From assembly GCF_008035925.1 (NCBI RefSeq), contig NZ_CP036264.1, positions 3,220,443 through 3,284,442 of the forward strand: a stretch of 64,000 bases of DNA, read 5' to 3'. The stretch is from Stieleria maiorica. Lineage in GTDB: Bacteria; Planctomycetota; Planctomycetia; Pirellulales; Pirellulaceae. The notes beneath the pieces were generated by a model. It was given only the letters and a program-made list of their open reading frames with translations, did not search any database and was not told the DNA's origin. Below, in pieces: positions 1 through 64,000 of the stretch. Position numbers and translations under genes: made by a program. How positions within the stretch are numbered: position 1 is the first letter of the stretch; the number at the start of each line of letters is the position of its first letter.

Positions 1-2313
1 GGAGACATAGCCGTCCATCCCGGCTTCGAGACAGTCCTCTTCGTCTCCTTTCATCGCGCCGGCGGTCATCGCGATGATCGGCGTGTGTCGATCGACATTG
101 TTTTCGCTTTCGCGAATGATCCGAGTCGCTTCGATGCCGTCCATGTTCGGCATCTGGACATCCATCAGGACCAGATCAAATCGCTGCTGCTCGAGCGCCT
201 CGATCGCCTCCACACCATCTTCGGCGACCACGACTTCGTGCCCTTGATGGGTCAACAGACCGATCGCAACCTTTCGATTGACTTCGCCGTCCTCGGCCAG
301 CAAGACTTTCAGCTTGCGATACTCCTTGGCCGATTCCGTGGTCGGCTGCGGTTGAGCCGCTTCTTGGTGTCCGAGTGCTTTCAAGACGGTTTTCAGCATG
401 TCCGAGTGCACGGCGGGTTTTTGCATGTATCGGGCAACGCCCAGCCGCCGGCACTGTTCGACGTCGCCGGCCTTGACGGCCGAGGAGAGCATGATGATTT
501 GAAAGTCGTCCGCTTTGATTTGCGATTGCTGTTGCATCGCGGCGGCGACGTCGAAACCGTCCATCGGTTGCATCACACAGTCCAAGATCACAAGCGGGTA
601 GGTCCGGCCTTCGCCTGCGGCGTGTTTGAATTCGTCGATCGCCTCCGGGCCGCTTTGAGCGGTGTGCACTGCAAGGCCCCAGCCACCGAGCATTTCTCCC
701 AAAATCTTACGATTGGTCACGTTGTCGTCGACCAGCAGAACAGGGGTGTCTTGCAGCAGGTCACTGACGTTTGAACTGGGTTGTTGATCGTGGACGCCGA
801 AGTTGGCGGTGAAGAAAAACGTTGTCCCGTTCCCGACTTCGCTTTCCACCCAGATTCGCCCCTGCATCAGTTCGACCAGTTGGGTCGAGATCGTCAGCCC
901 CAACCCGGTTCCTCCGAAGCGTCGATTCGTCGACGCGTCGGCCTGGCGGAAGGATTCAAAAATGGCTTGTTGTCGGTCGGCCGGGATTCCGATGCCGGTG
1001 TCGCGCACCGAAACCTGCAGACCGATCGAGGTTTCGCTGCGGGATTGAACGTCTACGTCGACTTCGATTTCACCTTGCTCGGTAAACTTGATGGCATTGC
1101 CGACCAGATTAACGATGATCTGTGCCAGTCGCCCGGCGTCACCGACGACGACCTCGGGTATTTCGGGTGCGACGTGGCAGAGCAGTTCCAGTCCCTTGCC
1201 GCCGGCGCGGCAGCCGAGTGTTTGGATCGTCTGTCCGACACAATCGCGCAGGTTGAACGGCTGTTGCTCCAGGTCCAATTTGCCGGCTTCGATCTTTGAA
1301 AAGTCCAGGATGTCGTTCAGCAGCCGCAGCAGCGAGTCGGCGGACTGCTTGACCATGTTCAAGTAATCGCGTTGTTCCTCGGTGGGTTCGGTGTGCAGCA
1401 ACAACTCGGTCATCCCGATGATGCCGTTCATCGGAGTCCTAATTTCGTGGCTCATGTTGGCCAGGAACTCGCTCTTGGCCTGATTGGCCTGTTCCGCCAT
1501 CTCCTTGGCGGCTTCGGCGATTTCCTTGGCCTCGCGGACCTGCTGTTCTGCCAGGTGACGTTGGGTGACGTCCCAGAACATGATCTGGATTCCGCTGATG
1601 TTTCCGGCCGCATCGTGGACCGGGCCCTTGAAGGTTTCGACATAGATCCGCTGGCCGTCGGATTTCTCATGCGCCTCGACGTAATTGAACGCCCTGCCCG
1701 CTTTGACGACACGGCGATCGTCCTGGCGATACTTCTTGGCCAGGTCCTTCGGGAACAGGTCGAAATCGGTCTTGCCAAGGACCTCATCCAGCGTCATTCC
1801 GATCGACTCGCAATAAAGCTGGTTACCGAACACCACCCGGCCTTTGAGATCCTTGCGGACCACTTGCATGGGCATCGATTCGACCAAGGACGAATAGAGT
1901 GCTTCGGACTCGCGGATCGCACTGATGTCGGTGCCGATGCCGCCGACGAATTTGGGTTTTCGGTTGGCGTCGTGGACCACGCTGACGCGATCGTGCAACC
2001 AAATCACCGATCCGTTGGGACGCACGATCCGGTAGTCCTGTTCGACGTGCTTTTTCTTCAGCAGCTCGCTCAGATTCTCGACGACCTGTGGCCGGTCATC
2101 CGGGTGGATCGCGTCGAGCCAATAATTCGGATCGTCGGTCAGTTCTTTAAGCGGTTTGCCGTACACCCGCTCGGCGACGCGATTGACGTACAGAATTTTC
2201 CCGTCGAGCGTGGTGCACCACACCAGATGACGCGCGGCGTTGATCAGCGTGCGCAGAAGCTGGTCTTTCGTAAAGGTCTGGTCCTTGGTCTCGTGTAGCG
2301 CACCGAGGTCCAT
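1..2313 (-). CDS. Hybrid sensor histidine kinase/response regulator (C-terminus cut by window edge)
   Basis: The minus-strand frame is open from an ATG at 2313 to the left edge (771 codons) and must continue beyond it. In order it encodes two PAS domains (about residues 20-130 and 140-260), a HisKA domain with H-box [10 protein letters not shown] (His289), and a HATPase with N box VGNAIKFT, G1 DTGIGIP and G2 GGTGLGL. A receiver domain follows ([12 protein letters not shown], acceptor Asp near 576), then a second receiver ([13 protein letters not shown], Asp near 715) whose end is missing. There is no transmembrane segment, so it should be a cytoplasmic sensor. Family knowledge suggests autophosphorylation at His289 and a phosphorelay through the receivers, perhaps with an Hpt domain off the edge. 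An in-frame TGA lies about 25 codons upstream of the ATG; a GTG seven codons upstream is an alternative start. The signal and target are unknown. Confidence 0.93.
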
Positions 2314-2492
2314 GTAGGAGGTTCGAATATCCACCGCGTACCACTCCGACGTCGAAGAGTTTCTCCGGAAGCAGCCATTCCGGGAACTTCATTCTACCTC
2401 AGCAGACCGCTTCATTCCCCAGTTAAGCGACGATCCGGGCGGAATGCTTGTCGGGTGGCGCTGTTTGACGGGGTCAAACAGCGTCACTTCCT

Positions 2493-3299
2493 TCACTTGA
2501 CCAGTCCCAGCAGGACGTCCTTGGCGGTGACCATGCCGACCACCCGATCGCCCTCGTCGGCGATCAAAACGAATGATGACTTGGTCCGATGCAACAGCGG
2601 CAGAACGCGGCTGATCGGTTTGGATTGCGCCATCACCGTCATCGGACGGGCCAATTTGCGGAGATCAAAGTCGTTGGATTCGGCCATCAAGATCCGTTCG
2701 ATGCTGACCCATCCGAGGAACCGATCTCCGGTTTCACTGGCAACGGGATAGCAGGTGTGCGGGAACTCGCGGACCCGATCCAACGTTTCCACCAGCGAAT
2801 CGGAAACATTGAGCGCGATGATCGCCTTTCGGGGGCGCATCACGGCGCTGATCGAAATGTTTTCAAACGGCGACTCATCGACCGGCTGAAAATCGACCGA
2901 ATCTCGCAACCCGGCAGGCCCCACCGCCGCGTCCGTTGCGGTTTCATCCACCGGCGGGTCGAGTTCGATATTGCAGCCGTAGCAGATCGAGATGCTGCTG
3001 GGGTAGACTGCACCACAGTTGCTGCAGTGGCGAGTCCGGCCGTCGTCCTTGGGCAGGACGGGTTTGCCGAAGCTGTCGATGATCCGCATCACGCCGGTAT
3101 CGCTTAGCGACCGTGTTTCAATCTGCGACGGGTCGCTGGCGTCCGTGACGACCGCCGCCGTCGTGTCCGGTCGATCAAACCGAAACTTGGTCTGGCAATG
3201 TGGGCAGCGCACCTCGCGGTGCAGCCACCCGACGTCGCCACGGACACGGTGTCCGTTGGGGCATTCGGTTGTCACGTATTCGGTTGAGTCGGCGGTCAC
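2493..3299 (-). CDS. Zinc-ribbon and CBS-domain protein
   Basis: This gives about 268 residues from a GTG at 3299, preceded by GGGA at suitable spacing. The frame stays open to a TTG at 3401, which is the alternative start. The N-terminal part carries two Cys-pair knuckles (CPNGH...CPHC and CSNCG...CYGC) that look like rubredoxin or zinc-ribbon folds. The last 120 residues form a CBS pair ending VVGMVTAKDVLLGLVK. CBS pairs bind adenine nucleotides and usually regulate an attached or neighbouring protein. The gene follows the M50 membrane protease on the same strand, and that protease also has a CBS-like tail, so the two are probably co-transcribed. A regulatory role linked to the protease is inference. 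Confidence 0.8.
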   Translation of the reverse strand: MTADSTEYVTTECPNGHRVRGDVGWLHREVRCPHCQTKFRFDRPDTTAAVVTDASDPSQIETRSLSDTGVMRIIDSFGKPVLPKDDGRTRHCSNCGAVYPSSISICYGCNIELDPPVDETATDAAVGPAGLRDSVDFQPVDESPFENISISAVMRPRKAIIALNVSDSLVETLDRVREFPHTCYPVASETGDRFLGWVSIERILMAESNDFDLRKLARPMTVMAQSKPISRVLPLLHRTKSSFVLIADEGDRVVGMVTAKDVLLGLVK

Positions 3300-3426
3300 G
3301 ATTGATTCCCATCGGCTGTTCAGGCTTCGTGATTGCAAACCTGTTTCGATCTCGTCAAGGCGATCCAGTCCTTTCCATGATCGCAGATCGAAGCGAGCCA
3401 AGCTAGACGCGGCCGCCCCCGGGGGA

Positions 3427-4449
3427 CTACATCATCGAGGGAGTTCGGAGGTTTCGAAACGGCATGAATCGGCCGGCCAAGAGTCGTTCGAGCGAAAACG
3501 ATCCCATCCCCGCCGCGACGGCTTTGAGCAGATCGCATTTGCGGACCACCGCAACGACCACACCGTGGCTGGATACCAGGAATTCGTCGACCGATTGATT
3601 CGACAGCCATCCCAGAACGTTGCGGGCGTCCCACTGGGCACTGACCACCGGCAATGATGGTCGGTCCGGCGACGACGGTGCCTGCGACGACGGTGCATCG
3701 GTGGAACGATCCGCCGAGAATCCTTCCAAGCTGGAATCCCCCATCGGTCGCCACCCTTGGGCCTGCCACGCGGCTTCACGCTCGACCATCATCGCTTCAC
3801 CGCGTCCGGCCAAGAACACAAAACCGGCCAAGATCACCAGCATCAAGTTCCCCGAAAATAGCCCGAACAAGGCAAACAGGATGGCGATGACCTGGCCCAC
3901 GCCCGCCGCAGCCCGGGTCGCACTGCGATAGGGCAGCCCCAGCGCCAAGACCGAACGCAACACCCGCCCGCCGTCCATCGGGAACGCGGGTAGCATGTTG
4001 AACACGACCAGGGCCACATTCACCCACGCCAGCTTGCTTAGAAACGCGATCGCGCCGACAGGCAGCAGCGCCGTCGCCGCAAGGATCGGCAGCAACGCGA
4101 ACAGCACCATCGCGATCACCACGTTGACCGCCGGACCGGCGACCGCGATCGCCAATTCCTGCCAGGGGCTACGCGGGATCCGCTGCAAACTGGCGACGCC
4201 CCCGATCGGCAGCAGTGTGATGTCATGCGTCTCGATCCCGAAACGTCGGGCGGTCAGCGAATGCCCCAATTCGTGCAGCACCACACAGCCGAAGATCGCG
4301 AAAACCAACAACACTGCCACCGTGGCAGCGACCGCGCCGCTGCCGGCGGCCAGGCTGGAGTAGTAAATCCAGATCGGAAGCAGCAAAAACGTCCAGTGAA
4401 TCCGCACGTCGATGCCGGCGAGTTGTCCTAAATGCCAAGAACCTTTCAT
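3427..4449 (-). CDS. Site-2 protease family (M50) membrane metalloprotease
   Basis: The 340-residue start at 4449 is chosen because GGGAGG lies seven bases upstream and the protein then begins MKGSWHLGQLAG, typical of the family; the frame is open further up but reads through repeat-like DNA. Several hydrophobic segments carry the zinc motif LHELGHS (His about 58 and 62, Glu 59) and the second metal-ligand motif MLPAFPMDGGRVL (Asp about 157). The C-terminal 80 residues resemble a degenerate CBS domain. Members cleave transmembrane substrates inside the bilayer; some (SpoIVFB-like) are gated by CBS domains. It is followed by the zinc-ribbon/CBS gene and is divergent from the universal stress protein gene. 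The substrate is unknown. Confidence 0.92.
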   Translation of the reverse strand: MKGSWHLGQLAGIDVRIHWTFLLLPIWIYYSSLAAGSGAVAATVAVLLVFAIFGCVVLHELGHSLTARRFGIETHDITLLPIGGVASLQRIPRSPWQELAIAVAGPAVNVVIAMVLFALLPILAATALLPVGAIAFLSKLAWVNVALVVFNMLPAFPMDGGRVLRSVLALGLPYRSATRAAAGVGQVIAILFALFGLFSGNLMLVILAGFVFLAGRGEAMMVEREAAWQAQGWRPMGDSSLEGFSADRSTDAPSSQAPSSPDRPSLPVVSAQWDARNVLGWLSNQSVDEFLVSSHGVVVAVVRKCDLLKAVAAGMGSFSLERLLAGRFMPFRNLRTPSMM

Positions 4450-4518
4450 TCCAATCCTCCCTAGAGTAGTGACGCTGTGACACAAATGCACATTTCGTGC
4501 CAGAACCCGCCTCGTGGG

Positions 4519-4550
4519 TCCATCCGTGGGTTCGCGCTGCCATCGGTGGG
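4519..4550. repeat. Dispersed repeat family D, half element
   Basis: The stretch CATCCGTGGGTTCGCGCTGC followed by CATCGGTGGG matches, with one difference, one arm of the large hairpin at 45433-45507. It lies between the M50 protease and the universal stress gene, upstream of the protease start. Two copies 41 kb apart indicate a dispersed intergenic element. Confidence 0.7.
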
Positions 4551-4702
4551 GACTGTCCTCGGAGTGTTCCAGACGGCCGGGGGCAGGCGTGCGGCTGGAT
4601 GCGGTATGATCAGGGTCGGCGTTCTCTCTCGCGCAATGTGACGCGCCGGGTTGCGTCAAACGGCTGAGATTCGATCGACCCTCAAAGCAACACAGCAGAC
4701 CG

Positions 4703-5080
4703 ATGAAGATTCTGGTGCCCACCGCCGGGGAAGAAGCGGCCGTTGAGATTGCCGATTACGTCATCGCGGTCGCCCGACAGTTGGACGCCGAATTGACGGT
4801 GTTGCACATCTTGAAAGACGATGAAACGCCAGCCGACGGCAAGGACTGCTGCGCGGTCTTCAGCGAAGCGGCCCACGACACCGGGGTGTCGGTGACTTCC
4901 AAGGTGGCCACGGGAAACCTGGTGGACACGATCATCACAGCCGCCAAGCAGACCGACGCCGATCTGATCCTGATGGGGGCCAGCAGCGGCAACGTCGTCG
5001 AGCATTGGTTGAGTGCCAACGTGATGGACGAGTGCGAACTCCCCGTGCTGGTCATCCCTCACTGCTATCGCAGGTTTTAG
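4703..5080 (+). CDS. Universal stress protein (UspA family)
   Basis: The 125-residue single-domain protein starts MKILVPTAGEEAAVEIADYV, the usual first strand and helix of the Usp fold, and ends LPVLVIPHCYRRF, the usual last strand. The glycine-rich segment GASSGNVVEHWL sits where the ATP-binding G-2X-G-9X-G(S/T) motif is found, but its spacing is imperfect, so nucleotide binding is uncertain. The length is slightly short for the family (about 140-150). Universal stress proteins are cytoplasmic and modulate survival under stress. The gene is divergent from the M50 protease, with a 253-bp interval containing a repeat. Confidence 0.88.
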   Translation: MKILVPTAGEEAAVEIADYVIAVARQLDAELTVLHILKDDETPADGKDCCAVFSEAAHDTGVSVTSKVATGNLVDTIITAAKQTDADLILMGASSGNVVEHWLSANVMDECELPVLVIPHCYRRF

Positions 5081-5136
5081 TGCTTTGTCGGCATGTGTTT
5101 GCGAGTACTCTGCTCGATGGGTTTGCCGCTGGTGCG

Positions 5137-5306
5137 ACATGGAGAAACTGAAAGCCGCCGCGATGGGACCGAGGAAGCCGGATGGCAGCCTGCCTGACAT
5201 TGGATTGCAGCTTGATCGACGCAGCCATCTGATCGACGCCGGTCTCGATGTCGGTTTGCCATTCAGCGGGAAGGCACCCGATCTGGGCGCGTTTGAGATC
5301 GAGTAG
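5137..5306 (+). pseudogene. C-terminal remnant of a pectate-lyase/beta-helix protein
   Basis: The frame reads KPDGSLPDI, then LIDAGLDVGLPFSGKAPDLG, AFE and a stop. This is the characteristic last turn of planctomycete right-handed beta-helix polysaccharide lyases, which usually end with an IDAGVDVGL...GKAPDLGAFE block. Nothing of the several hundred residues that should precede it is visible in any frame. I read it as the stranded 3' end of a deleted lyase gene. The frame is open upstream to about 5085, but that part is not lyase-like. The assignment rests on recognition of the tail motif and has not been searched. Confidence 0.7.
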
Positions 5307-5455
5307 CAGAGACAGTTTTATTTTGGAGAAGCTCTCGGACGGTTGCTAAGTTCAATCTATCATCCGTCCCCGCCACGGCATGCGGGATGCTCCGGATCGC
5401 GGAATCCTTGGGACGCGTCGGGGAAGTTTTTCGTTTTCGGCCAAACGTGTTCCCT

Positions 5456-5730
5456 TATTCGATGAACGCACGTTTTGATTCGGGAATTTCAACGTCGTGA
5501 TACAACATCGGCCAAATTTGACGCGGCAAATCGGTCTCGATTAAGTCGATCCCACGTTCCAGAAGTTCACGGTATTTCGGTTCCCAATCCTGATCCTCTG
5601 CTGGCTGTCCGGCCAAGCCGCGATCGAGATTTCGCGACGTGCCGGCAATTGTCGATACGCCTCGTTCGTGAAGGAGTCGAAGTAGCTCACGATCTTTCGT
5701 CGGTTCGTGACCAACGAAAGCAATGACGTT
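5456..5730 (-). pseudogene. C-terminal remnant of a glycerophosphodiester phosphodiesterase
   Basis: On the minus strand one frame, different from that of the nucleoside-hydrolase remnant just upstream, reads NVIAFVGHEPTKDRELL, RLLHERGVSTIAGTSRNLD, then ELLERGIDLIETDLPRQIW and a stop at 5456. ERGVSTI...ERGIDLIETDLP is the end of a GDPD TIM barrel. The N-terminal catalytic half (His/Glu/Asp residues) is absent, so no activity is expected. It abuts a nucleoside-hydrolase fragment, suggesting that a deletion or recombination joined the head of one gene to the tail of another out of frame. Confidence 0.75.
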
Positions 5731-6416
5731 GCTCCACCGAATTCCCGAAGCGTGATCGCCAACTTTTCGGCGACCTCACCAGCCGGGATATGAACGAGCG
5801 GAACGTCCGTATTGAAGAGCACCTGCGCGGCGGTGACATCCTGTTTCAAATTGAAGTCAAGCGCGTTATCGAAGTGGTAGGGGTGACCGCCGATCCAAAC
5901 CACAACGATTCGATCCTTGATCGTCGGGTCAAGCAATATGGCGGAGGCGATGTTAGTCGCGGTCCCCAAGCCGACCACGTACAGCGGACCCTGTCGATCT
6001 TGCTGGGCCAGTTCAACAATCTTGCGGGCCGCCGCACTCTCGATGGGCGTTTCGGTGTTGGACAATTTTTACTTCGATCCACGAACCGCCATCTCCGCCG
6101 GCAAACCGAGCAACTTGAGAATCCGAACGATCTCCTGATAGCTCTTTTCCACGCCATCGGCGAACGAAGTTGAACGTTGATTACGAAACGGTGCCGCTGT
6201 CACTGCCAGCAGATTGATCTTGTGAGACGACAGCGCGGCGAAAGCGAGCGCGAACTGATCGTCGACTTCATTGAAAGCGTCGGTGTCCAGAACGACATCG
6301 ACGGTCCCTTTCGGGATAGACGGCACCGCTCGACGTGATCCGCTGGTTGGCGTTTCCGTGTAACCAGCACGTGACGCAAACGCAAGTGCCACGACAAATA
6401 ATACGAGCCGACCCAT
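5731..6416 (-). pseudogene. Broken nucleoside-hydrolase gene (in-frame stop, missing C-terminus)
   Basis: It starts at ATG 6416 behind GAAGGAGATGCA, a good ribosome site, with a signal-peptide-like N-terminus MGRLVLFVVALAFASRAGY. The calcium-binding signature DVVLDTDAFNEVDDQFAL of inosine-uridine nucleoside hydrolases follows. A TAA at 6071-6069 interrupts the frame at VRGSK. The same frame then resumes as LSNTETPIESAAARKIVELA and LYVVGLGTATNIASAILL, clearly the rest of the domain. Near 5730 the homology stops and a GDPD tail begins in another frame. Both a nonsense codon and loss of the 3' third mark it as dead. A sequencing error could explain the TAA but not the missing end. Confidence 0.82.
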
Positions 6417-6702
6417 TGCATCTCCTTCACCCGAGTTGCGACAACCGATTTTTCTACGAATACTAGCGGAGGTCGTCACGGGTTTCGGCTTTTCCCGGGT
6501 GAACTGCTGCGAGGCGGAAGACTTGGCGGCTTCCGCTACGGGTTTAGGGACAAAGCCTCGTTGTTTTGCCGCCCGAAGCGTTACAATCGCGCAATCTTCC
6601 TTCGGGTTCAGGTCAGCGGTGACGATGCCGATCAATCAGTAACGGTTCGCTTCGTTCGGCACCCACATGCTCAATTCGGTTCCACTCATTTTCCCATTTC
6701 CG
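6417..6702. other. Divergent intergenic region
   Basis: This 286-base interval lies between the broken nucleoside hydrolase (minus) and the phospholipase D-like gene (plus). A minus-strand frame runs through it into the hydrolase, but its residues look random and the hydrolase has its own ribosome site, so I see no extra gene. The plus gene has no strong Shine-Dalgarno sequence, so its exact start is open. Confidence 0.5.
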
Positions 6703-8058
6703 ATGGTCACACGATCGGTGCGCACCGCCACGCTGGCGTTGCTGGTGGCGATCGTATTGCCGATCGCGAAAGACGCGAACGCCAGCAGTCTTCGTGTTCT
6801 CGACGGGAAACGGGAGTCGCTTCAAGCACGCGTCGACCTGATCCAGCAAGCGCAACACAGCATCGACCTATCGTATTACGCGATCGATACCGACGAAGTG
6901 CCCATCGCACTCCTCGAACTGCTGCGACAAGCATCGCTGCGGGGCGTGCGTGTCCGTATCCTGGTCGACGGTCTCAAATCACGACTGCCGGCCAAGTTTG
7001 AGCAGTATCTGCAGCGGAATCGGGTCCAGGTCCGGGTTTACCACCCGCTTCATCAAGGCAACCCGAGCTGGCTGAATCGACGATTGCATTCCAAGTTGAT
7101 GGTCGTCGACGCCCAGCGTGCCGTGATCGGAAGCAGCAACCTGGAGAACGAGCATTTCGAGTTGAAACCGGGGCGCGGTTTTGTCGATTGCGACGCGATC
7201 GTCGCCGGCCCAATCGCCCAACAGACACAAGCCTATTTCGACTGGTTGTGGGCGACGCCCGATGTCCGACCAGCACCGCCCCGAGATTCGCTCGGGTTGG
7301 ACGTCCTGCGATCCCGCCCTTTCGGCCGCAGCGACTGGAAGAATGCGTGGCGCGACGCAAAAACCGATCGTGACTACCAACGGCTACTCGATCGTGCCTT
7401 GCAGCATGTGGTTTGCCAAGGCGGCGTGCACTTGGATCCGCAGCGCGATTGGATCGCCGAAGCGAGCCATGGGATCCAGATGCGACTGCTGCATGATCGT
7501 TCGTCAGACAAGTCAGAGCATCATGTCAATCGTCAGATCGTTCGAATGATCGATCGGGCCCGGTCGTCCGTGCTGATCGAATCACCCTACCCCGCGTTCG
7601 ATCGTTCGATTCGATCCGCCATCTCGCGTGCCAGGGCGCGTGGCGTGTGCGTGACGATTTTGACCAATTCGTTGGACACGACCGATCAATTGAACGTGTA
7701 TGCCGCTTACCAGAATCACAAACGCGGGTTGCTGCGTGAGGGGGTCCAGCTGCGAGAATACGCCGGCCGGGACACGTTGCACTCCAAGACGCTGTTGGTC
7801 GACGACAGTTCGTGGATGCTGGGCAGCTACAACTTTGACGCCCGTTCCAACCTATGGAATCTTGAATTGTGCTTGGTGTCGGATGATCCCGCCGGTGCCG
7901 CTCAGTTGTGGTCCAATCTGCAACCGAGACTTGTCAATTCGACGCCAATCAGGTCCGGCACGCTGATCCTGCCGGTCGGACAAGACGCCGCGATTTCCAA
8001 ACGAAGCCGATTGATGATCAAACGCAGCGTGATCGAACTTTATCGCGGTCTGCTGTAG
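6703..8058 (+). CDS. Secreted phospholipase D-like protein with two HKD motifs
   Basis: The 451-residue start at 6703 gives a clean signal peptide (MVTRSVRTATLALLVAIVLP...ANA); an ATG at 6667 would add 12 residues. Two PLD half-domains follow, each with an HxKx4D motif: LHSKLMVVD (His about 129) with downstream GSSNLENEHF, and LHSKTLLVD (His about 360) with GSYNFDARS. This is the arrangement of cardiolipin synthases and related periplasmic phosphatidyltransferases or nucleases. Unlike ClsA it has no N-terminal membrane pair. The substrate (phospholipid or nucleic acid) cannot be decided from sequence. The 3' end overlaps the convergent phosphatase gene by 19 bases. Confidence 0.9.
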   Translation: MVTRSVRTATLALLVAIVLPIAKDANASSLRVLDGKRESLQARVDLIQQAQHSIDLSYYAIDTDEVPIALLELLRQASLRGVRVRILVDGLKSRLPAKFEQYLQRNRVQVRVYHPLHQGNPSWLNRRLHSKLMVVDAQRAVIGSSNLENEHFELKPGRGFVDCDAIVAGPIAQQTQAYFDWLWATPDVRPAPPRDSLGLDVLRSRPFGRSDWKNAWRDAKTDRDYQRLLDRALQHVVCQGGVHLDPQRDWIAEASHGIQMRLLHDRSSDKSEHHVNRQIVRMIDRARSSVLIESPYPAFDRSIRSAISRARARGVCVTILTNSLDTTDQLNVYAAYQNHKRGLLREGVQLREYAGRDTLHSKTLLVDDSSWMLGSYNFDARSNLWNLELCLVSDDPAGAAQLWSNLQPRLVNSTPIRSGTLILPVGQDAAISKRSRLMIKRSVIELYRGLL

Positions 8059-8588
8059 CGACCGACGTGTTGCCAGTAGTACCGATCCAAGCCTTTTAAT
8101 TTGGTATTGAATTGCTGGGCCTTCCAGACAGAGAAGGCATGTCGCGGGTCCCAGCCGAAATGTTCGACACGATACAACGCGACGAGCATCCCGGCACGAT
8201 CGAGGCCAAGGTTGCAGTGAAAGTAGACGGCTCCGTGGCCACAACCGGTCAGCTCCGCCAGGATGTCCGGGACGTTTCCTGTCTTGGCGGGAAAGAACCC
8301 CATCGGAATTCGCTGGAACGTGATCCCGCACTCGGCAGCCCGCCGACGTTCCCGCGCGCTGGCAAATACCTTGAAGGTCCGCATGTCGACAATCCGCCGG
8401 ACGCCCAACTGACGCAGGCGGGCAAAATCGGCATCGCTTTTCGGGGCGCCGCCGTAATAGATTGCCGCGTCGAGTCGTTTGACCACCAAGGTGTCACTCC
8501 GATCGCTGTCTCGCCTCAAAGTTCCGGCGCTGCACGTAGCTGAACAAGTGATCGCAAGAGCGGAAAGGAAGGCCAATGGTTTCAACAT
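8040..8588 (-). CDS. Secreted dual-specificity/tyrosine phosphatase-like protein
   Basis: The 182 residues begin with a hydrophobic export signal (MLKPLAFLSALAITCSATCSAG; a lipobox-like cysteine is possible). The catalytic P-loop is HCNLGLDRAG (Cys125, Arg131), the CX5R signature of cysteine-based phosphatases. The upstream segment GVRRIVDMRTF matches the typical strand and helix of DSP-like proteins of the tyrosine-phosphatase superfamily. Planctomycetes encode several such exported short phosphatases, which may act on phosphoprotein, inositol phosphate or lipid phosphate. It is convergent with, and overlaps, the phospholipase D-like gene, so a shared phospholipid substrate is possible but is inference. 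Confidence 0.85.
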   Translation of the reverse strand: MLKPLAFLSALAITCSATCSAGTLRRDSDRSDTLVVKRLDAAIYYGGAPKSDADFARLRQLGVRRIVDMRTFKVFASARERRRAAECGITFQRIPMGFFPAKTGNVPDILAELTGCGHGAVYFHCNLGLDRAGMLVALYRVEHFGWDPRHAFSVWKAQQFNTKLKGLDRYYWQHVGRYSRPR

Positions 8589-8854
8589 GCCGAGTCAACC
8601 AACGCCGATGATGGGGTCGTGTCATGAAATGCGGTTTCATGAAGTATGACACGCGATTCGAGATCACGCCCCATAATTTGATCCTTTGACCGCTTCGATC
8701 CGGCCGTAAACCCGTTCTTTCCCCACCATTCCCATTCCGTTCCCCATGGCTTCCGTATGCGTCAGGGAGTCCACGGGGAGAATGCGTGAAGGCTGCGGGC
8801 GCGCATTCGATTGACTCGATCGGTCGGTTCCAAGGTCCAGCGTGAGAGGTTGTC

Positions 8855-10963
8855 ATGCCAGTCGTCACCTATGGTGGAAGTGATGAAGAAGGATTCGAAT
8901 TGGTCGAGAGTCGAGAGCTGATCGCGATCCGCACGCGTTCCAATCGGTCTTTAAGAACAAAGTCGACCGTTTCGGATCCGGTGGAGGGACAGTTGAGCGG
9001 TTGCGAGCTGGTGATGCGGTTTCCCGAAGCCGGCGTGGAGGTTTATCGCGTGCCGAAAGGGGAGAAGAAGTCGGCGATGCAAAACCGAAAACGTGCGCTG
9101 CGTCAGCACCCGGACGTGCGTTTCGCCGGCGGCGTGCTGATCGACAAAGATGCGCAAGAGCCGGTGATTTACACGGAGAATCTGTTCATCAAGTTCATCG
9201 ACAGTCTGGATGCCGGCGAGTGCGAACGGATCATCCGTGAGGCGAGTTTGATTCTCAAGGAGAAGCTCGGATTCGGAATCAATAGCTACTTTGTGCAAGC
9301 GACCGAGGGGACGGGGCAGCGTGTGTTTGACTTGGCATTGGAGTTATTGGCGCGGCCGGAAGTGCAGTACTGCCACCCGGAACTGGTTCGCCCCCGGGAT
9401 CGAAAATCGATCGGTTCGCAGCAATGGCATCTCGGTCCGGTCACGCACAATGGACTCTCGGTCAGCAATCATGCGCACGTGCTGATCGCGCACGAATTGA
9501 CGCGCGGCGACGGGGTGATGATCGCCGTCATCGATGACGGTTTTGACATCGATCACGCGGAGTTTTCGAGCCCCGGAAAGATCGTGGCGCCGTTTGATGC
9601 CGTCAGCCAGACTTCCGATCCGCGTCCCCGTGACCCCGACCCCGACTATCCCGATGACCACGGAACGGCCTGCGCGGGTGTCGCCTGTGCGAGCGGAATC
9701 GACGGCGCGATCGGGGTCGCGCCGGAGGCGCGGTTGATGCCGATTCGATTGATGGCCAATTTGGGATCGATGGCTGAAGCGAAAGCGTTTCAGTGGGCCG
9801 CCGACCACGGTGCCGACGTGATCTCTTGCAGTTGGGGGCCCGCCGACGGGCCTTGGTATTTGCCGAATCATTCGCTGCACGATCGCGTGCATCATCTGCC
9901 GACGAGTACGCGGATGGCCATCGATTATGCGTTGTCGACAGGCCGCGGCGGTCTCGGCACCCCGGTCCTTTTCGCCGCCGGCAATGGCAATGAGAGCGTC
10001 GAGAACGACGGCTACGCGAGCTACGAACCGGTGATCGCGGTTGCCGCCTGCAACGATCGGGGAACGCGGAGCGTCTACAGCGACTATGGACCGTCGATTT
10101 GGTGCTGCTTTCCCAGCAACGATTTCGAATTTGTCGCAGAGCAGCATCCGGCCCCCATCACCCCCGGAATCTGGACGACCGATCGTTCCGGAGTTCACGG
10201 GTACAACCCCGGCAGCCCCCATGCCGGCGATGCGATCGGAAACTACACCAATTCGTTCGGCGGCACCTCAAGCGCCTGCCCCGGTGTTGCGGGGGTCGTC
10301 GCCTTGATGCTGTCGGCGAATCCCGATTTGACTCCGCTTGAGATCAAAGACTTGTTGCGGCGTTCGAGCGACGCCGTCGATCCGGAAGGCGGACAATACG
10401 ATGCCGACGGGCACAGCGAGTCGTACGGATACGGTCGAGTCAATGCACGTCGTGCCGTGGAATTGGCCGTCCCAACGCCTGCGCCGCGACTGGAGATTGT
10501 TCGTGACTTCTACACCTCGATTCCCGATCGCGGCACCGCAAACGTCGCGATTGAAATCCAGGATCCGGGATCGATTGAATCGATCGACGTGCTGTTTGAC
10601 ATCGAACACAGCTATGTCGGCGACCTTGTTGTCACACTCAAGCCGCCGCGTGGTGCCGGATCAAAGGTGGTCCTGCACGACCGTCAGGGGACATCTGCGA
10701 GCGGAATTTCAAAATACTGCCGCATGCAGGCCACTCCCGGACTCAGTCGTCTGGCGGGAAAGAAGTGCCGTGGCAACTGGACGCTTGAGGTCGAGGACCA
10801 AGCCGTCCGCGACGTCGGCACCATCGTCCGTTTCGGAATGGTCATCACGCTTCAGTCCACGGCGCAACCGGGCGCTCTGGCCCGCGTTTCCAAACGCAAC
10901 ACGACTCGGTTGGTCCGGCGTCCGGTGTCGCTGGCACGACGGCAACGAGGCTACGGTTCCTGA
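8855..10963 (+). CDS. Subtilisin-family serine protease with P-domain
   Basis: The start at 8855 is supported by GAGAGG a few bases upstream. Residues 1-180 are a propeptide-like region without a recognisable signal sequence. The S8 catalytic domain has VIAVIDDGFDIDH (Asp227), DDHGTACAGVA (His269) and GGTSSACPGVA (Ser472). Residues about 545-680 form a proprotein-convertase P-domain (IEHSYVGDLVVTLKPP ... CRGNWTLEVED). The order propeptide-S8-P matches kexin-like and bacterial proprotein-convertase-like proteases. The missing signal peptide is odd for the family: either export uses another route or the true start is elsewhere. The M6 metalloprotease gene follows 62 bases downstream on the same strand. 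Confidence 0.92.
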   Translation: MPVVTYGGSDEEGFELVESRELIAIRTRSNRSLRTKSTVSDPVEGQLSGCELVMRFPEAGVEVYRVPKGEKKSAMQNRKRALRQHPDVRFAGGVLIDKDAQEPVIYTENLFIKFIDSLDAGECERIIREASLILKEKLGFGINSYFVQATEGTGQRVFDLALELLARPEVQYCHPELVRPRDRKSIGSQQWHLGPVTHNGLSVSNHAHVLIAHELTRGDGVMIAVIDDGFDIDHAEFSSPGKIVAPFDAVSQTSDPRPRDPDPDYPDDHGTACAGVACASGIDGAIGVAPEARLMPIRLMANLGSMAEAKAFQWAADHGADVISCSWGPADGPWYLPNHSLHDRVHHLPTSTRMAIDYALSTGRGGLGTPVLFAAGNGNESVENDGYASYEPVIAVAACNDRGTRSVYSDYGPSIWCCFPSNDFEFVAEQHPAPITPGIWTTDRSGVHGYNPGSPHAGDAIGNYTNSFGGTSSACPGVAGVVALMLSANPDLTPLEIKDLLRRSSDAVDPEGGQYDADGHSESYGYGRVNARRAVELAVPTPAPRLEIVRDFYTSIPDRGTANVAIEIQDPGSIESIDVLFDIEHSYVGDLVVTLKPPRGAGSKVVLHDRQGTSASGISKYCRMQATPGLSRLAGKKCRGNWTLEVEDQAVRDVGTIVRFGMVITLQSTAQPGALARVSKRNTTRLVRRPVSLARRQRGYGS

Positions 10964-11025
10964 CGCATTCGTGGATCGCTCACGTGTTTCGCCCCTTCTC
11001 TTTCATCGCCTAAGGAGTACACACC

Positions 11026-13278
11026 ATGTGGCTATGTCGAATCGGTTGCACATTTCTCGTCTTCTGGATCGCGACGGATCAACGTGCGATCGGGAATCTG
11101 GCAAGCCCGTTCCCGGTGGAGGTCACGCAACCGTCGGGTGAGACGATCCAGTTGTACATTCGCGGTAACGAAAAGTTGAACTGGTATGAGTATGTGCCGG
11201 AGGCCAGGAATATCCAGCGCGGGGTCGCGATGAGCCCGGCTGACGCGACGCTCGCAGCCACTCCCGGATACACCGTCATCAAGGACGCCGATGGGCGTTA
11301 CGTGTACGCTCAGCTGGATGCCGATTCCAATTGGGTACCCACCGATGTCGCCGTCGGAGCGGAGGTGCCACAAAACCTTCAACGGCGTTTGATTCCGCCG
11401 CCGGAAAACGTTCAGCGGATGATTCGTGCCCGATTGCCGGAGCAAAACATCCCGTCCCGGGCCGCGGCGCCTCTAGGAACGGTCAAAAACCTGGTCGTGT
11501 TATTGAGATTCGCAGATCATACCGGCCGAACGTTGCCTTCGAAGGCGGATTACGAACAACTCTTCAATGCGCAATCCCCGGTTCCCAATCTGGCACCGAC
11601 AGGGAGCGTCAAGATGTTCTACCAGGAAAACTCGTACGCCAAGATGAACCTGGAGTCGACGGTGGTCGACTGGGTAACGCTGCCGAAAAAGGAAGCTTAC
11701 TATGCCAACGGCCAAAGTGGACTGACGTCGCGGATTTGGGAAGCGCTCCGTGATGGGCTTGATCTCGTCCGTGCGAGCGGTTCGGTCGACTTTGCCGATT
11801 TCGACAACGAGATCAATCAGAACGGCGGCAAGGGAGACGGTTGGATTGACGCGATCACCTTCGTTCATTCCGGGTATGCCGCCGAGTTCGGCGGGGTTGC
11901 CGGCGGGGCCGACATGGATGATCGAATTTGGTCGCATCGCTGGACAATGACTCCCTGGACAGATCCGGCGTCCGGTGTGAAGGTGAGCAACTACAATATC
12001 AATCCCGGAATTTGGGGAACCAGCGGAACCGCGATCGGACGCATCGGCGTGATTTGTCACGAGCTCGGGCATTTCTTCGGTTTACCTGACCTCTACGACT
12101 ACAGCGGCAAAGGCGAGGGCTGTGGATCGTGGTGCTTGATGGCGAACAGTTGGGGCTTTGATGGCACCCAATTTCGTCCGCCGCACATGTCAGCGTGGTG
12201 CAAACTCTTTCTCAGTTGGAATTCCGCCCAACTGCTCTCCACACCTGGCACCTACGAAGTCGAAGCGACCTCACTGCCGGGGGCAAACATCTATCGAATC
12301 AACTACCCCAGCGGTCCTTTGAGTGAGTACCTGCTGATCGAAAACCGTCAAGCGGTTGGTCGCTACGACGGGGGGATACCGGCCGGAACGGGAGGCCAGG
12401 GGGGACTGGCGATCTGGCACATTGACGATTCGGTGCCGGAAAATGATCAACCCGGGTATCCCGGGTCTGATGGATTCCCTGCCGACCACTATAAAGTCGG
12501 GCTGATCCAGGCCGACGGACTTTGGGAGCTGGAGAAGGGACTGAACCGTGGCAACGCGAACGACGTTTTCCGACAGGGGCACAATGATTCGCTTACCGCA
12601 ACGACCGACCCGAATTCAAACTCGTTTACCGGCGTCCAGCTACCTCCGATCAAAAACATCTCGGCGTCCAGTTCCAAGATGTCCTTTCAATATGGCGACG
12701 CCCCGATCATCGTCGACGACACGGTCCTCGCGGGCGTGGTGAATGTCGAAGTACCGACAAGTCATTCCGTCAACTTCAGTCCCGACGGAAAGGCCGCCAC
12801 GATTCTATTGGATCGGTTGGTTAGCTATGCCTACGGAGATGCCGCAGAGGTCAAGCACGCGACGTTTGTGCTGCCGCTTAAAGACGCCTCCGAAAATGCG
12901 ACGGTGGCGATCCAGGTCCGCGGGTACTACAGCACCGACGACGGTTCGGTCGGACGGGTGATTCTGTCCGCCAATGGCAGCGCGTCGATCATTGATCCCA
13001 AGGCCAGTGCCGCACCGCAGGCATCCAGGGCGATGGAGCCAGATGCAAAGGGTGCCAAGCAAGCGAACCACCGAGCGACAGCGGAAAGAATCCGCCGCGG
13101 TAACAATCCGAAACCATCCAATGTGACCGGGGACGACTTCTTCTACGAGTCGTCGACATCACTGGTTGTGGATGAAAAGCTGCCGATCACGATCGTGCTG
13201 CAAACCGAGCGGCTGACTTCGGATTCCGTCGGGGCCTATCTGGTCATCGATTCCATCGATGTGGAGATAAAACCCTAG
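11026..13278 (+). CDS. Secreted M6-family metalloprotease (immune inhibitor A-like)
   Basis: The start at 11026 is preceded by AAGGAG. A signal peptide (MWLCRIGCTFLVFWIATDQR) leads into a 750-residue protein. The zinc motif is HELGHFFGLPDLYD (His345, Glu346, His349), the extended form typical of M6 peptidases; the following CGSWCLMANSWG contains the conserved methionine-turn region. The segment AIWHIDDSVPEND is also usual for M6 proteins. About 190 C-terminal residues form a beta-rich region of unknown role. It sits between a subtilisin and a cytochrome/catalase fusion on the same strand. The product is probably a secreted, broadly acting protease. Confidence 0.92.
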   Translation: MWLCRIGCTFLVFWIATDQRAIGNLASPFPVEVTQPSGETIQLYIRGNEKLNWYEYVPEARNIQRGVAMSPADATLAATPGYTVIKDADGRYVYAQLDADSNWVPTDVAVGAEVPQNLQRRLIPPPENVQRMIRARLPEQNIPSRAAAPLGTVKNLVVLLRFADHTGRTLPSKADYEQLFNAQSPVPNLAPTGSVKMFYQENSYAKMNLESTVVDWVTLPKKEAYYANGQSGLTSRIWEALRDGLDLVRASGSVDFADFDNEINQNGGKGDGWIDAITFVHSGYAAEFGGVAGGADMDDRIWSHRWTMTPWTDPASGVKVSNYNINPGIWGTSGTAIGRIGVICHELGHFFGLPDLYDYSGKGEGCGSWCLMANSWGFDGTQFRPPHMSAWCKLFLSWNSAQLLSTPGTYEVEATSLPGANIYRINYPSGPLSEYLLIENRQAVGRYDGGIPAGTGGQGGLAIWHIDDSVPENDQPGYPGSDGFPADHYKVGLIQADGLWELEKGLNRGNANDVFRQGHNDSLTATTDPNSNSFTGVQLPPIKNISASSSKMSFQYGDAPIIVDDTVLAGVVNVEVPTSHSVNFSPDGKAATILLDRLVSYAYGDAAEVKHATFVLPLKDASENATVAIQVRGYYSTDDGSVGRVILSANGSASIIDPKASAAPQASRAMEPDAKGAKQANHRATAERIRRGNNPKPSNVTGDDFFYESSTSLVVDEKLPITIVLQTERLTSDSVGAYLVIDSIDVEIKP

Positions 13279-13402
13279 CCGCTGATCTCGTTGGTGGCCA
13301 CAAGTCACAATCAGAGCAGAGGGTTGACCATTGTGCACAGCTGCGCGTCAACTCGCTGCGGGCGTGCGAAAAGATTTTCCAACAATCCATTGGGGGATTC
13401 AA

Positions 13403-16297
13403 ATGAGATTCCTGATCTGTTGTGGGCTGGTCGTGCTGTCCGTTCTTGGCAACGCACAAGACGAACCGATCTATCTGGATCAAGGTTGGGATGCCGAGCA
13501 GCGCGAGGAATTTTACTTTACCGCCCAAGGCTCTCAACTGATCCCCTTCAAGTGGTTCCTTCAACTCGAGCGAGCGGATTCGGAAGAGCTCTTTCGGCAC
13601 AATTCAAATCTGTCGCGATTCGGGTTTATCACAACGGAGCCTTCGAAACGAAATCCCGAAGGGTTGCCGGTCGGTTTCGTCCGAGACGGAGTGGATCCGG
13701 TCGCCAGCGACTTTATGGGACTCAAGTCCGTTCAACGATCCGTCATTGCGAAAGCGACTCGTTTCGAAGTGAAGAAGGCCTATTTGGGCGCCGGTTTTGA
13801 CGAAAAATATTACCCACGTGAACAAGAATCGTGGTTCGGGTTTACCTGCGCCGCGTGCCACACTCACCAAATCCGATACCAGGGCGCAACCGTACGGATC
13901 GACGGTGGATCCACGCAAGCCGACGTCGAGTCCTTTCTACGTGAATTGGGGCGAGCGTTACAGGCAACCTGTGAGGACGATCAAAAGCTGGAGCGTTTTG
14001 CGATCGCCGTCGGACGCCGGGAATACGACTTGCACGAATTCAAAAAGGAGGTCCAACAGATCTCCTCGGCCGTCAACCAATTGGTTCAAAGGAACAAGGC
14101 CAAGCACCCCTACGGATACGCACGCCTGGACGCATTCGGCGCGATTTTGAACGCCGTCTGTGAAACCGCGTTGAGCGAGCCGGAAAACCATCGTTCATCC
14201 GATGCGCCGGTCAGTTATCCATCGTTGTGGAACACGCCCGAATACAGCTACGTGCAATGGAATGCGTCGGCCCCGTCGGCCGAAGCACGCAACGTCGGGG
14301 AGGTGTTGGGCGTCTTCGGAACCTACACGCTTGCTGCGGGACCGACGCAATTCGATTCGACGGTGCGTCTTGGCAACCTTGTCCGGCTGGAACACGAGTT
14401 AATCAAGAACCTGAAATCACCAGACTGGCCGGAAGCAGTCTTGGGACCGCTAGATGACGCTAAGGTTGCAGCCGGGAGGATTCTTTTCAGGAAGAATTGT
14501 GAGTCGTGTCATGCGGTGCGCGTGGATGGCGATTTTGTGCGCAATGACCAGGGCCGAATTCCGGTGCGTTCCAACACATTGACGGAAATTCAAACGGACT
14601 CCCAGTTCTTGAAGAACTTGAATCCGCAGGACACGATCTTGGCCGGCGGTCTGCAAGATCTTCTCGGTGGTGCGATCCGTGTGCCACGCGCCAGCATGTT
14701 AGGGGCGGCGGTTCGTGAGATCATCTCGAACCGATCCCGCGCTGAAATGATTGACGTTCGGCCACTTCAGCCCGGCCCACAAGACCCTCCGCACCCGGAC
14801 GGTGTCGGCAGTGGATACATCGCCCGACCATTGGAAGGGATTTGGGCAAGTGCTCCCTACTTTCACAATGGCAGTGTCCCGAATTTGTACGAGACATTGC
14901 TGCCCGCATCGGAACGGTCGAGCACGTTTTGGGTCGGCAATACGGAGTTTGATTCGGTGAACGTCGGATTCGTCACCGATCGGTCGGAGATCGGTTCAGA
15001 GTTCCGTGTCTGTGATCAGACCGGTCAGCCGATCGTGGGAAACTCCAACGCGGGGCATGAGGGGCACGGGGCCAACGAGTCGGAAGGTTTCACCCAAACG
15101 TTTGAAAACGGTCAATGGCGCGACTTTAGCGACGAGGAGCGGTATGCACTGGTCGAATACATGAAATCGCTTTCGCCGAATGAGACGGACGTGCCAAAGT
15201 CACCCGCGTTCGAGCAGATTCCCGACGGCGAGCAGGAGATGATCAAGAACATTGTCGATGCGACCGTCACGCAAATGCGGGCGCGGTATGCCGACGGTGA
15301 TCGCATGCTTCGCAGCGTCCACCCGAAGGATCACGGTTGCGTGACCGCAAAGTTTGAAGTCCACCAGGATTTGCCCGAAGAATACCGGGTCGGGGTCTTT
15401 CAGCCGGGCGCCGTCTACGAGTGCTACATTCGCTTCTCCAACGCGGCCGTCCGGGTCGACCATGACTCGCGACGCGGTGCGGACGGAAACCCGGTTCATG
15501 GAAGCCGTGGGATGGCAATCAAGTTGGTCGGCGTTCACGGCGAGTCGCTGTTGCCACCGCATGGCTCGCTGACGCAAGACTTTTTGATGATCAACCAGCC
15601 CGTGTTTACGTTCGCCAATGTCGAAGACTATGAATTGTTGAGTACGGTTTTGGTGGAAAACAACGATGATCCACGTGCTTTCTTTGCAAAACGTTTTACG
15701 AGCGGAACCGACGAACAAAAAGCGAGGGCCGCACGAACAAAGCAATTGGTCGAACGGATTCAGGCAAATGAAGTCGGCGAAAACAGTGGTGCATTCTTTC
15801 CGCCTCCTGCGAGTCCGGTGGACAATCCGTACTTCAGCGCGGCGCCGTTCCTGTTCGGCCCGGACCGCGTCATGAAGTTTCGCGCGATGCCGGTTGGCCG
15901 CAGTAACGATGTTCCGAACGTCGATGATCCGAATTACTTGCGGACGGGATTGATCGCGCGTTTGTCCAAGCAATCGGTTGAATTCGACTTCGGAATACAG
16001 GTCCGCACCATCGGCCAAGTCGACCCAGCAACCGATATCGAAAACGCGTCGGTCGAGTGGAAGGACGACTTCGTGTCGGTCGCCCGAATCACGATTGCGC
16101 CCCAGAAATTCGATTCACCGGAGCAGCGGGTGCATTGTGAAAAGCTGTTCTTTTCGCCGTGGCACGGAGTTGCGGATCACCGGCCGATCGGAGGTATCAA
16201 TCGCCTGCGCAAAGCGGTCTACCTTGCTTCAGGGAAATTTCGCAATCTGCCGAAAGAACCGGCCTCCATTCCGACGGCTTGGTCGTCCGAGGAATAG
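13403..16297 (+). CDS. RoxA-like di-heme cytochrome c fused to a catalase-like domain
   Basis: The start at 13403 follows a GGGGG ribosome site and gives a signal peptide MRFLICCGLVVLSVLG; the frame is open 24 codons further up. Residues about 30-600 resemble di-heme cytochrome c peroxidase/RoxA-type proteins, with covalent heme motifs CAACH (about 149, in WFGFTCAACHTHQI) and CESCH (about 366). Residues about 620-960 resemble the catalase superfamily: GCVTAKFEV, YIRFSNAAVRVDHD and GSRGMAIKLVGV are the usual N-terminal heme-pocket strands. The protein could therefore bind three hemes: two c-type and one b-type. A periplasmic oxygenase or peroxidase is likely; the substrate is unknown. It lies downstream of two proteases on the same strand. 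Confidence 0.85.
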   Translation: MRFLICCGLVVLSVLGNAQDEPIYLDQGWDAEQREEFYFTAQGSQLIPFKWFLQLERADSEELFRHNSNLSRFGFITTEPSKRNPEGLPVGFVRDGVDPVASDFMGLKSVQRSVIAKATRFEVKKAYLGAGFDEKYYPREQESWFGFTCAACHTHQIRYQGATVRIDGGSTQADVESFLRELGRALQATCEDDQKLERFAIAVGRREYDLHEFKKEVQQISSAVNQLVQRNKAKHPYGYARLDAFGAILNAVCETALSEPENHRSSDAPVSYPSLWNTPEYSYVQWNASAPSAEARNVGEVLGVFGTYTLAAGPTQFDSTVRLGNLVRLEHELIKNLKSPDWPEAVLGPLDDAKVAAGRILFRKNCESCHAVRVDGDFVRNDQGRIPVRSNTLTEIQTDSQFLKNLNPQDTILAGGLQDLLGGAIRVPRASMLGAAVREIISNRSRAEMIDVRPLQPGPQDPPHPDGVGSGYIARPLEGIWASAPYFHNGSVPNLYETLLPASERSSTFWVGNTEFDSVNVGFVTDRSEIGSEFRVCDQTGQPIVGNSNAGHEGHGANESEGFTQTFENGQWRDFSDEERYALVEYMKSLSPNETDVPKSPAFEQIPDGEQEMIKNIVDATVTQMRARYADGDRMLRSVHPKDHGCVTAKFEVHQDLPEEYRVGVFQPGAVYECYIRFSNAAVRVDHDSRRGADGNPVHGSRGMAIKLVGVHGESLLPPHGSLTQDFLMINQPVFTFANVEDYELLSTVLVENNDDPRAFFAKRFTSGTDEQKARAARTKQLVERIQANEVGENSGAFFPPPASPVDNPYFSAAPFLFGPDRVMKFRAMPVGRSNDVPNVDDPNYLRTGLIARLSKQSVEFDFGIQVRTIGQVDPATDIENASVEWKDDFVSVARITIAPQKFDSPEQRVHCEKLFFSPWHGVADHRPIGGINRLRKAVYLASGKFRNLPKEPASIPTAWSSEE

Positions 16298-16348
16298 GAG
16301 TTCGCCGTCCGCATCACTTCGCAATCGAACGAGACTGATGGAGATGTC

Positions 16349-17650
16349 CTATGGAGCGTCTGATGCGGAAGATTGAGACGCCCCATCCCCCGTATCGCGT
16401 TCCCGTTCCACTTGGACCATGTAGATGTGGCGTTCACCGTGCAAGTTGGAACGGAACACGATCCATCGGCCGTCGGGGGTAAAGGTGACGTTGGGTTCCA
16501 GGTCGTAGTCGTGGCTGGAAAGGTCGACCAGTCTTTCGGACTTTAGCGTGCCCGATTTCGCGGGCTGACCGCTGACCGTCGCGTCGGTGAACTCGTCATC
16601 GGGGCGGAACAGATAGATCCATTGTCCGTTGCCGGGCGGGTCAAGCCGCCGTTTCTCGGGAAGCGGGGTCTGGTTCGCCACGCTCTTCGGACCGCCGCCG
16701 TCGCCGGCAAATAACGTTCCGTCACGCGAGATGTTGTAGTGAACCGACCACTCGTCTCGCTTCAGCCGGTAACGGACGCGCTCGCCCGTGGTCACGTGCA
16801 CGCCAGCCAGCCAGAACTGATCGGCACGTGGGGTCTGCAGATCGTACCAGACCCACCGACCATCGGCGCTGAAAAACTCGTGTCCGGCGATCTCGTATTG
16901 CTGTTGGCGCCGATGCATCAGTTTCGCGTCGTCGCTCCCGAATTCAACGGTCCAGACTCGGTCGACGTCCTGCCAGATGCCTTCATGGCAAAAGAGACCA
17001 ATGTTCGGATCGGTAGGTGAACACTGCAGGTGATTCAGCCACGCGTTGGAAGGATGAAACGTCTCGATCTGGCCGCTGGCAATGTTGGCCGTGAACAGTT
17101 TCATCGACCGCGGGGCGTCACGACCGCGATCGCCGGATCGGTCACGACGACCGGTTTGATCGCGCGGCGAGAATTCCCGGATCGAACCGAAAAGCAGTGT
17201 TTCGTCCGCGTTGACCCCATTGAAGCTCGCTCCCGGCGGAAGCGTCACGATATCACGGGTTTCGCCGCTATCAACGTGCGTGGCCCGAACCATCGTGCCT
17301 TCGCGTGTGCGAGCCGAATAATAAACGTGTCGCGTTTTGCGTCCCATTTCGACGCCGCTGCTGCCTCCCATGCGATAGCCGCGCCGCGGAACGACGACCT
17401 TCAACTCACGGGTCTGTAGATCAACGGTTTCCAGTCCTCGCGGCGTTGAAATCAGCAGCTTGTCGCCTTCGGGCGTGTACGCATTCTGGTGGAAGTAAAG
17501 ACTCGCGCTGCCCGCTTCCTTGGACAACCGCACCACACGATGGCCGGTCTGTGGCTCAACCCACTCGCGAGGCGGTTCGTCGGCTCCAAGTGCCGAGTAA
17601 AATGCCATGACGGACAAAACTAGGATTGAGATAATGAGGCTGTGTCGCAT
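16349..17650 (-). CDS. Oligogalacturonate lyase-like beta-propeller (PL22 type)
   Basis: The start at 17650 is chosen because it yields a signal peptide (MRHSLIISILVLSVMAFYSALG); the frame is open another 26 codons. The 433-residue product is a seven-bladed propeller with the blocks expected of PL22: AWLNHLQCSPTDPNIGLFCH with the catalytic-type His, YEIAGHEFFSADGRWVWYD, and DYDLEPNVTFTPDGRWIVF near the C-terminus. PL22 enzymes split unsaturated digalacturonates by beta-elimination with a metal held by His and Gln residues; these are normally cytoplasmic, so an exported form is a planctomycete variation. A TolB-like non-enzymatic propeller is the alternative. It is convergent with the cytochrome/catalase gene. 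Confidence 0.78.
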   Translation of the reverse strand: MRHSLIISILVLSVMAFYSALGADEPPREWVEPQTGHRVVRLSKEAGSASLYFHQNAYTPEGDKLLISTPRGLETVDLQTRELKVVVPRRGYRMGGSSGVEMGRKTRHVYYSARTREGTMVRATHVDSGETRDIVTLPPGASFNGVNADETLLFGSIREFSPRDQTGRRDRSGDRGRDAPRSMKLFTANIASGQIETFHPSNAWLNHLQCSPTDPNIGLFCHEGIWQDVDRVWTVEFGSDDAKLMHRRQQQYEIAGHEFFSADGRWVWYDLQTPRADQFWLAGVHVTTGERVRYRLKRDEWSVHYNISRDGTLFAGDGGGPKSVANQTPLPEKRRLDPPGNGQWIYLFRPDDEFTDATVSGQPAKSGTLKSERLVDLSSHDYDLEPNVTFTPDGRWIVFRSNLHGERHIYMVQVERERDTGDGASQSSASDAP

Positions 17651-17753
17651 GCGGAAACTCGGCCGAGAATTTAGAAGACGTTTAGAGATTATGGTCGAGG
17701 GCTTGGCCGGCTGGGAACCACGCGTCACTCATTTGCCGGCAGCTTCGTGAGTA

Positions 17754-17972
17754 TCAACTTGATTCACGTCGACCGGACCGGCTACCGCTGGAAGCAGAAG
17801 CGACTCGCTGTAACGCTAAGATTGTAGCTCCAGCGAAGACCACGCCCACGCCAATCCCGATTGCCTTCTGCTCGGTGATGAGAGCGGAAACAAATGCCGC
17901 CAACGTTGCAATCGCTGGAAGCCCTACACCAATAGTGTTCCAGAGTTTCGATGGCTTTCGAGGATCGTTCAT
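17754..17972 (-). CDS. Small hypothetical membrane protein
   Basis: The 72-residue frame begins MNDPRKPSKLWNTIGVGLPA and contains two hydrophobic stretches (about residues 13-33 and 37-55) separated by EQKAIG, consistent with a two-helix hairpin membrane protein. A GATGAG sequence precedes the ATG at suitable spacing. The C-terminus is basic and serine-rich. A shifted overlapping frame in the same place lacks this organisation. I recognise no family. It lies alone between the lyase-like gene and the sugar regulator on the same strand. Confidence 0.5.
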   Translation of the reverse strand: MNDPRKPSKLWNTIGVGLPAIATLAAFVSALITEQKAIGIGVGVVFAGATILALQRVASASSGSRSGRRESS

Positions 17973-18249
17973 AGCTCATCTTTGGTGGTGCGAGTCCAAG
18001 CTCTCACAGCGAGAAATCAGCCCCATTTTGCAGGACATTATAAACCGCATCGCCTGTCAGGTCGAACTTGGTCCGAAGAGAATCCCTCTCCGGCCCGAGC
18101 CAAACTGACTCCGGCACGGCTCACCGGGTCAATCGAACCAGGGAGGCTCGATGTCCCATCCCATGCGGTCTGCATACTTCTTCGTCTACCCGCATGATCC
18201 GAATGGCAAATACGGTATTACGGATCGCATTATGTCCAGCAACGCGTCT

Positions 18250-19473
18250 TCATTCCCGATTACTCTCTCGGAGCATCTCTGCGCGGGGCTTCGGCAGCCG
18301 TTGTTGCCGGCGATACGCTCCCGGCGTTTGACCCGTTTCGCGTTTGAAGGTCACGCTCATGCTCTCGGTGTGATTGTAGCCGGCCAGCGGGGCAATCTGC
18401 TCTAAAGGCAACTCCGTTTCATCGAGCAGTTGCTTGAGTCGTCGGATCTGCACGGCGTTGATCTCTTCGCGTGGTGTGCGGCCGAGATGTTTTCGAAAGC
18501 GGCGTTCGAGTTGTCGGCGTGAGAGGTTCGAGAATCGGACCAGAGCGGCAACGTCGATTCCGTGGCAAGCGTTTTCACGAATGAATCGACAAACGCGTGA
18601 GAGTTCCGGATCCTCGACAGCAAACACCTGGGTTGAATGTCGCTGGACCACCTCGATCGGTGAAACATGTTGGACACTCGGAGGGGACGCTCCGTGCGTC
18701 ATCATCGCATCTAACGTCTCGGCTGCGCAGTACCCGACGGCGTCTGCGTCCGGCCGCACACTCGTCAGCGTCGGGTCGCTCAACGGGCACACCGTGTCAT
18801 CGTCATCGACGCCGATCACACCAATGTCGTCCGGGATCGCGATCGACAATTGCCGACAGACATTCAAGACTTGTTGGCCACGAATGTCATGGCATGCCAT
18901 CAACCCGGTCGGGCGTTGCAGCGTCAGCAACCATTGGGTCAACGGGTCGGAATCCAGCACGCCCGGCAACTCAGCCTCCGAAAGCGATTTGCCTCGGTCG
19001 CCTTCCGTTTCATAGACGGTCAACGGGCAACCGTGTTCCTCCACGCAGCTGCGAAAATGATGGAGCCGTGCCTGAGAGTAATGGGCCCCCCGGTAGCCAC
19101 AATAGGCGAATCGGCGGAAGCCCCGCTCATAGAGGTGATCGAACGCCAATCGCGCAACCGCGTGGTCGTCCGTTTCGACTTGAGGGATTCCCAGATTGGA
19201 GCGGCTGCAAAGCACATCGACGATCGGAAGCCCCAGCTTTTTCAAGGGACCGATATTGTGTGTATCCACACGGGCGATGACACCAGAGACATCCGCGCGC
19301 AGGATCCAGTCCGGAACCGAGTCGCCCATCGTCATCTCTTGATGCAACAATGACCAACTTCCGCGGGTGCGAGAGTACAGCGAAATTCCGCGCAGCAGAC
19401 GTCGACCGTACGAACGCGAGGACTCGATCAGCAGGGCGACCTTTTTGACAGTGCCGGTCCTCGTTGGGGGCAT
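18250..19473 (-). CDS. XylR-type sugar-responsive regulator (LacI-like sensor plus AraC DNA-binding domain)
   Basis: The start at 19473 has CGGAG seven bases upstream; the frame is open to a TTG at 19521 that lacks support. Residues 10-275 form a periplasmic-binding-protein-like sensor (VALLIESSRSYGRRLLRGIS, then DIGVIGVDDDDTVCPLSDP, the LacI-family ligand-core signature). Residues about 300-395 are an AraC-type double helix-turn-helix (SRRQLERRFRKHLGRTPREE ... EQIAPLAGYNHTESMSVTFK). This architecture is that of E. coli XylR, which binds a sugar and activates catabolic operons. It is divergent from the 1411-residue DUF1080/PVC gene, and a 21-bp-period direct repeat sits between them; control of that gene and autoregulation are inferred. 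Confidence 0.92.
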   Translation of the reverse strand: MPPTRTGTVKKVALLIESSRSYGRRLLRGISLYSRTRGSWSLLHQEMTMGDSVPDWILRADVSGVIARVDTHNIGPLKKLGLPIVDVLCSRSNLGIPQVETDDHAVARLAFDHLYERGFRRFAYCGYRGAHYSQARLHHFRSCVEEHGCPLTVYETEGDRGKSLSEAELPGVLDSDPLTQWLLTLQRPTGLMACHDIRGQQVLNVCRQLSIAIPDDIGVIGVDDDDTVCPLSDPTLTSVRPDADAVGYCAAETLDAMMTHGASPPSVQHVSPIEVVQRHSTQVFAVEDPELSRVCRFIRENACHGIDVAALVRFSNLSRRQLERRFRKHLGRTPREEINAVQIRRLKQLLDETELPLEQIAPLAGYNHTESMSVTFKRETGQTPGAYRRQQRLPKPRAEMLRESNRE

Positions 19474-19492
19474 CAAACACTCCGTGTGGGCG

Positions 19493-19527
19493 TGCCGCAA
19501 ACTCTCAGGAACCTGCCGCAAACTCTC
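19493..19527. promoter_or_regulatory. Direct-repeat operator candidate for the XylR-type regulator
   Basis: Two perfect copies of TGCCGCAAACTCTC (19493-19506 and 19514-19527) start exactly 21 bases apart, that is two helical turns, with the seven-base spacer AGGAACC. The AraC family commonly binds paired direct half-sites with this spacing on one DNA face. The site lies 20 bases upstream of the regulator start codon and about 150 bases upstream of the divergent DUF1080/PVC gene. No other copy was noticed in the window. Confidence 0.7.
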
Positions 19528-19675
19528 CTGGCCGATTCAGGATCCGGCAGTAATCATAGGACTATATCGCACGTTTTTCCCTGTCGCAAACAGTTGGTTC
19601 GCGACAGTTCCCCAGCGCCGATTCGGACACCGGAGCAGCTCGCGCCGAATCAGCACCTTGAAAAAAGAGAAAGTG

Positions 19676-22600
19676 ATGCAACGTTTCGCCACGACCTTCC
19701 TGGGCTTGTTCGCAGTCGTCGCGTGTCTCGGCGTGACCGACCACGCTACCGCAGAAGCAAACGGACAAACGCAATTGTTTGATGGTAAGACGCTCGACGA
19801 TTGGCAATTCGACGGGAAACATTGGCGCGTCGAGGACGGTTCGATCGTCGGTGAAATTCCCAAGGGCCAGACGCTGCGGGAAAATACCTGGATGATTTGG
19901 TCCGGTGGCGAACTGAAGGACTTTGACCTGCGCCTGCAAGTCAAATTGACCGGTGCACCGCAAGCGAATTCGGGAATCCAATTCCGTGCCCAAGCCACCG
20001 ATCCCCGACACGTGTCCGGCTATCAGGCTGACCTGGACATGGGAGCGACCTGGCTGGGCCGGATCTACGACGAACACGGACGTGCACTTCTGGTCGAACG
20101 CGGCCAGCGCGTTTCGATCGATCGTCAAGGCCGGCGGACCGCCAAGAGGTTTTCCCCCGCGGGTTTGTTCGCCCCCATCTTCCGAGAGAATGATTGGAAC
20201 GACTACCGAATCGTCGCGATCGGATCGCGAGTGAACGTCTTTGTCAACGGAACACTGTTTTCTGAGCTGATCGACGACGAAGCGGGAGCCGCCGACTTGT
20301 CAGGTAAACTTGCCTTTCAATTGCACAGCGGGCCGGAGACGAGGGTTGCGTTTCGAAACATCGTTCTCGAGACGCTCACACCGGACGACGCCCGACTGGG
20401 GCCGACCCCGCTGACAACCATCGCTGATCAACCCCGACCAGTCGAATCCGCAGTCGGCATCCTGCCGCGCGATGGCGACGCGAACGATCTCGATTTGGGT
20501 TTTGAGTCGGGAGACTTGAACAATTGGACCGCAACCGGAGACGCCTTCAATGGACAACCCGTCAAGGAAGACACGATCGGACAACGATGGAGCGGCCAAA
20601 GTAGCGGCAAGCACGGCGACTATTTCATCGGCGGCTATGAAGTCACTCGCTCCGATGCCGCACAAGGAACATTGACGTCAATTTGGTTTAAAGCATCTGC
20701 CCCCTTCGCCAGCTTTCTGGTCGCGGGCGGGGACACCGCCGCGACTCGGGTCGATATTCTTGCACGTCGGGCCGAAGACGATGCGGAACAGGTCATCGCC
20801 ACCGCCAGCGGGGATCGCCGCGAACAAATGCAGCGAGTGGTCATTGATCTCCGCTCGCACCAAGGGCGTTCCATTGCAATCCGTCTGGTGGACGAATCAT
20901 CCGGGCCCTGGGGACACCTCAACTTTGACGACTTTCGTTTTCACCCAACGCGACCGGAAGTTGCCGCCGCCGAATCCGGCTCGCCGCTGGACAATCCGCT
21001 GCTCCATCATCTCCTCGCGAATCCCAAACCGACGCCGGTAGCCGGTGAAACACTGGCGAAGATGTCCGTGCCAGCCGGATTCGAGGTCGATCTGATTGCC
21101 GCCGAACCCGATGTCCACCAACCGATGGCGTTCACGTTCGACGCGCGCGGCCGGTTGTGGGTTGTCGAAGGCCATTGTTATCCGACAAAACGCAAGGAAG
21201 GAGAGGGGCTGGACAAGGTCCTGATTTTCGAAGACGCCGACCATGACGGTCGCTTCGAGAAACGCAAGGTGTTTGTCGAAGGGCTCAATCTGGTCAGCGG
21301 CCTACAAGTCGGACATGGTGGTGTTTGGATCGGCGCCGCACCTGAATTGCTGTTCATCCCCGACCGTGACGCCAACGACATCCCCGACGGCGAGCCGCAG
21401 GTCTTGTTGGATGGCTTCGGATTCGGCGACACGCACGAAACCATCAACAGTTTCATTTGGGGGCCGGACGGCTGGTTGTACGGAAACCAAGGCGTCTTCA
21501 ATCAATCCTATGTCGGCAAACCGGGCACCGATCACGACCGCCGAGTCCATCTGGCGGCCGGGGTTTGGCGCTACCATCCGACTCGGCATGATTTTGAGGT
21601 GTTCGCACACGGGGGCAGCAACCAGTGGGGGCTGGACTTTGACGACCACGGTCAATTGTTCATGACCCATTGCCGTAGCGCCTATGGTCGCGGCCCGACC
21701 ACGCACGTGATTCAAGGCGGTCATTATTGGAACCAAATCAACGGCCGACACGCTCCGTTCATCTCGTCGGGATCCATCGCAGGGATCGCCGGCGAAAACT
21801 ACCTGCTCGCATCGGCCCGATACGGCCATGGCGAAGGCGGAGCCGGTAAACGTGGCTCGCGCGCCCTGTATGGGGGCCACTCGCATGTGGGAACGATGAT
21901 TTACCTGGGTGACAACTGGCCCGACCAGTATCGCAACCACCTGTTCACGCACAACCTGCATGGGCACCAAATGAACCACCAAATCAATCACCGTGACGGC
22001 AGCGGGTTCAATACGGTGCATGCCGGATACGATGTGTTGCACTGCGCCGATCCGCAATACATCGGTGTCGATTTGCAATGTGGCCCCGATGGAACGGTCT
22101 ACATCAGCGACTGGTACGATCCCCGACATTGCCACAGCCCACACATGGAGCAATGGCAGCGTGGGAACGGCCGGATGTACCGCATGCGATACGAGGGGTT
22201 CACGCCGGCGAACGTCAACTATGCCCAGGCCTCCGATGTGGAACTCGTCCAGGCACAACTGCACCGGAACGATTGGCACGTCCGCGCCGCCCGTTTGGTG
22301 TTGGCCGAGCGAGCCGTCTGGCGCGTTATCGACAGCGATGCCGTCGAGCAACTACGAATCATGGCCACGTCGCATCCGAGCGACGCAAGACGGCTGCGGG
22401 CGATGTGGTGCCTGCACGTAACCGGTACGTTGGACGCCGAACTCGCAAGCAGGCTGCTTGATGACGCGAGCGAGTTCGTGCGCGGCTGGACGGTCCAACT
22501 GCTTGCCGAATCAACGAACCTGCAGGGATGCCGCGACTTGCTGCTTTCGATGATCGCCAAGGAAACTTCGCCGTTGGTGAAGCTGTACCTCACATCAGCC

Positions 22601-23911
22601 GCGGGGCGAATGCGGGATGAAACGGCGTGGCGAATCATCGAAACGCTTTCCGGTCAGCCCGAAAACGCAGCCGACCGCACGTTGTCGCTGCTGATTTGGC
22701 AATCGTTGGCTCAGTTCATGGGAAGCGATTTGGATCGCGCCGACGACCTGGTCGATCGCACCCGCATCCCGTCGCTCGGTCACTACATTCGCTGGTACGC
22801 ACCCCAGTTGTCAGACCAGGGACGCGATTTGATGACGTCCCGTCTCGCAGAAACAGCGGGTGAAGAGCGACTGATGACACTGCGGTTGTTCGCCGATGGG
22901 ATCAGGGATCGGCGAAATCTAAACGCGCCCGCCGGCTGGGCATCGTTGGCAGCCGATCTGTATCGCGACGACGCAACACGCGGCCCGGCCGAAACGCTCG
23001 GGGCGGCGTTTGGCGACGAATCGCTGTACCGCCGAATGCGGAATCAATTGGCCGACGAACAGACAAGCCTGCACGACCGCCAACACGCACTTTCCATTCT
23101 GGCCAGTGATTCGAACCCCGAGAACCTGCCCGCGATGTTGAGCTTGATTGATGTTCCACAACTTCAGTTGGAAATCATTCGTCAACTGAAGCGATATGAC
23201 GATCCAGGCGTCGCGGCCGCGTTGATCGATCGATTGCCTACGCTTCCCGACACGATCCGCGAAGCCGCGATGGAAACGCTCTGTAGTCGCGCCGCTTCAT
23301 CACTGCTCTTGCTCGATGCCATCAAGCATGGCCGAGTCGCGAAGGGGCAACTCACGGGATTCTATGCCCGCCAGATGGCGAGTTTGGAACACGAGGACGT
23401 CAGCGCGAAACTCCAAGAGCAATGGGGGACGCTGGGGCAATCGTCCGCGGAATCGAAAGCGGCGATCGATTCACTGGTGGACCAGTACAAGAAAGCTCCG
23501 TTGTGGGCCTATCACCGCGGTAACGGTGAGGCGACGTTCAAGAAGTTGTGTGCGACGTGCCACGTCCAAACCGAAGACGCCCAGCGAATCGGCCCCAAGC
23601 TGGACGGCACGGGGGCGAAAGGCATCGAGTACATCGTGGAGAACATCATCGATCCCAACGCGGTGATCGGAGAGGACTTTCTGGCCCGACAGATTCTCAC
23701 CGTCGACGGTGTGGTGATTACCGGCGTGGTGCTGAAAGAGACCGATTCGGCGCTGACCATTCGTACCGCAACCGCCACCCAAACGGTCGCCCAAGACGAC
23801 GTGGAGCAAATGATCGTTTCGAAAAACTCCTTCATGCCCGAAGGATTGCTGAAACAACTGACCGATCGTGAACGCATCGAACTACTGATGTACCTGATGT
23901 CGCTCAAATAG
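19676..23911 (+). CDS. DUF1080 - PVC-type dehydrogenase - HEAT - c-type heme fusion protein
   Basis: The start at 19676 yields a signal peptide (MQRFATTFLGLFAVVACLGV) and a 1411-residue exported protein; the frame is open a further 103 codons upstream through the regulatory region. Residues 30-220 are a DUF1080 (3-keto-disaccharide hydrolase-like, concanavalin-fold) domain (LFDGKTLDDWQFDGKHWRVE). A second carbohydrate-binding-like module lies at about 260-420. Residues about 450-840 are the PVC-type membrane-bound dehydrogenase propeller (PAGFEVDLIAAEPDVHQPMA). HEAT-like helices occupy about 860-1260. A C-terminal TIGR02603-type heme module carries CATCH (about 1292). Such proteins are thought to oxidise sugars at the cell surface with electron transfer to cytochromes. 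It is divergent from the XylR-type regulator. Confidence 0.9.
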   Translation: MQRFATTFLGLFAVVACLGVTDHATAEANGQTQLFDGKTLDDWQFDGKHWRVEDGSIVGEIPKGQTLRENTWMIWSGGELKDFDLRLQVKLTGAPQANSGIQFRAQATDPRHVSGYQADLDMGATWLGRIYDEHGRALLVERGQRVSIDRQGRRTAKRFSPAGLFAPIFRENDWNDYRIVAIGSRVNVFVNGTLFSELIDDEAGAADLSGKLAFQLHSGPETRVAFRNIVLETLTPDDARLGPTPLTTIADQPRPVESAVGILPRDGDANDLDLGFESGDLNNWTATGDAFNGQPVKEDTIGQRWSGQSSGKHGDYFIGGYEVTRSDAAQGTLTSIWFKASAPFASFLVAGGDTAATRVDILARRAEDDAEQVIATASGDRREQMQRVVIDLRSHQGRSIAIRLVDESSGPWGHLNFDDFRFHPTRPEVAAAESGSPLDNPLLHHLLANPKPTPVAGETLAKMSVPAGFEVDLIAAEPDVHQPMAFTFDARGRLWVVEGHCYPTKRKEGEGLDKVLIFEDADHDGRFEKRKVFVEGLNLVSGLQVGHGGVWIGAAPELLFIPDRDANDIPDGEPQVLLDGFGFGDTHETINSFIWGPDGWLYGNQGVFNQSYVGKPGTDHDRRVHLAAGVWRYHPTRHDFEVFAHGGSNQWGLDFDDHGQLFMTHCRSAYGRGPTTHVIQGGHYWNQINGRHAPFISSGSIAGIAGENYLLASARYGHGEGGAGKRGSRALYGGHSHVGTMIYLGDNWPDQYRNHLFTHNLHGHQMNHQINHRDGSGFNTVHAGYDVLHCADPQYIGVDLQCGPDGTVYISDWYDPRHCHSPHMEQWQRGNGRMYRMRYEGFTPANVNYAQASDVELVQAQLHRNDWHVRAARLVLAERAVWRVIDSDAVEQLRIMATSHPSDARRLRAMWCLHVTGTLDAELASRLLDDASEFVRGWTVQLLAESTNLQGCRDLLLSMIAKETSPLVKLYLTSAAGRMRDETAWRIIETLSGQPENAADRTLSLLIWQSLAQFMGSDLDRADDLVDRTRIPSLGHYIRWYAPQLSDQGRDLMTSRLAETAGEERLMTLRLFADGIRDRRNLNAPAGWASLAADLYRDDATRGPAETLGAAFGDESLYRRMRNQLADEQTSLHDRQHALSILASDSNPENLPAMLSLIDVPQLQLEIIRQLKRYDDPGVAAALIDRLPTLPDTIREAAMETLCSRAASSLLLLDAIKHGRVAKGQLTGFYARQMASLEHEDVSAKLQEQWGTLGQSSAESKAAIDSLVDQYKKAPLWAYHRGNGEATFKKLCATCHVQTEDAQRIGPKLDGTGAKGIEYIVENIIDPNAVIGEDFLARQILTVDGVVITGVVLKETDSALTIRTATATQTVAQDDVEQMIVSKNSFMPEGLLKQLTDRERIELLMYLMSLK

Positions 23912-23913
23912 CT

Positions 23914-23936
23914 GTCGCCCTGCCCATGCAGGCGAC
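23914..23936. terminator. Hairpin after the DUF1080/PVC gene
   Basis: GTCGCCCTGC, CCAT and GCAGGCGAC form an almost perfect stem-loop two bases after the stop codon. There is no U-tract, so it is either a non-canonical terminator or an mRNA 3'-end stabiliser. Confidence 0.4.
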
Positions 23937-24033
23937 ACCACGCAGGTCATCGTCCGAGTCGGCTAGGAGATTCGCATGGCGTAGCGAAGACGACGCGTCA
24001 CAAATATCGCTCCCTTTCCCAATTCAAGTTGAT

Positions 24034-24085
24034 CGGGCAAAACGATGGCTGACTGGAATTGTCTTGCCCCCATTGTTTTGCCCCT
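24034..24085. repeat. Dispersed repeat family E (GGCAAAACNATG palindrome)
   Basis: GGGCAAAACGATGG on the left and TTGCCCCCATTGTTTTGCCC on the right are inverted relative to each other, around the centre GACTGGAATTGT. A longer copy with the same centre lies at 59840-59922. This points to a mobile or recombinogenic intergenic palindrome. Confidence 0.75.
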
Positions 24086-24180
24086 TTCGTCACCGCCACA
24101 TCATCGCGTCGCTGGCTGCCAGCGACCGAATCCGGCCACCAATTGCGAAGGAATTCAGTAGCCGGATGGCAGCACGTTAG

Positions 24181-24252
24181 TGTTTAACCTTGAGGCGATT
24201 CCCGGTCGCTGCTTCGCAGCGCGAGTGGGCGGCTAAAGCCTGGACACCAGCG
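24181..24252. repeat. Dispersed repeat family A, diverged copy
   Basis: The element runs TTGAGGCGATTCCCGGTCGC, TGCTTCGCAGCG, then GGCGGCTAAAGCCTGGACAC CAGCG. It shares ends and central hairpin with the copies at 54453-54536 and 56036-56117 but has changes in the hairpin. It is upstream of the DUF1549/DUF1553 gene. Confidence 0.75.
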
Positions 24253-24579
24253 ATTGTGCTGGTGCCATTGACGCCTGCCCCAGTTGTCTTGTCCTCGACC
24301 ATTCGTCTGCCACTGATTCGTTTGCTACGCGACTCCGCCTTGATTGGCATACTTGTCGGGTAGAACGGATTGGAAAGCTGCGATCGAGATGGCAGCTTGT
24401 GCAAGCGATCGGGAAGGGTGTTAAACTGAGGGGCCCCCAGCTCAGAGACTGCTGAATCGGTTGCCATGACGTGGTCACCCGGCATGCCTGGTAACCGATA
24501 CTCTCTGTCCCACCCAACCATCTGCGTTTGACGAAAACGACACCGAGCCTGCCCCAGTCGTTCGTCACCGCGGAACAGA

Positions 24580-27474
24580 ATGAGGCGATCGATGATTACC
24601 AGCCAAGTTTCGAACGGCCGCGCGGTCATCCGCATTGCAGTTGGACTGGGCTTGGCGATCTGTCTGAGCTCGGCAGCCGGCCCGAGTGGTTCGCCTGCTT
24701 TGGCGAATGACACCAGCCCGGCAAACAAGATCAGTTTCAGCGGCGACGTGCGACCGATCCTGGCGGAGTACTGTGTCCAGTGCCATGGCCCGGACGATCA
24801 AGAACGCCAAGCCGACTTGCGGCTGGACAGCCGCGACGACAGGACGAGCGACGTCATCGTCGCGGGCGCCCCCGATGAGAGCGAATTGATCTTGAGGTTG
24901 ACGACCGAAGACCTGGAGATGCGGATGCCGCCCCCGGAATTGCAAAAGCGCCCCACGGCGAACGAGATCGAGATTCTACGTCGTTGGATCGATCAGGGGG
25001 CAACGTTTGAGCGACATTGGTCCTATCAACCGATCGGCGACCCAGACGTTCCCGAGCCCAGCGGTGACGCATCTACCGAGATCGATCGCTTTATCGTCGC
25101 GGCACTGGAGAAGAACGGGCTCACGCTCGCTCCGCGACTGGATCGCCGAAGACTCATTCGGCGAGCGACTTTCGATTTGATCGGATTGCCTCCCTCGCCC
25201 GCTGAGGTCGAAGCGTTCGTCGACGACGCCGCGGCAGACGACGTTGCGTTCGCCAAGGTGATCGATCGATTGCTCCAGTCGCCTCGTTATGGCGAACGCT
25301 GGGGCCGACATTGGCTGGACATCGCTCGCTATGCCGACACCCATGGCGGCTCGGCCATCGGTTTCACGCGGTTTCCGTTTTCATACACCTATCGAGACTA
25401 TGTGATCGGTGCGTTCAACGATGACCTGCCCTACGACGAATTCGTCCGACAGCAACTGGCGGCCGATCAATTGGACCTGCCGGCCAACGATCCCGCCCTG
25501 GCCGCGTTGGGGTTCCTGACCGTGGGCATGCAGTTTCGTAGCGTGCATGATCTGATTGACGACCAGATCGACGTGGTCACCCGAGGACTGATGGGGATGA
25601 CCGTCGCCTGTGCCCGCTGCCACGACCACAAATTCGACGAAATCCCCACGACGGACTACTACGCCCTGTACGCGACCCTGGCCAGCAGCACGTCGCCGGA
25701 CGATTTACCGGTGCTGGGCGAACCATCGCCGACCGACCAGCTGCGCGACTACCAACGCCGACTCGAAGAACGGCAAACGATCTATCGCGATATGGCGCGT
25801 GATCAGATCGAAGTGATGCGAAACCGATTGCGCAGCCAAGTCGGTTTGTACTTGACCGAATTGGCCAAGGGGGTGCCCGAACAGGATCTGTCGGCGGCGT
25901 TCCTGTCGTACCGCACCGATGACGTGCGTCCCGTTGTTCTGAATCGTTGGCGGACCTACTTGGGCACGCTGAGCGAACAGGATCCGGTGTTCTTTGCGTG
26001 GATCCGCCTCCGGGAAACTCCCGCGGACCAATTTCAAGCTGCGTGCGAACAACTGGTGCAGACATTAAAAGCGGAGAACGGCGATCCCGCGAAGTATAAA
26101 GACATGCACAACATGAGCGTGGAGGCTCCGATATGGAATCCGCGAGTCCTGGATGCTCTCGCAGAAGCCAAACCGGCGTCGCTGATCGAACTGGCCGCTG
26201 TCTACGGCGAACTGTTCACCGAAGTGCACCTCGGTTGGTTGACGGCGTTGCACGAAGCGTCCATGGAAGCGACGCCGACCGGGGATCTGATCACCGACGA
26301 AGATCCGCGACACGCTGAAATCAATAGCGCGATCAATCAGCAGCTGCGGCGGCACCTGTACGAATCCGGTACCCCGACCGACGTACCGGACGAAATCGCT
26401 GTCAAAATGCTGAATCGCACGGTATCGGACAAATTGTCGGGAAAACGCGGTACGATCCATGCCTTGCATTTGAACTCGCCCGGTTCGCCGCCACGCGGCA
26501 TGGTGTTGACCGAATCCGAAGCGCCGCCCGAAACCCGCGTGTTCCTACGCGGCAATCCGACCAGCCGTGGCGAGCGGGTCGAAGCGCGGTTCCTGACCGC
26601 GGTTGCTCCCTACAACCACCAGCCCTTTGCCGATGGAAAGCGTCGTCGCGGCCTGGCCGAATCCATCGTAAATCCCGAAAACCCACTGACCCGACGTGTG
26701 ATCGTGAACTGGATTTGGCGGCACCATTTCGGCCAGGGGCTCGTCCGTACTCCCGATGATCTGGGGACTCGCGGCACACCGCCCACGCATCCGCAGCTGC
26801 TGGATCACTTGGCCACCGCGTTTGCCGAAGACGGCTGGTCGATCAAAAAGATGCACCGCCGGATCATGTTGTCCGACGTGTACCAGCAGGCGTCCGTCGA
26901 GAACACCGAAGCGCGTCAGCGCGACGCGGAGAACCGCTTGCTGTGGCGGATGCCGCGCAAACGTGTGGAAATGGAAGCGATGCGAGATGCGATGCTGGCC
27001 GTATCGGGCGAGCTGGACACGACGAACATCGGCGGTCGACCGTTTGATCTGGAAACCGTGCCGCTGGTGCCTCGCCGCAGCGTGTACGGGTTCATCAATC
27101 GCGACATCATCTCCAATTTGTCCAGCACCTTTGACGGTGCGGACCCGACAACCTGCACCGTCAAACGTCCCGACACCCTGGTGCCCCAGCAAACGCTGTA
27201 CGCCCTGAATTCCGCCTTCATTCAGGACCGGGCTGCCGCGGTCGCCAGGCTGGCGATGAATGCTTCGGCAACAAACGAAGATCGAGTGGAATGGCTGTAC
27301 CGTCGGATCTACTTACGCCCGCCCGATCAAGAAGAACGGGACCTGGCGCTCGCCTTTGTCACTCGCACGCAGAATAACGACGAAACACAGATTAACGACG
27401 CAGCGTCCGACGATCGATGGGCCCAGCTGGCGCATGCCATGTTGGCCTCCAACGAATTCATTTTTCTGGATTGA
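24580..27474 (+). CDS. Planctomycete cytochrome c/DUF1549/DUF1553 protein
   Basis: It encodes 964 residues from ATG 24580; an ATG four codons later (24592) has the better ribosome site, GAGG at seven bases. An export signal ends near ALA. The N-terminal PSCyt1-type heme domain has FSGDVRPILAEYCVQCHGPD (CVQCH near residue 65). DUF1549 (PSCyt2) follows at about 170-380, and DUF1553 (PSD1) occupies about 670-940 with the usual NPLTRRVIVNWIWRHHFGQG block. These proteins are abundant in planctomycetes and probably extracytoplasmic; their reaction has not been established. The DUF1501 gene follows 60 bases downstream, the standard genomic pair. Confidence 0.95.
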   Translation: MRRSMITSQVSNGRAVIRIAVGLGLAICLSSAAGPSGSPALANDTSPANKISFSGDVRPILAEYCVQCHGPDDQERQADLRLDSRDDRTSDVIVAGAPDESELILRLTTEDLEMRMPPPELQKRPTANEIEILRRWIDQGATFERHWSYQPIGDPDVPEPSGDASTEIDRFIVAALEKNGLTLAPRLDRRRLIRRATFDLIGLPPSPAEVEAFVDDAAADDVAFAKVIDRLLQSPRYGERWGRHWLDIARYADTHGGSAIGFTRFPFSYTYRDYVIGAFNDDLPYDEFVRQQLAADQLDLPANDPALAALGFLTVGMQFRSVHDLIDDQIDVVTRGLMGMTVACARCHDHKFDEIPTTDYYALYATLASSTSPDDLPVLGEPSPTDQLRDYQRRLEERQTIYRDMARDQIEVMRNRLRSQVGLYLTELAKGVPEQDLSAAFLSYRTDDVRPVVLNRWRTYLGTLSEQDPVFFAWIRLRETPADQFQAACEQLVQTLKAENGDPAKYKDMHNMSVEAPIWNPRVLDALAEAKPASLIELAAVYGELFTEVHLGWLTALHEASMEATPTGDLITDEDPRHAEINSAINQQLRRHLYESGTPTDVPDEIAVKMLNRTVSDKLSGKRGTIHALHLNSPGSPPRGMVLTESEAPPETRVFLRGNPTSRGERVEARFLTAVAPYNHQPFADGKRRRGLAESIVNPENPLTRRVIVNWIWRHHFGQGLVRTPDDLGTRGTPPTHPQLLDHLATAFAEDGWSIKKMHRRIMLSDVYQQASVENTEARQRDAENRLLWRMPRKRVEMEAMRDAMLAVSGELDTTNIGGRPFDLETVPLVPRRSVYGFINRDIISNLSSTFDGADPTTCTVKRPDTLVPQQTLYALNSAFIQDRAAAVARLAMNASATNEDRVEWLYRRIYLRPPDQEERDLALAFVTRTQNNDETQINDAASDDRWAQLAHAMLASNEFIFLD

Positions 27475-27534
27475 CCGGGTTGCTGATTCGATGCCCCATC
27501 GGCACGCACCGATCCTTCAACGAGCAAGATCATC

Positions 27535-28953
27535 ATGGACAACACCTTCCTCTCGCCCCGCCGGCAGTTTCTCCGCCGCTGTGGGCTGGGCGTCGGATCA
27601 CTGGCGCTGGCCGACATGCTGGCCGGCCCGTCGGCTAACGCCGGTTCAGCAACCCATTTTCCTGCGCGCGCCGAGCATGTGATTCACATCTTTCTTAATG
27701 GTGGCATGTCGCAGGTGGATACCTTCGACCCGAAACCAGAACTGACCCGCCGATCCGGGCAGATGTTGCCGTTTGATAATCTGCAGACCGAACGCAAAAC
27801 GGGCGTCGCCCTGGCGTCGCCGTTTCAGTTCCAACAGCACGGTGAATGTGGGATGCCGATCAGCGACTTGTTCCCGCGAGTCGCCGAGTGTGCGGACGAG
27901 TTGGCTGTGATTCGTTCCATGTACGCCGAATTGCCCAGCCACGAAATGATGCTGATGTTGATGAACACCGGCCATTCCCGTTTGGTGCGTCCCAGTTTCG
28001 GATCGTGGCTGACCTGGGGCATGGGCAGCGAAAATCAGAATTTGCCCGGGTTTGTGGCCCTGTGTCCGGGCGGATTGCCGGTCGCGGGTGCCGGCAACTG
28101 GCAATCGGCGTTTCTGCCCGGCAGCTACCAGGGCACGTTGGTCGACACGGCTCAGACGGATCCGACGAAACTGATTCGTCACATTCGCAACGAGCGGATG
28201 TCAAAGTCGGATCAACTCGCTCAGCTGGAGATCTTGCAGGCACTCAATGCCAGGCACCTGGCGGAGCGTCCGCGCGAAGCGGATCTGGAAGCACGGATCC
28301 AGTCCTTTGACCTCGCCTACCGAATGCAAATGGAAGCCACCGACGCTTTCGATACTAACCAGGAACCGGAACACGTCTTGAGGCTGTACGGTGACGGGAT
28401 TCAAAATCGCCAACTGCTTCTGGCACGGCGTTTGGTCGAACGCGGTGTGCGATTCGTGCAAGTCTGGCACGGCGCCGGTCAGCCCTGGGACAGTCACAAC
28501 AACATCAAGGACGCCCATCGCACGGTGGCAAGCCAGTGTGATCAAGGGATCGCGGGCCTGATCAAAGATCTCAAGCAACGGGGGCTGCTGAGCAAGACGT
28601 TGATCCTGTGCAGTGGGGAATTCGGACGCACGCCGTCGGTTGAACTGGGGCAAAACGGATCGGGCGCAAGCCAGGGACGCGATCATAACCACTGGGGTTT
28701 TTCGCTTTGGATGGCAGGCGGGGGCATCAAGGGGGGGACGATCTACGGTGCGACCGACGAATTCGGCTTCAAAGCCGTCGAGAACCCGGTTTCGGTGCAT
28801 GACCTGCACGCCACGATGTTGCATTTATTGGGCTTCGATCACGAACGTTTGACGTACCGATATGCGGGCCGCGATTACCGTCTGACCGATCTGTCGGGGC
28901 ACGTCGTCGACGACGTCATCGCGTCCCTACCGCTGCACGCACCACTCGATTAA
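27535..28953 (+). CDS. DUF1501 protein with Tat signal
   Basis: The 472-residue product starts MDNTFLSPRRQFLRRCGLGV, a twin-arginine export signal followed by a hydrophobic stretch. The body has the DUF1501 landmarks: HIFLNGGMSQVDTFDPKP, an alkaline-phosphatase/sulfatase-like start, then KTLILCSGEFGRTPSVE and GRDHNHWGFSLWMAGGGIKG with the metal-type Asp and His residues. DUF1501 belongs to the alkaline-phosphatase-like fold; no reaction is established. It is the constant partner of the preceding DUF1549/DUF1553 protein. The 3' end overlaps the convergent hydrolase gene by 27 bases. Confidence 0.95.
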   Translation: MDNTFLSPRRQFLRRCGLGVGSLALADMLAGPSANAGSATHFPARAEHVIHIFLNGGMSQVDTFDPKPELTRRSGQMLPFDNLQTERKTGVALASPFQFQQHGECGMPISDLFPRVAECADELAVIRSMYAELPSHEMMLMLMNTGHSRLVRPSFGSWLTWGMGSENQNLPGFVALCPGGLPVAGAGNWQSAFLPGSYQGTLVDTAQTDPTKLIRHIRNERMSKSDQLAQLEILQALNARHLAERPREADLEARIQSFDLAYRMQMEATDAFDTNQEPEHVLRLYGDGIQNRQLLLARRLVERGVRFVQVWHGAGQPWDSHNNIKDAHRTVASQCDQGIAGLIKDLKQRGLLSKTLILCSGEFGRTPSVELGQNGSGASQGRDHNHWGFSLWMAGGGIKGGTIYGATDEFGFKAVENPVSVHDLHATMLHLLGFDHERLTYRYAGRDYRLTDLSGHVVDDVIASLPLHAPLD

Positions 28954-31089
28954 CGGCTTCAGGGTGCTGGATTGCGTTTCGATCTTCAGTCTGTCTTGCG
29001 AATGCCTCCGGACAAAATCCAGCGATGCGGTGATCGTGTCCTGTTCCGCTGCGGTTCCCCGGTGCGTGCTCGGCTGCAACAAGGCGACACGACGCGGTGC
29101 GATGCTGGCCAGCAAATCGGGCAGGTCGTAGGCGGTTAACGCGGCCGCGACCAGCGAGTCGGCGTTCACGTCATATAGCGGATGCGTGACGATGCTCTGG
29201 TAGTCCAGCAAGGATTCGACCAGCACCAACCATTGAATCGCAGGTTCAAACGCGGCCGCGTGCAGCAGCGCCGGCCCCACGTCGCCGATGGCCACGGCTC
29301 CGATCTGGTCGGGCTTCACGTCCTCGCGGTTTTGTAAAAACTGGAACACGCGAATTGCGTCGCCGGCGTTGATCCCCGCCACGCTGCGGCCGGACATCAA
29401 CGCATTAAAAAAAGGTTGCACCGGGGCGTGTCCCCGCGTGAAGCGATAGCTGGTTTCGCCGTATCCCAACAAGTCGGGCGCCGCGACGATGTACCCGTTA
29501 TGCACCAGCTCCTCGATGACGCCGCCCACCGCCGCGTCGCTGGCCTTGCCCTGGTCATGCGCGTAAATGATCGCCGGCCGTGGGGGCCGCGGTGCGTCGT
29601 TCTGATCGGGGACGAAGACCAAGGTGGGAATCACGGTTTGGCCCTCGCCTGGCAGCGCCCACTTTTCCACCCGATAACCCTCGCGTTGATATTGCCCCCG
29701 AAAGACCGGAACCGCCGAGGGTTGGAGGGCACGGTAGCCGGACAACCGTTTGGCGTCATTGACCACCTTGGGCAGGTGCTGCGAAAGATCTTGGCGTTCG
29801 GCTTCCAGCTGCTTCAGCAAGGGCTGCGTTTCCCGGCGGTTGATGCTGAACACGGTCTCGCTGCTGAGTGCGGTGGAAACCTGTCCCGTCTCGGTCACCG
29901 TCAATTCGGCTTCCGATAAAAACGGATACGCGACCTCCTGTGCGTTGCCGGGGAGTTGCAAGAAGCGTTGAAAAAACGCAAAAGTGGCTTCGTTGTTCTG
30001 CTTCGTAAAGCCGTGTTCAAAGTCGTCTTCGACGTGATCAAAATGCTGGGGATGGCCGAGTGCGTTAAAAGCCCGCCGCACTTCTGCCGCCGTTTCGCGG
30101 GCGCCCTGGATGCTGAAAAAGTCGCGTGTCGTGGTGACTTGCAGGGTCGGCTCGGGCGCTCGCACTTCCAGCAGATCGGCATGATCGATGCCCAGCAGGG
30201 GACCACGATAAAATACCTGTTCTGCGTCCTGCGGTCCGATCGACCCCAACAGCCGGCTGATGCTGGTGATGAACCCGGTGGGCGCCACCGCGGCGACTCG
30301 CGGGTCCACCGCCCCGATGTAGCTGCTTTGCGTGCCCCCGCCCGACAAGCCGGTCGCTCCGATGCGATCCGGATCGACCTCGGGGCGGGTCAACAGATAA
30401 TCGATCGCGCGAATGCCATCCCAAGTGAAGTAGCGGGCGATCGACCGCCCGGATAGAAAACACTGGACCCCGGCATGCGAATGCTCTTGAGTTGACCCAC
30501 CGACGGTCGATCGACCAGTTGCGGGATCGACATACTGCAACCGTTCGCCCTGTCCTAGCGGGTCGATGGTGAACACCACAAAACCCTTGTGCACCAGATT
30601 CAGGATCACGTTCTGATAGATGTCTCGCCGGAATGCTTGAGCGGAATGTCCGATCACGTCCAAAATCGCGGGTCCGCGGCCGGAATGTCCCTCGGGGATA
30701 AACAATGCTCCGGTGACGAAGAAGTTTGGCATCGATTCAAACACGATCTTCTCGACCCGGTAGCCATCCTTGTTGATGACGCCGGTCACACGGGCATTGA
30801 GTGGAGAGCGGTCGGGCCAGGGGCCGAGAATCTCGTCCAAGGTCCGACGCACCTTGGCCTGCCGCTGTTGCCAATCCTCGGATGTCTCGAGATCAGCGAT
30901 TTCTGCTTCGCGTGCTGCCAGGCAATCGCGGGTCAAACCGTTCAGATGATGCACCAACATCAACCCGGGATCACTCCAGTCGATCCACTGCGCGGTGTTG
31001 TCGGTCCTGCCGCCCAAAACCGTCAGATTTTCAGCCGCCTGAGACGCGGCAACGGGAAACAGTAACACGAGCCAGATTGTTTTGATCAT
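28927..31089 (-). CDS. Secreted tandem alpha/beta-hydrolase (acetylxylan-esterase-like)
   Basis: The 720-residue protein has the signal peptide MIKTIWLVLLFPVAASQA. The first hydrolase domain (about 90-380) has GYRVEKIVFESMPNFFVTG and the nucleophile elbow GLSGGGTQS; EDDFEHGF probably supplies the histidine. A second, related domain (about 455-715) repeats the fold (GYRVEKWALPGEGQTVIP) but has GDVGPA where the serine elbow should be, so it is probably non-catalytic. Homologous repeats suggest internal duplication followed by loss of one active site. The family includes acetylxylan esterases and dienelactone-hydrolase-like enzymes. It is convergent with the DUF1501 gene. Confidence 0.85.
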   Translation of the reverse strand: MIKTIWLVLLFPVAASQAAENLTVLGGRTDNTAQWIDWSDPGLMLVHHLNGLTRDCLAAREAEIADLETSEDWQQRQAKVRRTLDEILGPWPDRSPLNARVTGVINKDGYRVEKIVFESMPNFFVTGALFIPEGHSGRGPAILDVIGHSAQAFRRDIYQNVILNLVHKGFVVFTIDPLGQGERLQYVDPATGRSTVGGSTQEHSHAGVQCFLSGRSIARYFTWDGIRAIDYLLTRPEVDPDRIGATGLSGGGTQSSYIGAVDPRVAAVAPTGFITSISRLLGSIGPQDAEQVFYRGPLLGIDHADLLEVRAPEPTLQVTTTRDFFSIQGARETAAEVRRAFNALGHPQHFDHVEDDFEHGFTKQNNEATFAFFQRFLQLPGNAQEVAYPFLSEAELTVTETGQVSTALSSETVFSINRRETQPLLKQLEAERQDLSQHLPKVVNDAKRLSGYRALQPSAVPVFRGQYQREGYRVEKWALPGEGQTVIPTLVFVPDQNDAPRPPRPAIIYAHDQGKASDAAVGGVIEELVHNGYIVAAPDLLGYGETSYRFTRGHAPVQPFFNALMSGRSVAGINAGDAIRVFQFLQNREDVKPDQIGAVAIGDVGPALLHAAAFEPAIQWLVLVESLLDYQSIVTHPLYDVNADSLVAAALTAYDLPDLLASIAPRRVALLQPSTHRGTAAEQDTITASLDFVRRHSQDRLKIETQSSTLKPLIEWCVQR

Positions 31090-31183
31090 CGGTGTGGTTC
31101 AAGGAGAGCATCTTGGAGCGGGGTCGGGCGAATTCTATCAGATGGAAATGCTGGCGGGGCTCAGAACCGGTGACGCGGTTCAG

Positions 31184-31879
31184 CTATCCGCCGTTCAGTC
31201 GGGCCGATGGATCGCGCTGAATGCCTTTCATACCGCGTTGGAACAAGGTTTCTTGCCATGACGTTGACAATGCCGAGCATTCGGCGAGTCGAAGGTCGTC
31301 TTCGGAAGACCGAGGTTTGGCGTACATCACCGCTATTGCCCATGCGACGGTGAATTCAGGGAACGGGCGTTCGATCAGTTCAACGGGCTGTCCCGCTGTG
31401 ATGGTGCCTTGTTCCAGGACACGGAAATACCAACCTGTGCGTCCGGTCTGTTGCACCCGCACGGCCAGCTTGGGCAATTTCCAATAACGGGCCAACTTCC
31501 AGCAGGGTTGTCGAGGCTGCGAGATCTGTAACTTGCAGTCGCCGATCCGCACGATATCGCCGATGCAGCAATCCGCTTCGCTGCATCCTACAAGCGTCAG
31601 GTTTTCACCGAAGCTGCCGGCGCAAAACGGTACGTCGGGAAACTCTTGTTTCCAGCGAGCGTAGTGCATCGCGGAATAGGCGAGCACGGCCTTGTCGGGA
31701 CCGCCATGATGTTGCAAATCCGCTTGCTTGTCACCGGCGATGTTGGTCACGCCGACTTTGACGTTCCCCACGACCGGTTGTTTTTCGATTGCCGATGTCC
31801 ACGGTTTGGCCGAATCGTCCGCGCCTTCGTAGCGACGCGGGCGACCGACCTGGATGGACTCAATCTGTCCAAGAATCAT
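31184..31879 (-). CDS. MOSC-domain protein (YiiM-like)
   Basis: The 231 residues contain a MOSC core (VGNVKVGVTNIAGDKQADLQ, HHGGPDKAVLAYS, CAGSFGENLTLVG, ISQPRQPCWKLARYW) followed by the short helical C-terminal domain usual for YiiM-type proteins. MOSC proteins bind molybdenum cofactor, and YiiM types reduce or detoxify N-hydroxylated compounds. The conserved Cys in RQPCWK is the likely cofactor ligand. The start ATG is four bases after the stop of the thioredoxin-like gene, so the two are co-transcribed and the small protein may be its electron donor (inference). Confidence 0.9.
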   Translation of the reverse strand: MILGQIESIQVGRPRRYEGADDSAKPWTSAIEKQPVVGNVKVGVTNIAGDKQADLQHHGGPDKAVLAYSAMHYARWKQEFPDVPFCAGSFGENLTLVGCSEADCCIGDIVRIGDCKLQISQPRQPCWKLARYWKLPKLAVRVQQTGRTGWYFRVLEQGTITAGQPVELIERPFPEFTVAWAIAVMYAKPRSSEDDLRLAECSALSTSWQETLFQRGMKGIQRDPSARLNGG

Positions 31880-31883
31880 TGCT

Positions 31884-32108
31884 CTACTTTAACGCCGACA
31901 AATCGGCTCCGTGGTTGATGTGGAAGACCTGGCCGTCGATCACCAGTGCGGGGACGGACCTGACTCCCGATTGTTCGGCTTCGGCGACACGGTTGCTCTG
32001 CTCGCCCAAATGAACCTTTTCGACGGGTTCTTTCAGATGGTTGGCCACGGTCTGTTCGGCACTGACGCAGACGGGACAACCGGCATGGTAAAAAACGGCT
32101 TTCGACAT
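31884..32108 (-). CDS. Thioredoxin/glutaredoxin-like small redox protein
   Basis: The 74-residue start at 32108 follows TTGGAGAAGATC, a clear ribosome site; a longer frame upstream is not protein-like. The sequence has the redox motif CPVC in MSKAVFYHAGCPVCVSAEQT and the cis-proline segment GVRSVPALVIDGQVFHINHG, both marks of the thioredoxin fold. It is shorter than E. coli thioredoxin (about 108), closer to glutaredoxin-like proteins. It immediately precedes the MOSC gene, which suggests electron delivery to that protein. Confidence 0.85.
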   Translation of the reverse strand: MSKAVFYHAGCPVCVSAEQTVANHLKEPVEKVHLGEQSNRVAEAEQSGVRSVPALVIDGQVFHINHGADLSALK

Positions 32109-32385
32109 GATCTTCTCCAAAGGTGGAAGGAATCGCGGCGACGGTGGAAGCGGGAGGTCCGCCGACGATCCTTCCGCACTTAGGAGTCGCGAGCTCGCCC
32201 GTCTTGAAGTGCGTTGAATTGCAGGAACCGACGCCGTCGCGAACGATTTGTGTGTTGCGAAGCAAGGGACATGCCCCCGTTCGTGCCCGAGACGTTTTCG
32301 TTGATCTCCTGATAGAGCAGGTTGGGGTTCGAGGGACACAACAGGGGTTGAACCCGTAAGATGTCGTCAGGAACACGCGTGTTTT

Positions 32386-33189
32386 CTACGGACTTTGTCG
32401 CGGCGAGACTTCCAGCGGTACGGTTGCTCCATTGCCAAACGCATCAAGCTTCAGTGTTTTATCGGCCCATTCGAGACGAAGGACATACGATTTCCCAATC
32501 ACTTCGGTCGCTCCGCCTTCAACGACAAGTGCTGTTCCCTCATCAATGCCGAGCCCGATCAAATCAGGATGTTGACGCAGGGCAGCAATCGACCGAGCAA
32601 TCCGGTTGCGTTTCAGGAAGTGCTGGTCGATGATCGCTTCGGGAAGGAGCCCCAATCCGGTCGAGATCTTCGGTTCGGTTTTGCCGCCAATGATCATCAC
32701 TCGGGATTGAATCGCGGCACCTGCGGAAGTTCCTCCGATCACGCCTCCTCGCATCAACAGACGTTGCAATTCAGATTCAACACGCGTCTCCAAGTAGGCT
32801 TCCGCGATTCGCTGTTGAGATCCTCCGTCAAACCAAACCGCGGATGCCGTCTTCAACGGCTGCACAAACTCGTCGGTTGATGCGACGTCGGGATCCGTCG
32901 TATGCAATACCCGAACATCACTAAATCCCCGAGCCGACCAGAGTTCTTGAGTCGCGTTCAGGTCGATCTTTCGCTGCGAAGCCGTGGGGATCACGATCAA
33001 TTGTGGTTCTTTTACCGGATGTACACCCTCAGCAAGTTCACGAAACCTATCAAATACCGAATCAGGTAGAGACCCTCCGCCACAAATCACAAGCTTTCGA
33101 ATCTCCGGATTTTCCTCGCCGAATGCTAAATCGGGAGCGAAGCAACCTTGAACAAACACAAAAACTAGGAAAGCGAATCGGTTTTGCAT
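32386..33189 (-). CDS. Secreted cyanophycinase-like S51 peptidase
   Basis: The start at 33189 gives a signal peptide (MQNRFAFLVFVFVQGCFAPD) and 267 residues; the frame is open another 39 codons. The nucleophile motif GGTSAGAAIQSRVMI carries the Ser of the S51/cyanophycinase family (class I glutamine amidotransferase-like fold), and DQHFLKRNRIARSI is a second family block. LIGLGIDEGTALVVEGG is also typical. Cyanophycinases degrade multi-L-arginyl-poly-aspartate; exported relatives may instead be dipeptidases. No cyanophycin synthetase was seen here. It is divergent from the DUF1592 gene. Confidence 0.88.
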   Translation of the reverse strand: MQNRFAFLVFVFVQGCFAPDLAFGEENPEIRKLVICGGGSLPDSVFDRFRELAEGVHPVKEPQLIVIPTASQRKIDLNATQELWSARGFSDVRVLHTTDPDVASTDEFVQPLKTASAVWFDGGSQQRIAEAYLETRVESELQRLLMRGGVIGGTSAGAAIQSRVMIIGGKTEPKISTGLGLLPEAIIDQHFLKRNRIARSIAALRQHPDLIGLGIDEGTALVVEGGATEVIGKSYVLRLEWADKTLKLDAFGNGATVPLEVSPRQSP

Positions 33190-33332
33190 CGATCTACCGG
33201 GAAGTGGGGGGCGTGCCGCGATCATAGTCAACCGCATGCCAAAATGCTGCACCTGATCGGTTTCGTTGCACCGCGCGTGGTGCTTGCGATAGACTGTTGT
33301 ACCCACCTCACGATCCTACCCAGTGACCGATC

Positions 33333-35819
33333 ATGAATTTTGCGCGACGCATCGCAGCTTTCATCACCGTTGCCGTCTGCCTGTGCGGTGTCAGTCCGGT
33401 GACCGCGCCCGCTGAGGACTCCGTTCATTCGGCTCACTCGAACCAACCACTGGACATCGCTGCGGTGTACAAAGAGAAGTGCCAGCGATGCCACGGCGCG
33501 CACGGTCAAGGAACCAACGATGGCTACAGTAAACCGCTGCGAACCGATCGAGCGATCGAGGAAATCACCAGAGTCATCGAAGAGACGATGCCGGAAGAAG
33601 CTCCGGAATCTTGCGTTGGTGAAGAAGCGACGCAATTGGCACGCTACATCCGCGAGGAATTGACAGATGGAAAGTCCTCCCATGCGGTGCCGAAACTCAC
33701 GCGTCTGACGGTGGCACAGTACCGCAATTCGATCGCCGATCTGCTGGCCCACTTCACGCCGCAGCCGGAATCGGAAAGCCCAAACGGACGCGACCGCGGA
33801 CGCTCGCGCGGCAACGCGGTCCCCGGGCTTCGCGGAGAGTACTACCAGTCCGAAGGCATGAACAAGGCGCATCGCCTGGGTCACTACCGCAGCGAAACGC
33901 GACTGGAGTTTGACTTCGGAAGCGAAGCCCCTGTCCCCAGCCTGCCTGCGGACCAGTTTGCGATCATTTGGCAAGGCAGTTTGATTGCCGAACACACCGG
34001 CGAATATTTCTTTCGTTTGACCACCGAGAACGGCGCCCGCTTGTACCTGAACTTCGACCCGCGTCCCAACACCGGTTCGCTTCGCGATGATCGTTCGTCG
34101 GGCGACAACGAAGCCTTCATCGACGATTGGGTCGGCTCGGGGAAGCGACGTGAGAAAAGCGCCAGCATGTTTTTGCTAGGCGGACGCAGTTACCCGATCC
34201 GGCTGGAATTCTTCAAATATCTGGAAGACCGTGCGTCGGTCAAACTGGAGTGGAAACCGCCCCACGGAACGTGGTCCGTGTTGGATTACAACCACACCTC
34301 GACTGCCGAGTCGCCACGGACGTTTGCGTGTGGCGTGCCTTTTCCGGCGGACGATCGCAGCCTGGGGTTCGAACGCGGCAGCTCGGTCTCCCCGCAGTGG
34401 CAAACCGCGGTGATGCAAGGTGCGGTGCAAACGGCAAGCGAAGTGGTGTCGCGTCTGCCGCTGCTGGCGAATTTGCAGACGAACGAAAGTCGCGCCGAAG
34501 CGATCACCCGCTTCGTGCATGAATTCGCCCAAGTCGCTTATCGCCGCCCCCTGCATGACGACGAATCTGTTTTACTTGCGTCGTTGATCACGGCCGATAA
34601 GAACGATCTGGAATCTGGCGTGCGAAAAGCCGTTGCACTCGTGCTCTTGTCGCCGCACTTCTTGTACCCCGACCTGATCGATTCGACCGCAGCGGCTCTC
34701 TCGCCGGAGCAGCGTGAGCGGCTGGCACCATGGGGCGTCGCTTCCAAGCTGTCGTTTGCGTTGTGGGATAGCCTTCCCGATCGGGATCTGGTCGCGGCGG
34801 CAGAATCCGGTCGGCTCGACTCACCCGAGGGGATCGAGTCTTACGCAAGTCGGATGCTTCGCGATCGGCGTGCGAAATCAAAGTTACGACGTTTTTTCAG
34901 TAGTTGGCTGGAGATCGAAGACCGCGATCTGTCAAAAGACACGTCGTTGTACCCCGAATTCGACGATGCGGTTGTCGCTGACCTGCGTCGCTCTCTTGAG
35001 CTGTTCATCGACAGTGTGGTCTGGAGTCGTGACTCCGATTATCGCCAGTTGCTGCTCGCCCCGCACTTGATGTTGAATGAGCGTTTGGAAGCCATCTACG
35101 CTCCCAGCCGAGCACAGGAGCAGCGTGGCGCCAGCGGCGAAGAAATCAAACGTCTGGCCAAGCGTCGCGAGTTCGCGTCTGCGTTCCAACCGGTTGATTT
35201 TGACAAAAGCGAACGGTCCGGGATCCTGACACATCCCTATTTGATGAGCGCGTTTGCCTATCACAATAATACCTCGCCGATTCATCGAGGGGTTTTCTTG
35301 ACACGGAACATCGTGGGGCGAGCGCTGAGTCCGCCCCCGAATGCGATCGCGTTTGATGAGGACAAATTTCCCGACGATTTGACGATGCGCGAGAAAGTCA
35401 CGTTGCTGACGCGGGACACTGCCTGCATGGCCTGTCACAGCGTGATCAATCCACTCGGGTTCACGCTCGAGCATTTCGACGCCGTTGGTCGGTGGCGAAA
35501 ATCGGACAACGCGAAACCGATCGATAGCGAGAGCGATTACACGACCACCGACGGCGAGACCTTGCGATTGACCAACGCCCGTGACGTGGCGGAATTCGCC
35601 GTCAACAATCCGGCCGCCCATGTGGCTTTCATCACCCACCTGTATGAGCATCTGCTTCAGCAAAGCGCCCACGAAGCCGGCCCTGAACGATTGAACCAGC
35701 TTCGCGATGCTTTCGCCAAAGATGACTTCAATATCCAGAAACTGTGCGCCCGATTGGCTGTTCTGGCCGTCGACGGCGCGGGATCTTCCAACGCCCTGCT
35801 AACCGAGAACGCTCGATGA
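33333..35819 (+). CDS. Cytochrome c/PA14/DUF1592-DUF1588-DUF1585 protein
   Basis: The 828-residue product begins with a signal peptide (MNFARRIAAFITVAVCLCGV). A class I c-type heme motif follows (YKEKCQRCHGAHGQGT, CQRCH near 50). A PA14 domain at about 165-310 (GLRGEYYQSEG ... EHTGEYFFRLTTENGARLYL) may bind glycans. DUF1595, DUF1592, DUF1588 (NNTSPIHRGVFLTRNIVGRA) and DUF1585 (C-terminal) occupy the rest. The segment CMACHSV supplies another CxxCH. Planctomycete-specific; function not established. The DUF1552 gene overlaps its stop codon (ATGA), so translation is coupled. Confidence 0.94.
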   Translation: MNFARRIAAFITVAVCLCGVSPVTAPAEDSVHSAHSNQPLDIAAVYKEKCQRCHGAHGQGTNDGYSKPLRTDRAIEEITRVIEETMPEEAPESCVGEEATQLARYIREELTDGKSSHAVPKLTRLTVAQYRNSIADLLAHFTPQPESESPNGRDRGRSRGNAVPGLRGEYYQSEGMNKAHRLGHYRSETRLEFDFGSEAPVPSLPADQFAIIWQGSLIAEHTGEYFFRLTTENGARLYLNFDPRPNTGSLRDDRSSGDNEAFIDDWVGSGKRREKSASMFLLGGRSYPIRLEFFKYLEDRASVKLEWKPPHGTWSVLDYNHTSTAESPRTFACGVPFPADDRSLGFERGSSVSPQWQTAVMQGAVQTASEVVSRLPLLANLQTNESRAEAITRFVHEFAQVAYRRPLHDDESVLLASLITADKNDLESGVRKAVALVLLSPHFLYPDLIDSTAAALSPEQRERLAPWGVASKLSFALWDSLPDRDLVAAAESGRLDSPEGIESYASRMLRDRRAKSKLRRFFSSWLEIEDRDLSKDTSLYPEFDDAVVADLRRSLELFIDSVVWSRDSDYRQLLLAPHLMLNERLEAIYAPSRAQEQRGASGEEIKRLAKRREFASAFQPVDFDKSERSGILTHPYLMSAFAYHNNTSPIHRGVFLTRNIVGRALSPPPNAIAFDEDKFPDDLTMREKVTLLTRDTACMACHSVINPLGFTLEHFDAVGRWRKSDNAKPIDSESDYTTTDGETLRLTNARDVAEFAVNNPAAHVAFITHLYEHLLQQSAHEAGPERLNQLRDAFAKDDFNIQKLCARLAVLAVDGAGSSNALLTENAR

Positions 35820-37165
35820 ACCGATCCTTCGAAACCCGACGTCGCTTTTTGCGTGACCTGGGAATTGGAACCGCGGCGTTACCCTTTCTTTCCGGCCTCA
35901 GTAGCCTGCAGGCAGCGGATTCCAATGCGGAAACCAAGACATGTCCCAAACGGCTGGTGATCATGTTTTCGCCCAACGGGACACTGCCCGACGAGTTTTG
36001 GCCGGACGCCTTTGATCCCCGCGGCGAACTGCAGCTGAAACCGATGCTTGCCGCGCTCGAACCGTTCCGCGATCAAACACTGTTGTTGAAAGGGGTGAAC
36101 AACCAGGTCGGGGGCGACGGAGACAACCACATGCGTGGAATGTCATGTCTGTTGACGGCCCGACAGCTGAATCCGGGAAACATTCAAGGCGGGGGGCACA
36201 CGCCAGCGGGATGGGCCAGCGGGATCTCGATCGACCAAGAGGTTCGCAACCATTTTCAATCCAGCGATCAAACCCGTACGCGGTTCGGGTCTTTGGAATT
36301 CGGCGTCGCCGTCCCCGACCGCGCGGATCCCTGGACGCGGATGTGCTATGCGGGAAGCGATCGCCCGCTCGCGCCGATCGATGATCCGGAGCAGATGTTT
36401 CAAAGGTTGTACGGCGGCGCCCAAGATCGACAGACGGTCGCGAGTGTCCTGGATCATGTCAGCGAAGATCTGGCCAAGCTGTCGCGGAAGCTGAGTGCAG
36501 CGGACCGCCAGATGCTGGAGCAACATCTGGAAAACGTGCGGCAGCTGGAAACACAGATTGCGGCGGCCGCATCGGATTCGGAACTGGTCCATCCCGAACC
36601 CGAAATCGATCCGAACATCGAGTTGGTCAACGACAACACGCCCGAGATCAGCCGCATGCAAATCGATCTGATGGTGAACAGCCTGGCGAACGATTTAACG
36701 CGAGTCGCGACGCTGCAGTTCATGCGATCGGTCGGGCAGGCCCGGATGCGGTGGCTGGACATCGAAGAGGGGCATCATTCGCTGTCACATGAACCCGACG
36801 GCGATCAGCAAGCGCACGACAAGCTTCGCCGGATCAATGCCTGGTTTGCCGGTGAGCTTGCGTATCTGGCGAAGCGACTTTCCGAAATCCCCGAACCGGG
36901 ACGCGACGGCGAGTCCTTGCTGGACAACACTCAAATTGTTTGGTTGAACGAACTCGGGAAAGGTAACTCCCACACGCTCGACGACATTCCGTTTCTGCTC
37001 GTTGGCGGGGGCGCCGGACTCAAGACCGGTCGGGCGATCGATTTCGGTGGCGTCCCCCACAATCGATTGTGGATGTCGCTCGCGCATGGGCTGGGGCATC
37101 AAGGCCTGACGTCATTCGGCTCGCCAGATTTCTGTGCCGATGGGCCGTTGGACCTCACGAGCTAG
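35816..37165 (+). CDS. DUF1552 protein with Tat-like signal
   Basis: The start at 35816 overlaps the preceding stop (ATGA) and gives 449 residues beginning MNRSFETRRRFLRDLGIGTA, an RR-containing export signal. Landmarks are KRLVIMFSPNGTLPDEFWPD, DNHMRGMSCLLTARQL and the late NTQIVWLNELGKGNSHTLDD, which correspond to the alkaline-phosphatase-like fold of DUF1552/DUF1501. It is the constant partner of DUF1592-type cytochromes. A second, related pair (DUF1549/1553 plus DUF1501) lies 5 kb upstream. The substrate is not known. Confidence 0.94.
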   Translation: MNRSFETRRRFLRDLGIGTAALPFLSGLSSLQAADSNAETKTCPKRLVIMFSPNGTLPDEFWPDAFDPRGELQLKPMLAALEPFRDQTLLLKGVNNQVGGDGDNHMRGMSCLLTARQLNPGNIQGGGHTPAGWASGISIDQEVRNHFQSSDQTRTRFGSLEFGVAVPDRADPWTRMCYAGSDRPLAPIDDPEQMFQRLYGGAQDRQTVASVLDHVSEDLAKLSRKLSAADRQMLEQHLENVRQLETQIAAAASDSELVHPEPEIDPNIELVNDNTPEISRMQIDLMVNSLANDLTRVATLQFMRSVGQARMRWLDIEEGHHSLSHEPDGDQQAHDKLRRINAWFAGELAYLAKRLSEIPEPGRDGESLLDNTQIVWLNELGKGNSHTLDDIPFLLVGGGAGLKTGRAIDFGGVPHNRLWMSLAHGLGHQGLTSFGSPDFCADGPLDLTS

Positions 37166-37289
37166 TGCGCGATCACCTCGCGCCCGTGGAGTCGCGGAAC
37201 TCGCCAATGTTCGGTTGATTGACCAGGACGCGGCGAGCAAGAAACGCAGCAGGTCCACTCGCTTGCGCTTCGGGTTTTTGCTGTCCCGT

Positions 37290-38150
37290 TCACGACCCGT
37301 CGGTCGGATACTCTCCGAGTCGCCGTTCCAGGTAACTGTCGGTGTCGGATTGAGGGTTCTGCCAATACGCTTTGACTTCATGAATGACTTTACCGTCAAG
37401 CTCGAACACCAGTGGCCGCGATGTCATGCGTGAGAGCGTGTACGTCCAACTGTCGGCTTTGCCTTCGGGGTTCGGCGTGTGGCGAAGCAGGACCAGTGCT
37501 TCCGGGTCATTCGTTTCGGCGAATCCGAAACACATGATCAATGAACCATCGGATGGATCGGACCACTGAACCAGCGGGTTGGTCAACAGGCGCAACTGCT
37601 GTTTTTGGTCTGGATCGTCGACTTCGTGCATCGACACCATGAATCGACGGATCAGTTGCCGCATCGCCAGCGTTTGCCGCCTCGGGGCGGTGACTTTCGG
37701 CAGGCGGACATTCAGCGGGACATTGATTTCTGATTCTTTCTTTGGGGTCCAAGTTCGCCGCAGACCGAGGTCGCAAGTCAATGGAACCGATGTCAGCGAT
37801 GCAAATTCGCAGAACACGTTCCCGTCTCCGCGGACGGACAGGGCGCCCAAGACAGCCGGCTTGGAATCGTGTCGCCACAAGAAAACCACGCCGTCGGTGA
37901 AAAAGTTTCGAACCGGGTTGCTGTACCGCAGGACGGGACGCTCTTCCAGCGTGAGTGATCGGTCTTGCTGGCCGGCAAGCGATAGTTCGTAGCCGCGAGC
38001 CTGACGGGTCATATACTCCAGGCGCTGTTGCCGTTCCTGTTCCCGTGCGTCGGTCGTTTCGTCAGCGCGCAGCGGGGTGATTGCAATCGTACTGGTGAGC
38101 AGCGCCAGACAGGCGGCGAAACCGAAAGCGACACGAGACATGCCATTCAT
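37290..38150 (-). CDS. Secreted planctomycete protein of unknown function
   Basis: The start at 38150 (MNGMSRVAFGFAACLALLTS) gives a signal peptide and 286 residues; an ATG three codons later is an alternative. After a short charged coiled-coil-like stretch (REQERQQRLEYMTRQARGYE) come LRYSNPVRNFFTDGVVFLWR, GDGNVFCEFASLTS and PLVFELDGKVIHEVKAYWQN. The fold looks all-beta and the sequence resembles planctomycete hypothetical proteins; I cannot assign a function. It lies downstream of, and on the same strand as, the kinase gene, separated by 227 bases. Confidence 0.78.
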   Translation of the reverse strand: MNGMSRVAFGFAACLALLTSTIAITPLRADETTDAREQERQQRLEYMTRQARGYELSLAGQQDRSLTLEERPVLRYSNPVRNFFTDGVVFLWRHDSKPAVLGALSVRGDGNVFCEFASLTSVPLTCDLGLRRTWTPKKESEINVPLNVRLPKVTAPRRQTLAMRQLIRRFMVSMHEVDDPDQKQQLRLLTNPLVQWSDPSDGSLIMCFGFAETNDPEALVLLRHTPNPEGKADSWTYTLSRMTSRPLVFELDGKVIHEVKAYWQNPQSDTDSYLERRLGEYPTDGS

Positions 38151-38376
38151 ACCGGGCCTCGACTCTACGTGGGGAACGAAGTGTCGCTTCAGAATACCAC
38201 AGCCCCCGTCGTGCGCGGCTCTCCCACGGGCTGTTTCGCCCCGGTTTTCGGGGTGACTCTGCCGGCTGCCCGCTGCGCGGTCAGCGGAGAACAGTTGAGA
38301 CAACGGTTCTACACTTTCGGTGCCCAAATCGTGCGCCGGCGAGGATGCCTTGCCGAGCCCCTTCTGTGCACCGATG

Positions 38377-40653
38377 TTACGGTTTGGTTGCGGCGACGAC
38401 GCGGATGATCTCGTGCTCCACTTCGTATCGGCAACCGACCTTGGCGAGGGCCATTTTTAGAACGCTGCGAAGACTCACGTTCTGGATGTCGATCTTGACC
38501 GATGCGTCGATGGGGACGCCGGCCTGCTTTAGATTTCGTCGATCCAAGAGGATCGGGACGTGATGTTTCTCCGAAAGTTCCGACAGGAACTTCTCCAGCG
38601 GGACATCGTCCGCTTGGACAGACGTTTTGGTTGATAGCACCCCCTGCAGGAAGTCTTCGACGCGGCGGCTCTCCGGTTGGTTATGTTCATTATCGCGATA
38701 TAGCGTCTGCCGATTCGCTTCCGTCATTTTCGCGATGACAGAAACGACTTCCCCAGAATCAGGTCGCTTGAGTTTTAGCTTGACAGACTCACCTGGAAAG
38801 TGCCCCTGACTCCAAAAGACCTGGACCAAGTCTTCACTCAATCGTTTCTTCCAAATCTTCCCAAATTGTGCTTGGGCCTTATTGACCAAATCATCGATCG
38901 CGAAATGGTCGATCTGAAGCAACTCGTATTGTTGGGACTGATACGTGACCAGGATCTGATTCTCGTTGAACTCCATGCGAGTGAACGGGGAGAGTTTGGG
39001 AGGTTCAGTGCGCTGGAGCTCAGTGCGCTGAGACTCACTGCGCTGGAGCTCACTGCGCTGGAGCTCACTGCGCTGAGACTCACTGCGCTGAGACTCACTG
39101 CGTTGGGGCACTTGAGCCACCGTGTCGGGCGTTGTGTCGGCGGCGCCGGACTTCGTTTCGACGATCTTGGCCACCCGTGTTGCCCCGCGTTTGATGACCA
39201 CCGAATCGTTCTTGATTTCAAAGCCATCGGCCGCGCCAGCGATCTCAATGACATAGGCGCCGGACTTCACTTCGATCGAGGCCCCGTCTTGGGTCACCGT
39301 CAATTCTTTGACAACTTGGTCTCCCTGTCGGACAACGATGGGCACGTTGGTATCGGCGAAACTTTCGATTTGGAGCGTTCCCTGGTCGGATTGAAAGATG
39401 ATGATGGTGGCCGCCCACACGAGGACGGCGAACAAGCCCGCGGCAAGGATCCAAGGCAGTGCCCCGCCGGTTTTGCGACGACCGGCGGGCACGCGTTCCG
39501 GGAGAGGAATCGCCGGTGCGTCCTCCGATGCCTGGGGTCTGTTCGGGGCCAGCAGGTAGGATTGCCAGCCTTTCAATAGCTGGGCGACTTCGGACGAACA
39601 TCGATAACGCTGGTCCGGGTGCTTGCTTAGCAGCCGCATCACGATCGAATCGAGCCACTCGGGGACATCGGCGTTGATGTCCCGCAGCGATCTGGGGACG
39701 TCATTGACGATCCGATTGAGCACGCCCATCGTCGTTTCCGCTCGAAAGGGGCTGCGACCGGTGAGCATGAAGTACATGACGCTGCCGAGCGAGAACAGAT
39801 CGCTGCGGTGGTCGATCGAGTCGCCGTGCGCTTGTTCCGGCGACATGTATTGCGGGGTGCCCGCGATTACGCCGCTGCGTGTCATGCTGGCATCGTCGAC
39901 CGCTCTGGCCAAACCGAAGTCCGTGATTTGAACGCGCTCGACACCGTTTTCGAGCAAGATGTTTGCCGGTTTTATATCGCGGTGGACCAACCCCTGTTCG
40001 TGTGCCGCGGACAGGCCGTCTGCGATTTGAGCCGCAATGCGGACGGTTCCGATCAGCGACAACGGCCCATCCTGATCGACACGTTGCTGCAAACTCGGGC
40101 CTTCCACGACCGGCATGACCAAATAGGGCAGCCCATCGTACTCATCCACCGTTTGAATCGGAACGACGTGCGGGTGGACGACCGCCGCGGCACTCTTGGC
40201 TTCTCGAGAAAACCGCCGGCGAGCCGCGGCGGAGGTGGCCAGCTCGGGCGCCAACACCTTCACGGCGCAGAGGCGTCCGAGTGAGGTGTCCAGGGCCAGC
40301 ATCACGATGCCCATCCCGCCGCGACCGAGCACGCGCTGGATCTCAAAGCGTGCAAAACGCCCGATCGAATCGGGATGGTTCGATGGCTTCAAGAAACGCG
40401 TTGCCCCGGATCGCTCGATTTGCTCGGTTGCCCCACTTCTTGACGTGGATTCAACCGTGAACTCTGCCGCGGGTGTGCGAAGCAGTTCACCGGCATCCCC
40501 CCAGGTCAATTGCGTTTCAACCATCTCCTCGACCATGGACTGACAATTCTCGCACGATTCGATGTGTGCGGTGATTTCGTCTGTATCGGAATCCAAACGG
40601 TCGTGCAGAAAGTCGTTCAGTGTTTCACGATCGTAGTGCATGTGTGCAATCAT
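38377..40653 (-). CDS. Hanks-type Ser/Thr protein kinase with N-terminal zinc finger and C-terminal STN-like domain
   Basis: The start at 40653 overlaps the sigma-factor stop (ATGA); ATG 40641 with GAAGG at better spacing is an alternative. Residues about 20-50 carry an anti-sigma-type zinc finger (AHIESCENCQ). The kinase domain (about 98-365) has GRGGMG, AVKVL, HRDIKPANIL and DFGLA, all catalytic residues present. One transmembrane helix lies near 405-425, so the rest is outside the membrane. A linker holds seven pentapeptide repeats (QRSES/QRSEL types). The last 85 residues (VPLEKFLSELSEKHHVPILL ...) resemble the STN/secretin short domain found in many planctomycete exported proteins. It probably controls or responds with the coupled ECF sigma factor. 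Confidence 0.92.
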   Translation of the reverse strand: MIAHMHYDRETLNDFLHDRLDSDTDEITAHIESCENCQSMVEEMVETQLTWGDAGELLRTPAAEFTVESTSRSGATEQIERSGATRFLKPSNHPDSIGRFARFEIQRVLGRGGMGIVMLALDTSLGRLCAVKVLAPELATSAAARRRFSREAKSAAAVVHPHVVPIQTVDEYDGLPYLVMPVVEGPSLQQRVDQDGPLSLIGTVRIAAQIADGLSAAHEQGLVHRDIKPANILLENGVERVQITDFGLARAVDDASMTRSGVIAGTPQYMSPEQAHGDSIDHRSDLFSLGSVMYFMLTGRSPFRAETTMGVLNRIVNDVPRSLRDINADVPEWLDSIVMRLLSKHPDQRYRCSSEVAQLLKGWQSYLLAPNRPQASEDAPAIPLPERVPAGRRKTGGALPWILAAGLFAVLVWAATIIIFQSDQGTLQIESFADTNVPIVVRQGDQVVKELTVTQDGASIEVKSGAYVIEIAGAADGFEIKNDSVVIKRGATRVAKIVETKSGAADTTPDTVAQVPQRSESQRSESQRSELQRSELQRSESQRTELQRTEPPKLSPFTRMEFNENQILVTYQSQQYELLQIDHFAIDDLVNKAQAQFGKIWKKRLSEDLVQVFWSQGHFPGESVKLKLKRPDSGEVVSVIAKMTEANRQTLYRDNEHNQPESRRVEDFLQGVLSTKTSVQADDVPLEKFLSELSEKHHVPILLDRRNLKQAGVPIDASVKIDIQNVSLRSVLKMALAKVGCRYEVEHEIIRVVAATKP
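39006..39110. repeat. 15-bp tandem repeat inside the kinase gene
   Basis: Seven consecutive 15-base units of the form CACTGCGCTGAGACT or CACTGCGCTGGAGCT encode QRSES, QRSEL, QRTEL or QRTEP pentapeptides. They lie in the extracytoplasmic linker between the transmembrane helix and the STN-like domain. Frame-preserving copy-number variation would change linker length. Confidence 0.9.
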
Positions 40654-41255
40654 CCTTCGGTCTCCCATAACTCTGACAGGCGTTGAACTTCTTCTTGCAA
40701 ACGTGCAAACACGCGGCACTTTGCCATCCGCACGGCACCCTCGGATTTTTCCAGTGATGCCGCGACGCTGGAGATCGATTCGCCCTGGACCGCCGTCCGC
40801 CAAAACGCGTGCCACGTGTCGGGTTCGAAATTCGGTCGTACCCGATCGGCGGCAACGTGAAGTTGCTGACGCCGGAGTTCGTAGGCAAACAACGTGGCTG
40901 TTTCGTTTTGCCGATCCGGTTGTTGCATCAACAACTGCTGAATCTGGCTGTCGCCCGACCCCACCGGCCCCTTGGACCGCGTCAAGTGGTTGACGACCAG
41001 ATTACGTGTGATGCGGAACAACCAGCCGCGAAACGAACCGCGCCCACGCGTTTCAAACGTCGACAATGACCGTCTGACCGCTGTGAAAACCTCTTGCGCC
41101 AGATCCTCCGCGTCGGCATGCTGCACGCCCTTGGCCCGCGCGACCCGAACCACGAGCGGCCGATAAATCGCGACAAACTCCGCCCAAACCTCGTCCGAAG
41201 CCGGTTGGTTCAGCTTGCCGATCAGTGACGCTCGTGTTTCTGGACCCTGCAACAT
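40650..41255 (-). CDS. ECF sigma factor coupled to the Ser/Thr kinase
   Basis: The start at 41255 is preceded by GGAGAAAATCG; a TTG seven codons upstream is less likely. The 201 residues contain region 2 (AEDLAQEVFTAVRRSLSTFE, FRGWLFRITRNLVVNHLTR) and region 4 (SISSVAASLEKSEGAVRMAK). Sigma-2 and sigma-4 without further domains is the ECF plan. ECF groups beside Hanks-type kinases are characteristic of planctomycetes and are thought to be controlled by phosphorylation or by the kinase's zinc-finger. The kinase gene starts within its stop codon, so the two products are made together. Target promoters are unknown. Confidence 0.93.
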   Translation of the reverse strand: MLQGPETRASLIGKLNQPASDEVWAEFVAIYRPLVVRVARAKGVQHADAEDLAQEVFTAVRRSLSTFETRGRGSFRGWLFRITRNLVVNHLTRSKGPVGSGDSQIQQLLMQQPDRQNETATLFAYELRRQQLHVAADRVRPNFEPDTWHAFWRTAVQGESISSVAASLEKSEGAVRMAKCRVFARLQEEVQRLSELWETEG

Positions 41256-41603
41256 CGATTTTCTCCTACCTAGCAAACACGGCCCGAATCACCGTGTCAC
41301 AGCAGAATAAATAAAAGTACCGAAAAATGCAGACCGGGACGGGGCCGATTGCTGTCCATGACGTGGTAGTCAACTCGGTGCTGCCCGTCATGCCAGATTC
41401 TGTCACGCCAGAGTCGATGTCGCAATTCATTACCCCCGTGTCGTGTCCGCTCCTCGATCCTCGTGACCGATCAACCTAGAACGTGTTCTCAAACGCGATA
41501 TCGAGACAGGTGGCCGTGACGTGTTTCGTTCCATCCCAGGTTCCAAGATGCGTGCTTTGAAATGTATTGGAATCCGATCAACACGGCTTGCGGTGGGAAG
41601 GCG
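41256..41603. other. Divergent intergenic region, no gene seen
   Basis: This 348-base interval lies between the ECF sigma gene (minus) and the FucP-like permease (plus). An A-rich patch near 41305-41330 (AATAAATAAAAGTACC) could hold promoter elements of the sigma gene. Short frames show no recognisable residues. The permease frame is open from 41562, but the better start is 41604. Confidence 0.5.
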
Positions 41604-43070
41604 ATGAACGAAAACGAGGTCGATTTGGAAAGCCCCGGCAATCACAACGAAGCTCCATCAAGTGACGCCACCAAGCAAACGCATCGTGTGGTGCCGTCGC
41701 ACTATGTCTATCCGTTTGTCCTCGTCACCACCTTGTTCGCGCTCTGGGGTTTTGCCAACGACATCACCAATCCGCTGGTCCGAGCGTTCAAAGAGATCTT
41801 CCTGATCAGCAACGCTCAAAGCAGCCTGGTCCAGTGGGCGTTTTATGGCGGTTACGCCACGATGGCGATTCCCGCGGCGCTGGTCATCCGCAAGGTTTCC
41901 TACAAGTCGGGAATCATCATCGGGCTGCTGCTGTACGCCGTCGGAGCCCTGCTGACGATCCCGGCCAGCGTGGCGATGAATTTCAATATCTTTCTGGTCG
42001 GGTTCTATGTCTTGACGTTCGGATTGGCATTTTTGGAAACAACGGCCAACCCTTACATTCTGTCGATGGGCCCCAAAGAAACGGCGACCCAACGATTGAA
42101 TCTCGCCCAAGCATTCAACCCGATCGGTTCGCTGACCGGAATGGTCGTTGCCAGCATGCTGATTCTGCCAAGCCTGGAGGTGGCCGAGTTTCGCGAAGCG
42201 GAAAAGGCGGCCCATCCGGAATACGCAACCATGCTGCCCAGCCAAGTCGATGGCTTGATCACATCCGCCATGGAAGCCAGTGCGCAGGCCGATCCCGAAG
42301 CGCATCAGGCGATGGTGGCGCACGATCTGGACGTCGTGAAAACGCCCTACGTCGTCATCGCGGTGATCGTCATCGCAGTGATGCTGATTTTCATCTTTTC
42401 AAAGTTACCCGACACGGGACACGAAGAAGACAAGATCGAATTGCTCCCGTTGATGAAGCATCTGTTGACCAGCGGGCGATACGTCGGCGGCGTGATCGCC
42501 CAGGCGTTTTACGTCGGCGCCCAGATCATGTGCTGGACCTTCATCATTCACTACGGCATGACGCTGGTGGGGCTGAGCGCGGCCCAGGCCCAGAATTACA
42601 ACATTCTGGCGATGAGCATTTTTCTGGCCAGTCGGTTTATCTGCACGTTCATCTTGCAGTACCTCCGCCCCGGATTGTTGCTGGGGATTCTGGCGGTCGG
42701 TGGTGGCCTGTTGACGTTGGGGGCGATTTTCTTGCAAGGCATGACCGGACTGTACTGTCTGGTCGGTGTTTCGGCCTGCATGTCGCTGATGTTTCCGACA
42801 ATTTACGGCATCGCCTTGACCGGATTGTCGCCCAATGACGCCAAGCTCGGTTCGGCCGGTTTGATCTTCGCCATCGTCGGCGGCGCATTCATGCCACGAT
42901 TCCAAGGCGCCCTGATCGACGGTGACGGCATGACGATCGCCGGCCAAGCACTGGAGTCGGTGCGTGTCTCGTTCTTTCTCCCTTTTGTTTGCTTTGTCGT
43001 GATCGCAATCTTCGGATTCTCGGTCAATTTTTTGGCCGCAAAGAATACCGCAGAACCTGCATCGACCTGA
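41604..43070 (+). CDS. fucP: FucP-family sugar:proton symporter
   Basis: The start at 41604 is preceded by GGGAAGG, giving 488 residues with about 12 hydrophobic helices. The N-terminal core LFALWGFANDITNPLVRAFK and the helix VGFYVLTFGLAFLETTANPY match the L-fucose permease subfamily of the major facilitator superfamily (the Glu in LETTANPY corresponds to the conserved acidic site of the FHS group). An acidic cytoplasmic loop lies near 210-260. Related FHS transporters also import galactose, glucose or N-acetylglucosamine, so fucose is the best but not proven substrate. A class II aldolase gene follows 58 bases downstream, consistent with L-fucose or L-rhamnose catabolism. Confidence 0.88.
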   Translation: MNENEVDLESPGNHNEAPSSDATKQTHRVVPSHYVYPFVLVTTLFALWGFANDITNPLVRAFKEIFLISNAQSSLVQWAFYGGYATMAIPAALVIRKVSYKSGIIIGLLLYAVGALLTIPASVAMNFNIFLVGFYVLTFGLAFLETTANPYILSMGPKETATQRLNLAQAFNPIGSLTGMVVASMLILPSLEVAEFREAEKAAHPEYATMLPSQVDGLITSAMEASAQADPEAHQAMVAHDLDVVKTPYVVIAVIVIAVMLIFIFSKLPDTGHEEDKIELLPLMKHLLTSGRYVGGVIAQAFYVGAQIMCWTFIIHYGMTLVGLSAAQAQNYNILAMSIFLASRFICTFILQYLRPGLLLGILAVGGGLLTLGAIFLQGMTGLYCLVGVSACMSLMFPTIYGIALTGLSPNDAKLGSAGLIFAIVGGAFMPRFQGALIDGDGMTIAGQALESVRVSFFLPFVCFVVIAIFGFSVNFLAAKNTAEPAST

Positions 43071-43128
43071 CCCGACCCTCCACTTGACACCGGCCTGTCA
43101 AAGGGCCGAACCAAACGTTCCCCCTGCA

Positions 43129-43887
43129 ATGAACACTCAAACCAATCTGGACGAACTTCTTTCCCTTTCCCGCTTCCTCGGCGAAGAACATCGTGGACTG
43201 GCGATGTTAGGCGAAGGCAACACGTCGGCGCGAATCGACGAGGAAACGTTTCTCGTCAAAGCCAGCGGCAGTTGCCTGCAGACACTCGCCGAAGACGACG
43301 TCGTTGCCTGCCGGTTCGACAAACTGTTGCCGATGCTGGAGTTGGACGCACTGAGTGACCAGGAGATCGAAGACCACCTGCTGGCCTGTCGCGTCGACCC
43401 GGAATCCAAAAAACCATCCGTCGAGACGCTGTTTCATGCCTACCTGCTATCGCTGCCGGACATTCGATTCATCGGGCACACCCACAGTATCCCGGTCAAC
43501 CAGATCCTGTGTTCGCCGCGGGCCGAAGAGTTTGCCACCCGTAAACTGTTTCCCGATGAAGTCGTTTGCTGCGGTGCCCAGTCTGTGTTCGTGCCCTACA
43601 CCGATCCCGGCCTGAAACTGTCACAATCCATTCGCGACAAGACGAAGGCATTCATGGACGAGTTCGGCGCGCCACCGAGAGTGATTCTGCTGGCCAATCA
43701 CGGATTGATCACGCTGGGCAAGACCCCCGGCGCGGTCAAAGCCGCGATGCTGATGGCGCACAAGTCGGCGGAGATCTTCGTCGGTGCATCGGCGTTGGGC
43801 GGGCCGGTGTTCATGAGCGACGAGGACGTCGATCGCATCGCCAACCGGATTGACGAACATTACCGGCAACGGGCGTTAAAGCTTTAA
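43129..43887 (+). CDS. Class II aldolase/adducin-family protein
   Basis: The 252-residue start at 43129 (MNTQTNLDELLSLSRFLGEE) is preferred to a start 15 codons upstream. Zinc ligands of the fuculose-phosphate aldolase fold are visible: GHTHSIP (two His) and ANHGLITLGKTPG (third His). The glycine-rich substrate loop (MLGEGNTSARI) and KASGSCL, both phosphate-binding blocks, are present. Members cleave L-fuculose-1-phosphate or L-rhamnulose-1-phosphate, or act as epimerases. Co-transcription with the FucP-like permease points to deoxysugar use. No isomerase or kinase for the pathway is visible here. Confidence 0.88.
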   Translation: MNTQTNLDELLSLSRFLGEEHRGLAMLGEGNTSARIDEETFLVKASGSCLQTLAEDDVVACRFDKLLPMLELDALSDQEIEDHLLACRVDPESKKPSVETLFHAYLLSLPDIRFIGHTHSIPVNQILCSPRAEEFATRKLFPDEVVCCGAQSVFVPYTDPGLKLSQSIRDKTKAFMDEFGAPPRVILLANHGLITLGKTPGAVKAAMLMAHKSAEIFVGASALGGPVFMSDEDVDRIANRIDEHYRQRALKL

Positions 43888-43948
43888 CCGATAACAGTCA
43901 GAGAGATCGTGCCAGCAAGGTCAGCCGAGGACGCAGATCGAGCCGAAC

Positions 43949-44644
43949 ATGGCTGGCGAAGTCGACCGTAGCGTTCTAGTTCGAAAGTCGCCGGTGCTTG
44001 ATCCCCACGGCAAAATGTTGGGCGTCATCGCGGCGTTTTCGGATGTGACGGCACATGAGGTCGCACAGGCTGACTGCGAGTTGGTCGATGGTGGACGGCT
44101 GGAGAACGTGGACATAACAAGGATTGTGATCGAAAACGTGGACACCCCGGTTTTCGTTCGTCTGGGCGACCGCGGCAATACCTACGGCAACCGCGACCAG
44201 AAAGCCCCGGTCGGGAAATTGAAAAACGTATGCGTCCGCGACGTGGTCGCTGAAGTGACGATCGAGGATCGGGCCAAGGCGACGGAGGCGCCGTACAAAG
44301 GACTGAAGGTCGACACAACGCCTGGCGTTACCGACAAAGAGAAGTCCAAGGCGGGGCCGATCATGATCACCGGTATTCCAGGGCACCCTATCGAGAACGT
44401 TGTCTTGGAGAATGTGACGATCTCGTATCCGGGGCACGGAAATGCCGCGGACGCGAAACGGGACGTGCCGGAGGATCTCGACCGCTATCCGGAACAGTTC
44501 TTCTTTGGCGTCTTGCCCGCTTGGGGCGCGTACATCCGCCATGCGAAGAACATCGAATTTAAGAACGTCCAACTGACGCTCCGTGGTACAGACGAACGCC
44601 AGCAGATCGTGTTGGAGGATGTGGAGGGTTTTGTGCAGCACTAG
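43949..44644 (+). pseudogene. Chimeric remnant: PAS/PAC fragment joined to a GH28 C-terminus
   Basis: One open frame of 231 codons has two unrelated parts. The first 40 residues, VLVRKSPVLDPHGKMLGVIA then AFSDVT, read as the C-terminal PAC strand pair of a PAS sensor. From about 44085 the frame becomes VDGGRLENVDITRIVIENVD and continues through GIPGHPIENVVLENVTISYP to YIRHAKNIEFKNVQLTLRGT, the last coils of a GH28 polygalacturonase-type beta-helix. The catalytic Asp motifs of GH28 lie before this point and are missing. No ribosome site precedes the ATG. I read it as two gene fragments fused by deletion; the PAC assignment is less certain than the GH28 one. Confidence 0.75.
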
Positions 44645-44818
44645 CAGTCTAACCGCAGCTTCGTTTTCGATTGGGCTGGACAGTCGCCGTCCTCACCGAG
44701 GTCGGCGCAGGGCAAAGCTTCCTGATTTCGCGCACGCCGAGTTCGGAGAACACGGTGACACTCGCAGCGCATCATCACGTACGCACATTGAGTTGCGGTA
44801 GACAACCGGTCCTGCGTT

Positions 44819-45160
44819 CTACATTCGATGGTCGGGTTCATGGATGGTTTGCGAGACGGTCTCGTCGTCTTCGATGACATTTCGCGCCAGCGGTCCGAAT
44901 GAATCGCCGGGCTTGAAAATGATCGTGCCGCTGCGACGCGTCACGACGTACAGGTGGTCGCCGATGATGATCGGGCTGGATGAACCGGTCCCGGGTAAAT
45001 CGACTTTCCACGCGAGATTCTCAGAGTTGCTCCACGTGGTGGGGACGACGTCGCTGGATCTTGCGGCCCCCTCCGGTCCCAAAAACGCAGGCCAGTCTGC
45101 GGCGGGGAGCTGATTTGTAGCAGCGAATAAGCAGATTGCGGCAATCAGTGAGCGGGGCAT
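44819..45160 (-). pseudogene. Internally deleted PQQ-propeller (BamB-like) gene
   Basis: From ATG 45160 the frame gives a signal peptide (MPRSLIAAICLFAATNQLPA) and the standard start of planctomycete PQQ-repeat proteins (ADWPAFLGPEGAARSSDVVP, then ENLAWKVDLPGTGSSSPIII). After about 65 residues it passes straight into a C-terminal-type blade (VVTRRSGTIIFKPGDSFGPL ARNVIED) and stops at 113 residues. Intact members are about 400 residues, so the middle six or so blades are gone while both ends remain in frame. It is unlikely to fold. It is convergent with the GH28 remnant. Confidence 0.75.
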
Positions 45161-45702
45161 GGCGTTCCGGTTCCTTGATGGGGGGCTGGCGCGGGCCGAT
45201 GGATCGAGACGGAGGAAGCGGAGAACATTCAGCGTCCGGTTCGGAACGTTCTCAACTCGAAGTTCAATGCGTTGTTTTATGGGTCGACGGGCCACAAGAT
45301 TCACAAGACGGACCGGGTTCGGTTGCTTATGCGCGTCACCTCCGCTGGCCGAGTCGTGCGGTCTATAAGTCGTTGATTCTAAAGGTCTCTTGCGAATCCC
45401 TCTGGCCGGATTGAACCACAGGGAGGTCGATTGCCCACGGATGGCAGCGCGATCCCACGGATCCCAGACCGCATCACATCCGTGGGTTCGCGCTGCCATC
45501 CGTGGGCATTCCTGCCAGGAGGATTGCTTGCCAAGAACCGCACGGACTCCACACGGGAGGGCCATGCGGTGGTGTTGATGCCGAAGCACCATGACGCCGA
45601 ATTACCGTGGAACTGTGACATTTTGACGCCGCAATTTGCCTTTCATAGAGCCCCACGCCTCTTGGCTCCTTCGCTTCCCCATCGTTTCAACAAGGTGTCT
45701 CC
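45161..45702. other. Gene-free interval with a large hairpin
   Basis: This 542-base interval between the PQQ remnant and the haloperoxidase holds the family D hairpin (45433-45507). The rest shows no convincing reading frame: the minus-strand frame continuing from the remnant is not protein-like. Promoter elements for the haloperoxidase are expected in the last 150 bases. Confidence 0.55.
45433..45507. repeat. Family D long inverted repeat (30-bp stem)
   Basis: The left arm GCCCACGGATGGCAGCGCGA (45433-45452) is perfectly complementary to 45488-45507. After one T-T mismatch the inner arm CCCACGGAT (45454-45462) pairs with ATCCGTGGG (45478-45486), leaving a 15-base loop. A half copy is at 4519-4550. 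Such a strong hairpin could act in transcription termination or as a mobile palindrome. Confidence 0.85.
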
Positions 45703-47550
45703 ATGGCTCAAAAACGATCCAAGACGCGGCGTCGGCTGCGAACCGAATCGCTTGAATCACGTCAGTTGCTGGCGGCCAATCTCTTTCACAACGAACTGAT
45801 GCCCGAGGATGTCAACCAAGACGGGCAGGTTTCGGCGCTTGATGCGTTGGCCGTGATCAACGAAATGAGCCGTCAGACGCAGGGTTCTGGGACCGTCGAC
45901 GGCCGATCGAACCAGCAATCAGACCAGCGCGGTCCCGGACGCATGACGGATGTCAACAACGACGGTCGCGACTCGGCGCTCGACGCGTTGATGGTCATCA
46001 ATCGCCTCGGCCGCGACAACGCAAATTTCGGCAATCGCGATCCCGACTCGGACACTCCGACCGACTCACCAACGGACGAGACCGATCAACCGAACGACGA
46101 CGAAGATGACGACACCCTTTCCGACGAAAGCTCCGACGTGGTGCTTGCGTGGAACGATCTATTCGGTGAGATTTTGGCGGATGCCGAGGCGACGCTGCAA
46201 AACCCCGGCTACGCGTCCCGCTCCATGGCGATGCTGAATCTTGCCATCTACGATGCGGTCGGCATCGCGACCGACGGATCCGACGCCGACACGTTTTATG
46301 ACTATTCGATCGACCCCAGCGGCGATGCCAACCTGTCGGCAGAAATCGCCGCAGCACAAGCAGCCTACACCGTGCTAAGCAGTTTGTATCCCGCCCAACA
46401 AGAAACGCTTGATGCGTTCTTGGAGTCCAGCCTTGCGGGATCCGTGTCCGACCGAAGCACCGACGCAAGTCGGACGCTTGGCAGCGAGATCGGGAGCACG
46501 ATTCTGGCCATTCGCGCCAATGATGGTTCCGACGTGATCGGCCAGTATCAGTACACCGATGAAGCAGGGTACTTCCAACCCGATCCGCTCAGTCCCGATG
46601 TCCCCGCTTGGGGGCCGGCGTGGGGCGAGGTCGACACCTTTGCGATCGGTTCGACCGAAGCGTTCCTGCCCGCTTCGCCACCCGACCTGACCAGCGAGGA
46701 GTACGCGGACGCCTACGATGAAGTCCTGGAGTTGGGTTCGGTCGATAGCGAGGTTCGCACGGACGATCAAACCGAGGCGGGTCTGTTCTGGGCCTATGAC
46801 CGCGTCGGGCTTGGCACGCCGCTGGCACTGTTCAACGACGTCTTGCTCCAGATCGCCGAACAACAGGGCAATTCGATGGAAGAGAATGCGGCGCTGTTCG
46901 CCCAGGCGTCGGTCGCGATGGCCGATGCGGGGATCGTTGCCTGGGACACGAAGTTCGGCGAAGAATTTTGGCGGCCGGTCACGGCGATCCGCGCCGGCGA
47001 TAGCGACGGAAACGAACTCACTGAAGGCGATGTCGACTGGACCCCATTGGGCGCTCCCAATGGCGAAGACCTGACCGGATTCACTCCACAGTTTCCAACC
47101 TACATCTCCGGCCACGCGACCTTCGGAGGCGCGTTGTTCGCAACGCTGCAGGAATTCTATGGCACCGACGACATTGCCTTTGAATTGACGTCGGTTGAAT
47201 TGGAATACTTGATCGAGAACCCTGAGTTGCAGGCCGCATATGGTATTGAACTGGACGACGCGACGCGTTCGTTCAGTTCCTTTAGCGAAGCGATGGCCGA
47301 GAACGGCCGCAGTCGAGTCTACCTGGGCATCCACTTCAACTTCGACGACACCGTGGGGCAAGACGTGGGCAGCGCGATCGCCGCCGGCGTGGCGGATGAG
47401 TTCTCCGTCGCGGTGAGCGATGACGCGGCCCGAAACAACGACCCACAGAAAAACGGAAACGGCGGACGCCAACAGGACGGCAATCGCGACAAGAGCAACC
47501 GCATCGCGTCGGTCGATGCTGCACTGACCGACGATGGCCTGTTGTTCTAA
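45703..47550 (+). CDS. Vanadium-dependent haloperoxidase (PAP2 superfamily) with dockerin-like repeats
   Basis: The 615-residue product starts MAQKRSKTRRRLRTESLESR then QLLAA, the N-terminal targeting-like motif common on planctomycete exported proteins. Two dockerin type I-like calcium loops follow (DVNQDGQVSALDALAVINEM at 36-55 and DVNNDGRDSALDALMVINRL at about 83-102). An acidic Thr/Asp linker leads into the PAP2/vanadium domain: FWRPVTAIR, FPTYISGHATFGG (His471, catalytic type) and SRVYLGIHFNFD (Arg about 539, His544, vanadate ligand). Likely reaction: halide oxidation with hydrogen peroxide outside the cytoplasm. The dockerin-like repeats suggest attachment to other surface proteins. It is preceded by a family D hairpin. 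Confidence 0.9.
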   Translation: MAQKRSKTRRRLRTESLESRQLLAANLFHNELMPEDVNQDGQVSALDALAVINEMSRQTQGSGTVDGRSNQQSDQRGPGRMTDVNNDGRDSALDALMVINRLGRDNANFGNRDPDSDTPTDSPTDETDQPNDDEDDDTLSDESSDVVLAWNDLFGEILADAEATLQNPGYASRSMAMLNLAIYDAVGIATDGSDADTFYDYSIDPSGDANLSAEIAAAQAAYTVLSSLYPAQQETLDAFLESSLAGSVSDRSTDASRTLGSEIGSTILAIRANDGSDVIGQYQYTDEAGYFQPDPLSPDVPAWGPAWGEVDTFAIGSTEAFLPASPPDLTSEEYADAYDEVLELGSVDSEVRTDDQTEAGLFWAYDRVGLGTPLALFNDVLLQIAEQQGNSMEENAALFAQASVAMADAGIVAWDTKFGEEFWRPVTAIRAGDSDGNELTEGDVDWTPLGAPNGEDLTGFTPQFPTYISGHATFGGALFATLQEFYGTDDIAFELTSVELEYLIENPELQAAYGIELDDATRSFSSFSEAMAENGRSRVYLGIHFNFDDTVGQDVGSAIAAGVADEFSVAVSDDAARNNDPQKNGNGGRQQDGNRDKSNRIASVDAALTDDGLLF

Positions 47551-47573
47551 GGATGTCGTCCGCCGCTCGTCCT

Positions 47574-47638
47574 ATGTAGCTGCCTGCGCCAGAAGCTGGA
47601 TCCCAAGTGTGCTCCACGCCCTGGCGAGCGTCGCCAGG
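47574..47638. repeat. Dispersed repeat family C, copy 1
   Basis: ATGTAGCTGCCTGCGCCAGA AGCTGG on one side and CCACGCCCTGGCGAGCG on the other match, with substitutions, the palindromic copy at 54738-54801. It lies between the convergent haloperoxidase and EF-hand genes, where it could form a bidirectional terminator-like hairpin. Confidence 0.65.
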
Positions 47639-47655
47639 TCAATTCCTATTGCTCC

Positions 47656-48258
47656 CTACAGCGGACGTTCGGGCCGGCCGCCAAACCGCTCGCCCGGTTG
47701 GCCTTCACCGGGCCTTGGTCCGAATGCCTGTCCATGCGCCGGCCCGGCTTGTTGAAGCTGAGTTTCTTGTTCGTCGGTCAAGATCGCTGCGAGCCGCTTG
47801 TCAACGTCGGCTTGCAGTGCGGCCAGTTGGCGTGATTGACGGTCGGTCAGGTTCAGCGAGGCTGCGATCGGTTCAGGTAACACCTGCCCCGGTTGAGGCG
47901 GCGGTCCGGGATGTCCGCCTGGTTCGCCTTCACCTCCGGCACGAGGCGGTGGACCGCCCGCGCCGAGCAACTGCTGCGGCTGGTTGAACCCTGGCTGCAT
48001 GCCTTGCGGTGGCGGACCACCACGTCCGCGTCGATCTCCACGAGCCATGGTCTGCATCGCCGTCGTCAACTCTGCCTGGGTCACGCTGCCGTCCCCGTTC
48101 GTGTCGGCTTGTTGAAACAGCTGGAAGATCATTTCGGTGGGCGGACCGCCCCGCATCCCGCCTTGTTGTCCACCACGACCGGGCGGCTGGGCGAACAGAA
48201 GACCGGGAACCAAAACGATTCCGGAAAACACGGCACCTTGGACGCTACGACGGACCAT
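47656..48258 (-). CDS. Secreted EF-hand, proline/glycine-rich protein
   Basis: The start at 48258 has GGAG at eight bases; the longer upstream frame is not protein-like. The 200 residues begin with a signal peptide (MVRRSVQGAVFSGIVLVPGL) and are rich in Gly, Pro and Gln. One calcium-binding EF-hand is visible (FQQADTNGDGSVTQAELTTA). The C-terminal third (LNLTDRQSRQLAALQADVDK RLAAIL TDEQ) is helical and resembles the LTxxQ-like periplasmic segments of CpxP/Spy-type proteins. Function unknown; a calcium- or metal-binding periplasmic role is plausible. It is convergent with the haloperoxidase gene. Confidence 0.82.
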   Translation of the reverse strand: MVRRSVQGAVFSGIVLVPGLLFAQPPGRGGQQGGMRGGPPTEMIFQLFQQADTNGDGSVTQAELTTAMQTMARGDRRGRGGPPPQGMQPGFNQPQQLLGAGGPPPRAGGEGEPGGHPGPPPQPGQVLPEPIAASLNLTDRQSRQLAALQADVDKRLAAILTDEQETQLQQAGPAHGQAFGPRPGEGQPGERFGGRPERPL

Positions 48259-48782
48259 ATCTACTTCTCCACTAAACTGGTGCTTTGCGATTGATTTCGA
48301 GCATTGATGTCGGCAAGCTGATTGCCCGACGGGTGACAATGCGTCGTCTCCGCGCGACAGGGGCCACGCTTTTTCGGATTTCTCTGTCGCAAAACCCTGA
48401 CCCCATGTCGCATTCCGTTCTCGCGACGACAGCTTGATCGACGACGATAAAGCGGATGAACTTGGGGACTTCAGCGACCGCGACCGGGGCACGTCAGATT
48501 CCTCGTTGTCCCGCACGCTTCGTCACCATCACCGGTGGTTGGACACGCACGTCAAATCTAAGCGACGGCGTTCAGCGGCGCGGCGTCGCCTGACGCACTG
48601 CTGACATGTCTGTCCATCGAACGGCCCCATCGCCCTCTCCCAAACGTCTCGGCGAATCAGGATAGAATGGAGCCCCCTTTGTATCGTTCGGATTCATGTT
48701 CATCGGCGCATGGAACGAGAACTTGTCTGAACCATGATCGCTATCGCTGCGATCCAATTTCCCCACGACGTATCGACATCCA
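48259..48782. other. Divergent intergenic region, no gene seen
   Basis: This 524-base interval lies between the EF-hand gene (minus) and the first sulfatase (plus). It should carry both promoters. The frames are short and unconvincing, and no copy of the dispersed repeats was noticed. TAGAAT near 48664 could be a -10 element of the sulfatase promoter, but no clear -35 is visible. Confidence 0.5.
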
Positions 48783-50399
48783 ATGAAAGTCAACTCCCTT
48801 GCGTTCCTGGTCTGTTTCTTCTTGCCACTGATGACCGTTTCCATCAGTCACGCAGCTGACACTCCCCCTAACGTCGTGCTGGTTTTTGCCGACGACCTGG
48901 GCTACGGTGACCTGGGGTGCTACGGGGCAACCAAGGTGCAGACGCCGAACATCGACCGCTTGGCCAAAGAAGGGCGAATGTTCTCCGACGCTCATTCCGC
49001 GTCCGCGGTTTGCACGCCTTCGCGCTACGCCTTGTTGACCGGCGAGTATCCGCTCCGCGCCAACGGTGGTAAAGGCGTGTGGGGACCGGCGCCGGTGACC
49101 AGCGGATTGATCGTTGACACCGATAAATTGACCACGGCGGACGTTTTCAAAAACAACGGCTATAAAACGGCGGCACTGGGCAAGTGGCATTTGGGGTTCG
49201 GTGAGGGGACCAACAACTGGCAGGAACCGCTGCGTCCCGGCCCCTTGGATCTCGGGTTCGATTACTACTTCGGACTACCCGTGGTCAACAGCGCCCCGCC
49301 GTATGTCTACGTCGAAAATGATCGCATCGTCGGCGGTGACCCGGCCGACCCGCTGGTCTATCTCGGCCGGGGCCAACACAAGGACGCAACGCCGATCACC
49401 AAGATTCCCCCCGAAGCCTCGCAACGCACGCCTAACATGTTCAAAGGGGCGGTCGAGGCTCACAAACACTACAACGACTACACGGTCGGAACGGTCTTGG
49501 CGGGCAAGGCGGTCGACTGGATCACCGCCAACAAGCAGAATCCGTTCTTTCTGTACCTGGCCACGACCCACATTCACCACCCCTTTACCCCCGGAGAAAA
49601 CTTTCAGGGTTCAAGCCAAGCGGAGCTCTACGGCGACTTCATCCAGGAATTGGACTGGATGGTCGGGCAAGTCACCAAGTCGCTCGAGGAGCATGGTTTG
49701 AGTGACAACACGCTGGTCATCTTCACCAGCGACAACGGCGCGATGTTGAATCTGGGTGGCCGCAACGCGGTCAGGGCGGGACATCGGATCAACGGCGATC
49801 TGCTGGGATTCAAGTTCGGTGCCTGGGAAGGCGGTCATCGCGTTCCGTTCATCGCCCGCTGGCCCGGCAAGATTGCACCGGGCAGCAAGTCGGACCAGTT
49901 GATCTGCAACGTCGACCTGCTTGCCACGTTTGCGGCGTTGGTCGGCAAGGACCCCGAATCGGTGGAGAACAAAGACAGCATCAACATGCTGCCTGCCTTG
50001 CTGGGAGATCCGTCCGAGCCGCTTCGCGAAGAGTTGCTCCTTGCGCCGCACAAGCCATCGCACTTGGCCATCCGCAAAGGAAAGTGGTTGTACATCGGGG
50101 CGCGGGGCAGCGGCGGATTTAGCGGCAGCAAGGAACACCAACACGCCTGGGGCGGACCGCCGGCGACGGCGTTTGTCGGCAGCGTAAACAGCGACATCGA
50201 AAACGGCAGGTACAAGCCGGACGCGCCGCGCGCCCAACTCTACGATTTGCAGAACGATGTCCGCCAAACCCAAAACGTTTACAACCGATTCCCCGAGGTC
50301 GTGAAGGAAATGGAGGCATTGTTGGAAAGCTATCGCCCCCAAAAGGCGGCAGCAAAGAACCCAAAACGAAATCGTCAACCGAAGGTGACCAAGCAATGA
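48783..50399 (+). CDS. Secreted sulfatase 1 (formylglycine-type)
   Basis: The 538-residue product begins with a signal peptide (MKVNSLAFLVCFFLPLMTVS). The metal block PNVVLVFADDLGYGDLGCYG (two Asp) is followed by the maturation motif CTPSRYALLTGEY (Cys77 becomes formylglycine) and the second metal site VIFTSDNGAMLN. GKWHLGF and GGHRVPFIARWPGK are also family blocks. This is an S1-family arylsulfatase-type enzyme; the exact sulfated sugar cannot be told. It heads a run of three sulfatase genes with start-stop overlaps (ATGA at 50396), so translation is coupled. The context suggests desulfation of an algal polysaccharide. Confidence 0.94.
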   Translation: MKVNSLAFLVCFFLPLMTVSISHAADTPPNVVLVFADDLGYGDLGCYGATKVQTPNIDRLAKEGRMFSDAHSASAVCTPSRYALLTGEYPLRANGGKGVWGPAPVTSGLIVDTDKLTTADVFKNNGYKTAALGKWHLGFGEGTNNWQEPLRPGPLDLGFDYYFGLPVVNSAPPYVYVENDRIVGGDPADPLVYLGRGQHKDATPITKIPPEASQRTPNMFKGAVEAHKHYNDYTVGTVLAGKAVDWITANKQNPFFLYLATTHIHHPFTPGENFQGSSQAELYGDFIQELDWMVGQVTKSLEEHGLSDNTLVIFTSDNGAMLNLGGRNAVRAGHRINGDLLGFKFGAWEGGHRVPFIARWPGKIAPGSKSDQLICNVDLLATFAALVGKDPESVENKDSINMLPALLGDPSEPLREELLLAPHKPSHLAIRKGKWLYIGARGSGGFSGSKEHQHAWGGPPATAFVGSVNSDIENGRYKPDAPRAQLYDLQNDVRQTQNVYNRFPEVVKEMEALLESYRPQKAAAKNPKRNRQPKVTKQ

Positions 50400-52210
50400 G
50401 CGCGGTCGCTCGCTCTGACGTAGCTACGCTCGCCAGAGCGTGGAAAGCGCCTGGAATCCACTTTCTGCCAATGGATGTCGATTGTATGACTGCAACTTTT
50501 GGCACCCCCTCCAAATTCTCTCCCTCTGGGAGAGACGGCGTTTGCGCAGCAAGCAAACGCCAGAGAGGGCCCGCGCCGGAAGCGTCATTTCCGCCCCCGA
50601 ATCACGAAAGTCTTGGCGACTTCCGCTACGTACAGATTCGTCACCTAGACAGTCGACGTCCCACGGCGCGGTCCGTCAAACAGCAAACCGCGGCGTTTCG
50701 CGGGAGTTGTTTCATTGTCCTGCTCGCCGGCGTGTTGATTCACGCGCTGATGCCATCACTCGGTTTCGGCCAGACGCCGCGGCGACCCAACGTCATCTTC
50801 TTTTTGACCGATGACCTGGGATACTCCGACATCAGCTGCTACGGCGCGACGAAGGTGCAGACGCCGAACATCGACCGCTTGGCGTCCGAAGGGATCAAGT
50901 TCACGGACTTCCATACCGGCGCTTCGATCTGTTCCCCGTCGCGGGCGGCTTTTCTGACCGGTGCCTATCCCCAGCGATGTGGCCTCTATATGGGAATCAA
51001 TCCGATCCGTGACGAACATTGGTTTCTGGGGCTGAATCCCGATGAAGTCACATTGGCGGAGCAGTTTAAAAAGCAAGATTACGAAACCTTTTTGATCGGC
51101 AAATGGCACCTCGGCAAGGAACCCGAATTCCATCCCTTCCGGCACGGGTTTGATCACTACTACGGCATGCCCAACAACGCGGGGCACTCGTCAACGTTTT
51201 ACGACGGCAAGCAGGAGATCTATTCGCAAACTCCCTTGGCCCAGCTGACCAAGCTGTACACGGATCGAGCGGTGAAGATCATCACCGAGCACGGCGACCA
51301 ACCGTTCTTTTTGTATTTCTCGCACAACTATCCCCACACGCCTTACAAAGCCGGCAAGGACTTCGTCGGATCGTCCCAGGACGGCGTCCGCGGCGACGTG
51401 ATTGAGGAACTTGATTGGGGAATTGGCGAAATGATGAACGCGCTACACAAGGCGGGGATCGCGGAGAATACGATCGTGATCTTCACATCGGACAACGGTC
51501 CGGTGAAACCGCAATACGCGGCCCCCTATCGCGGAACCAAGTATGTGACCTTCGAAGGCGGCCATCGCGTCCCGTTCATTTTTCATTGGCCGGCGGTGAT
51601 CAAGCATGGCGTCCAATCCGACACGCCGGTCGTCGCCATGGATCTGTTCCCGTCGTTGTCGGAGATCATTGGCCAGACGCTACCGGACGATCGCGTGTAC
51701 GACGGCGTCAGCCTGATGCCGCTCTTGATCGGCGGAAAGCTGACTCGGGCCGATGACCAGCCGTTCTACTATTACAACTGCGAGAACCTGCAAGCGATTC
51801 GTCACGGCGACTGGAAGTTGCATCTTCCGCGTTCCAGCGAGCAGCTCCCGTTTTGGGACAAGAACAAGGCCTTCACACGGATCCAGTCACCCGTCCTGTA
51901 CAACCTGCGTTTGGACGTTGCCGAGTCGCAAGACGTCTCCGCGGCCAACCCCGATATCGTCCGGCAGATGGTACGCATGGCCGAACAGACTCGCCAGGAA
52001 CTGGGGGAGTTTATGCAACGGGGCGATGGCCAACGCCCGACCGGATCGGCGATTAAGGATGCGCCGGTCATCAGCCATGGAAAAGACTGGCCGACGGTCG
52101 ATGCCGCCACACGCAAGGCGATCCACGCCGAGCGTCTGAAGCGACATCCGGAGTTGAAAGCGGAAACAGGGAAACAAAAGCCGCGCACGCAGAGACAAAG
52201 AACGAAATGA
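50396..52210 (+). CDS. Secreted sulfatase 2 with repeat-derived N-terminal extension
   Basis: The frame begins at ATG 50396, overlapping the stop of sulfatase 1, and encodes 604 residues. The sulfatase core is complete: PNVIFFLTDDLGYSDISCYG, CSPSRAAFLTGAYPQR (Cys179), GKWHLGKEPEFHPF and IFTSDNGPVKP. The oddity is the first 100 residues: they translate a family C repeat (50417-50462) and another palindrome (50522-50569), while the signal-peptide-like stretch (SCFIVLLAGVLIHALMPSLG) only comes at about 103-122. No ATG lies between the repeats and that stretch. Either a non-ATG start near 50690 is used, or the protein carries a long N-terminal extension. Confidence 0.88.
   Translation: MSAVARSDVATLARAWKAPGIHFLPMDVDCMTATFGTPSKFSPSGRDGVCAASKRQRGPAPEASFPPPNHESLGDFRYVQIRHLDSRRPTARSVKQQTAAFRGSCFIVLLAGVLIHALMPSLGFGQTPRRPNVIFFLTDDLGYSDISCYGATKVQTPNIDRLASEGIKFTDFHTGASICSPSRAAFLTGAYPQRCGLYMGINPIRDEHWFLGLNPDEVTLAEQFKKQDYETFLIGKWHLGKEPEFHPFRHGFDHYYGMPNNAGHSSTFYDGKQEIYSQTPLAQLTKLYTDRAVKIITEHGDQPFFLYFSHNYPHTPYKAGKDFVGSSQDGVRGDVIEELDWGIGEMMNALHKAGIAENTIVIFTSDNGPVKPQYAAPYRGTKYVTFEGGHRVPFIFHWPAVIKHGVQSDTPVVAMDLFPSLSEIIGQTLPDDRVYDGVSLMPLLIGGKLTRADDQPFYYYNCENLQAIRHGDWKLHLPRSSEQLPFWDKNKAFTRIQSPVLYNLRLDVAESQDVSAANPDIVRQMVRMAEQTRQELGEFMQRGDGQRPTGSAIKDAPVISHGKDWPTVDAATRKAIHAERLKRHPELKAETGKQKPRTQRQRTK
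50417..50462. repeat. Dispersed repeat family C, copy 2
   Basis: GACGTAGCTACGCTCGCCAG AGCGTGG is the inverse of the right arm of the copy at 54738-54801. It lies inside the 5' part of the sulfatase 2 frame and is translated if the upstream ATG is used. Confidence 0.7.
50522..50569. repeat. Palindromic element F in the 5' part of sulfatase 2
   Basis: GGCGTTTGC (50537-50545) pairs perfectly with GCAAACGCC (50553-50561), and the outer CCCTCT (50522-50527) pairs with AGAGGG (50564-50569). This is a strong hairpin inside the open frame before the sulfatase signal-like stretch. Only one copy was seen in the window. Confidence 0.7.
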
Positions 52211-52227
52211 GTCAGAATTGTTCAAGT

Positions 52228-52251
52228 GTTGGTGTACAGGCTTTGGCCGCC
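52228..52251. repeat. Dispersed repeat family A, half element
   Basis: GTTGGTGTACAGGCTTTGGC CGCC matches the left half of the family A copy at 54453-54536. It directly precedes a family B element in front of the deleted sulfatase gene. Confidence 0.65.
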
Positions 52252-52280
52252 ATCCAAATTGGGACGGCCGTTGCTCCGGG

Positions 52281-52350
52281 TACGATGGCCCTTCCGGGCC
52301 GTCGTCCACAGGACTCACCGCGACGACCTAAAATGGACGTCGTACAACGA
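52281..52350. repeat. Dispersed repeat family B, copy 1 (contains a start codon)
   Basis: TACGATGGCCCTTCCGGGCC begins the element and GGACGTCGTACA ends it; copies are at 54572-54642 and 62151-62214. Where the other copies read CTAGAAAGGACG, this one reads CTAAAATGGACG, which creates the ATG (52333) of the following sulfatase remnant. Confidence 0.8.
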
Positions 52351-52902
52351 GGCCTTCTGACATTGGTTTTCAGTGTCAGCTTGTTACTGCTTCTGGCATC
52401 GACCAGAACGGCAGCTGCGGAAAGTCCGGCCCGACCGCCCAACATCATTTTGATTTTCGCCGATGATGTCGGCTACGGTGACTTGGGCTGTTATGGTTCG
52501 ACGTTGAACACACCCCAGATCGATCGCCTGGCTCGCGAGGGGTTCCGCTGGACTGATTGTCTGGTCGCGGCCAACGTTTGCGGTCCGTCGCGAGCCGCAT
52601 TGATGACCGGGCGTTATCCGATGCGCTGCGGGCATCCGATTTCCAGGCACAACACCCCCAAATACGCCGAATACGGAATCGCGGCCGAGGAGCTGACCCT
52701 TGCCGAGCTGCTGAAGTCGGCCGGCTACTACAACAAGATGGTCGGGAAATGGCACCTCGGATTTCATGTCAACGGTTCCCATCCCCTGGACGCCGAGTTG
52801 ATGCAGGAAGCCGAACGGATTCGCGCCCAGATCGGCGATGTCCACGTCATCGGTTCCGACCAGCGCCCCCATCATTTGGCCAATCCGCAAGACAAGACTT
52901 AG
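52333..52902 (+). pseudogene. Internally deleted sulfatase 3
   Basis: From ATG 52333 the frame encodes 189 residues: a signal peptide (MDVVQRGLLTLVFSVSLLLL), PNIILIFADDVGYGDLGCYG, the formylglycine motif VCGPSRAALMTGRYPMR (Cys83) and GKWHLGFHVNGSHPLDAE. It then runs directly into EAERIRAQIGDVHVIGSDQR and stops. The last block is a typical sulfatase C-terminus, so roughly 250 central residues, including the second metal site, have been lost in frame. It cannot be an active sulfatase. The longer frame from 52207 merely translates a family A repeat. The GH116 remnant starts three bases after the stop. Confidence 0.82.
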
Positions 52903-52905
52903 CCC

Positions 52906-53289
52906 ATGCCCGAGCGAACCCTCCAAGAGCGTCAGAATTCGTGCTCGTCCCCGAGCGTTGGTCGTGGACGGTCGATCCAACGCAGGAGTTTTCTGGGCGC
53001 GATCGGCGCCGGTGGCGGTGCAGCCGTGTTGCCCGGCGGGTCCCAGGCCATGGCGGGGCCATTTTCCAAGGCCGATGTTTCCGATCATCTGGTGCCGGCC
53101 GACAAAAAACTGTCCGCCGAGTGGTTGGCTTCGCTGACCAACCGTGGCCAAGCCGAGGTGTTTTCGGGGGAACAACTCGATGACCGTGAGATCACGACAA
53201 AAATCCAACGCGATGCTCGACGCATCATCGTTCACTTTTCCCAAGGCCTGGACATCACGGCCGGCCAAACGCTTCTGCTGGAACTCTAA
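52906..53289 (+). pseudogene. Internally deleted GH116-like gene with Tat signal
   Basis: The 127-residue frame starts with a twin-arginine signal (RSIQRRSFLGAIGAGGGAAV) and then VPADKKLSAEWLASLTNRGQ AEVFSGEQL, the first conserved block of planctomycete GH116 (glucosylceramidase/beta-glucosidase-like) proteins. Without the expected core (about 700 residues with the catalytic Glu and Asp) it continues as IQRDARRIIVHFSQGLDITA GQTLLLEL, which looks like the last strand of such an enzyme. Both ends are thus kept and the middle is deleted. The GH116 assignment is from the N-terminal block and is moderately secure. Confidence 0.65.
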
Positions 53290-53385
53290 TCTTCACGTGG
53301 TGTGATGAAGAACAGTGAAACAATCCGCCGCGTGGCCCGGCCAATCGGAATCCTAAGCAACCAATCCCTAAAAGAGGAAATCATC

Positions 53386-54354
53386 GTGAGAATTTTGGTC
53401 TGGATCGCTAGTGCTGCCGCCGTGATGGCTGGCAACGTCGCGGTGGCTCAATCGCAATTGGGCACCGTCGAAGTCGTCTACTCCGACGCCGAAGGCATCG
53501 GTGCTGAAGAAGGCGTGATGCGCCGTGACCCCAGCGACATCATCAAGGTCGATGACCTTTACTACGTCTGGTATTCCAAAGGCAAGATCTCGCCCGGTTA
53601 CGACGCGACCGTCTGGTATGCCACTTCGCCCGATGGCCACAGCTGGACCGAGAAGGGGATGGCGCTGGGGAAAGGCGAGTCGGGAACCTGGGAAGGCGCC
53701 AGCGTCTTTACGCCAAACATTTTGGTCGCCGAAGGACGCTATTGGTTGTTCTACACCGGAACCTCACGTGAGTTCGGCAGGCCCTTCAATCCGGATTCGA
53801 AAATCGGAATCGCCGTCTCGGATTCGCCCGACGGACCTTGGGAGCGACTCGATAGCAACCCGGCACTGACCAACAGCGACGATCCGGAGGATTTCGATTC
53901 TCACTTGGTCGATGATGCCTGCCTGATCGTCCGCGACGGCAAGTATTGGTTCTACTACAAGGGGCGTCAGCTCGGGAAAGGCCCGGGGCAAACCAAGCTG
54001 GGGCTTGCGATCGCCGACAAACCACAGGGGCCCTACGTCAGATCCGAAGGCAACCCGGTGATCCCGGGCAACCACGAAGTCTTGGTTTGGCCGCAGGGCG
54101 AGGGCGTTGCCGCGTTGATCGGAACAACCGGCCCCAAAGAATGGGTGCGTTCGATCGTTTATGCCGAAGACGGCATCCACTTCACGAAAACCCACAACGT
54201 GAAAAACGTCCCACACGCGGCCGGAGCCTATCGCCCCGAAGCCTTCACCGACTGCGATAAGGGCACCCAAATCCGCTGGGGCGTTCACATCGGCAGCCGC
54301 AAGGGGTTTCTTCCCTTTGTCGAACGTTTCGATTTGAAGCCGGCGGGGGAATAA
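53386..54354 (+). CDS. GH117/GH43-like five-bladed beta-propeller glycosidase
   Basis: A GTG at 53386 behind AAGAGGAAATCATC gives a signal peptide (VRILVWIASAAAVMAGNVAV) and 322 residues; the frame is open 28 codons upstream. The blocks RDPSDIIKVDDLYYVWYSKG, GASVFTPNILVAEGRYWLFY, DSHLVDDACLIVRDGKYWFY and NHEVLVWPQGEGVA match GH117 (alpha-1,3-anhydro-L-galactosidase type) and the related GH43 propellers; the first Asp and HEV histidine are at the expected catalytic positions. GH117 acts on neoagaro-oligosaccharides, which would fit an algal diet. GH43-like without that specificity is the alternative. Confidence 0.8.
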   Translation: MRILVWIASAAAVMAGNVAVAQSQLGTVEVVYSDAEGIGAEEGVMRRDPSDIIKVDDLYYVWYSKGKISPGYDATVWYATSPDGHSWTEKGMALGKGESGTWEGASVFTPNILVAEGRYWLFYTGTSREFGRPFNPDSKIGIAVSDSPDGPWERLDSNPALTNSDDPEDFDSHLVDDACLIVRDGKYWFYYKGRQLGKGPGQTKLGLAIADKPQGPYVRSEGNPVIPGNHEVLVWPQGEGVAALIGTTGPKEWVRSIVYAEDGIHFTKTHNVKNVPHAAGAYRPEAFTDCDKGTQIRWGVHIGSRKGFLPFVERFDLKPAGE

Positions 54355-54370
54355 GCGTGTCGAACACCCA

Positions 54371-54536
54371 ACCGCTGGTGTGTAGCCTTGAGGCGAGCGT
54401 TTCGCCTAGAGCGACTCGAATGGCACGGGCATCAGTCAAAAGAAACGCAGCAAACGCTGGTGTTCAGGCTTTAGCCGCCCACGGTCGCTGCGAAGCAGCG
54501 ACCGAGAATCGCCTAAAGGCTAGACACCAACGCTTA
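54371..54536. repeat. Dispersed repeat family A, one half plus one complete copy
   Basis: A half element (54371-54418) is followed by a full one (54453-54536) running from AACGCTGGTGTTCAGGCTTT, through the hairpin GTCGCTGCGAAGCAGCGAC (54485-54503), to AATCGCCTAAAGGCTAGACA CCAACGCT. The two ends are imperfect inverted repeats. The region separates the GH117-like and esterase genes. Confidence 0.85.
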
Positions 54537-54571
54537 TGCCCGTGCCATTCTAAAACGACTCCTTTTCGAAA

Positions 54572-54642
54572 GTACAGTGGCCCTGCCGGGCTGTCGCTCA
54601 AGGGGCTCGGTGCGACGACCTAGAAAGGACGTCGTACAACGA
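54572..54642. repeat. Dispersed repeat family B, copy 2
   Basis: AGTACAGTGGCCCTGCCGGG CTGTCG leads to GCGACGACCTAGAAAGGACG TCGTACAACGAG. It has the same ends as the copies at 52281 and 62151. The GTG from which the esterase frame is open (54577) lies inside it. Confidence 0.8.
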
Positions 54643-56022
54643 GACAAACGGTTTTATCTTTCTCAAACGAATTTATTGTTCATCATCAACTGGACGGTCC
54701 CAATTCACGTGCGACACATCATCAATCACCGATTCAACGTAGCTACCTTCGCCAGAAGGTGGTTCCCCTCTGCCATCCACGCTCTGGTAAGCGTAGCTAC
54801 GTCGACGCGTTGCAGCGCACCCGGGGTTTTGGCCAGCTTGCTTCTAAGCGTCGCCTGTGTCGCCGATGCGGACGACTTCGCATCCAAACGCGCCGACGTC
54901 CTCGCGCTCGGCCAACTCACCCAACCTCCGGCGATGATGGATGCCGAAGGATTCGAACGCACCGAAACGATCCGCCCGATCTATTACGATGCTTTGGACT
55001 ATGAAGGCCGGCCGACCAAGGTGTTTGCGTGGCTGGGCTTGCCATCCAATCGCAGTGGGAAAGTTCCGGGCATCGTGCTGGTTCATGGCGGCGGTGGGAC
55101 GGCATTTCGCCAGTGGGTTGAGAAATGGAATGAAAAGGGTTTTGCCGCGATTGCGATCGCGCACGAGGGACAGGCCGAACGCCGCGAAGCACCGCGTAAG
55201 TGGGCGAAACATCAATGGCCCGGTCCCCCGCGCGCGGGACACTATCAGGATGTGTCCAAGCCGCTGCAGGATCAGTGGATGTACCACGCGTTGGCCGACA
55301 CCATCCTGGCCAACTCGCTGTTGCGTTCCCTGCCGGAAGTTGATCAGGACAAGGTTGGCGTGATGGGCGTTTCGTGGGGCGGTGTCATCACCAGCACGGT
55401 GATGGGAATCGATACCCGATTCGCGTTTACCATTCCGACCTATGGGTGCGGAAAGATGGCCGACGTGGACAATCACTGGGGCGCCGCGTTGGGTGACAAC
55501 ACGTTCTACCGTCAGGTTTGGGACCCGCTGCACTACCTGCCTAACGCGACGATGCCGACACTGTGGTTTTCATGGCCGCAAGACAATCACTTTCCGCTCG
55601 ACAGCCAGGCGGCCAGCTATCGTGCGATGAGTGGCGAGTTCCTGGTCGCGCTGCTGCCCGGTATGAGACACAGCACGGCGGCCGCTTGGAATCCGCCGGA
55701 CAGCTACGCGTTCGCGGAAAGTGTCGTGAATGACGGCAAACCGTGGTGTCGCCAAATGGGCACACAAATGAACGGGACATCGATCCAGTTCACGCTTTCG
55801 TCGTCCAAACCTTTGGATCGCGCCGTGTTGATCTCCACGACCGACACCGGATTCACAGGCAATCGTACGTGGGTCGAATCTCCCGCATCGCTCACCCGTG
55901 AGGGAGAACACTGGGTGGCGACCGCGGACTTGCCCGAACACACGACGTCCTGCTTTGTGAATGTCAAATCCGGAAATCTGACGATTAGTTCGCAGTACGT
56001 TGAAGTTCAACAGCGTCCGTGA
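54577..56022 (+). CDS. Secreted alpha/beta-hydrolase (dienelactone-hydrolase/acetylxylan-esterase-like), start uncertain
   Basis: The frame is open from a GTG at 54577 to 56022 (481 codons), but its first 85 codons translate a family B and a family C repeat. A truncated signal-like stretch (GVLASLLLSVACVADAD) follows near residue 84. The enzyme part begins about residue 105 with KVFAWLGLPSNRSGKVPGIV, then LVHGGGG, the nucleophile elbow GVSWGGV (Ser about 266), TLWFSWPQDNHFP (Asp) and LLPGMRHSTA (His): a complete triad. A beta-rich C-terminal domain of about 90 residues follows. It probably deacylates polysaccharide fragments. The real start is unclear because no ATG lies between the repeats and the signal-like stretch. 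Confidence 0.8.
   Translation: MALPGCRSRGSVRRPRKDVVQRDKRFYLSQTNLLFIINWTVPIHVRHIINHRFNVATFARRWFPSAIHALVSVATSTRCSAPGVLASLLLSVACVADADDFASKRADVLALGQLTQPPAMMDAEGFERTETIRPIYYDALDYEGRPTKVFAWLGLPSNRSGKVPGIVLVHGGGGTAFRQWVEKWNEKGFAAIAIAHEGQAERREAPRKWAKHQWPGPPRAGHYQDVSKPLQDQWMYHALADTILANSLLRSLPEVDQDKVGVMGVSWGGVITSTVMGIDTRFAFTIPTYGCGKMADVDNHWGAALGDNTFYRQVWDPLHYLPNATMPTLWFSWPQDNHFPLDSQAASYRAMSGEFLVALLPGMRHSTAAAWNPPDSYAFAESVVNDGKPWCRQMGTQMNGTSIQFTLSSSKPLDRAVLISTTDTGFTGNRTWVESPASLTREGEHWVATADLPEHTTSCFVNVKSGNLTISSQYVEVQQRP
54738..54801. repeat. Dispersed repeat family C, copy 3 (complete palindrome)
   Basis: CGTAGCTACCTTCGCCAGAA GGTGG on the left and CCACGCTCTGGTAAGCGTAG CTACG on the right form a long imperfect palindrome around TTCCCCTCTGCCAT. 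It lies inside the open frame of the esterase gene, just before its signal-like stretch. Confidence 0.8.
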
Positions 56023-56035
56023 GGAATGGTTTCAG

Positions 56036-56117
56036 CGACCGTTGGTGTCTAGCCTTTAGGCGATTCCCGTCGCTGCGAAGCAGCGACAGGGGGCGGCTAA
56101 AACCTGAACACCAGCGG
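56036..56117. repeat. Dispersed repeat family A, complete copy
   Basis: GTTGGTGTCTAGCCTTTAGG CGATTC, the hairpin GTCGCTGCGAAGCAGCGAC (56069-56087), then GGCGGCTAAAACCTGAACAC CAGCGG. It is in opposite orientation to the complete copy at 54453 and lies between the esterase stop and the beta-helix remnant. Confidence 0.85.
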
Positions 56118-56168
56118 TTTTACCCAAGTCATTCGTATCAGTGCTCTCTTTTTACCGACATCAAAACA

Positions 56169-57859
56169 ATGAGACACTCATTCATCGTGCTACTGACGCT
56201 GGCGATCCTGACAGCGAACAGTACAACCTGCGGTGCTGCCGGTCCCCAGGCTGACTTCTTCGTGTCCACCACTGGATCCGATCGCTGGTCCGGCACACTG
56301 GCGGCAGCCAACGCGGAGGGAACCGATGGCCCATTTGCGACGCTGGTGCGGGCCCGGGATGCCGTTCGCGAGCTGAAAAAGACAAAGCCATCCGACATCG
56401 TGGTTCTGATCCGTGGTGGAACCTATCGCGTTGATAACACCGTGGTGTTTGGTCTGCAGGACTCGGGGAAATCAGGTTCGACCGTAACCTATGCCGCCTA
56501 CCCAGGCGAAACTCCCGTCTTTAGTTCGGGACAGGAAATTCAAGGTTGGAAAAAGGTCGAAGGAGAGTTGCCCGGCCTGCCCGATGAAGCCGCCGGCAAA
56601 CTGTGGACCGCCGATGTGTCGGACCGGTTTTTCACGCTCTATGATGCCGAGGGCATGCTGTCTCGCGCTCGCTCGGAAGGCTTCATCCCGCTTTCCGGCG
56701 GCAGCCGCAACCGGCTGCATTTTCCCAAAGGCAAGCTAAAAGCTTGGCCGAACGTGCATGACGTGGAAATCGTGGTCCGTCCGCATCACGCCTGGATTTG
56801 CAATGTGCTGCCGCTGGAGTCCGTTGACGAGCCGCGGCAAATGGCCCAGACGTCGATGGAAGCCACGTACGCGATGAACCCGCTTCATTTCCTGAAGACG
56901 ACCGAATCGTGTTGGGTGGAAAACGTGCTCGAAGAACTCGACGAGCCGGGCGAGTGGGTTCTCAATACCGAGCAGGGAAAGGTCTACCTGTGGCCGAGAG
57001 GCAAGTCACCGCTTGAGTCTCCGGTGATGGCACCGCGATTGATCGAATTGATTCGAGTCGAAGGCGTAATCGACAACCACGGCCCCATCGACGTCCCTGT
57101 GCGGAACCTGCATTTCCGCGGTCTGACGTTCATGCATGGCGACCGATACGCCCTGGACCAGGACGATGCCGGGTTGCAGCACGATTGGGACATGTTGGAC
57201 AAAGCCAACACGCTCGTTCGCCTGCGCGGGGCGGAGAACTGTTCAATCGAGGAATGTCATTTTGCCCACAGCGGCAGTGGTGCGATTCGTGTGGATCTGC
57301 ATGGCCAAGGCAACAAGATCACCGGGAATCACATCGAGCATTTGGGAGGGGCCGGAATCCTGCTGTGCGGCTACGGCCCCGGCACCAAGGATGTCAACGG
57401 CAACAACCTGGTCTACAACAACCACATTCATGACCTGGGAAAAATCTATTTGCATTCACCCGGCGTGATGATCTGGCAAAGCGACCAGAATCGCGTGGCA
57501 AACAACCTGATTCACCACATGCCGTACTGCGGAATGATTGTCTCCGGCTGCATGACGCACTTCTTTGACAAAAACGGTCGCGAGTTGAGTCGCACGATCC
57601 GCAGACACGAAATCGAAGATCTGCCGAGACAACCGACGCTGGAGGATGTCCGCCCCTACCTGCATTCACATGACAACCTGATCGAATTGAACGAGATTCA
57701 CAACGCGACGGAATCGACAAGCATAGCTTGGCCACCGATCCGTTGTTTGTTGACCCTGAAAACGGCGATTTCCGACTTCGACCCGATTCACCGGCACTCA
57801 AATTGGGCATTGTGCCCATCGACCTATCGAAGGTCGGATTGATTCCGCAACGTCCCTAA
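56169..57859 (+). pseudogene. Right-handed beta-helix protein with internal deletion and frameshift
   Basis: From ATG 56169 the frame gives a signal peptide (MRHSFIVLLTLAILTANSTT), the usual start of planctomycete beta-helix proteins (DFFVSTTGSDRWSGTLAAAN) and several coils (RNLHFRGLTFMHGDRYALDQ, ITGNHIEHLGGAGILLCGYG). After NLIELNEIHNATE (near 57715) the frame turns into meaningless residues and stops at 57842. In another frame the true C-terminal end is visible: SLATDPLFVDPENGDFRLRP DSPALKLGI, stopping at 57859. Coils that should separate the two blocks are missing, so a deletion removed them and broke the frame. The truncated product has lost its normal C-terminus. Confidence 0.8.
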
Positions 57860-57898
57860 ATAAACCACGACTGATCAATTAAAACCCCAACAAGCCCC

Positions 57899-59422
57899 AT
57901 GAACTTACGCTCCATTTCACTCCTCGCCACGCTGGTCGCCGGCGCTCAACTCTGCGCCGCCGATTGGACGATCGACAGCGCCGACGACTGGAAAACGAAC
58001 ATCCAAACCGCCGAAGGCGCCACGGTCGCTGGCGGCTCGGTTTCGCCGACAGCAAAGACCGCGACCATCGTCACGCGAATTCACAGCTCCGACGAAAAAC
58101 GTTCGGCCCGATCGCTCGTCATCGACCAGTCGCCGATCTGGCAGAACTGGAACCCCATCGAAAACCTCGGTCCGGTCAACTTGGCCGACGCCCCGGTCTT
58201 GCTGACCGTGGCGCCGGACAACTACTGGATGTTCGGCCGCTACGGAGGTGGTCAGCCTCGGCGCAAGAAAGGTCAGAAACAGGGGGCGAAGTCGACACCG
58301 CCTTTCAAGCCGCAACCTGTGACGCTGGAAGGATTCGACATCCCGCTGCAAACCACTCGGTTCCCCAATCAGTTCGACGCGCCGGGCGGACTGAAACCCG
58401 GTAAAGGCGGATACCATGCCTGGCAGAGCCGCGATATGAAGAATTGGGTCCATCACGGTCCGGTCACCGAAGCGTTTTCGAAATGGGTGACCAGTGCCGA
58501 ATGGGTCGATGGCAAGGCGTTGATCTACTACGACTTCCCCAACGACCAGGATCCACACGTCTACGTCGACGAGGATCTGTTTGACGGCGAACCGGGAAAG
58601 AACATGGGCATGGCGGTCAAAGACCCGTCTCACGGCAGCGATGCCGGGTTCATTCGCGACCTGCAGGGCAACATGCATGTCATCATCGAGGATTGGAGCC
58701 CGATCAGTGCCAACAAGCGTTCCTGGGACTCGCCCCTGGCCGGACACGCCGTCAGCCCGAATGGAATCGACGGGTTTGTCTTTCGAAAACCGGCCGTCGA
58801 CAACCGCACCAACCCGACCGGAAAGATCGGCACGTACAAGCATCCGCATTGGGCCAAAGAAGATCCCCAAAACTACAAAACGAACGTCGCCGAGTACAAC
58901 ATTCATGAACCCGAACAGGAGGCCTATGGCGATTGGGCAGCGATTTGTATCGGCGGCCGGTATTACCTGTTCGGTGACTACGACCCGGCAGGCGGTCACG
59001 AAATGAGCGTGGGCTGGTTCACATCGCCGTCGATCGATGAACCGTTCTCCTGGTGCGACAACATCGGCAAGGGGCACCCCGACCCGGACGTTGCGTTCGC
59101 CGAAGGGCAGTTCTACCTGGCCACCCAACAGAAAACCGACTTCGTCAGCCCCGGGCCCTGGGTGGAGTCAGTCGAAGCGCGTGTCGGCGTCGATACGGAC
59201 CAAGATGACAAGATCGATCAGTGGACCGACTGGACCGAAGTCAAAGAAACCTACGACTACATCCCGGGGTTCTCAAAGCAGATCGCGAAGACACCCGCCG
59301 AACTGGAGCTCTCGACCCTGCCGGCCGGCTACGGTTTCCAGGTCGAACTTCGTCTGACCGATACCACGGAGAACAAATCCAAACCGATCGTTGAGCGGGT
59401 CTCGCTGTCATTTTCCGAATGA
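57899..59422 (+). CDS. Secreted GH43-like beta-propeller protein
   Basis: The 507-residue product has a signal peptide (MNLRSISLLATLVAGAQLCA) and propeller-like blocks: YHAWQSRDMKNWVHHGPVTE, ALIYYDFPNDQDPHVYVDED, SDAGFIRDLQGNMHVIIEDW, CIGGRYYLFGDYDPAGGHEM and GHPDPDVAFAEGQFYLATQQ. These resemble GH43/GH32-type five-bladed propellers, in which Asp residues on the inner strands act in catalysis. The C-terminal 110 residues look like a beta-sandwich. I cannot place it in a defined family; glycoside hydrolase on a plant or algal glycan is likely. It lies 40 bases after the beta-helix remnant. Confidence 0.75.
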   Translation: MNLRSISLLATLVAGAQLCAADWTIDSADDWKTNIQTAEGATVAGGSVSPTAKTATIVTRIHSSDEKRSARSLVIDQSPIWQNWNPIENLGPVNLADAPVLLTVAPDNYWMFGRYGGGQPRRKKGQKQGAKSTPPFKPQPVTLEGFDIPLQTTRFPNQFDAPGGLKPGKGGYHAWQSRDMKNWVHHGPVTEAFSKWVTSAEWVDGKALIYYDFPNDQDPHVYVDEDLFDGEPGKNMGMAVKDPSHGSDAGFIRDLQGNMHVIIEDWSPISANKRSWDSPLAGHAVSPNGIDGFVFRKPAVDNRTNPTGKIGTYKHPHWAKEDPQNYKTNVAEYNIHEPEQEAYGDWAAICIGGRYYLFGDYDPAGGHEMSVGWFTSPSIDEPFSWCDNIGKGHPDPDVAFAEGQFYLATQQKTDFVSPGPWVESVEARVGVDTDQDDKIDQWTDWTEVKETYDYIPGFSKQIAKTPAELELSTLPAGYGFQVELRLTDTTENKSKPIVERVSLSFSE

Positions 59423-59568
59423 GTCGGGCGGACGTGTGTAGGCGAGCATGCCAGACATCGGTTTCGATCCGCCGCTCGGCGCCAGTCTACACACCCCATC
59501 ATTCTGCCCCGAATCATTCTGCCACCCCATCCTGATTGCCAAAACTCCCTTGCAGCTCGCATTATTGA

Positions 59569-59733
59569 ATGAACCTACGATCGACAACCAACCGTTTCAT
59601 CCTGCTTGCCGTGGTCTGTTTGCAGGCACACGTCACAAACTCCCCGCAGCACCAGCCCGCCGCGATCGTTTCGGATTCCGATCAGGCCTTGAAACGCACC
59701 CGCAACGTCGATTTGGACGGCAACGACCGGTGA
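59569..59733 (+). pseudogene. Possible N-terminal remnant of an exported protein
   Basis: The 54-codon frame begins MNLRSTTNRFILLAVVCLQA, a good signal peptide, then HVTNSPQHQPAAIVSDSDQA and stops at NDR. Immediately downstream another frame reads ETRFTFVDAGNLTAARKTD. It may be the surviving head of a deleted gene, in line with the other remnants of this region, or a short secreted peptide. The family is not recognised. Confidence 0.35.
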
Positions 59734-59839
59734 GACGAGATTCACCTTCGTGGACGCGGGAAATCTGACCGCCGCGCGGAAGACAGATTTGTTCGGCGGG
59801 GCGGTTGGTTTTTAGATAAGTGTTACGTATTCGGGCAAC

Positions 59840-59922
59840 AAACAATGGGCAAAACAATGGGGGCAAGACGATGGGGGCAAAACGATTACAGCCTGGAATT
59901 GTTTTGCCCCCATTGTTTTGCC
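59840..59922. repeat. Dispersed repeat family E, long copy
   Basis: Three units of the type GGGCAAAACAATG or GGGCAAGACGATG precede the centre GATTACAGCCTGGAATTG, and the inverted units TTTTGCCCCCATTGTTTTGC follow it. The copy at 24034-24085 is shorter by one unit and shares the centre CTGGAATTGT. Confidence 0.8.
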
Positions 59923-60134
59923 GTTCCTTCGAGGATGGGGCACCGATCGCGAGATGGGGCAAATAGGATAAATAGGACGTATAGGTCCCGTCTGTCCCAT
60001 TGGTCCGATCGGCCCCAATGAGCGACGGCCCCCTCGCCGTAGTCGGATGGACCCGACCGTCCGCGCGAATCGGTTCCGCATCGCCGGTGGACATCGACTC
60101 GCGTTTTGACATTCAAACCGCTGGCTTCCGCCAA

Positions 60135-61850
60135 TCACTGTGATCCGATCCCCCGTGCACACAAACAGGTCGACTGGATTTGCGTGTCGGCATCTGCCCA
60201 GGCGGCTTCGAATCGCTTCTCAATCTCTGCTGCTGCGGCGTGATCTCCTCGGGCGGTCAGACATTGTTTCAGTCCGAACAGAGACCAGCCGTTTTCGGGC
60301 CAATCCTTGAGGTCCGCTCGGTAGACTTGTTCCGCTTCTTCCCAGCGTTTGGCGGCGACCAGGACCGCGCCCAGCGAGTGACGCACCGGTTGAATCCATT
60401 CCGGCGGATCCATGTACAACAGGGCGGTCTCCGCCTGGACTCCCTTCCTGAGTTCCTCAATCGCGGTTTCAAAGTCGCCGCGTTGGAACGCGATTTCCCC
60501 CGCCAGCGTGTGCCGGCCGACCTTCAAGATGTCGCGTCCCTTGTTGATCGCCCCCATGGTTTTTTCGGGCACGGCGGCACAGGCTTCGCGGAAAAGTTTT
60601 TGTTCGATCTCGGCGGCTGCAAAGTCTTGTTTCGCCGCCAGTGCCGTGGCACGGGCGAAACGCCACATCGCGCTGGTGATCGGCAAGTCCTTTCGCGGCT
60701 GGGGCAACTCCAACAACTCGTCCCATTTTCCGAATCGAATCAGCACTTGGTATTCGATGGACATGAATGGGTCCGCCAGCGCCGCCGACTGGTCGAGAAA
60801 CTCCGCAGGGATGGCGTGCAACATTTCGCGGGCCGACGACAGTGCCCGTTCGCTGCGTCCCTGCATCATGCACACGTACGACAGGAAGTGCGGGTTGTGA
60901 AGCATGTAGATCTTGTAGAACTCTTGTCGCGGCGAGGCGTCGCGATAAACGGCATCGACTTTCAGCGACGCTTCGTTCTGCTCCGCAGCCTTCGCCCACT
61001 TGCCAGTCCGGACATCAATGTGCGCGGGCATGTGAACCATGTGCCCCGATCCGGGCATCAAGTCTCGCAAGCGATCCGCCGCTGCAGCAGCCTTCTCCGG
61101 TGTCGGCGAGGCTTCGATCGCGTGGACGTACAAATGATTGGCTCCCGGATGGTTGGGCTGGATCGCCATGGCCGACTCCAGCAGCGCCAGCACTTCGGGC
61201 GTTTCCGGCCTTGCGTCGCCGTCATCCGACCAGAGATCCCAGGGACGCAAATCCATCAACGACTCGGCGAACAAGACGGCGATGTCCGGATCGTCGGGAT
61301 ACTGTCGGTAGACCTCTCGCATGGCATCGGCATAACGTTGATTGTGCGACGTGCGATCGGTGATGTTCGAATCGACATCAGAAACGTATCGTGTTCCCAA
61401 CGCATCGATCAAAGCCCGCTCTTTCGCGGTGACGCGGTCGCGAAGTGCGGCGGCTTTAGATATGGCTTCCCAGGCGGCGACCGAACGCGGTTCGTCCATC
61501 GCCGGGTTGTTGATATGGGGGCCGTGGCAAAGGCCGATTCCCCACCATGCCATCGCGCAGTCTTTGTCGAACCGCAGTGCCTGTTGAAACGACCGAATCG
61601 CTTCGTCGTGATTAAATGCGTAGGCGAAATTCAGCCCCTGGTCGAAGTATCGCTGAGCATCGTCTGACGCGGTGGTGATGCCCCGATGGTGGACCGTAAT
61701 GCCCACAAACAGCGGCGTCGTCGCTTCCGCCGGCGTCTGGTCGCTGGTCGCCCCGGGCGGCGAGTCTTGTTGACTCCAGGCAACGTCGCTACACGCGAAG
61801 GAAGCGATCAGAAGCACTGAGCACACACGCCAAGAATGAAATCGATTCAT
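60135..61850 (-). CDS. Secreted tetratricopeptide-repeat protein
   Basis: The start at 61850 has GAGG upstream; the 571 residues begin with a signal peptide (MNRFHSWRVCSVLLIASFAC). The helical repeats start with AQRYFDQGLNFAYAFNHDEA and continue with HVTR-like helices such as LESAMAIQPNHPGANHLYVH and PVRHSLGAVLVAAKRWEEAE. PGSGHMVHMPAHIDVRTGKW is a conserved block seen in this family of bacterial exported TPR proteins. Function is unknown; TPR domains normally hold protein partners. It is isolated, being convergent with the carbohydrate genes. Confidence 0.88.
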   Translation of the reverse strand: MNRFHSWRVCSVLLIASFACSDVAWSQQDSPPGATSDQTPAEATTPLFVGITVHHRGITTASDDAQRYFDQGLNFAYAFNHDEAIRSFQQALRFDKDCAMAWWGIGLCHGPHINNPAMDEPRSVAAWEAISKAAALRDRVTAKERALIDALGTRYVSDVDSNITDRTSHNQRYADAMREVYRQYPDDPDIAVLFAESLMDLRPWDLWSDDGDARPETPEVLALLESAMAIQPNHPGANHLYVHAIEASPTPEKAAAAADRLRDLMPGSGHMVHMPAHIDVRTGKWAKAAEQNEASLKVDAVYRDASPRQEFYKIYMLHNPHFLSYVCMMQGRSERALSSAREMLHAIPAEFLDQSAALADPFMSIEYQVLIRFGKWDELLELPQPRKDLPITSAMWRFARATALAAKQDFAAAEIEQKLFREACAAVPEKTMGAINKGRDILKVGRHTLAGEIAFQRGDFETAIEELRKGVQAETALLYMDPPEWIQPVRHSLGAVLVAAKRWEEAEQVYRADLKDWPENGWSLFGLKQCLTARGDHAAAAEIEKRFEAAWADADTQIQSTCLCARGIGSQ

Positions 61851-62342
61851 GGTTGAATCCTCATTGCAAGGTTACGTGAATTGAGCGGCTTGTTTGGTAG
61901 ATCACCTCAATTGTCTACGCGGCCGGAGCCCCACAACAGTGGAATTCCGTTCTCCGGATGCAACGGTCGTGTTCGACTGTCGCCAGACCACCAGTATCAA
62001 AGAGTGTTCTCGTCAAATGATCACGCCGGTCACTTTTGTATAGCCGAACAGGCATTTGACGATCGGGAAGCGATCGAGTCGGAAGGCCCCGAAATGCGAC
62101 AAAGACGAACGGATGGGTCGTTTGAGTGGGGTGCGATTGGCGGATGGATGTACGACGTCCTTTCTAGCAGCGTCGCACAGAGTCCCATCGACGGCCCGGA
62201 AGGGCCATCGTACTCGACCCTCGCTGGGCAGCTTTTGTGCGAAAACCGATGAAACTCTTTGAGGGCCCGCGCTGCGGAATTCGCAGGGTGTGTTGATCTC
62301 GTTTTTCTCGATTCCAACACCCTTTCGATGGGAATGCTTGTG
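61851..62342. other. Divergent intergenic region with a family B repeat
   Basis: This 492-base interval lies between the TPR gene (minus) and the ankyrin gene (plus). It contains family B copy 3 (62151-62214); otherwise only short frames without recognisable residues. Both promoters should lie here. Confidence 0.5.
62151..62214. repeat. Dispersed repeat family B, copy 3 (inverted)
   Basis: TACGACGTCCTTTCTAGCAG CGTCGCAC leads to CGACGGCCCGGAAGGGCCAT CGTAC. It is the reverse orientation of the copies at 52281 and 54572, with the terminal GTACGA/TCGTAC pair intact. Confidence 0.8.
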
Positions 62343-63593
62343 ATGCTTCGTAGCAACCCGATTTTTCACGTCGTCTGCACCTTTGCAGTCCTGGCGATGA
62401 TTGCGCTGTCAGGCCCGGTCTCAGCACGTACGCCAGAATCCGATACCTCGCCCGGCCGACCGTCACACGCTCGGGCCGGCGTCGGATACCAAGACGCCTC
62501 CCACGCGTTGCTCTACAAAAGACTGTGTGAGCTGAACACCAACTGGAACGGCTACGCGCCTCGATTCGAAATCCTGAACGGTACGTTTCCCATTGACGAC
62601 GAGATTGCACTGATTCAAACCCATCTCAAGCTCGTGATCGCTCAGCTGCGATCGGCAGACATCTCTCATCTGAGCGATTCGCAGCTCGCCCAGCGGAACG
62701 CTCACCTGCAGATCCTGCAGACTTACATGGCCGATGGGAATTTTCCACAGAACATCTTTGTCACCGGTCGCCGTCCAGTCTTTATCGATCCCTGGGGGAC
62801 GCACTGCGCCGTCGGGCATCTGATTGCGACATCGGGCCACAGCCGATTGGCCGATGTGATCAACCGCGAACACCGACTGGACTATCTGCGTGACATCCGA
62901 ACAGCGGGGCTCGCGCAATGGCAACACGCCTCCGGTTTCAGCCTGGACGAACTGGCCCTGATTCAACCGACCTATCGCAGCACGACGCTAGTCTATCCCA
63001 AAGAAATCGAACAATTGATCCTGGGCGATTCGGCGGCCCTGATGGCTGGTATCAATAGCGGCGAGATCGACGTCCATGCCCGGTGTGGCGGAAAAACACT
63101 GCTGCACCTTGCCGCTGCGGCGGGCGATCTCACACTCGCCCAACTGCTGGTCGACCAAGGGGCGGATCTTCACGCCGTGTCCACTCTCGGATGCGAGAAG
63201 AGCGAACTTGCCAAGGGCGGCAGGCAAACCGTTGTGACCGTGCGATGGGACCAGCCGACGTCGGTCACGAATCGAGGCGGGATGGGGATCGGCGTCTATG
63301 GAGCCGTCTTCAAAACGGAGCGGGGACGATTCGTCGCGGATCTCTTCGGCGACATCCGCGGCGGACGCGAGGGACTGAACGCATTCGACTATGCGACACA
63401 GTCCCCTGTCAGCTCGTGGGGCTATCATCGGGTGCCGATCAACCGGACTCCTTGGGGTGTCAAGGGGGTCAAAAAACAACCCAAGAACGAAATCCTCGAA
63501 ACGCTGAAGGCCAATCGCGCCGCCGTCGCATCGTGGCTCAAAGAGCAGGGAGTGCAACCCGGCGGGTCCGCGTCCGACGGTCCACAGGATTGA
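62343..63593 (+). CDS. Secreted ankyrin-repeat protein
   Basis: Start at 62343 chosen for GGGA nine bases upstream; ATGs at 62328 and 62334 are alternatives. The 416 residues begin with a signal peptide (MLRSNPIFHVVCTFAVLAMI). Residues about 60-215 form a domain with the block FIDPWGTHCAVGHLIATSGH followed by DELALIQPTYR, which recurs in bacterial exported proteins of unknown function. Two ankyrin-type repeats follow (GKTLLHLAAAAGDLTLAQLL VDQGADLHA), and a degenerate one near the end (EILETLKANRAAVASWLKEQ GV). Probably a protein-binding periplasmic protein; partner unknown. Confidence 0.82.
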   Translation: MLRSNPIFHVVCTFAVLAMIALSGPVSARTPESDTSPGRPSHARAGVGYQDASHALLYKRLCELNTNWNGYAPRFEILNGTFPIDDEIALIQTHLKLVIAQLRSADISHLSDSQLAQRNAHLQILQTYMADGNFPQNIFVTGRRPVFIDPWGTHCAVGHLIATSGHSRLADVINREHRLDYLRDIRTAGLAQWQHASGFSLDELALIQPTYRSTTLVYPKEIEQLILGDSAALMAGINSGEIDVHARCGGKTLLHLAAAAGDLTLAQLLVDQGADLHAVSTLGCEKSELAKGGRQTVVTVRWDQPTSVTNRGGMGIGVYGAVFKTERGRFVADLFGDIRGGREGLNAFDYATQSPVSSWGYHRVPINRTPWGVKGVKKQPKNEILETLKANRAAVASWLKEQGVQPGGSASDGPQD

Positions 63594-64000
63594 ACCGCTT
63601 CGGTCGATTCGTGTCTGATGGAGAAGACCAACCGACGCGCGTTTGGGGAGAGATGGAAACGCTCCACGTATGTTGTGCGCATCAGTGAGTCGACACACGC
63701 GGGACGCGCAAACTATACCTTTCTGTCGTTCATCATCTTAATAGCGGAGCCTGAGGCGAGGAATTGATCGACACGCCTGTAATTACAAGTTGGGATGTGC
63801 TGCTGCGACAAACACGTGGTGCCCAAGCGACGGTTTCAGCCAAGCGAAGGTGTTGAATCCGGCGATCGTGCGGTGGAGGCGCGGGAGTGCTGATTCACCA
63901 TGATTTACCGCTTTTTTCGAGGATTGATGCCGGTCACACTCTCTTCGCCATTACTCACGGCTCACCGGCTGCAATGGCCTTGTGCGCGACCGCAACCGTT
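63594..64000. other. Right-edge interval, no supported gene
   Basis: The final 407 bases contain no convincing complete frame. An ATG at 63900 opens a frame to the window edge (MIYRFFRGLMPVTLSSPLLT), but it is short, without a ribosome site or recognisable motif, so it is not called. Confidence 0.5.

Follow-up and report, generated by a model that had tools for sequence, protein, structure and literature searches.

In the planctomycete Stieleria maiorica, a single gene (positions 13403-16297, forward strand, of the 64,000-nucleotide stretch of contig NZ_CP036264.1 analysed here, referred to as the window) encodes a 964-residue protein in which a di-heme CytoC_perox domain is followed by a catalase-fold domain. 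We tentatively favour the view that this protein is an exported two-step oxidation enzyme, oxygenation by the di-heme half being followed by conversion of the peroxide by the catalase-like half. The di-heme half would add O2 to, or cleave, a lipid double bond, probably that of an unsaturated fatty acid, and the (hydro)peroxide so formed would be converted by the catalase-like half acting as a lyase, an isomerase, a peroxidase or by dismutation. Such an enzyme would be analogous to the coral allene oxide synthase (AOS)-lipoxygenase or to the 10S-dioxygenase/lyase pair of Nostoc, with a di-heme c-type enzyme in charge of the first step. Arguing for this view are the adjacency of the two halves, encoded side by side in 22 of the 29 loci with a close C-half relative, the existence of two groups of fusions and the coral AOS as best structural match of the C-terminal half, together with COX-like and AOS-like neighbours, nearby lipase genes and the precedents of Nostoc and PA2077.

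The reading frame starts with an ATG at 13403, ends with a stop codon at 16295-16297 and contains no internal stop, in agreement with the single chain proposed by a previous sequence-only reading of this DNA. That reading also proposed export, and the protein indeed looks exported, residues 1-18 (13403-13456) resembling by eye a Sec signal peptide. Both c-type heme motifs it had named are present, CAACH at residues 149-153 (13847-13861) and CESCH at residues 366-370 (14498-14512), and the domain boundary expected near residue 610 was found at about residues 590-609. These features, and all those of the window given below, lie on the forward strand.

The N-terminal half (residues 29-589, 13487-15169) is a full-length member of the NCBIfam family NF040606 CytoC_perox, whose name gives no hint of a catalase part (510.5 bits for a cut-off of 150, E 7e-153, model positions 1-524 of 524, the match ending at residue 589). 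A RoxA-like character of this region, as formerly claimed, is further supported by a match to Pfam RoxA-like_Cyt-c (residues 471-509), the two heme motifs and the MauG/RoxA motif PYFHNGSVP (residues 485-493, 14855-14881), whose letters are the same around H517 of RoxA according to the available text of PMC6311187. The best solved structure by sequence is RoxA 4b2n (profile A3 of the N-terminal half, E 3.8e-25), which itself has no catalase part; in this profile alignment, H552 (15056-15058) is the counterpart of RoxA H641, the second axial ligand of the C-terminal heme. H552 and both Cys and the His of each heme motif are invariant in a 20-row alignment. That F305 might correspond to RoxA F317, which lies close to the active heme, is a guess from spacing, in a region outside the 4b2n alignment. 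On the rubber oxygenase models of NCBIfam, this half scores 45.4 bits for RoxA (cut-off 1000), 48.2 for RoxB (cut-off 900) and 42.4 for RoxC (cut-off 900). As the RoxA and RoxB scores are far under the cut-offs, rubber cleavage is not indicated and, judged by these models, the protein is neither RoxA nor RoxB. These scores of only 42-48 bits and the weak structural match of this half speak against the two-step enzyme. Indeed, the predicted structure (pTM 0.82) has MauG chains as top match with a Z of 6.7 that lies within the range of common arrangements (rmsd 4.3, 226 residues aligned), and Foldseek gave no match under E 0.001. RoxA 4b2n is missing from the structural lists, where its absence is uninformative. 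Pfam CCP_MauG (PF03150) is not among the four families reported for the fusion protein at E <= 1, a search whose filters can drop weak matches.

The predicted model of the C-terminal half (about residues 609-951, 15227-16255) has a catalase fold, the best structural match being coral AOS 1u5u (VIA Z 24.4, rmsd 2.7, 275 residues aligned), with which true catalases tie. Among the matches listed, 50 catalase-fold entries reach Z 22.8-24.4; Foldseek gives an E value of 3.4e-11, and a PDB search with the family profile retrieves 3e4w together with coral AOS and catalases. The modelled domain resembles an oxylipin enzyme as closely as it does true catalases. Pfam Catalase (PF00199) gave no match in the fusion protein at E <= 1; it matches 18 of the 22 rows of the family alignment at that threshold (best 2.3e-10), the window's own row being without match. 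The catalase-superfamily domain claimed earlier is thus upheld by the predicted fold (Z 24) although PF00199 is silent, and neither the fold nor the heme-ligand Tyr, whose lack would have contradicted the claim, is missing.

Sequence alignment and motifs delineate a putative heme pocket made of Y940, H640, N731, R637, R677, R936 and R947. It comprises RSVH (residues 637-640, 15311-15322) with the heme Arg and the distal His, MINQP (residues 729-733, 15587-15601) with the distal Asn, and RKAVYLASGKFR (residues 936-947, 16208-16243) with the proximal Tyr Y940 flanked by R936 and R947. None of Arg637, Val639, Arg677, Asn731, Arg936, Tyr940 and Arg947 varies over the 22 rows, of which 21 retain His640. 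In coral AOS, R64, T66 and H67 correspond to RSVH (available text of PMC5617202) and the Tyr-to-Arg spacing of 7 between Y353 and R360 equals that of Y940/R947; the pocket residues are equal bar one, the Thr preceding the distal His. This Thr, typical of catalase-related AOS, is absent from all 22 rows in favour of the catalase-type Val639, which argues against the two-step enzyme. The coral AOS-lipoxygenase (1u5u, 3dy5) resembles the present protein in joining a catalase-fold domain to an oxygenase, but its partner is a lipoxygenase instead of a di-heme protein and its catalase part stands at the start of the chain. M. avium paratuberculosis has a catalase-related protein (3e4w, 3e4y) with the same fold (Z 23.7-23.9) and a similarly small size, but it is stand-alone and 22-23% identical to the C-terminal half over the aligned part.

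A survey of the fusion across genomes, advised by the sequence-only reading, identified three further single-frame fusions with the same domain order, which brings the number to four in three families, the window's included. One of them is only 37-38% identical to the window's protein, and the existence of these three led us to reject a chance fusion or a frame error. Trees reject the grouping of the four fusions as one clade (AU p 0.0025 and 0.012) and separate them into two groups, suggesting that the fusion probably arose twice. A candidate listed as one 1065-residue frame (G104) consists of two genes with an in-frame stop between them and was excluded; in three other loci (L049, L051 and L063) encoding long N-terminal stretches, no catalase part was found.

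Unfused, the two halves are often neighbours. All 44 loci retrieved carry the C-half search pattern, and the sample is therefore independent of the N-terminal half; where the C-half relative is at least 35% identical (29 loci), 22 loci have the pair as adjoining genes on the same strand. Twelve of the 22 paired genomes were searched whole, and the pair is adjacent in all 12 while the C-half gene is single-copy in 11. This pairing across unrelated bacteria suggests that both parts handle one oxidised product jointly and, since close relatives adjoin and the fusion probably occurred twice, we infer that the two halves serve one pathway. Remoter relatives of either half are mostly alone, which weighs against the two-step enzyme: several C-half matches (33-38%) and several di-heme matches were unpaired in the family and phylum searches, and eight genomes of the phylum gave a C-half match of 35-38% only. 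Also against it, in most unfused loci the di-heme protein bears an export signal and the catalase-like protein does not (by eye), so that unfused partners would occupy different compartments.

No conserved wider operon was found around the pair. Lipase genes (Lipase_3 or Tle1-like) lie near 3 of the 20 unfused pairs scanned and beside one fusion. The neighbour scan covered 118 proteins, 7 of 125 having been dropped as longer than 900 residues and loci L022 and L009 having given none; among the best 25 of 198 families, the neighbours are mostly unrelated to lipids. A control set of 51 proteins (one of 52 dropped) from 7 of 13 loci also contains alpha/beta hydrolases and FA_hydroxylase. Because of the 3 in 20 pairs and of the alpha/beta hydrolases in the control, the lipase link is suggestive, without statistical support; the non-lipid neighbours and the content of the control count against the two-step enzyme, as does the presence of peptidases instead of lipid enzymes beside the window's fusion.

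On plasmids, C-half relatives adjoin COX-like genes in three of the six distinct COX-like plasmid loci examined, in Paracoccus yeei, Methylobacterium currus and Ruegeria sp. In P. yeei, the COX-like gene matches COX-2 (E 3.7e-61) and has a YRWH site, and the C-half relative also adjoins a RoxA-like di-heme gene. Two features of this set speak against the two-step enzyme: P. yeei has a divergent di-heme protein (127 bits for a cut-off of 150; longest branch of the N tree), and the other three loci have a P450 or neither alongside; in R. etli and S. medicae, the COX-like gene adjoins a P450, not a catalase. The Ruegeria protein beside the COX-like gene belongs to the C-half family and the Acaryochloris one falls outside it; neither had a match in the PDB. 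The locus count was drawn from 12 plasmid records with 80% coverage, R. gallicum, a second Acaryochloris and Ruegeria conchae being left out, as were 15 weaker records. Remoter relatives are mostly unpaired on plasmids too, which again weighs against the two-step enzyme. Around the 10 plasmid regions chosen by the C-terminal half, neighbours are FdhF/YdeP (4), DyP (2), COX-like (2), a di-heme gene (2, one of them also with a COX-like gene) and an alpha/beta hydrolase (1); no annotated catalase was present near the di-heme gene in any of the eight plasmid regions chosen by N-half match. pNGR234a carries in a row a catalase-like gene, a frame resembling coral AOS (E 6.2e-13), a di-heme gene and one for a patatin-like lipase, the catalase gene being two genes from the di-heme gene. 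Over 84% of its length, the C-terminal half is 34.2% identical to this catalase-like protein (E 8e-38), which has Gln and Asp at the positions of Val639 and Asn731; from plasmid and annotation, we infer that the match is y4iL (cd08152).

Bacterial precedents for a dioxygenase working with a catalase-related protein, set beside the fusion by description, are the Nostoc 10S-dioxygenase with its catalase-related hydroperoxide lyase (available text of PMC13049297) and the Anabaena catalase-LOX fusion (available text of PMC11719350). Their first enzyme is COX-like or a lipoxygenase, not a di-heme protein, and a Nostoc-like gene pairing is seen in the P. yeei, M. currus and Ruegeria loci. As described in the available text of PMC4496055, PA2077 (10S-DOX) of P. 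aeruginosa makes a fatty-acid hydroperoxide that PA2078 (7,10-diol synthase) converts; both (FadCcp) resemble the N-terminal half in being RoxA-like di-heme proteins that are exported and carry the MauG motif, but the second enzyme is another di-heme protein and not a catalase. A more specific possibility, rated less probable than the two-step enzyme in general, is that of a separately evolved fused oxylipin synthase made of a di-heme c-type dioxygenase and a catalase-type hydroperoxide-converting domain, probably joined twice. Fused oxylipin synthases of the dioxygenase-P450 type exist in fungi. If true, this possibility would add a type beyond these and the catalase-lipoxygenases of corals and cyanobacteria, and y4iL-like proteins would include a widespread family of bacterial hydroperoxide lyases or isomerases whose dioxygenase partners come from two or more unrelated families.

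The main rival, which we consider unlikely, is a double cell-surface defence against peroxide, in which the di-heme half would reduce H2O2 with cytochrome electrons and the catalase half would dismutate it. The name of NF040606, di-heme-cytochrome C peroxidase, points that way, as do the catalase-type Val before the distal His and the retained distal Asn and Arg residues, the DyP peroxidases adjoining some C-half relatives, and the fusion of y4iL-like domains also to LodA-like proteins (available text of PMC4417212), a family of amino acid oxidases that release H2O2. A cytoplasmic catalase with a periplasmic peroxidase would moreover match the signal-peptide pattern of the unfused pairs. Such a scavenger is harder to reconcile with the COX-like and AOS-like genes adjoining other C-half relatives, with the silence of CCP_MauG on the fusion protein, and with RoxA, the best sequence-matched structure of the di-heme half, being reported without peroxidase activity (available text of PMC6311187).

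Maturation of a partner protein seems improbable: in a MauG-like manner, the di-heme half would oxidise residues of the partner with H2O2, the catalase half would set the peroxide level and peptidases would process the partner. Upstream of the fusion gene lie an S8 peptidase with a P domain (8855-10963) and an M6 peptidase (11026-13278), conserved in fusion locus L114 (80% and 71% identical genes, respectively), and Rhizobium plasmids likewise carry S8 and trypsin-like genes after the di-heme gene. However, BLAST found no S8/M6 counterparts beside the other two fusions (the G440 contig being merely 12 kb), and casual rather than systematic inspection noticed no conserved small substrate gene beside the pair. 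The MauG motif and the MauG chains heading the structural list fit this mechanism, but the motif is common to RoxA and the Z score is that of common arrangements. We give very little credence to a non-enzymatic catalase-like half, serving as a heme-binding or structural module on a di-heme oxidase; such catalase-fold proteins are small and remote, but the seven invariant residues listed above and the near invariance of His640 speak against this reading.

Both halves occur in several phyla, annotated as "di-heme-cytochrome C peroxidase" and "catalase family protein", and no tested function for either was found in the available text of the literature searched. The fusion and the gene pair link these two vaguely named families and suggest a testable substrate class. 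Confirmation of the two-step enzyme would provide a new architecture for making oxylipins, would give y4iL-like catalase folds a function, and would caution against reading such genes by default as oxidative-stress defence. Titles and abstract beginnings in the literature searched revealed no publication describing a di-heme protein combined with a catalase fold, in line with the earlier claim that the combination is unusual. The available text of PMC4417212 described in 2015 the fusion of y4iL-like catalase domains to LodA-like proteins; the same kind of domain is joined there to a redox enzyme, but this enzyme, LodA, is a quinoprotein that has the catalase part at its N-terminus. One LodA/GoxA gene with a y4iL-like fusion also turned up in the present analysis.

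The fusion gene occupies window positions 13403-16297 in one open frame and encodes a single chain of 964 residues, as the sequence-only reading had proposed. Its N-terminal half (N-half, residues 29-589) is a full-length match to the NCBIfam family CytoC_perox (510.5 bits against a cut-off of 150) and contains the heme motifs CAACH (residues 149-153) and CESCH (residues 366-370), a PYFHNGSVP motif (residues 485-493), and a match to Pfam RoxA-like_Cyt-c at residues 471-509, which bears out the two heme motifs in a RoxA-like region noticed in that reading. A profile built from 20 N-half relatives found RoxA (4b2n) at E 3.8e-25 and aligned H552 of the fusion with RoxA H641, given as an axial ligand of the C-terminal heme in a passage of a rubber oxygenase review (PMC6311187). 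Modelled alone with 20 rows, the N-half reached a pLDDT of 76.5 and a pTM of 0.82; structural matches to the model were weak (top, MauG, Z 6.7), Foldseek returned nothing under E 0.001, and the membership of the N-half in the family rests on sequence. In the window's own genome, no match to CytoC_perox other than the fusion exceeds the cut-off, and the C-terminal half (C-half, residues ~609-951) was not found as a separate copy.

AlphaFold modelled the whole chain with a mean pLDDT of 68.3, the C-half being mostly well predicted and much of the N-half poorly. The C-half matches coral allene oxide synthase (AOS, 1u5u) over 275 residues (VIA Z 24.4, rmsd 2.7), in a tie with catalases and 3e4y/3e4w (VIA Z 23.7-23.9). 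The C-half family profile likewise matches 3e4w (3.1e-07), coral AOS (1.6e-06) and catalases. R637, V639, R677, N731, R936, Y940, and R947 are invariant across the 22 family rows, and H640 is present in 21 of them, the row of locus L029 having Asp. Set against the coral AOS heme-pocket residues listed in part of a published account (R64, R102, R360, H67, T66, N137, and Y353; PMC5617202) and paired by motif and spacing, the C-half has one clear difference, a Val in place of Thr66. The proposed catalase-superfamily domain is thus upheld by the fold and by the invariant putative heme ligand Y940; at the level of HMMs it holds for the relatives, 18 of the 22 rows matching Pfam Catalase at E ≤ 1, but not for the fusion protein itself, for which the Pfam search did not report Catalase.

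Among 149 genomes of the family, the fusion was found in the window's own and in G013, and a second search, of 392 genomes from the phylum, added those of G452 (61% identical) and G440 (37-38%), one open frame each. In G104, both parts lie in the same frame as successive genes separated by a stop. Trees built from 27 N-half and 32 C-half sequences did not group the four fusions together, and holding them as one group was rejected with p-AU values of 0.0025 (C-half) and 0.0118 (N-half, the long row of L089, a Paracoccus yeei plasmid, left out), values that overstate certainty because of long branches, that of G440 included. Since the trees reject this grouping, two separate fusion events are probable. 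Coral AOS-LOX and Anabaena catalase-LOX are known cases in which a catalase-fold domain is joined to an oxygenase, and PMC4417212 describes LodA-like quinoproteins that carry a fused y4iL-like domain. We found no description of a di-heme partner in the literature searched, so that this partner appears new as far as these searches show, in agreement with the earlier statement that no enzyme of this kind was known to have been described.

The two parts also occur as neighboring unfused genes. A search for related loci returned 44, which can be read as a sample chosen by the C-half since all 44 contain its QDFLMINQ pattern; nine had no C-half match at the threshold applied. Where the C-half relative was at least 35% identical (29 loci), an N-half relative lay on the same strand within 1 kb in 22, an opposite-strand fragment was present in one, and six had none, some being cut by contig ends; below 35%, none of the six scored loci had an N-half relative. 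The pairs, in either gene order, occur in Methylococcales, Kiloniellales, Rhodospirillales, Microvirga, Planctomycetota, Nitrospinia, and a MAG labelled Bacteroidales. Twelve of the 22 paired genomes were searched whole: the pair was adjacent in all 12 and the C-half relative single in 11. Remoter relatives of both halves are mostly unpaired: eight genomes in the phylum show a C-half match (35-38%) and, among the matches listed, none to the N-half, and an annotated catalase gene is absent from all eight plasmid regions opened by the N-half. Separately, L005 (11083-12906), L006 (11043-12866), and L011 (10884-12737) carry, after the pair, a divergent second di-heme gene of 607-617 aa, its products in L005 and L011 scoring 130-132 bits, just below the CytoC_perox cut-off of 150.

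The C-half family has several partners, as neighbors differ among the ten plasmid regions opened by C-half matches: an FdhF/YdeP oxidoreductase adjoins the match in four, a DyP peroxidase in two (both also near an oleate hydratase), a cyclooxygenase-like (COX-like) gene in two, a di-heme gene in two, and an alpha/beta hydrolase in one. On pNGR234a, the symbiotic plasmid of S. fredii NGR234 (L076, 5110-12964), a catalase gene, a truncated AOS-like frame (232 aa, coral AOS at E 6.2e-13), a di-heme gene, and a patatin-like lipase gene (26.0 bits, below the cut-off of 27.7) occur together, with fragments of another di-heme gene upstream that resemble the third gene of L005, L006, and L011; S. fredii CCBAU 25509 retains the di-heme and patatin genes. 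The P. yeei plasmid (L089, 3040-7516) has a three-gene row of a divergent RoxA-like di-heme protein (127 bits against the CytoC_perox cut-off of 150), a catalase-like protein, and a COX-like peroxidase that matches COX-2 at E 3.7e-61 and carries YRWH. In Methylobacterium currus and Ruegeria sp., too, a COX-like gene adjoins the catalase-like gene. Genes of the Lipase_3 or Tle1-like kind are found close to L010, L012, and L019, a Tle1-like gene adjoins the G452 fusion, and a fatty-acid desaturase adjoins a di-heme gene in G311. On Agrobacterium and Roseomonas plasmids (L090, 1066-8112; L091, 1075-8112), a common gene order comprises oleate hydratase, acyl-CoA genes, a catalase family protein, and a DyP peroxidase. 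On plasmids of Rhizobium and Sinorhizobium (L126, 3712-6614; L127, 3712-6629), a COX-like peroxidase gene adjoins one for a cytochrome P450, which recalls fungal dioxygenase-P450 fusions.

Because the parts pair and the fusion recurs, the action of both halves on one pathway is well supported for close relatives. What that pathway might be is a more tentative matter, for which a two-step lipid conversion is the favored reading, at slightly less than even weight. The N-half would act as a dioxygenase, given its kinship to RoxA and the example of PA2077, a RoxA-like di-heme protein whose conversion of oleic acid to the 10-hydroperoxide needs both heme histidines, as stated in part of PMC4496055. 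The C-half would then convert the lipid peroxide, as suggested by its fold, the AOS- or COX-like neighbors of some relatives, and the coral and cyanobacterial precedents. Judged by eye, the di-heme protein of most unfused loci has a signal peptide, often lipoprotein-like, and the catalase-like protein mostly has none, so that unfused partners would not meet unless the product crosses the membrane, which argues against such a lipid route; both parts seem to be outside in the window's fusion, L030, and G104. The catalase-type Val keeps H2O2 possible as the C-half substrate; scavenging of peroxide is the main rival reading and the less likely of the two.

Directly upstream of the fusion and on its strand, an S8 peptidase with a P domain is followed by an M6 peptidase (8855-13278). 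Both adjoin the G013 fusion (L114) in the same order, with 80% and 71% identity, and BLAST found no counterparts beside the G452 and G440 fusions. S8 and trypsin-like genes also come after the di-heme gene on Rhizobium plasmids. In G502 (L118, 5287-19274), genes for an S8 peptidase, two caspase-like proteins, and a P450 separate the catalase-like gene from the di-heme gene, a distance of ~11 kb. The protein encoded at 6667-8058, ~5 kb upstream of the window's fusion, has by eye a signal-peptide-like start and two HxK-type motifs resembling those of phospholipase D.
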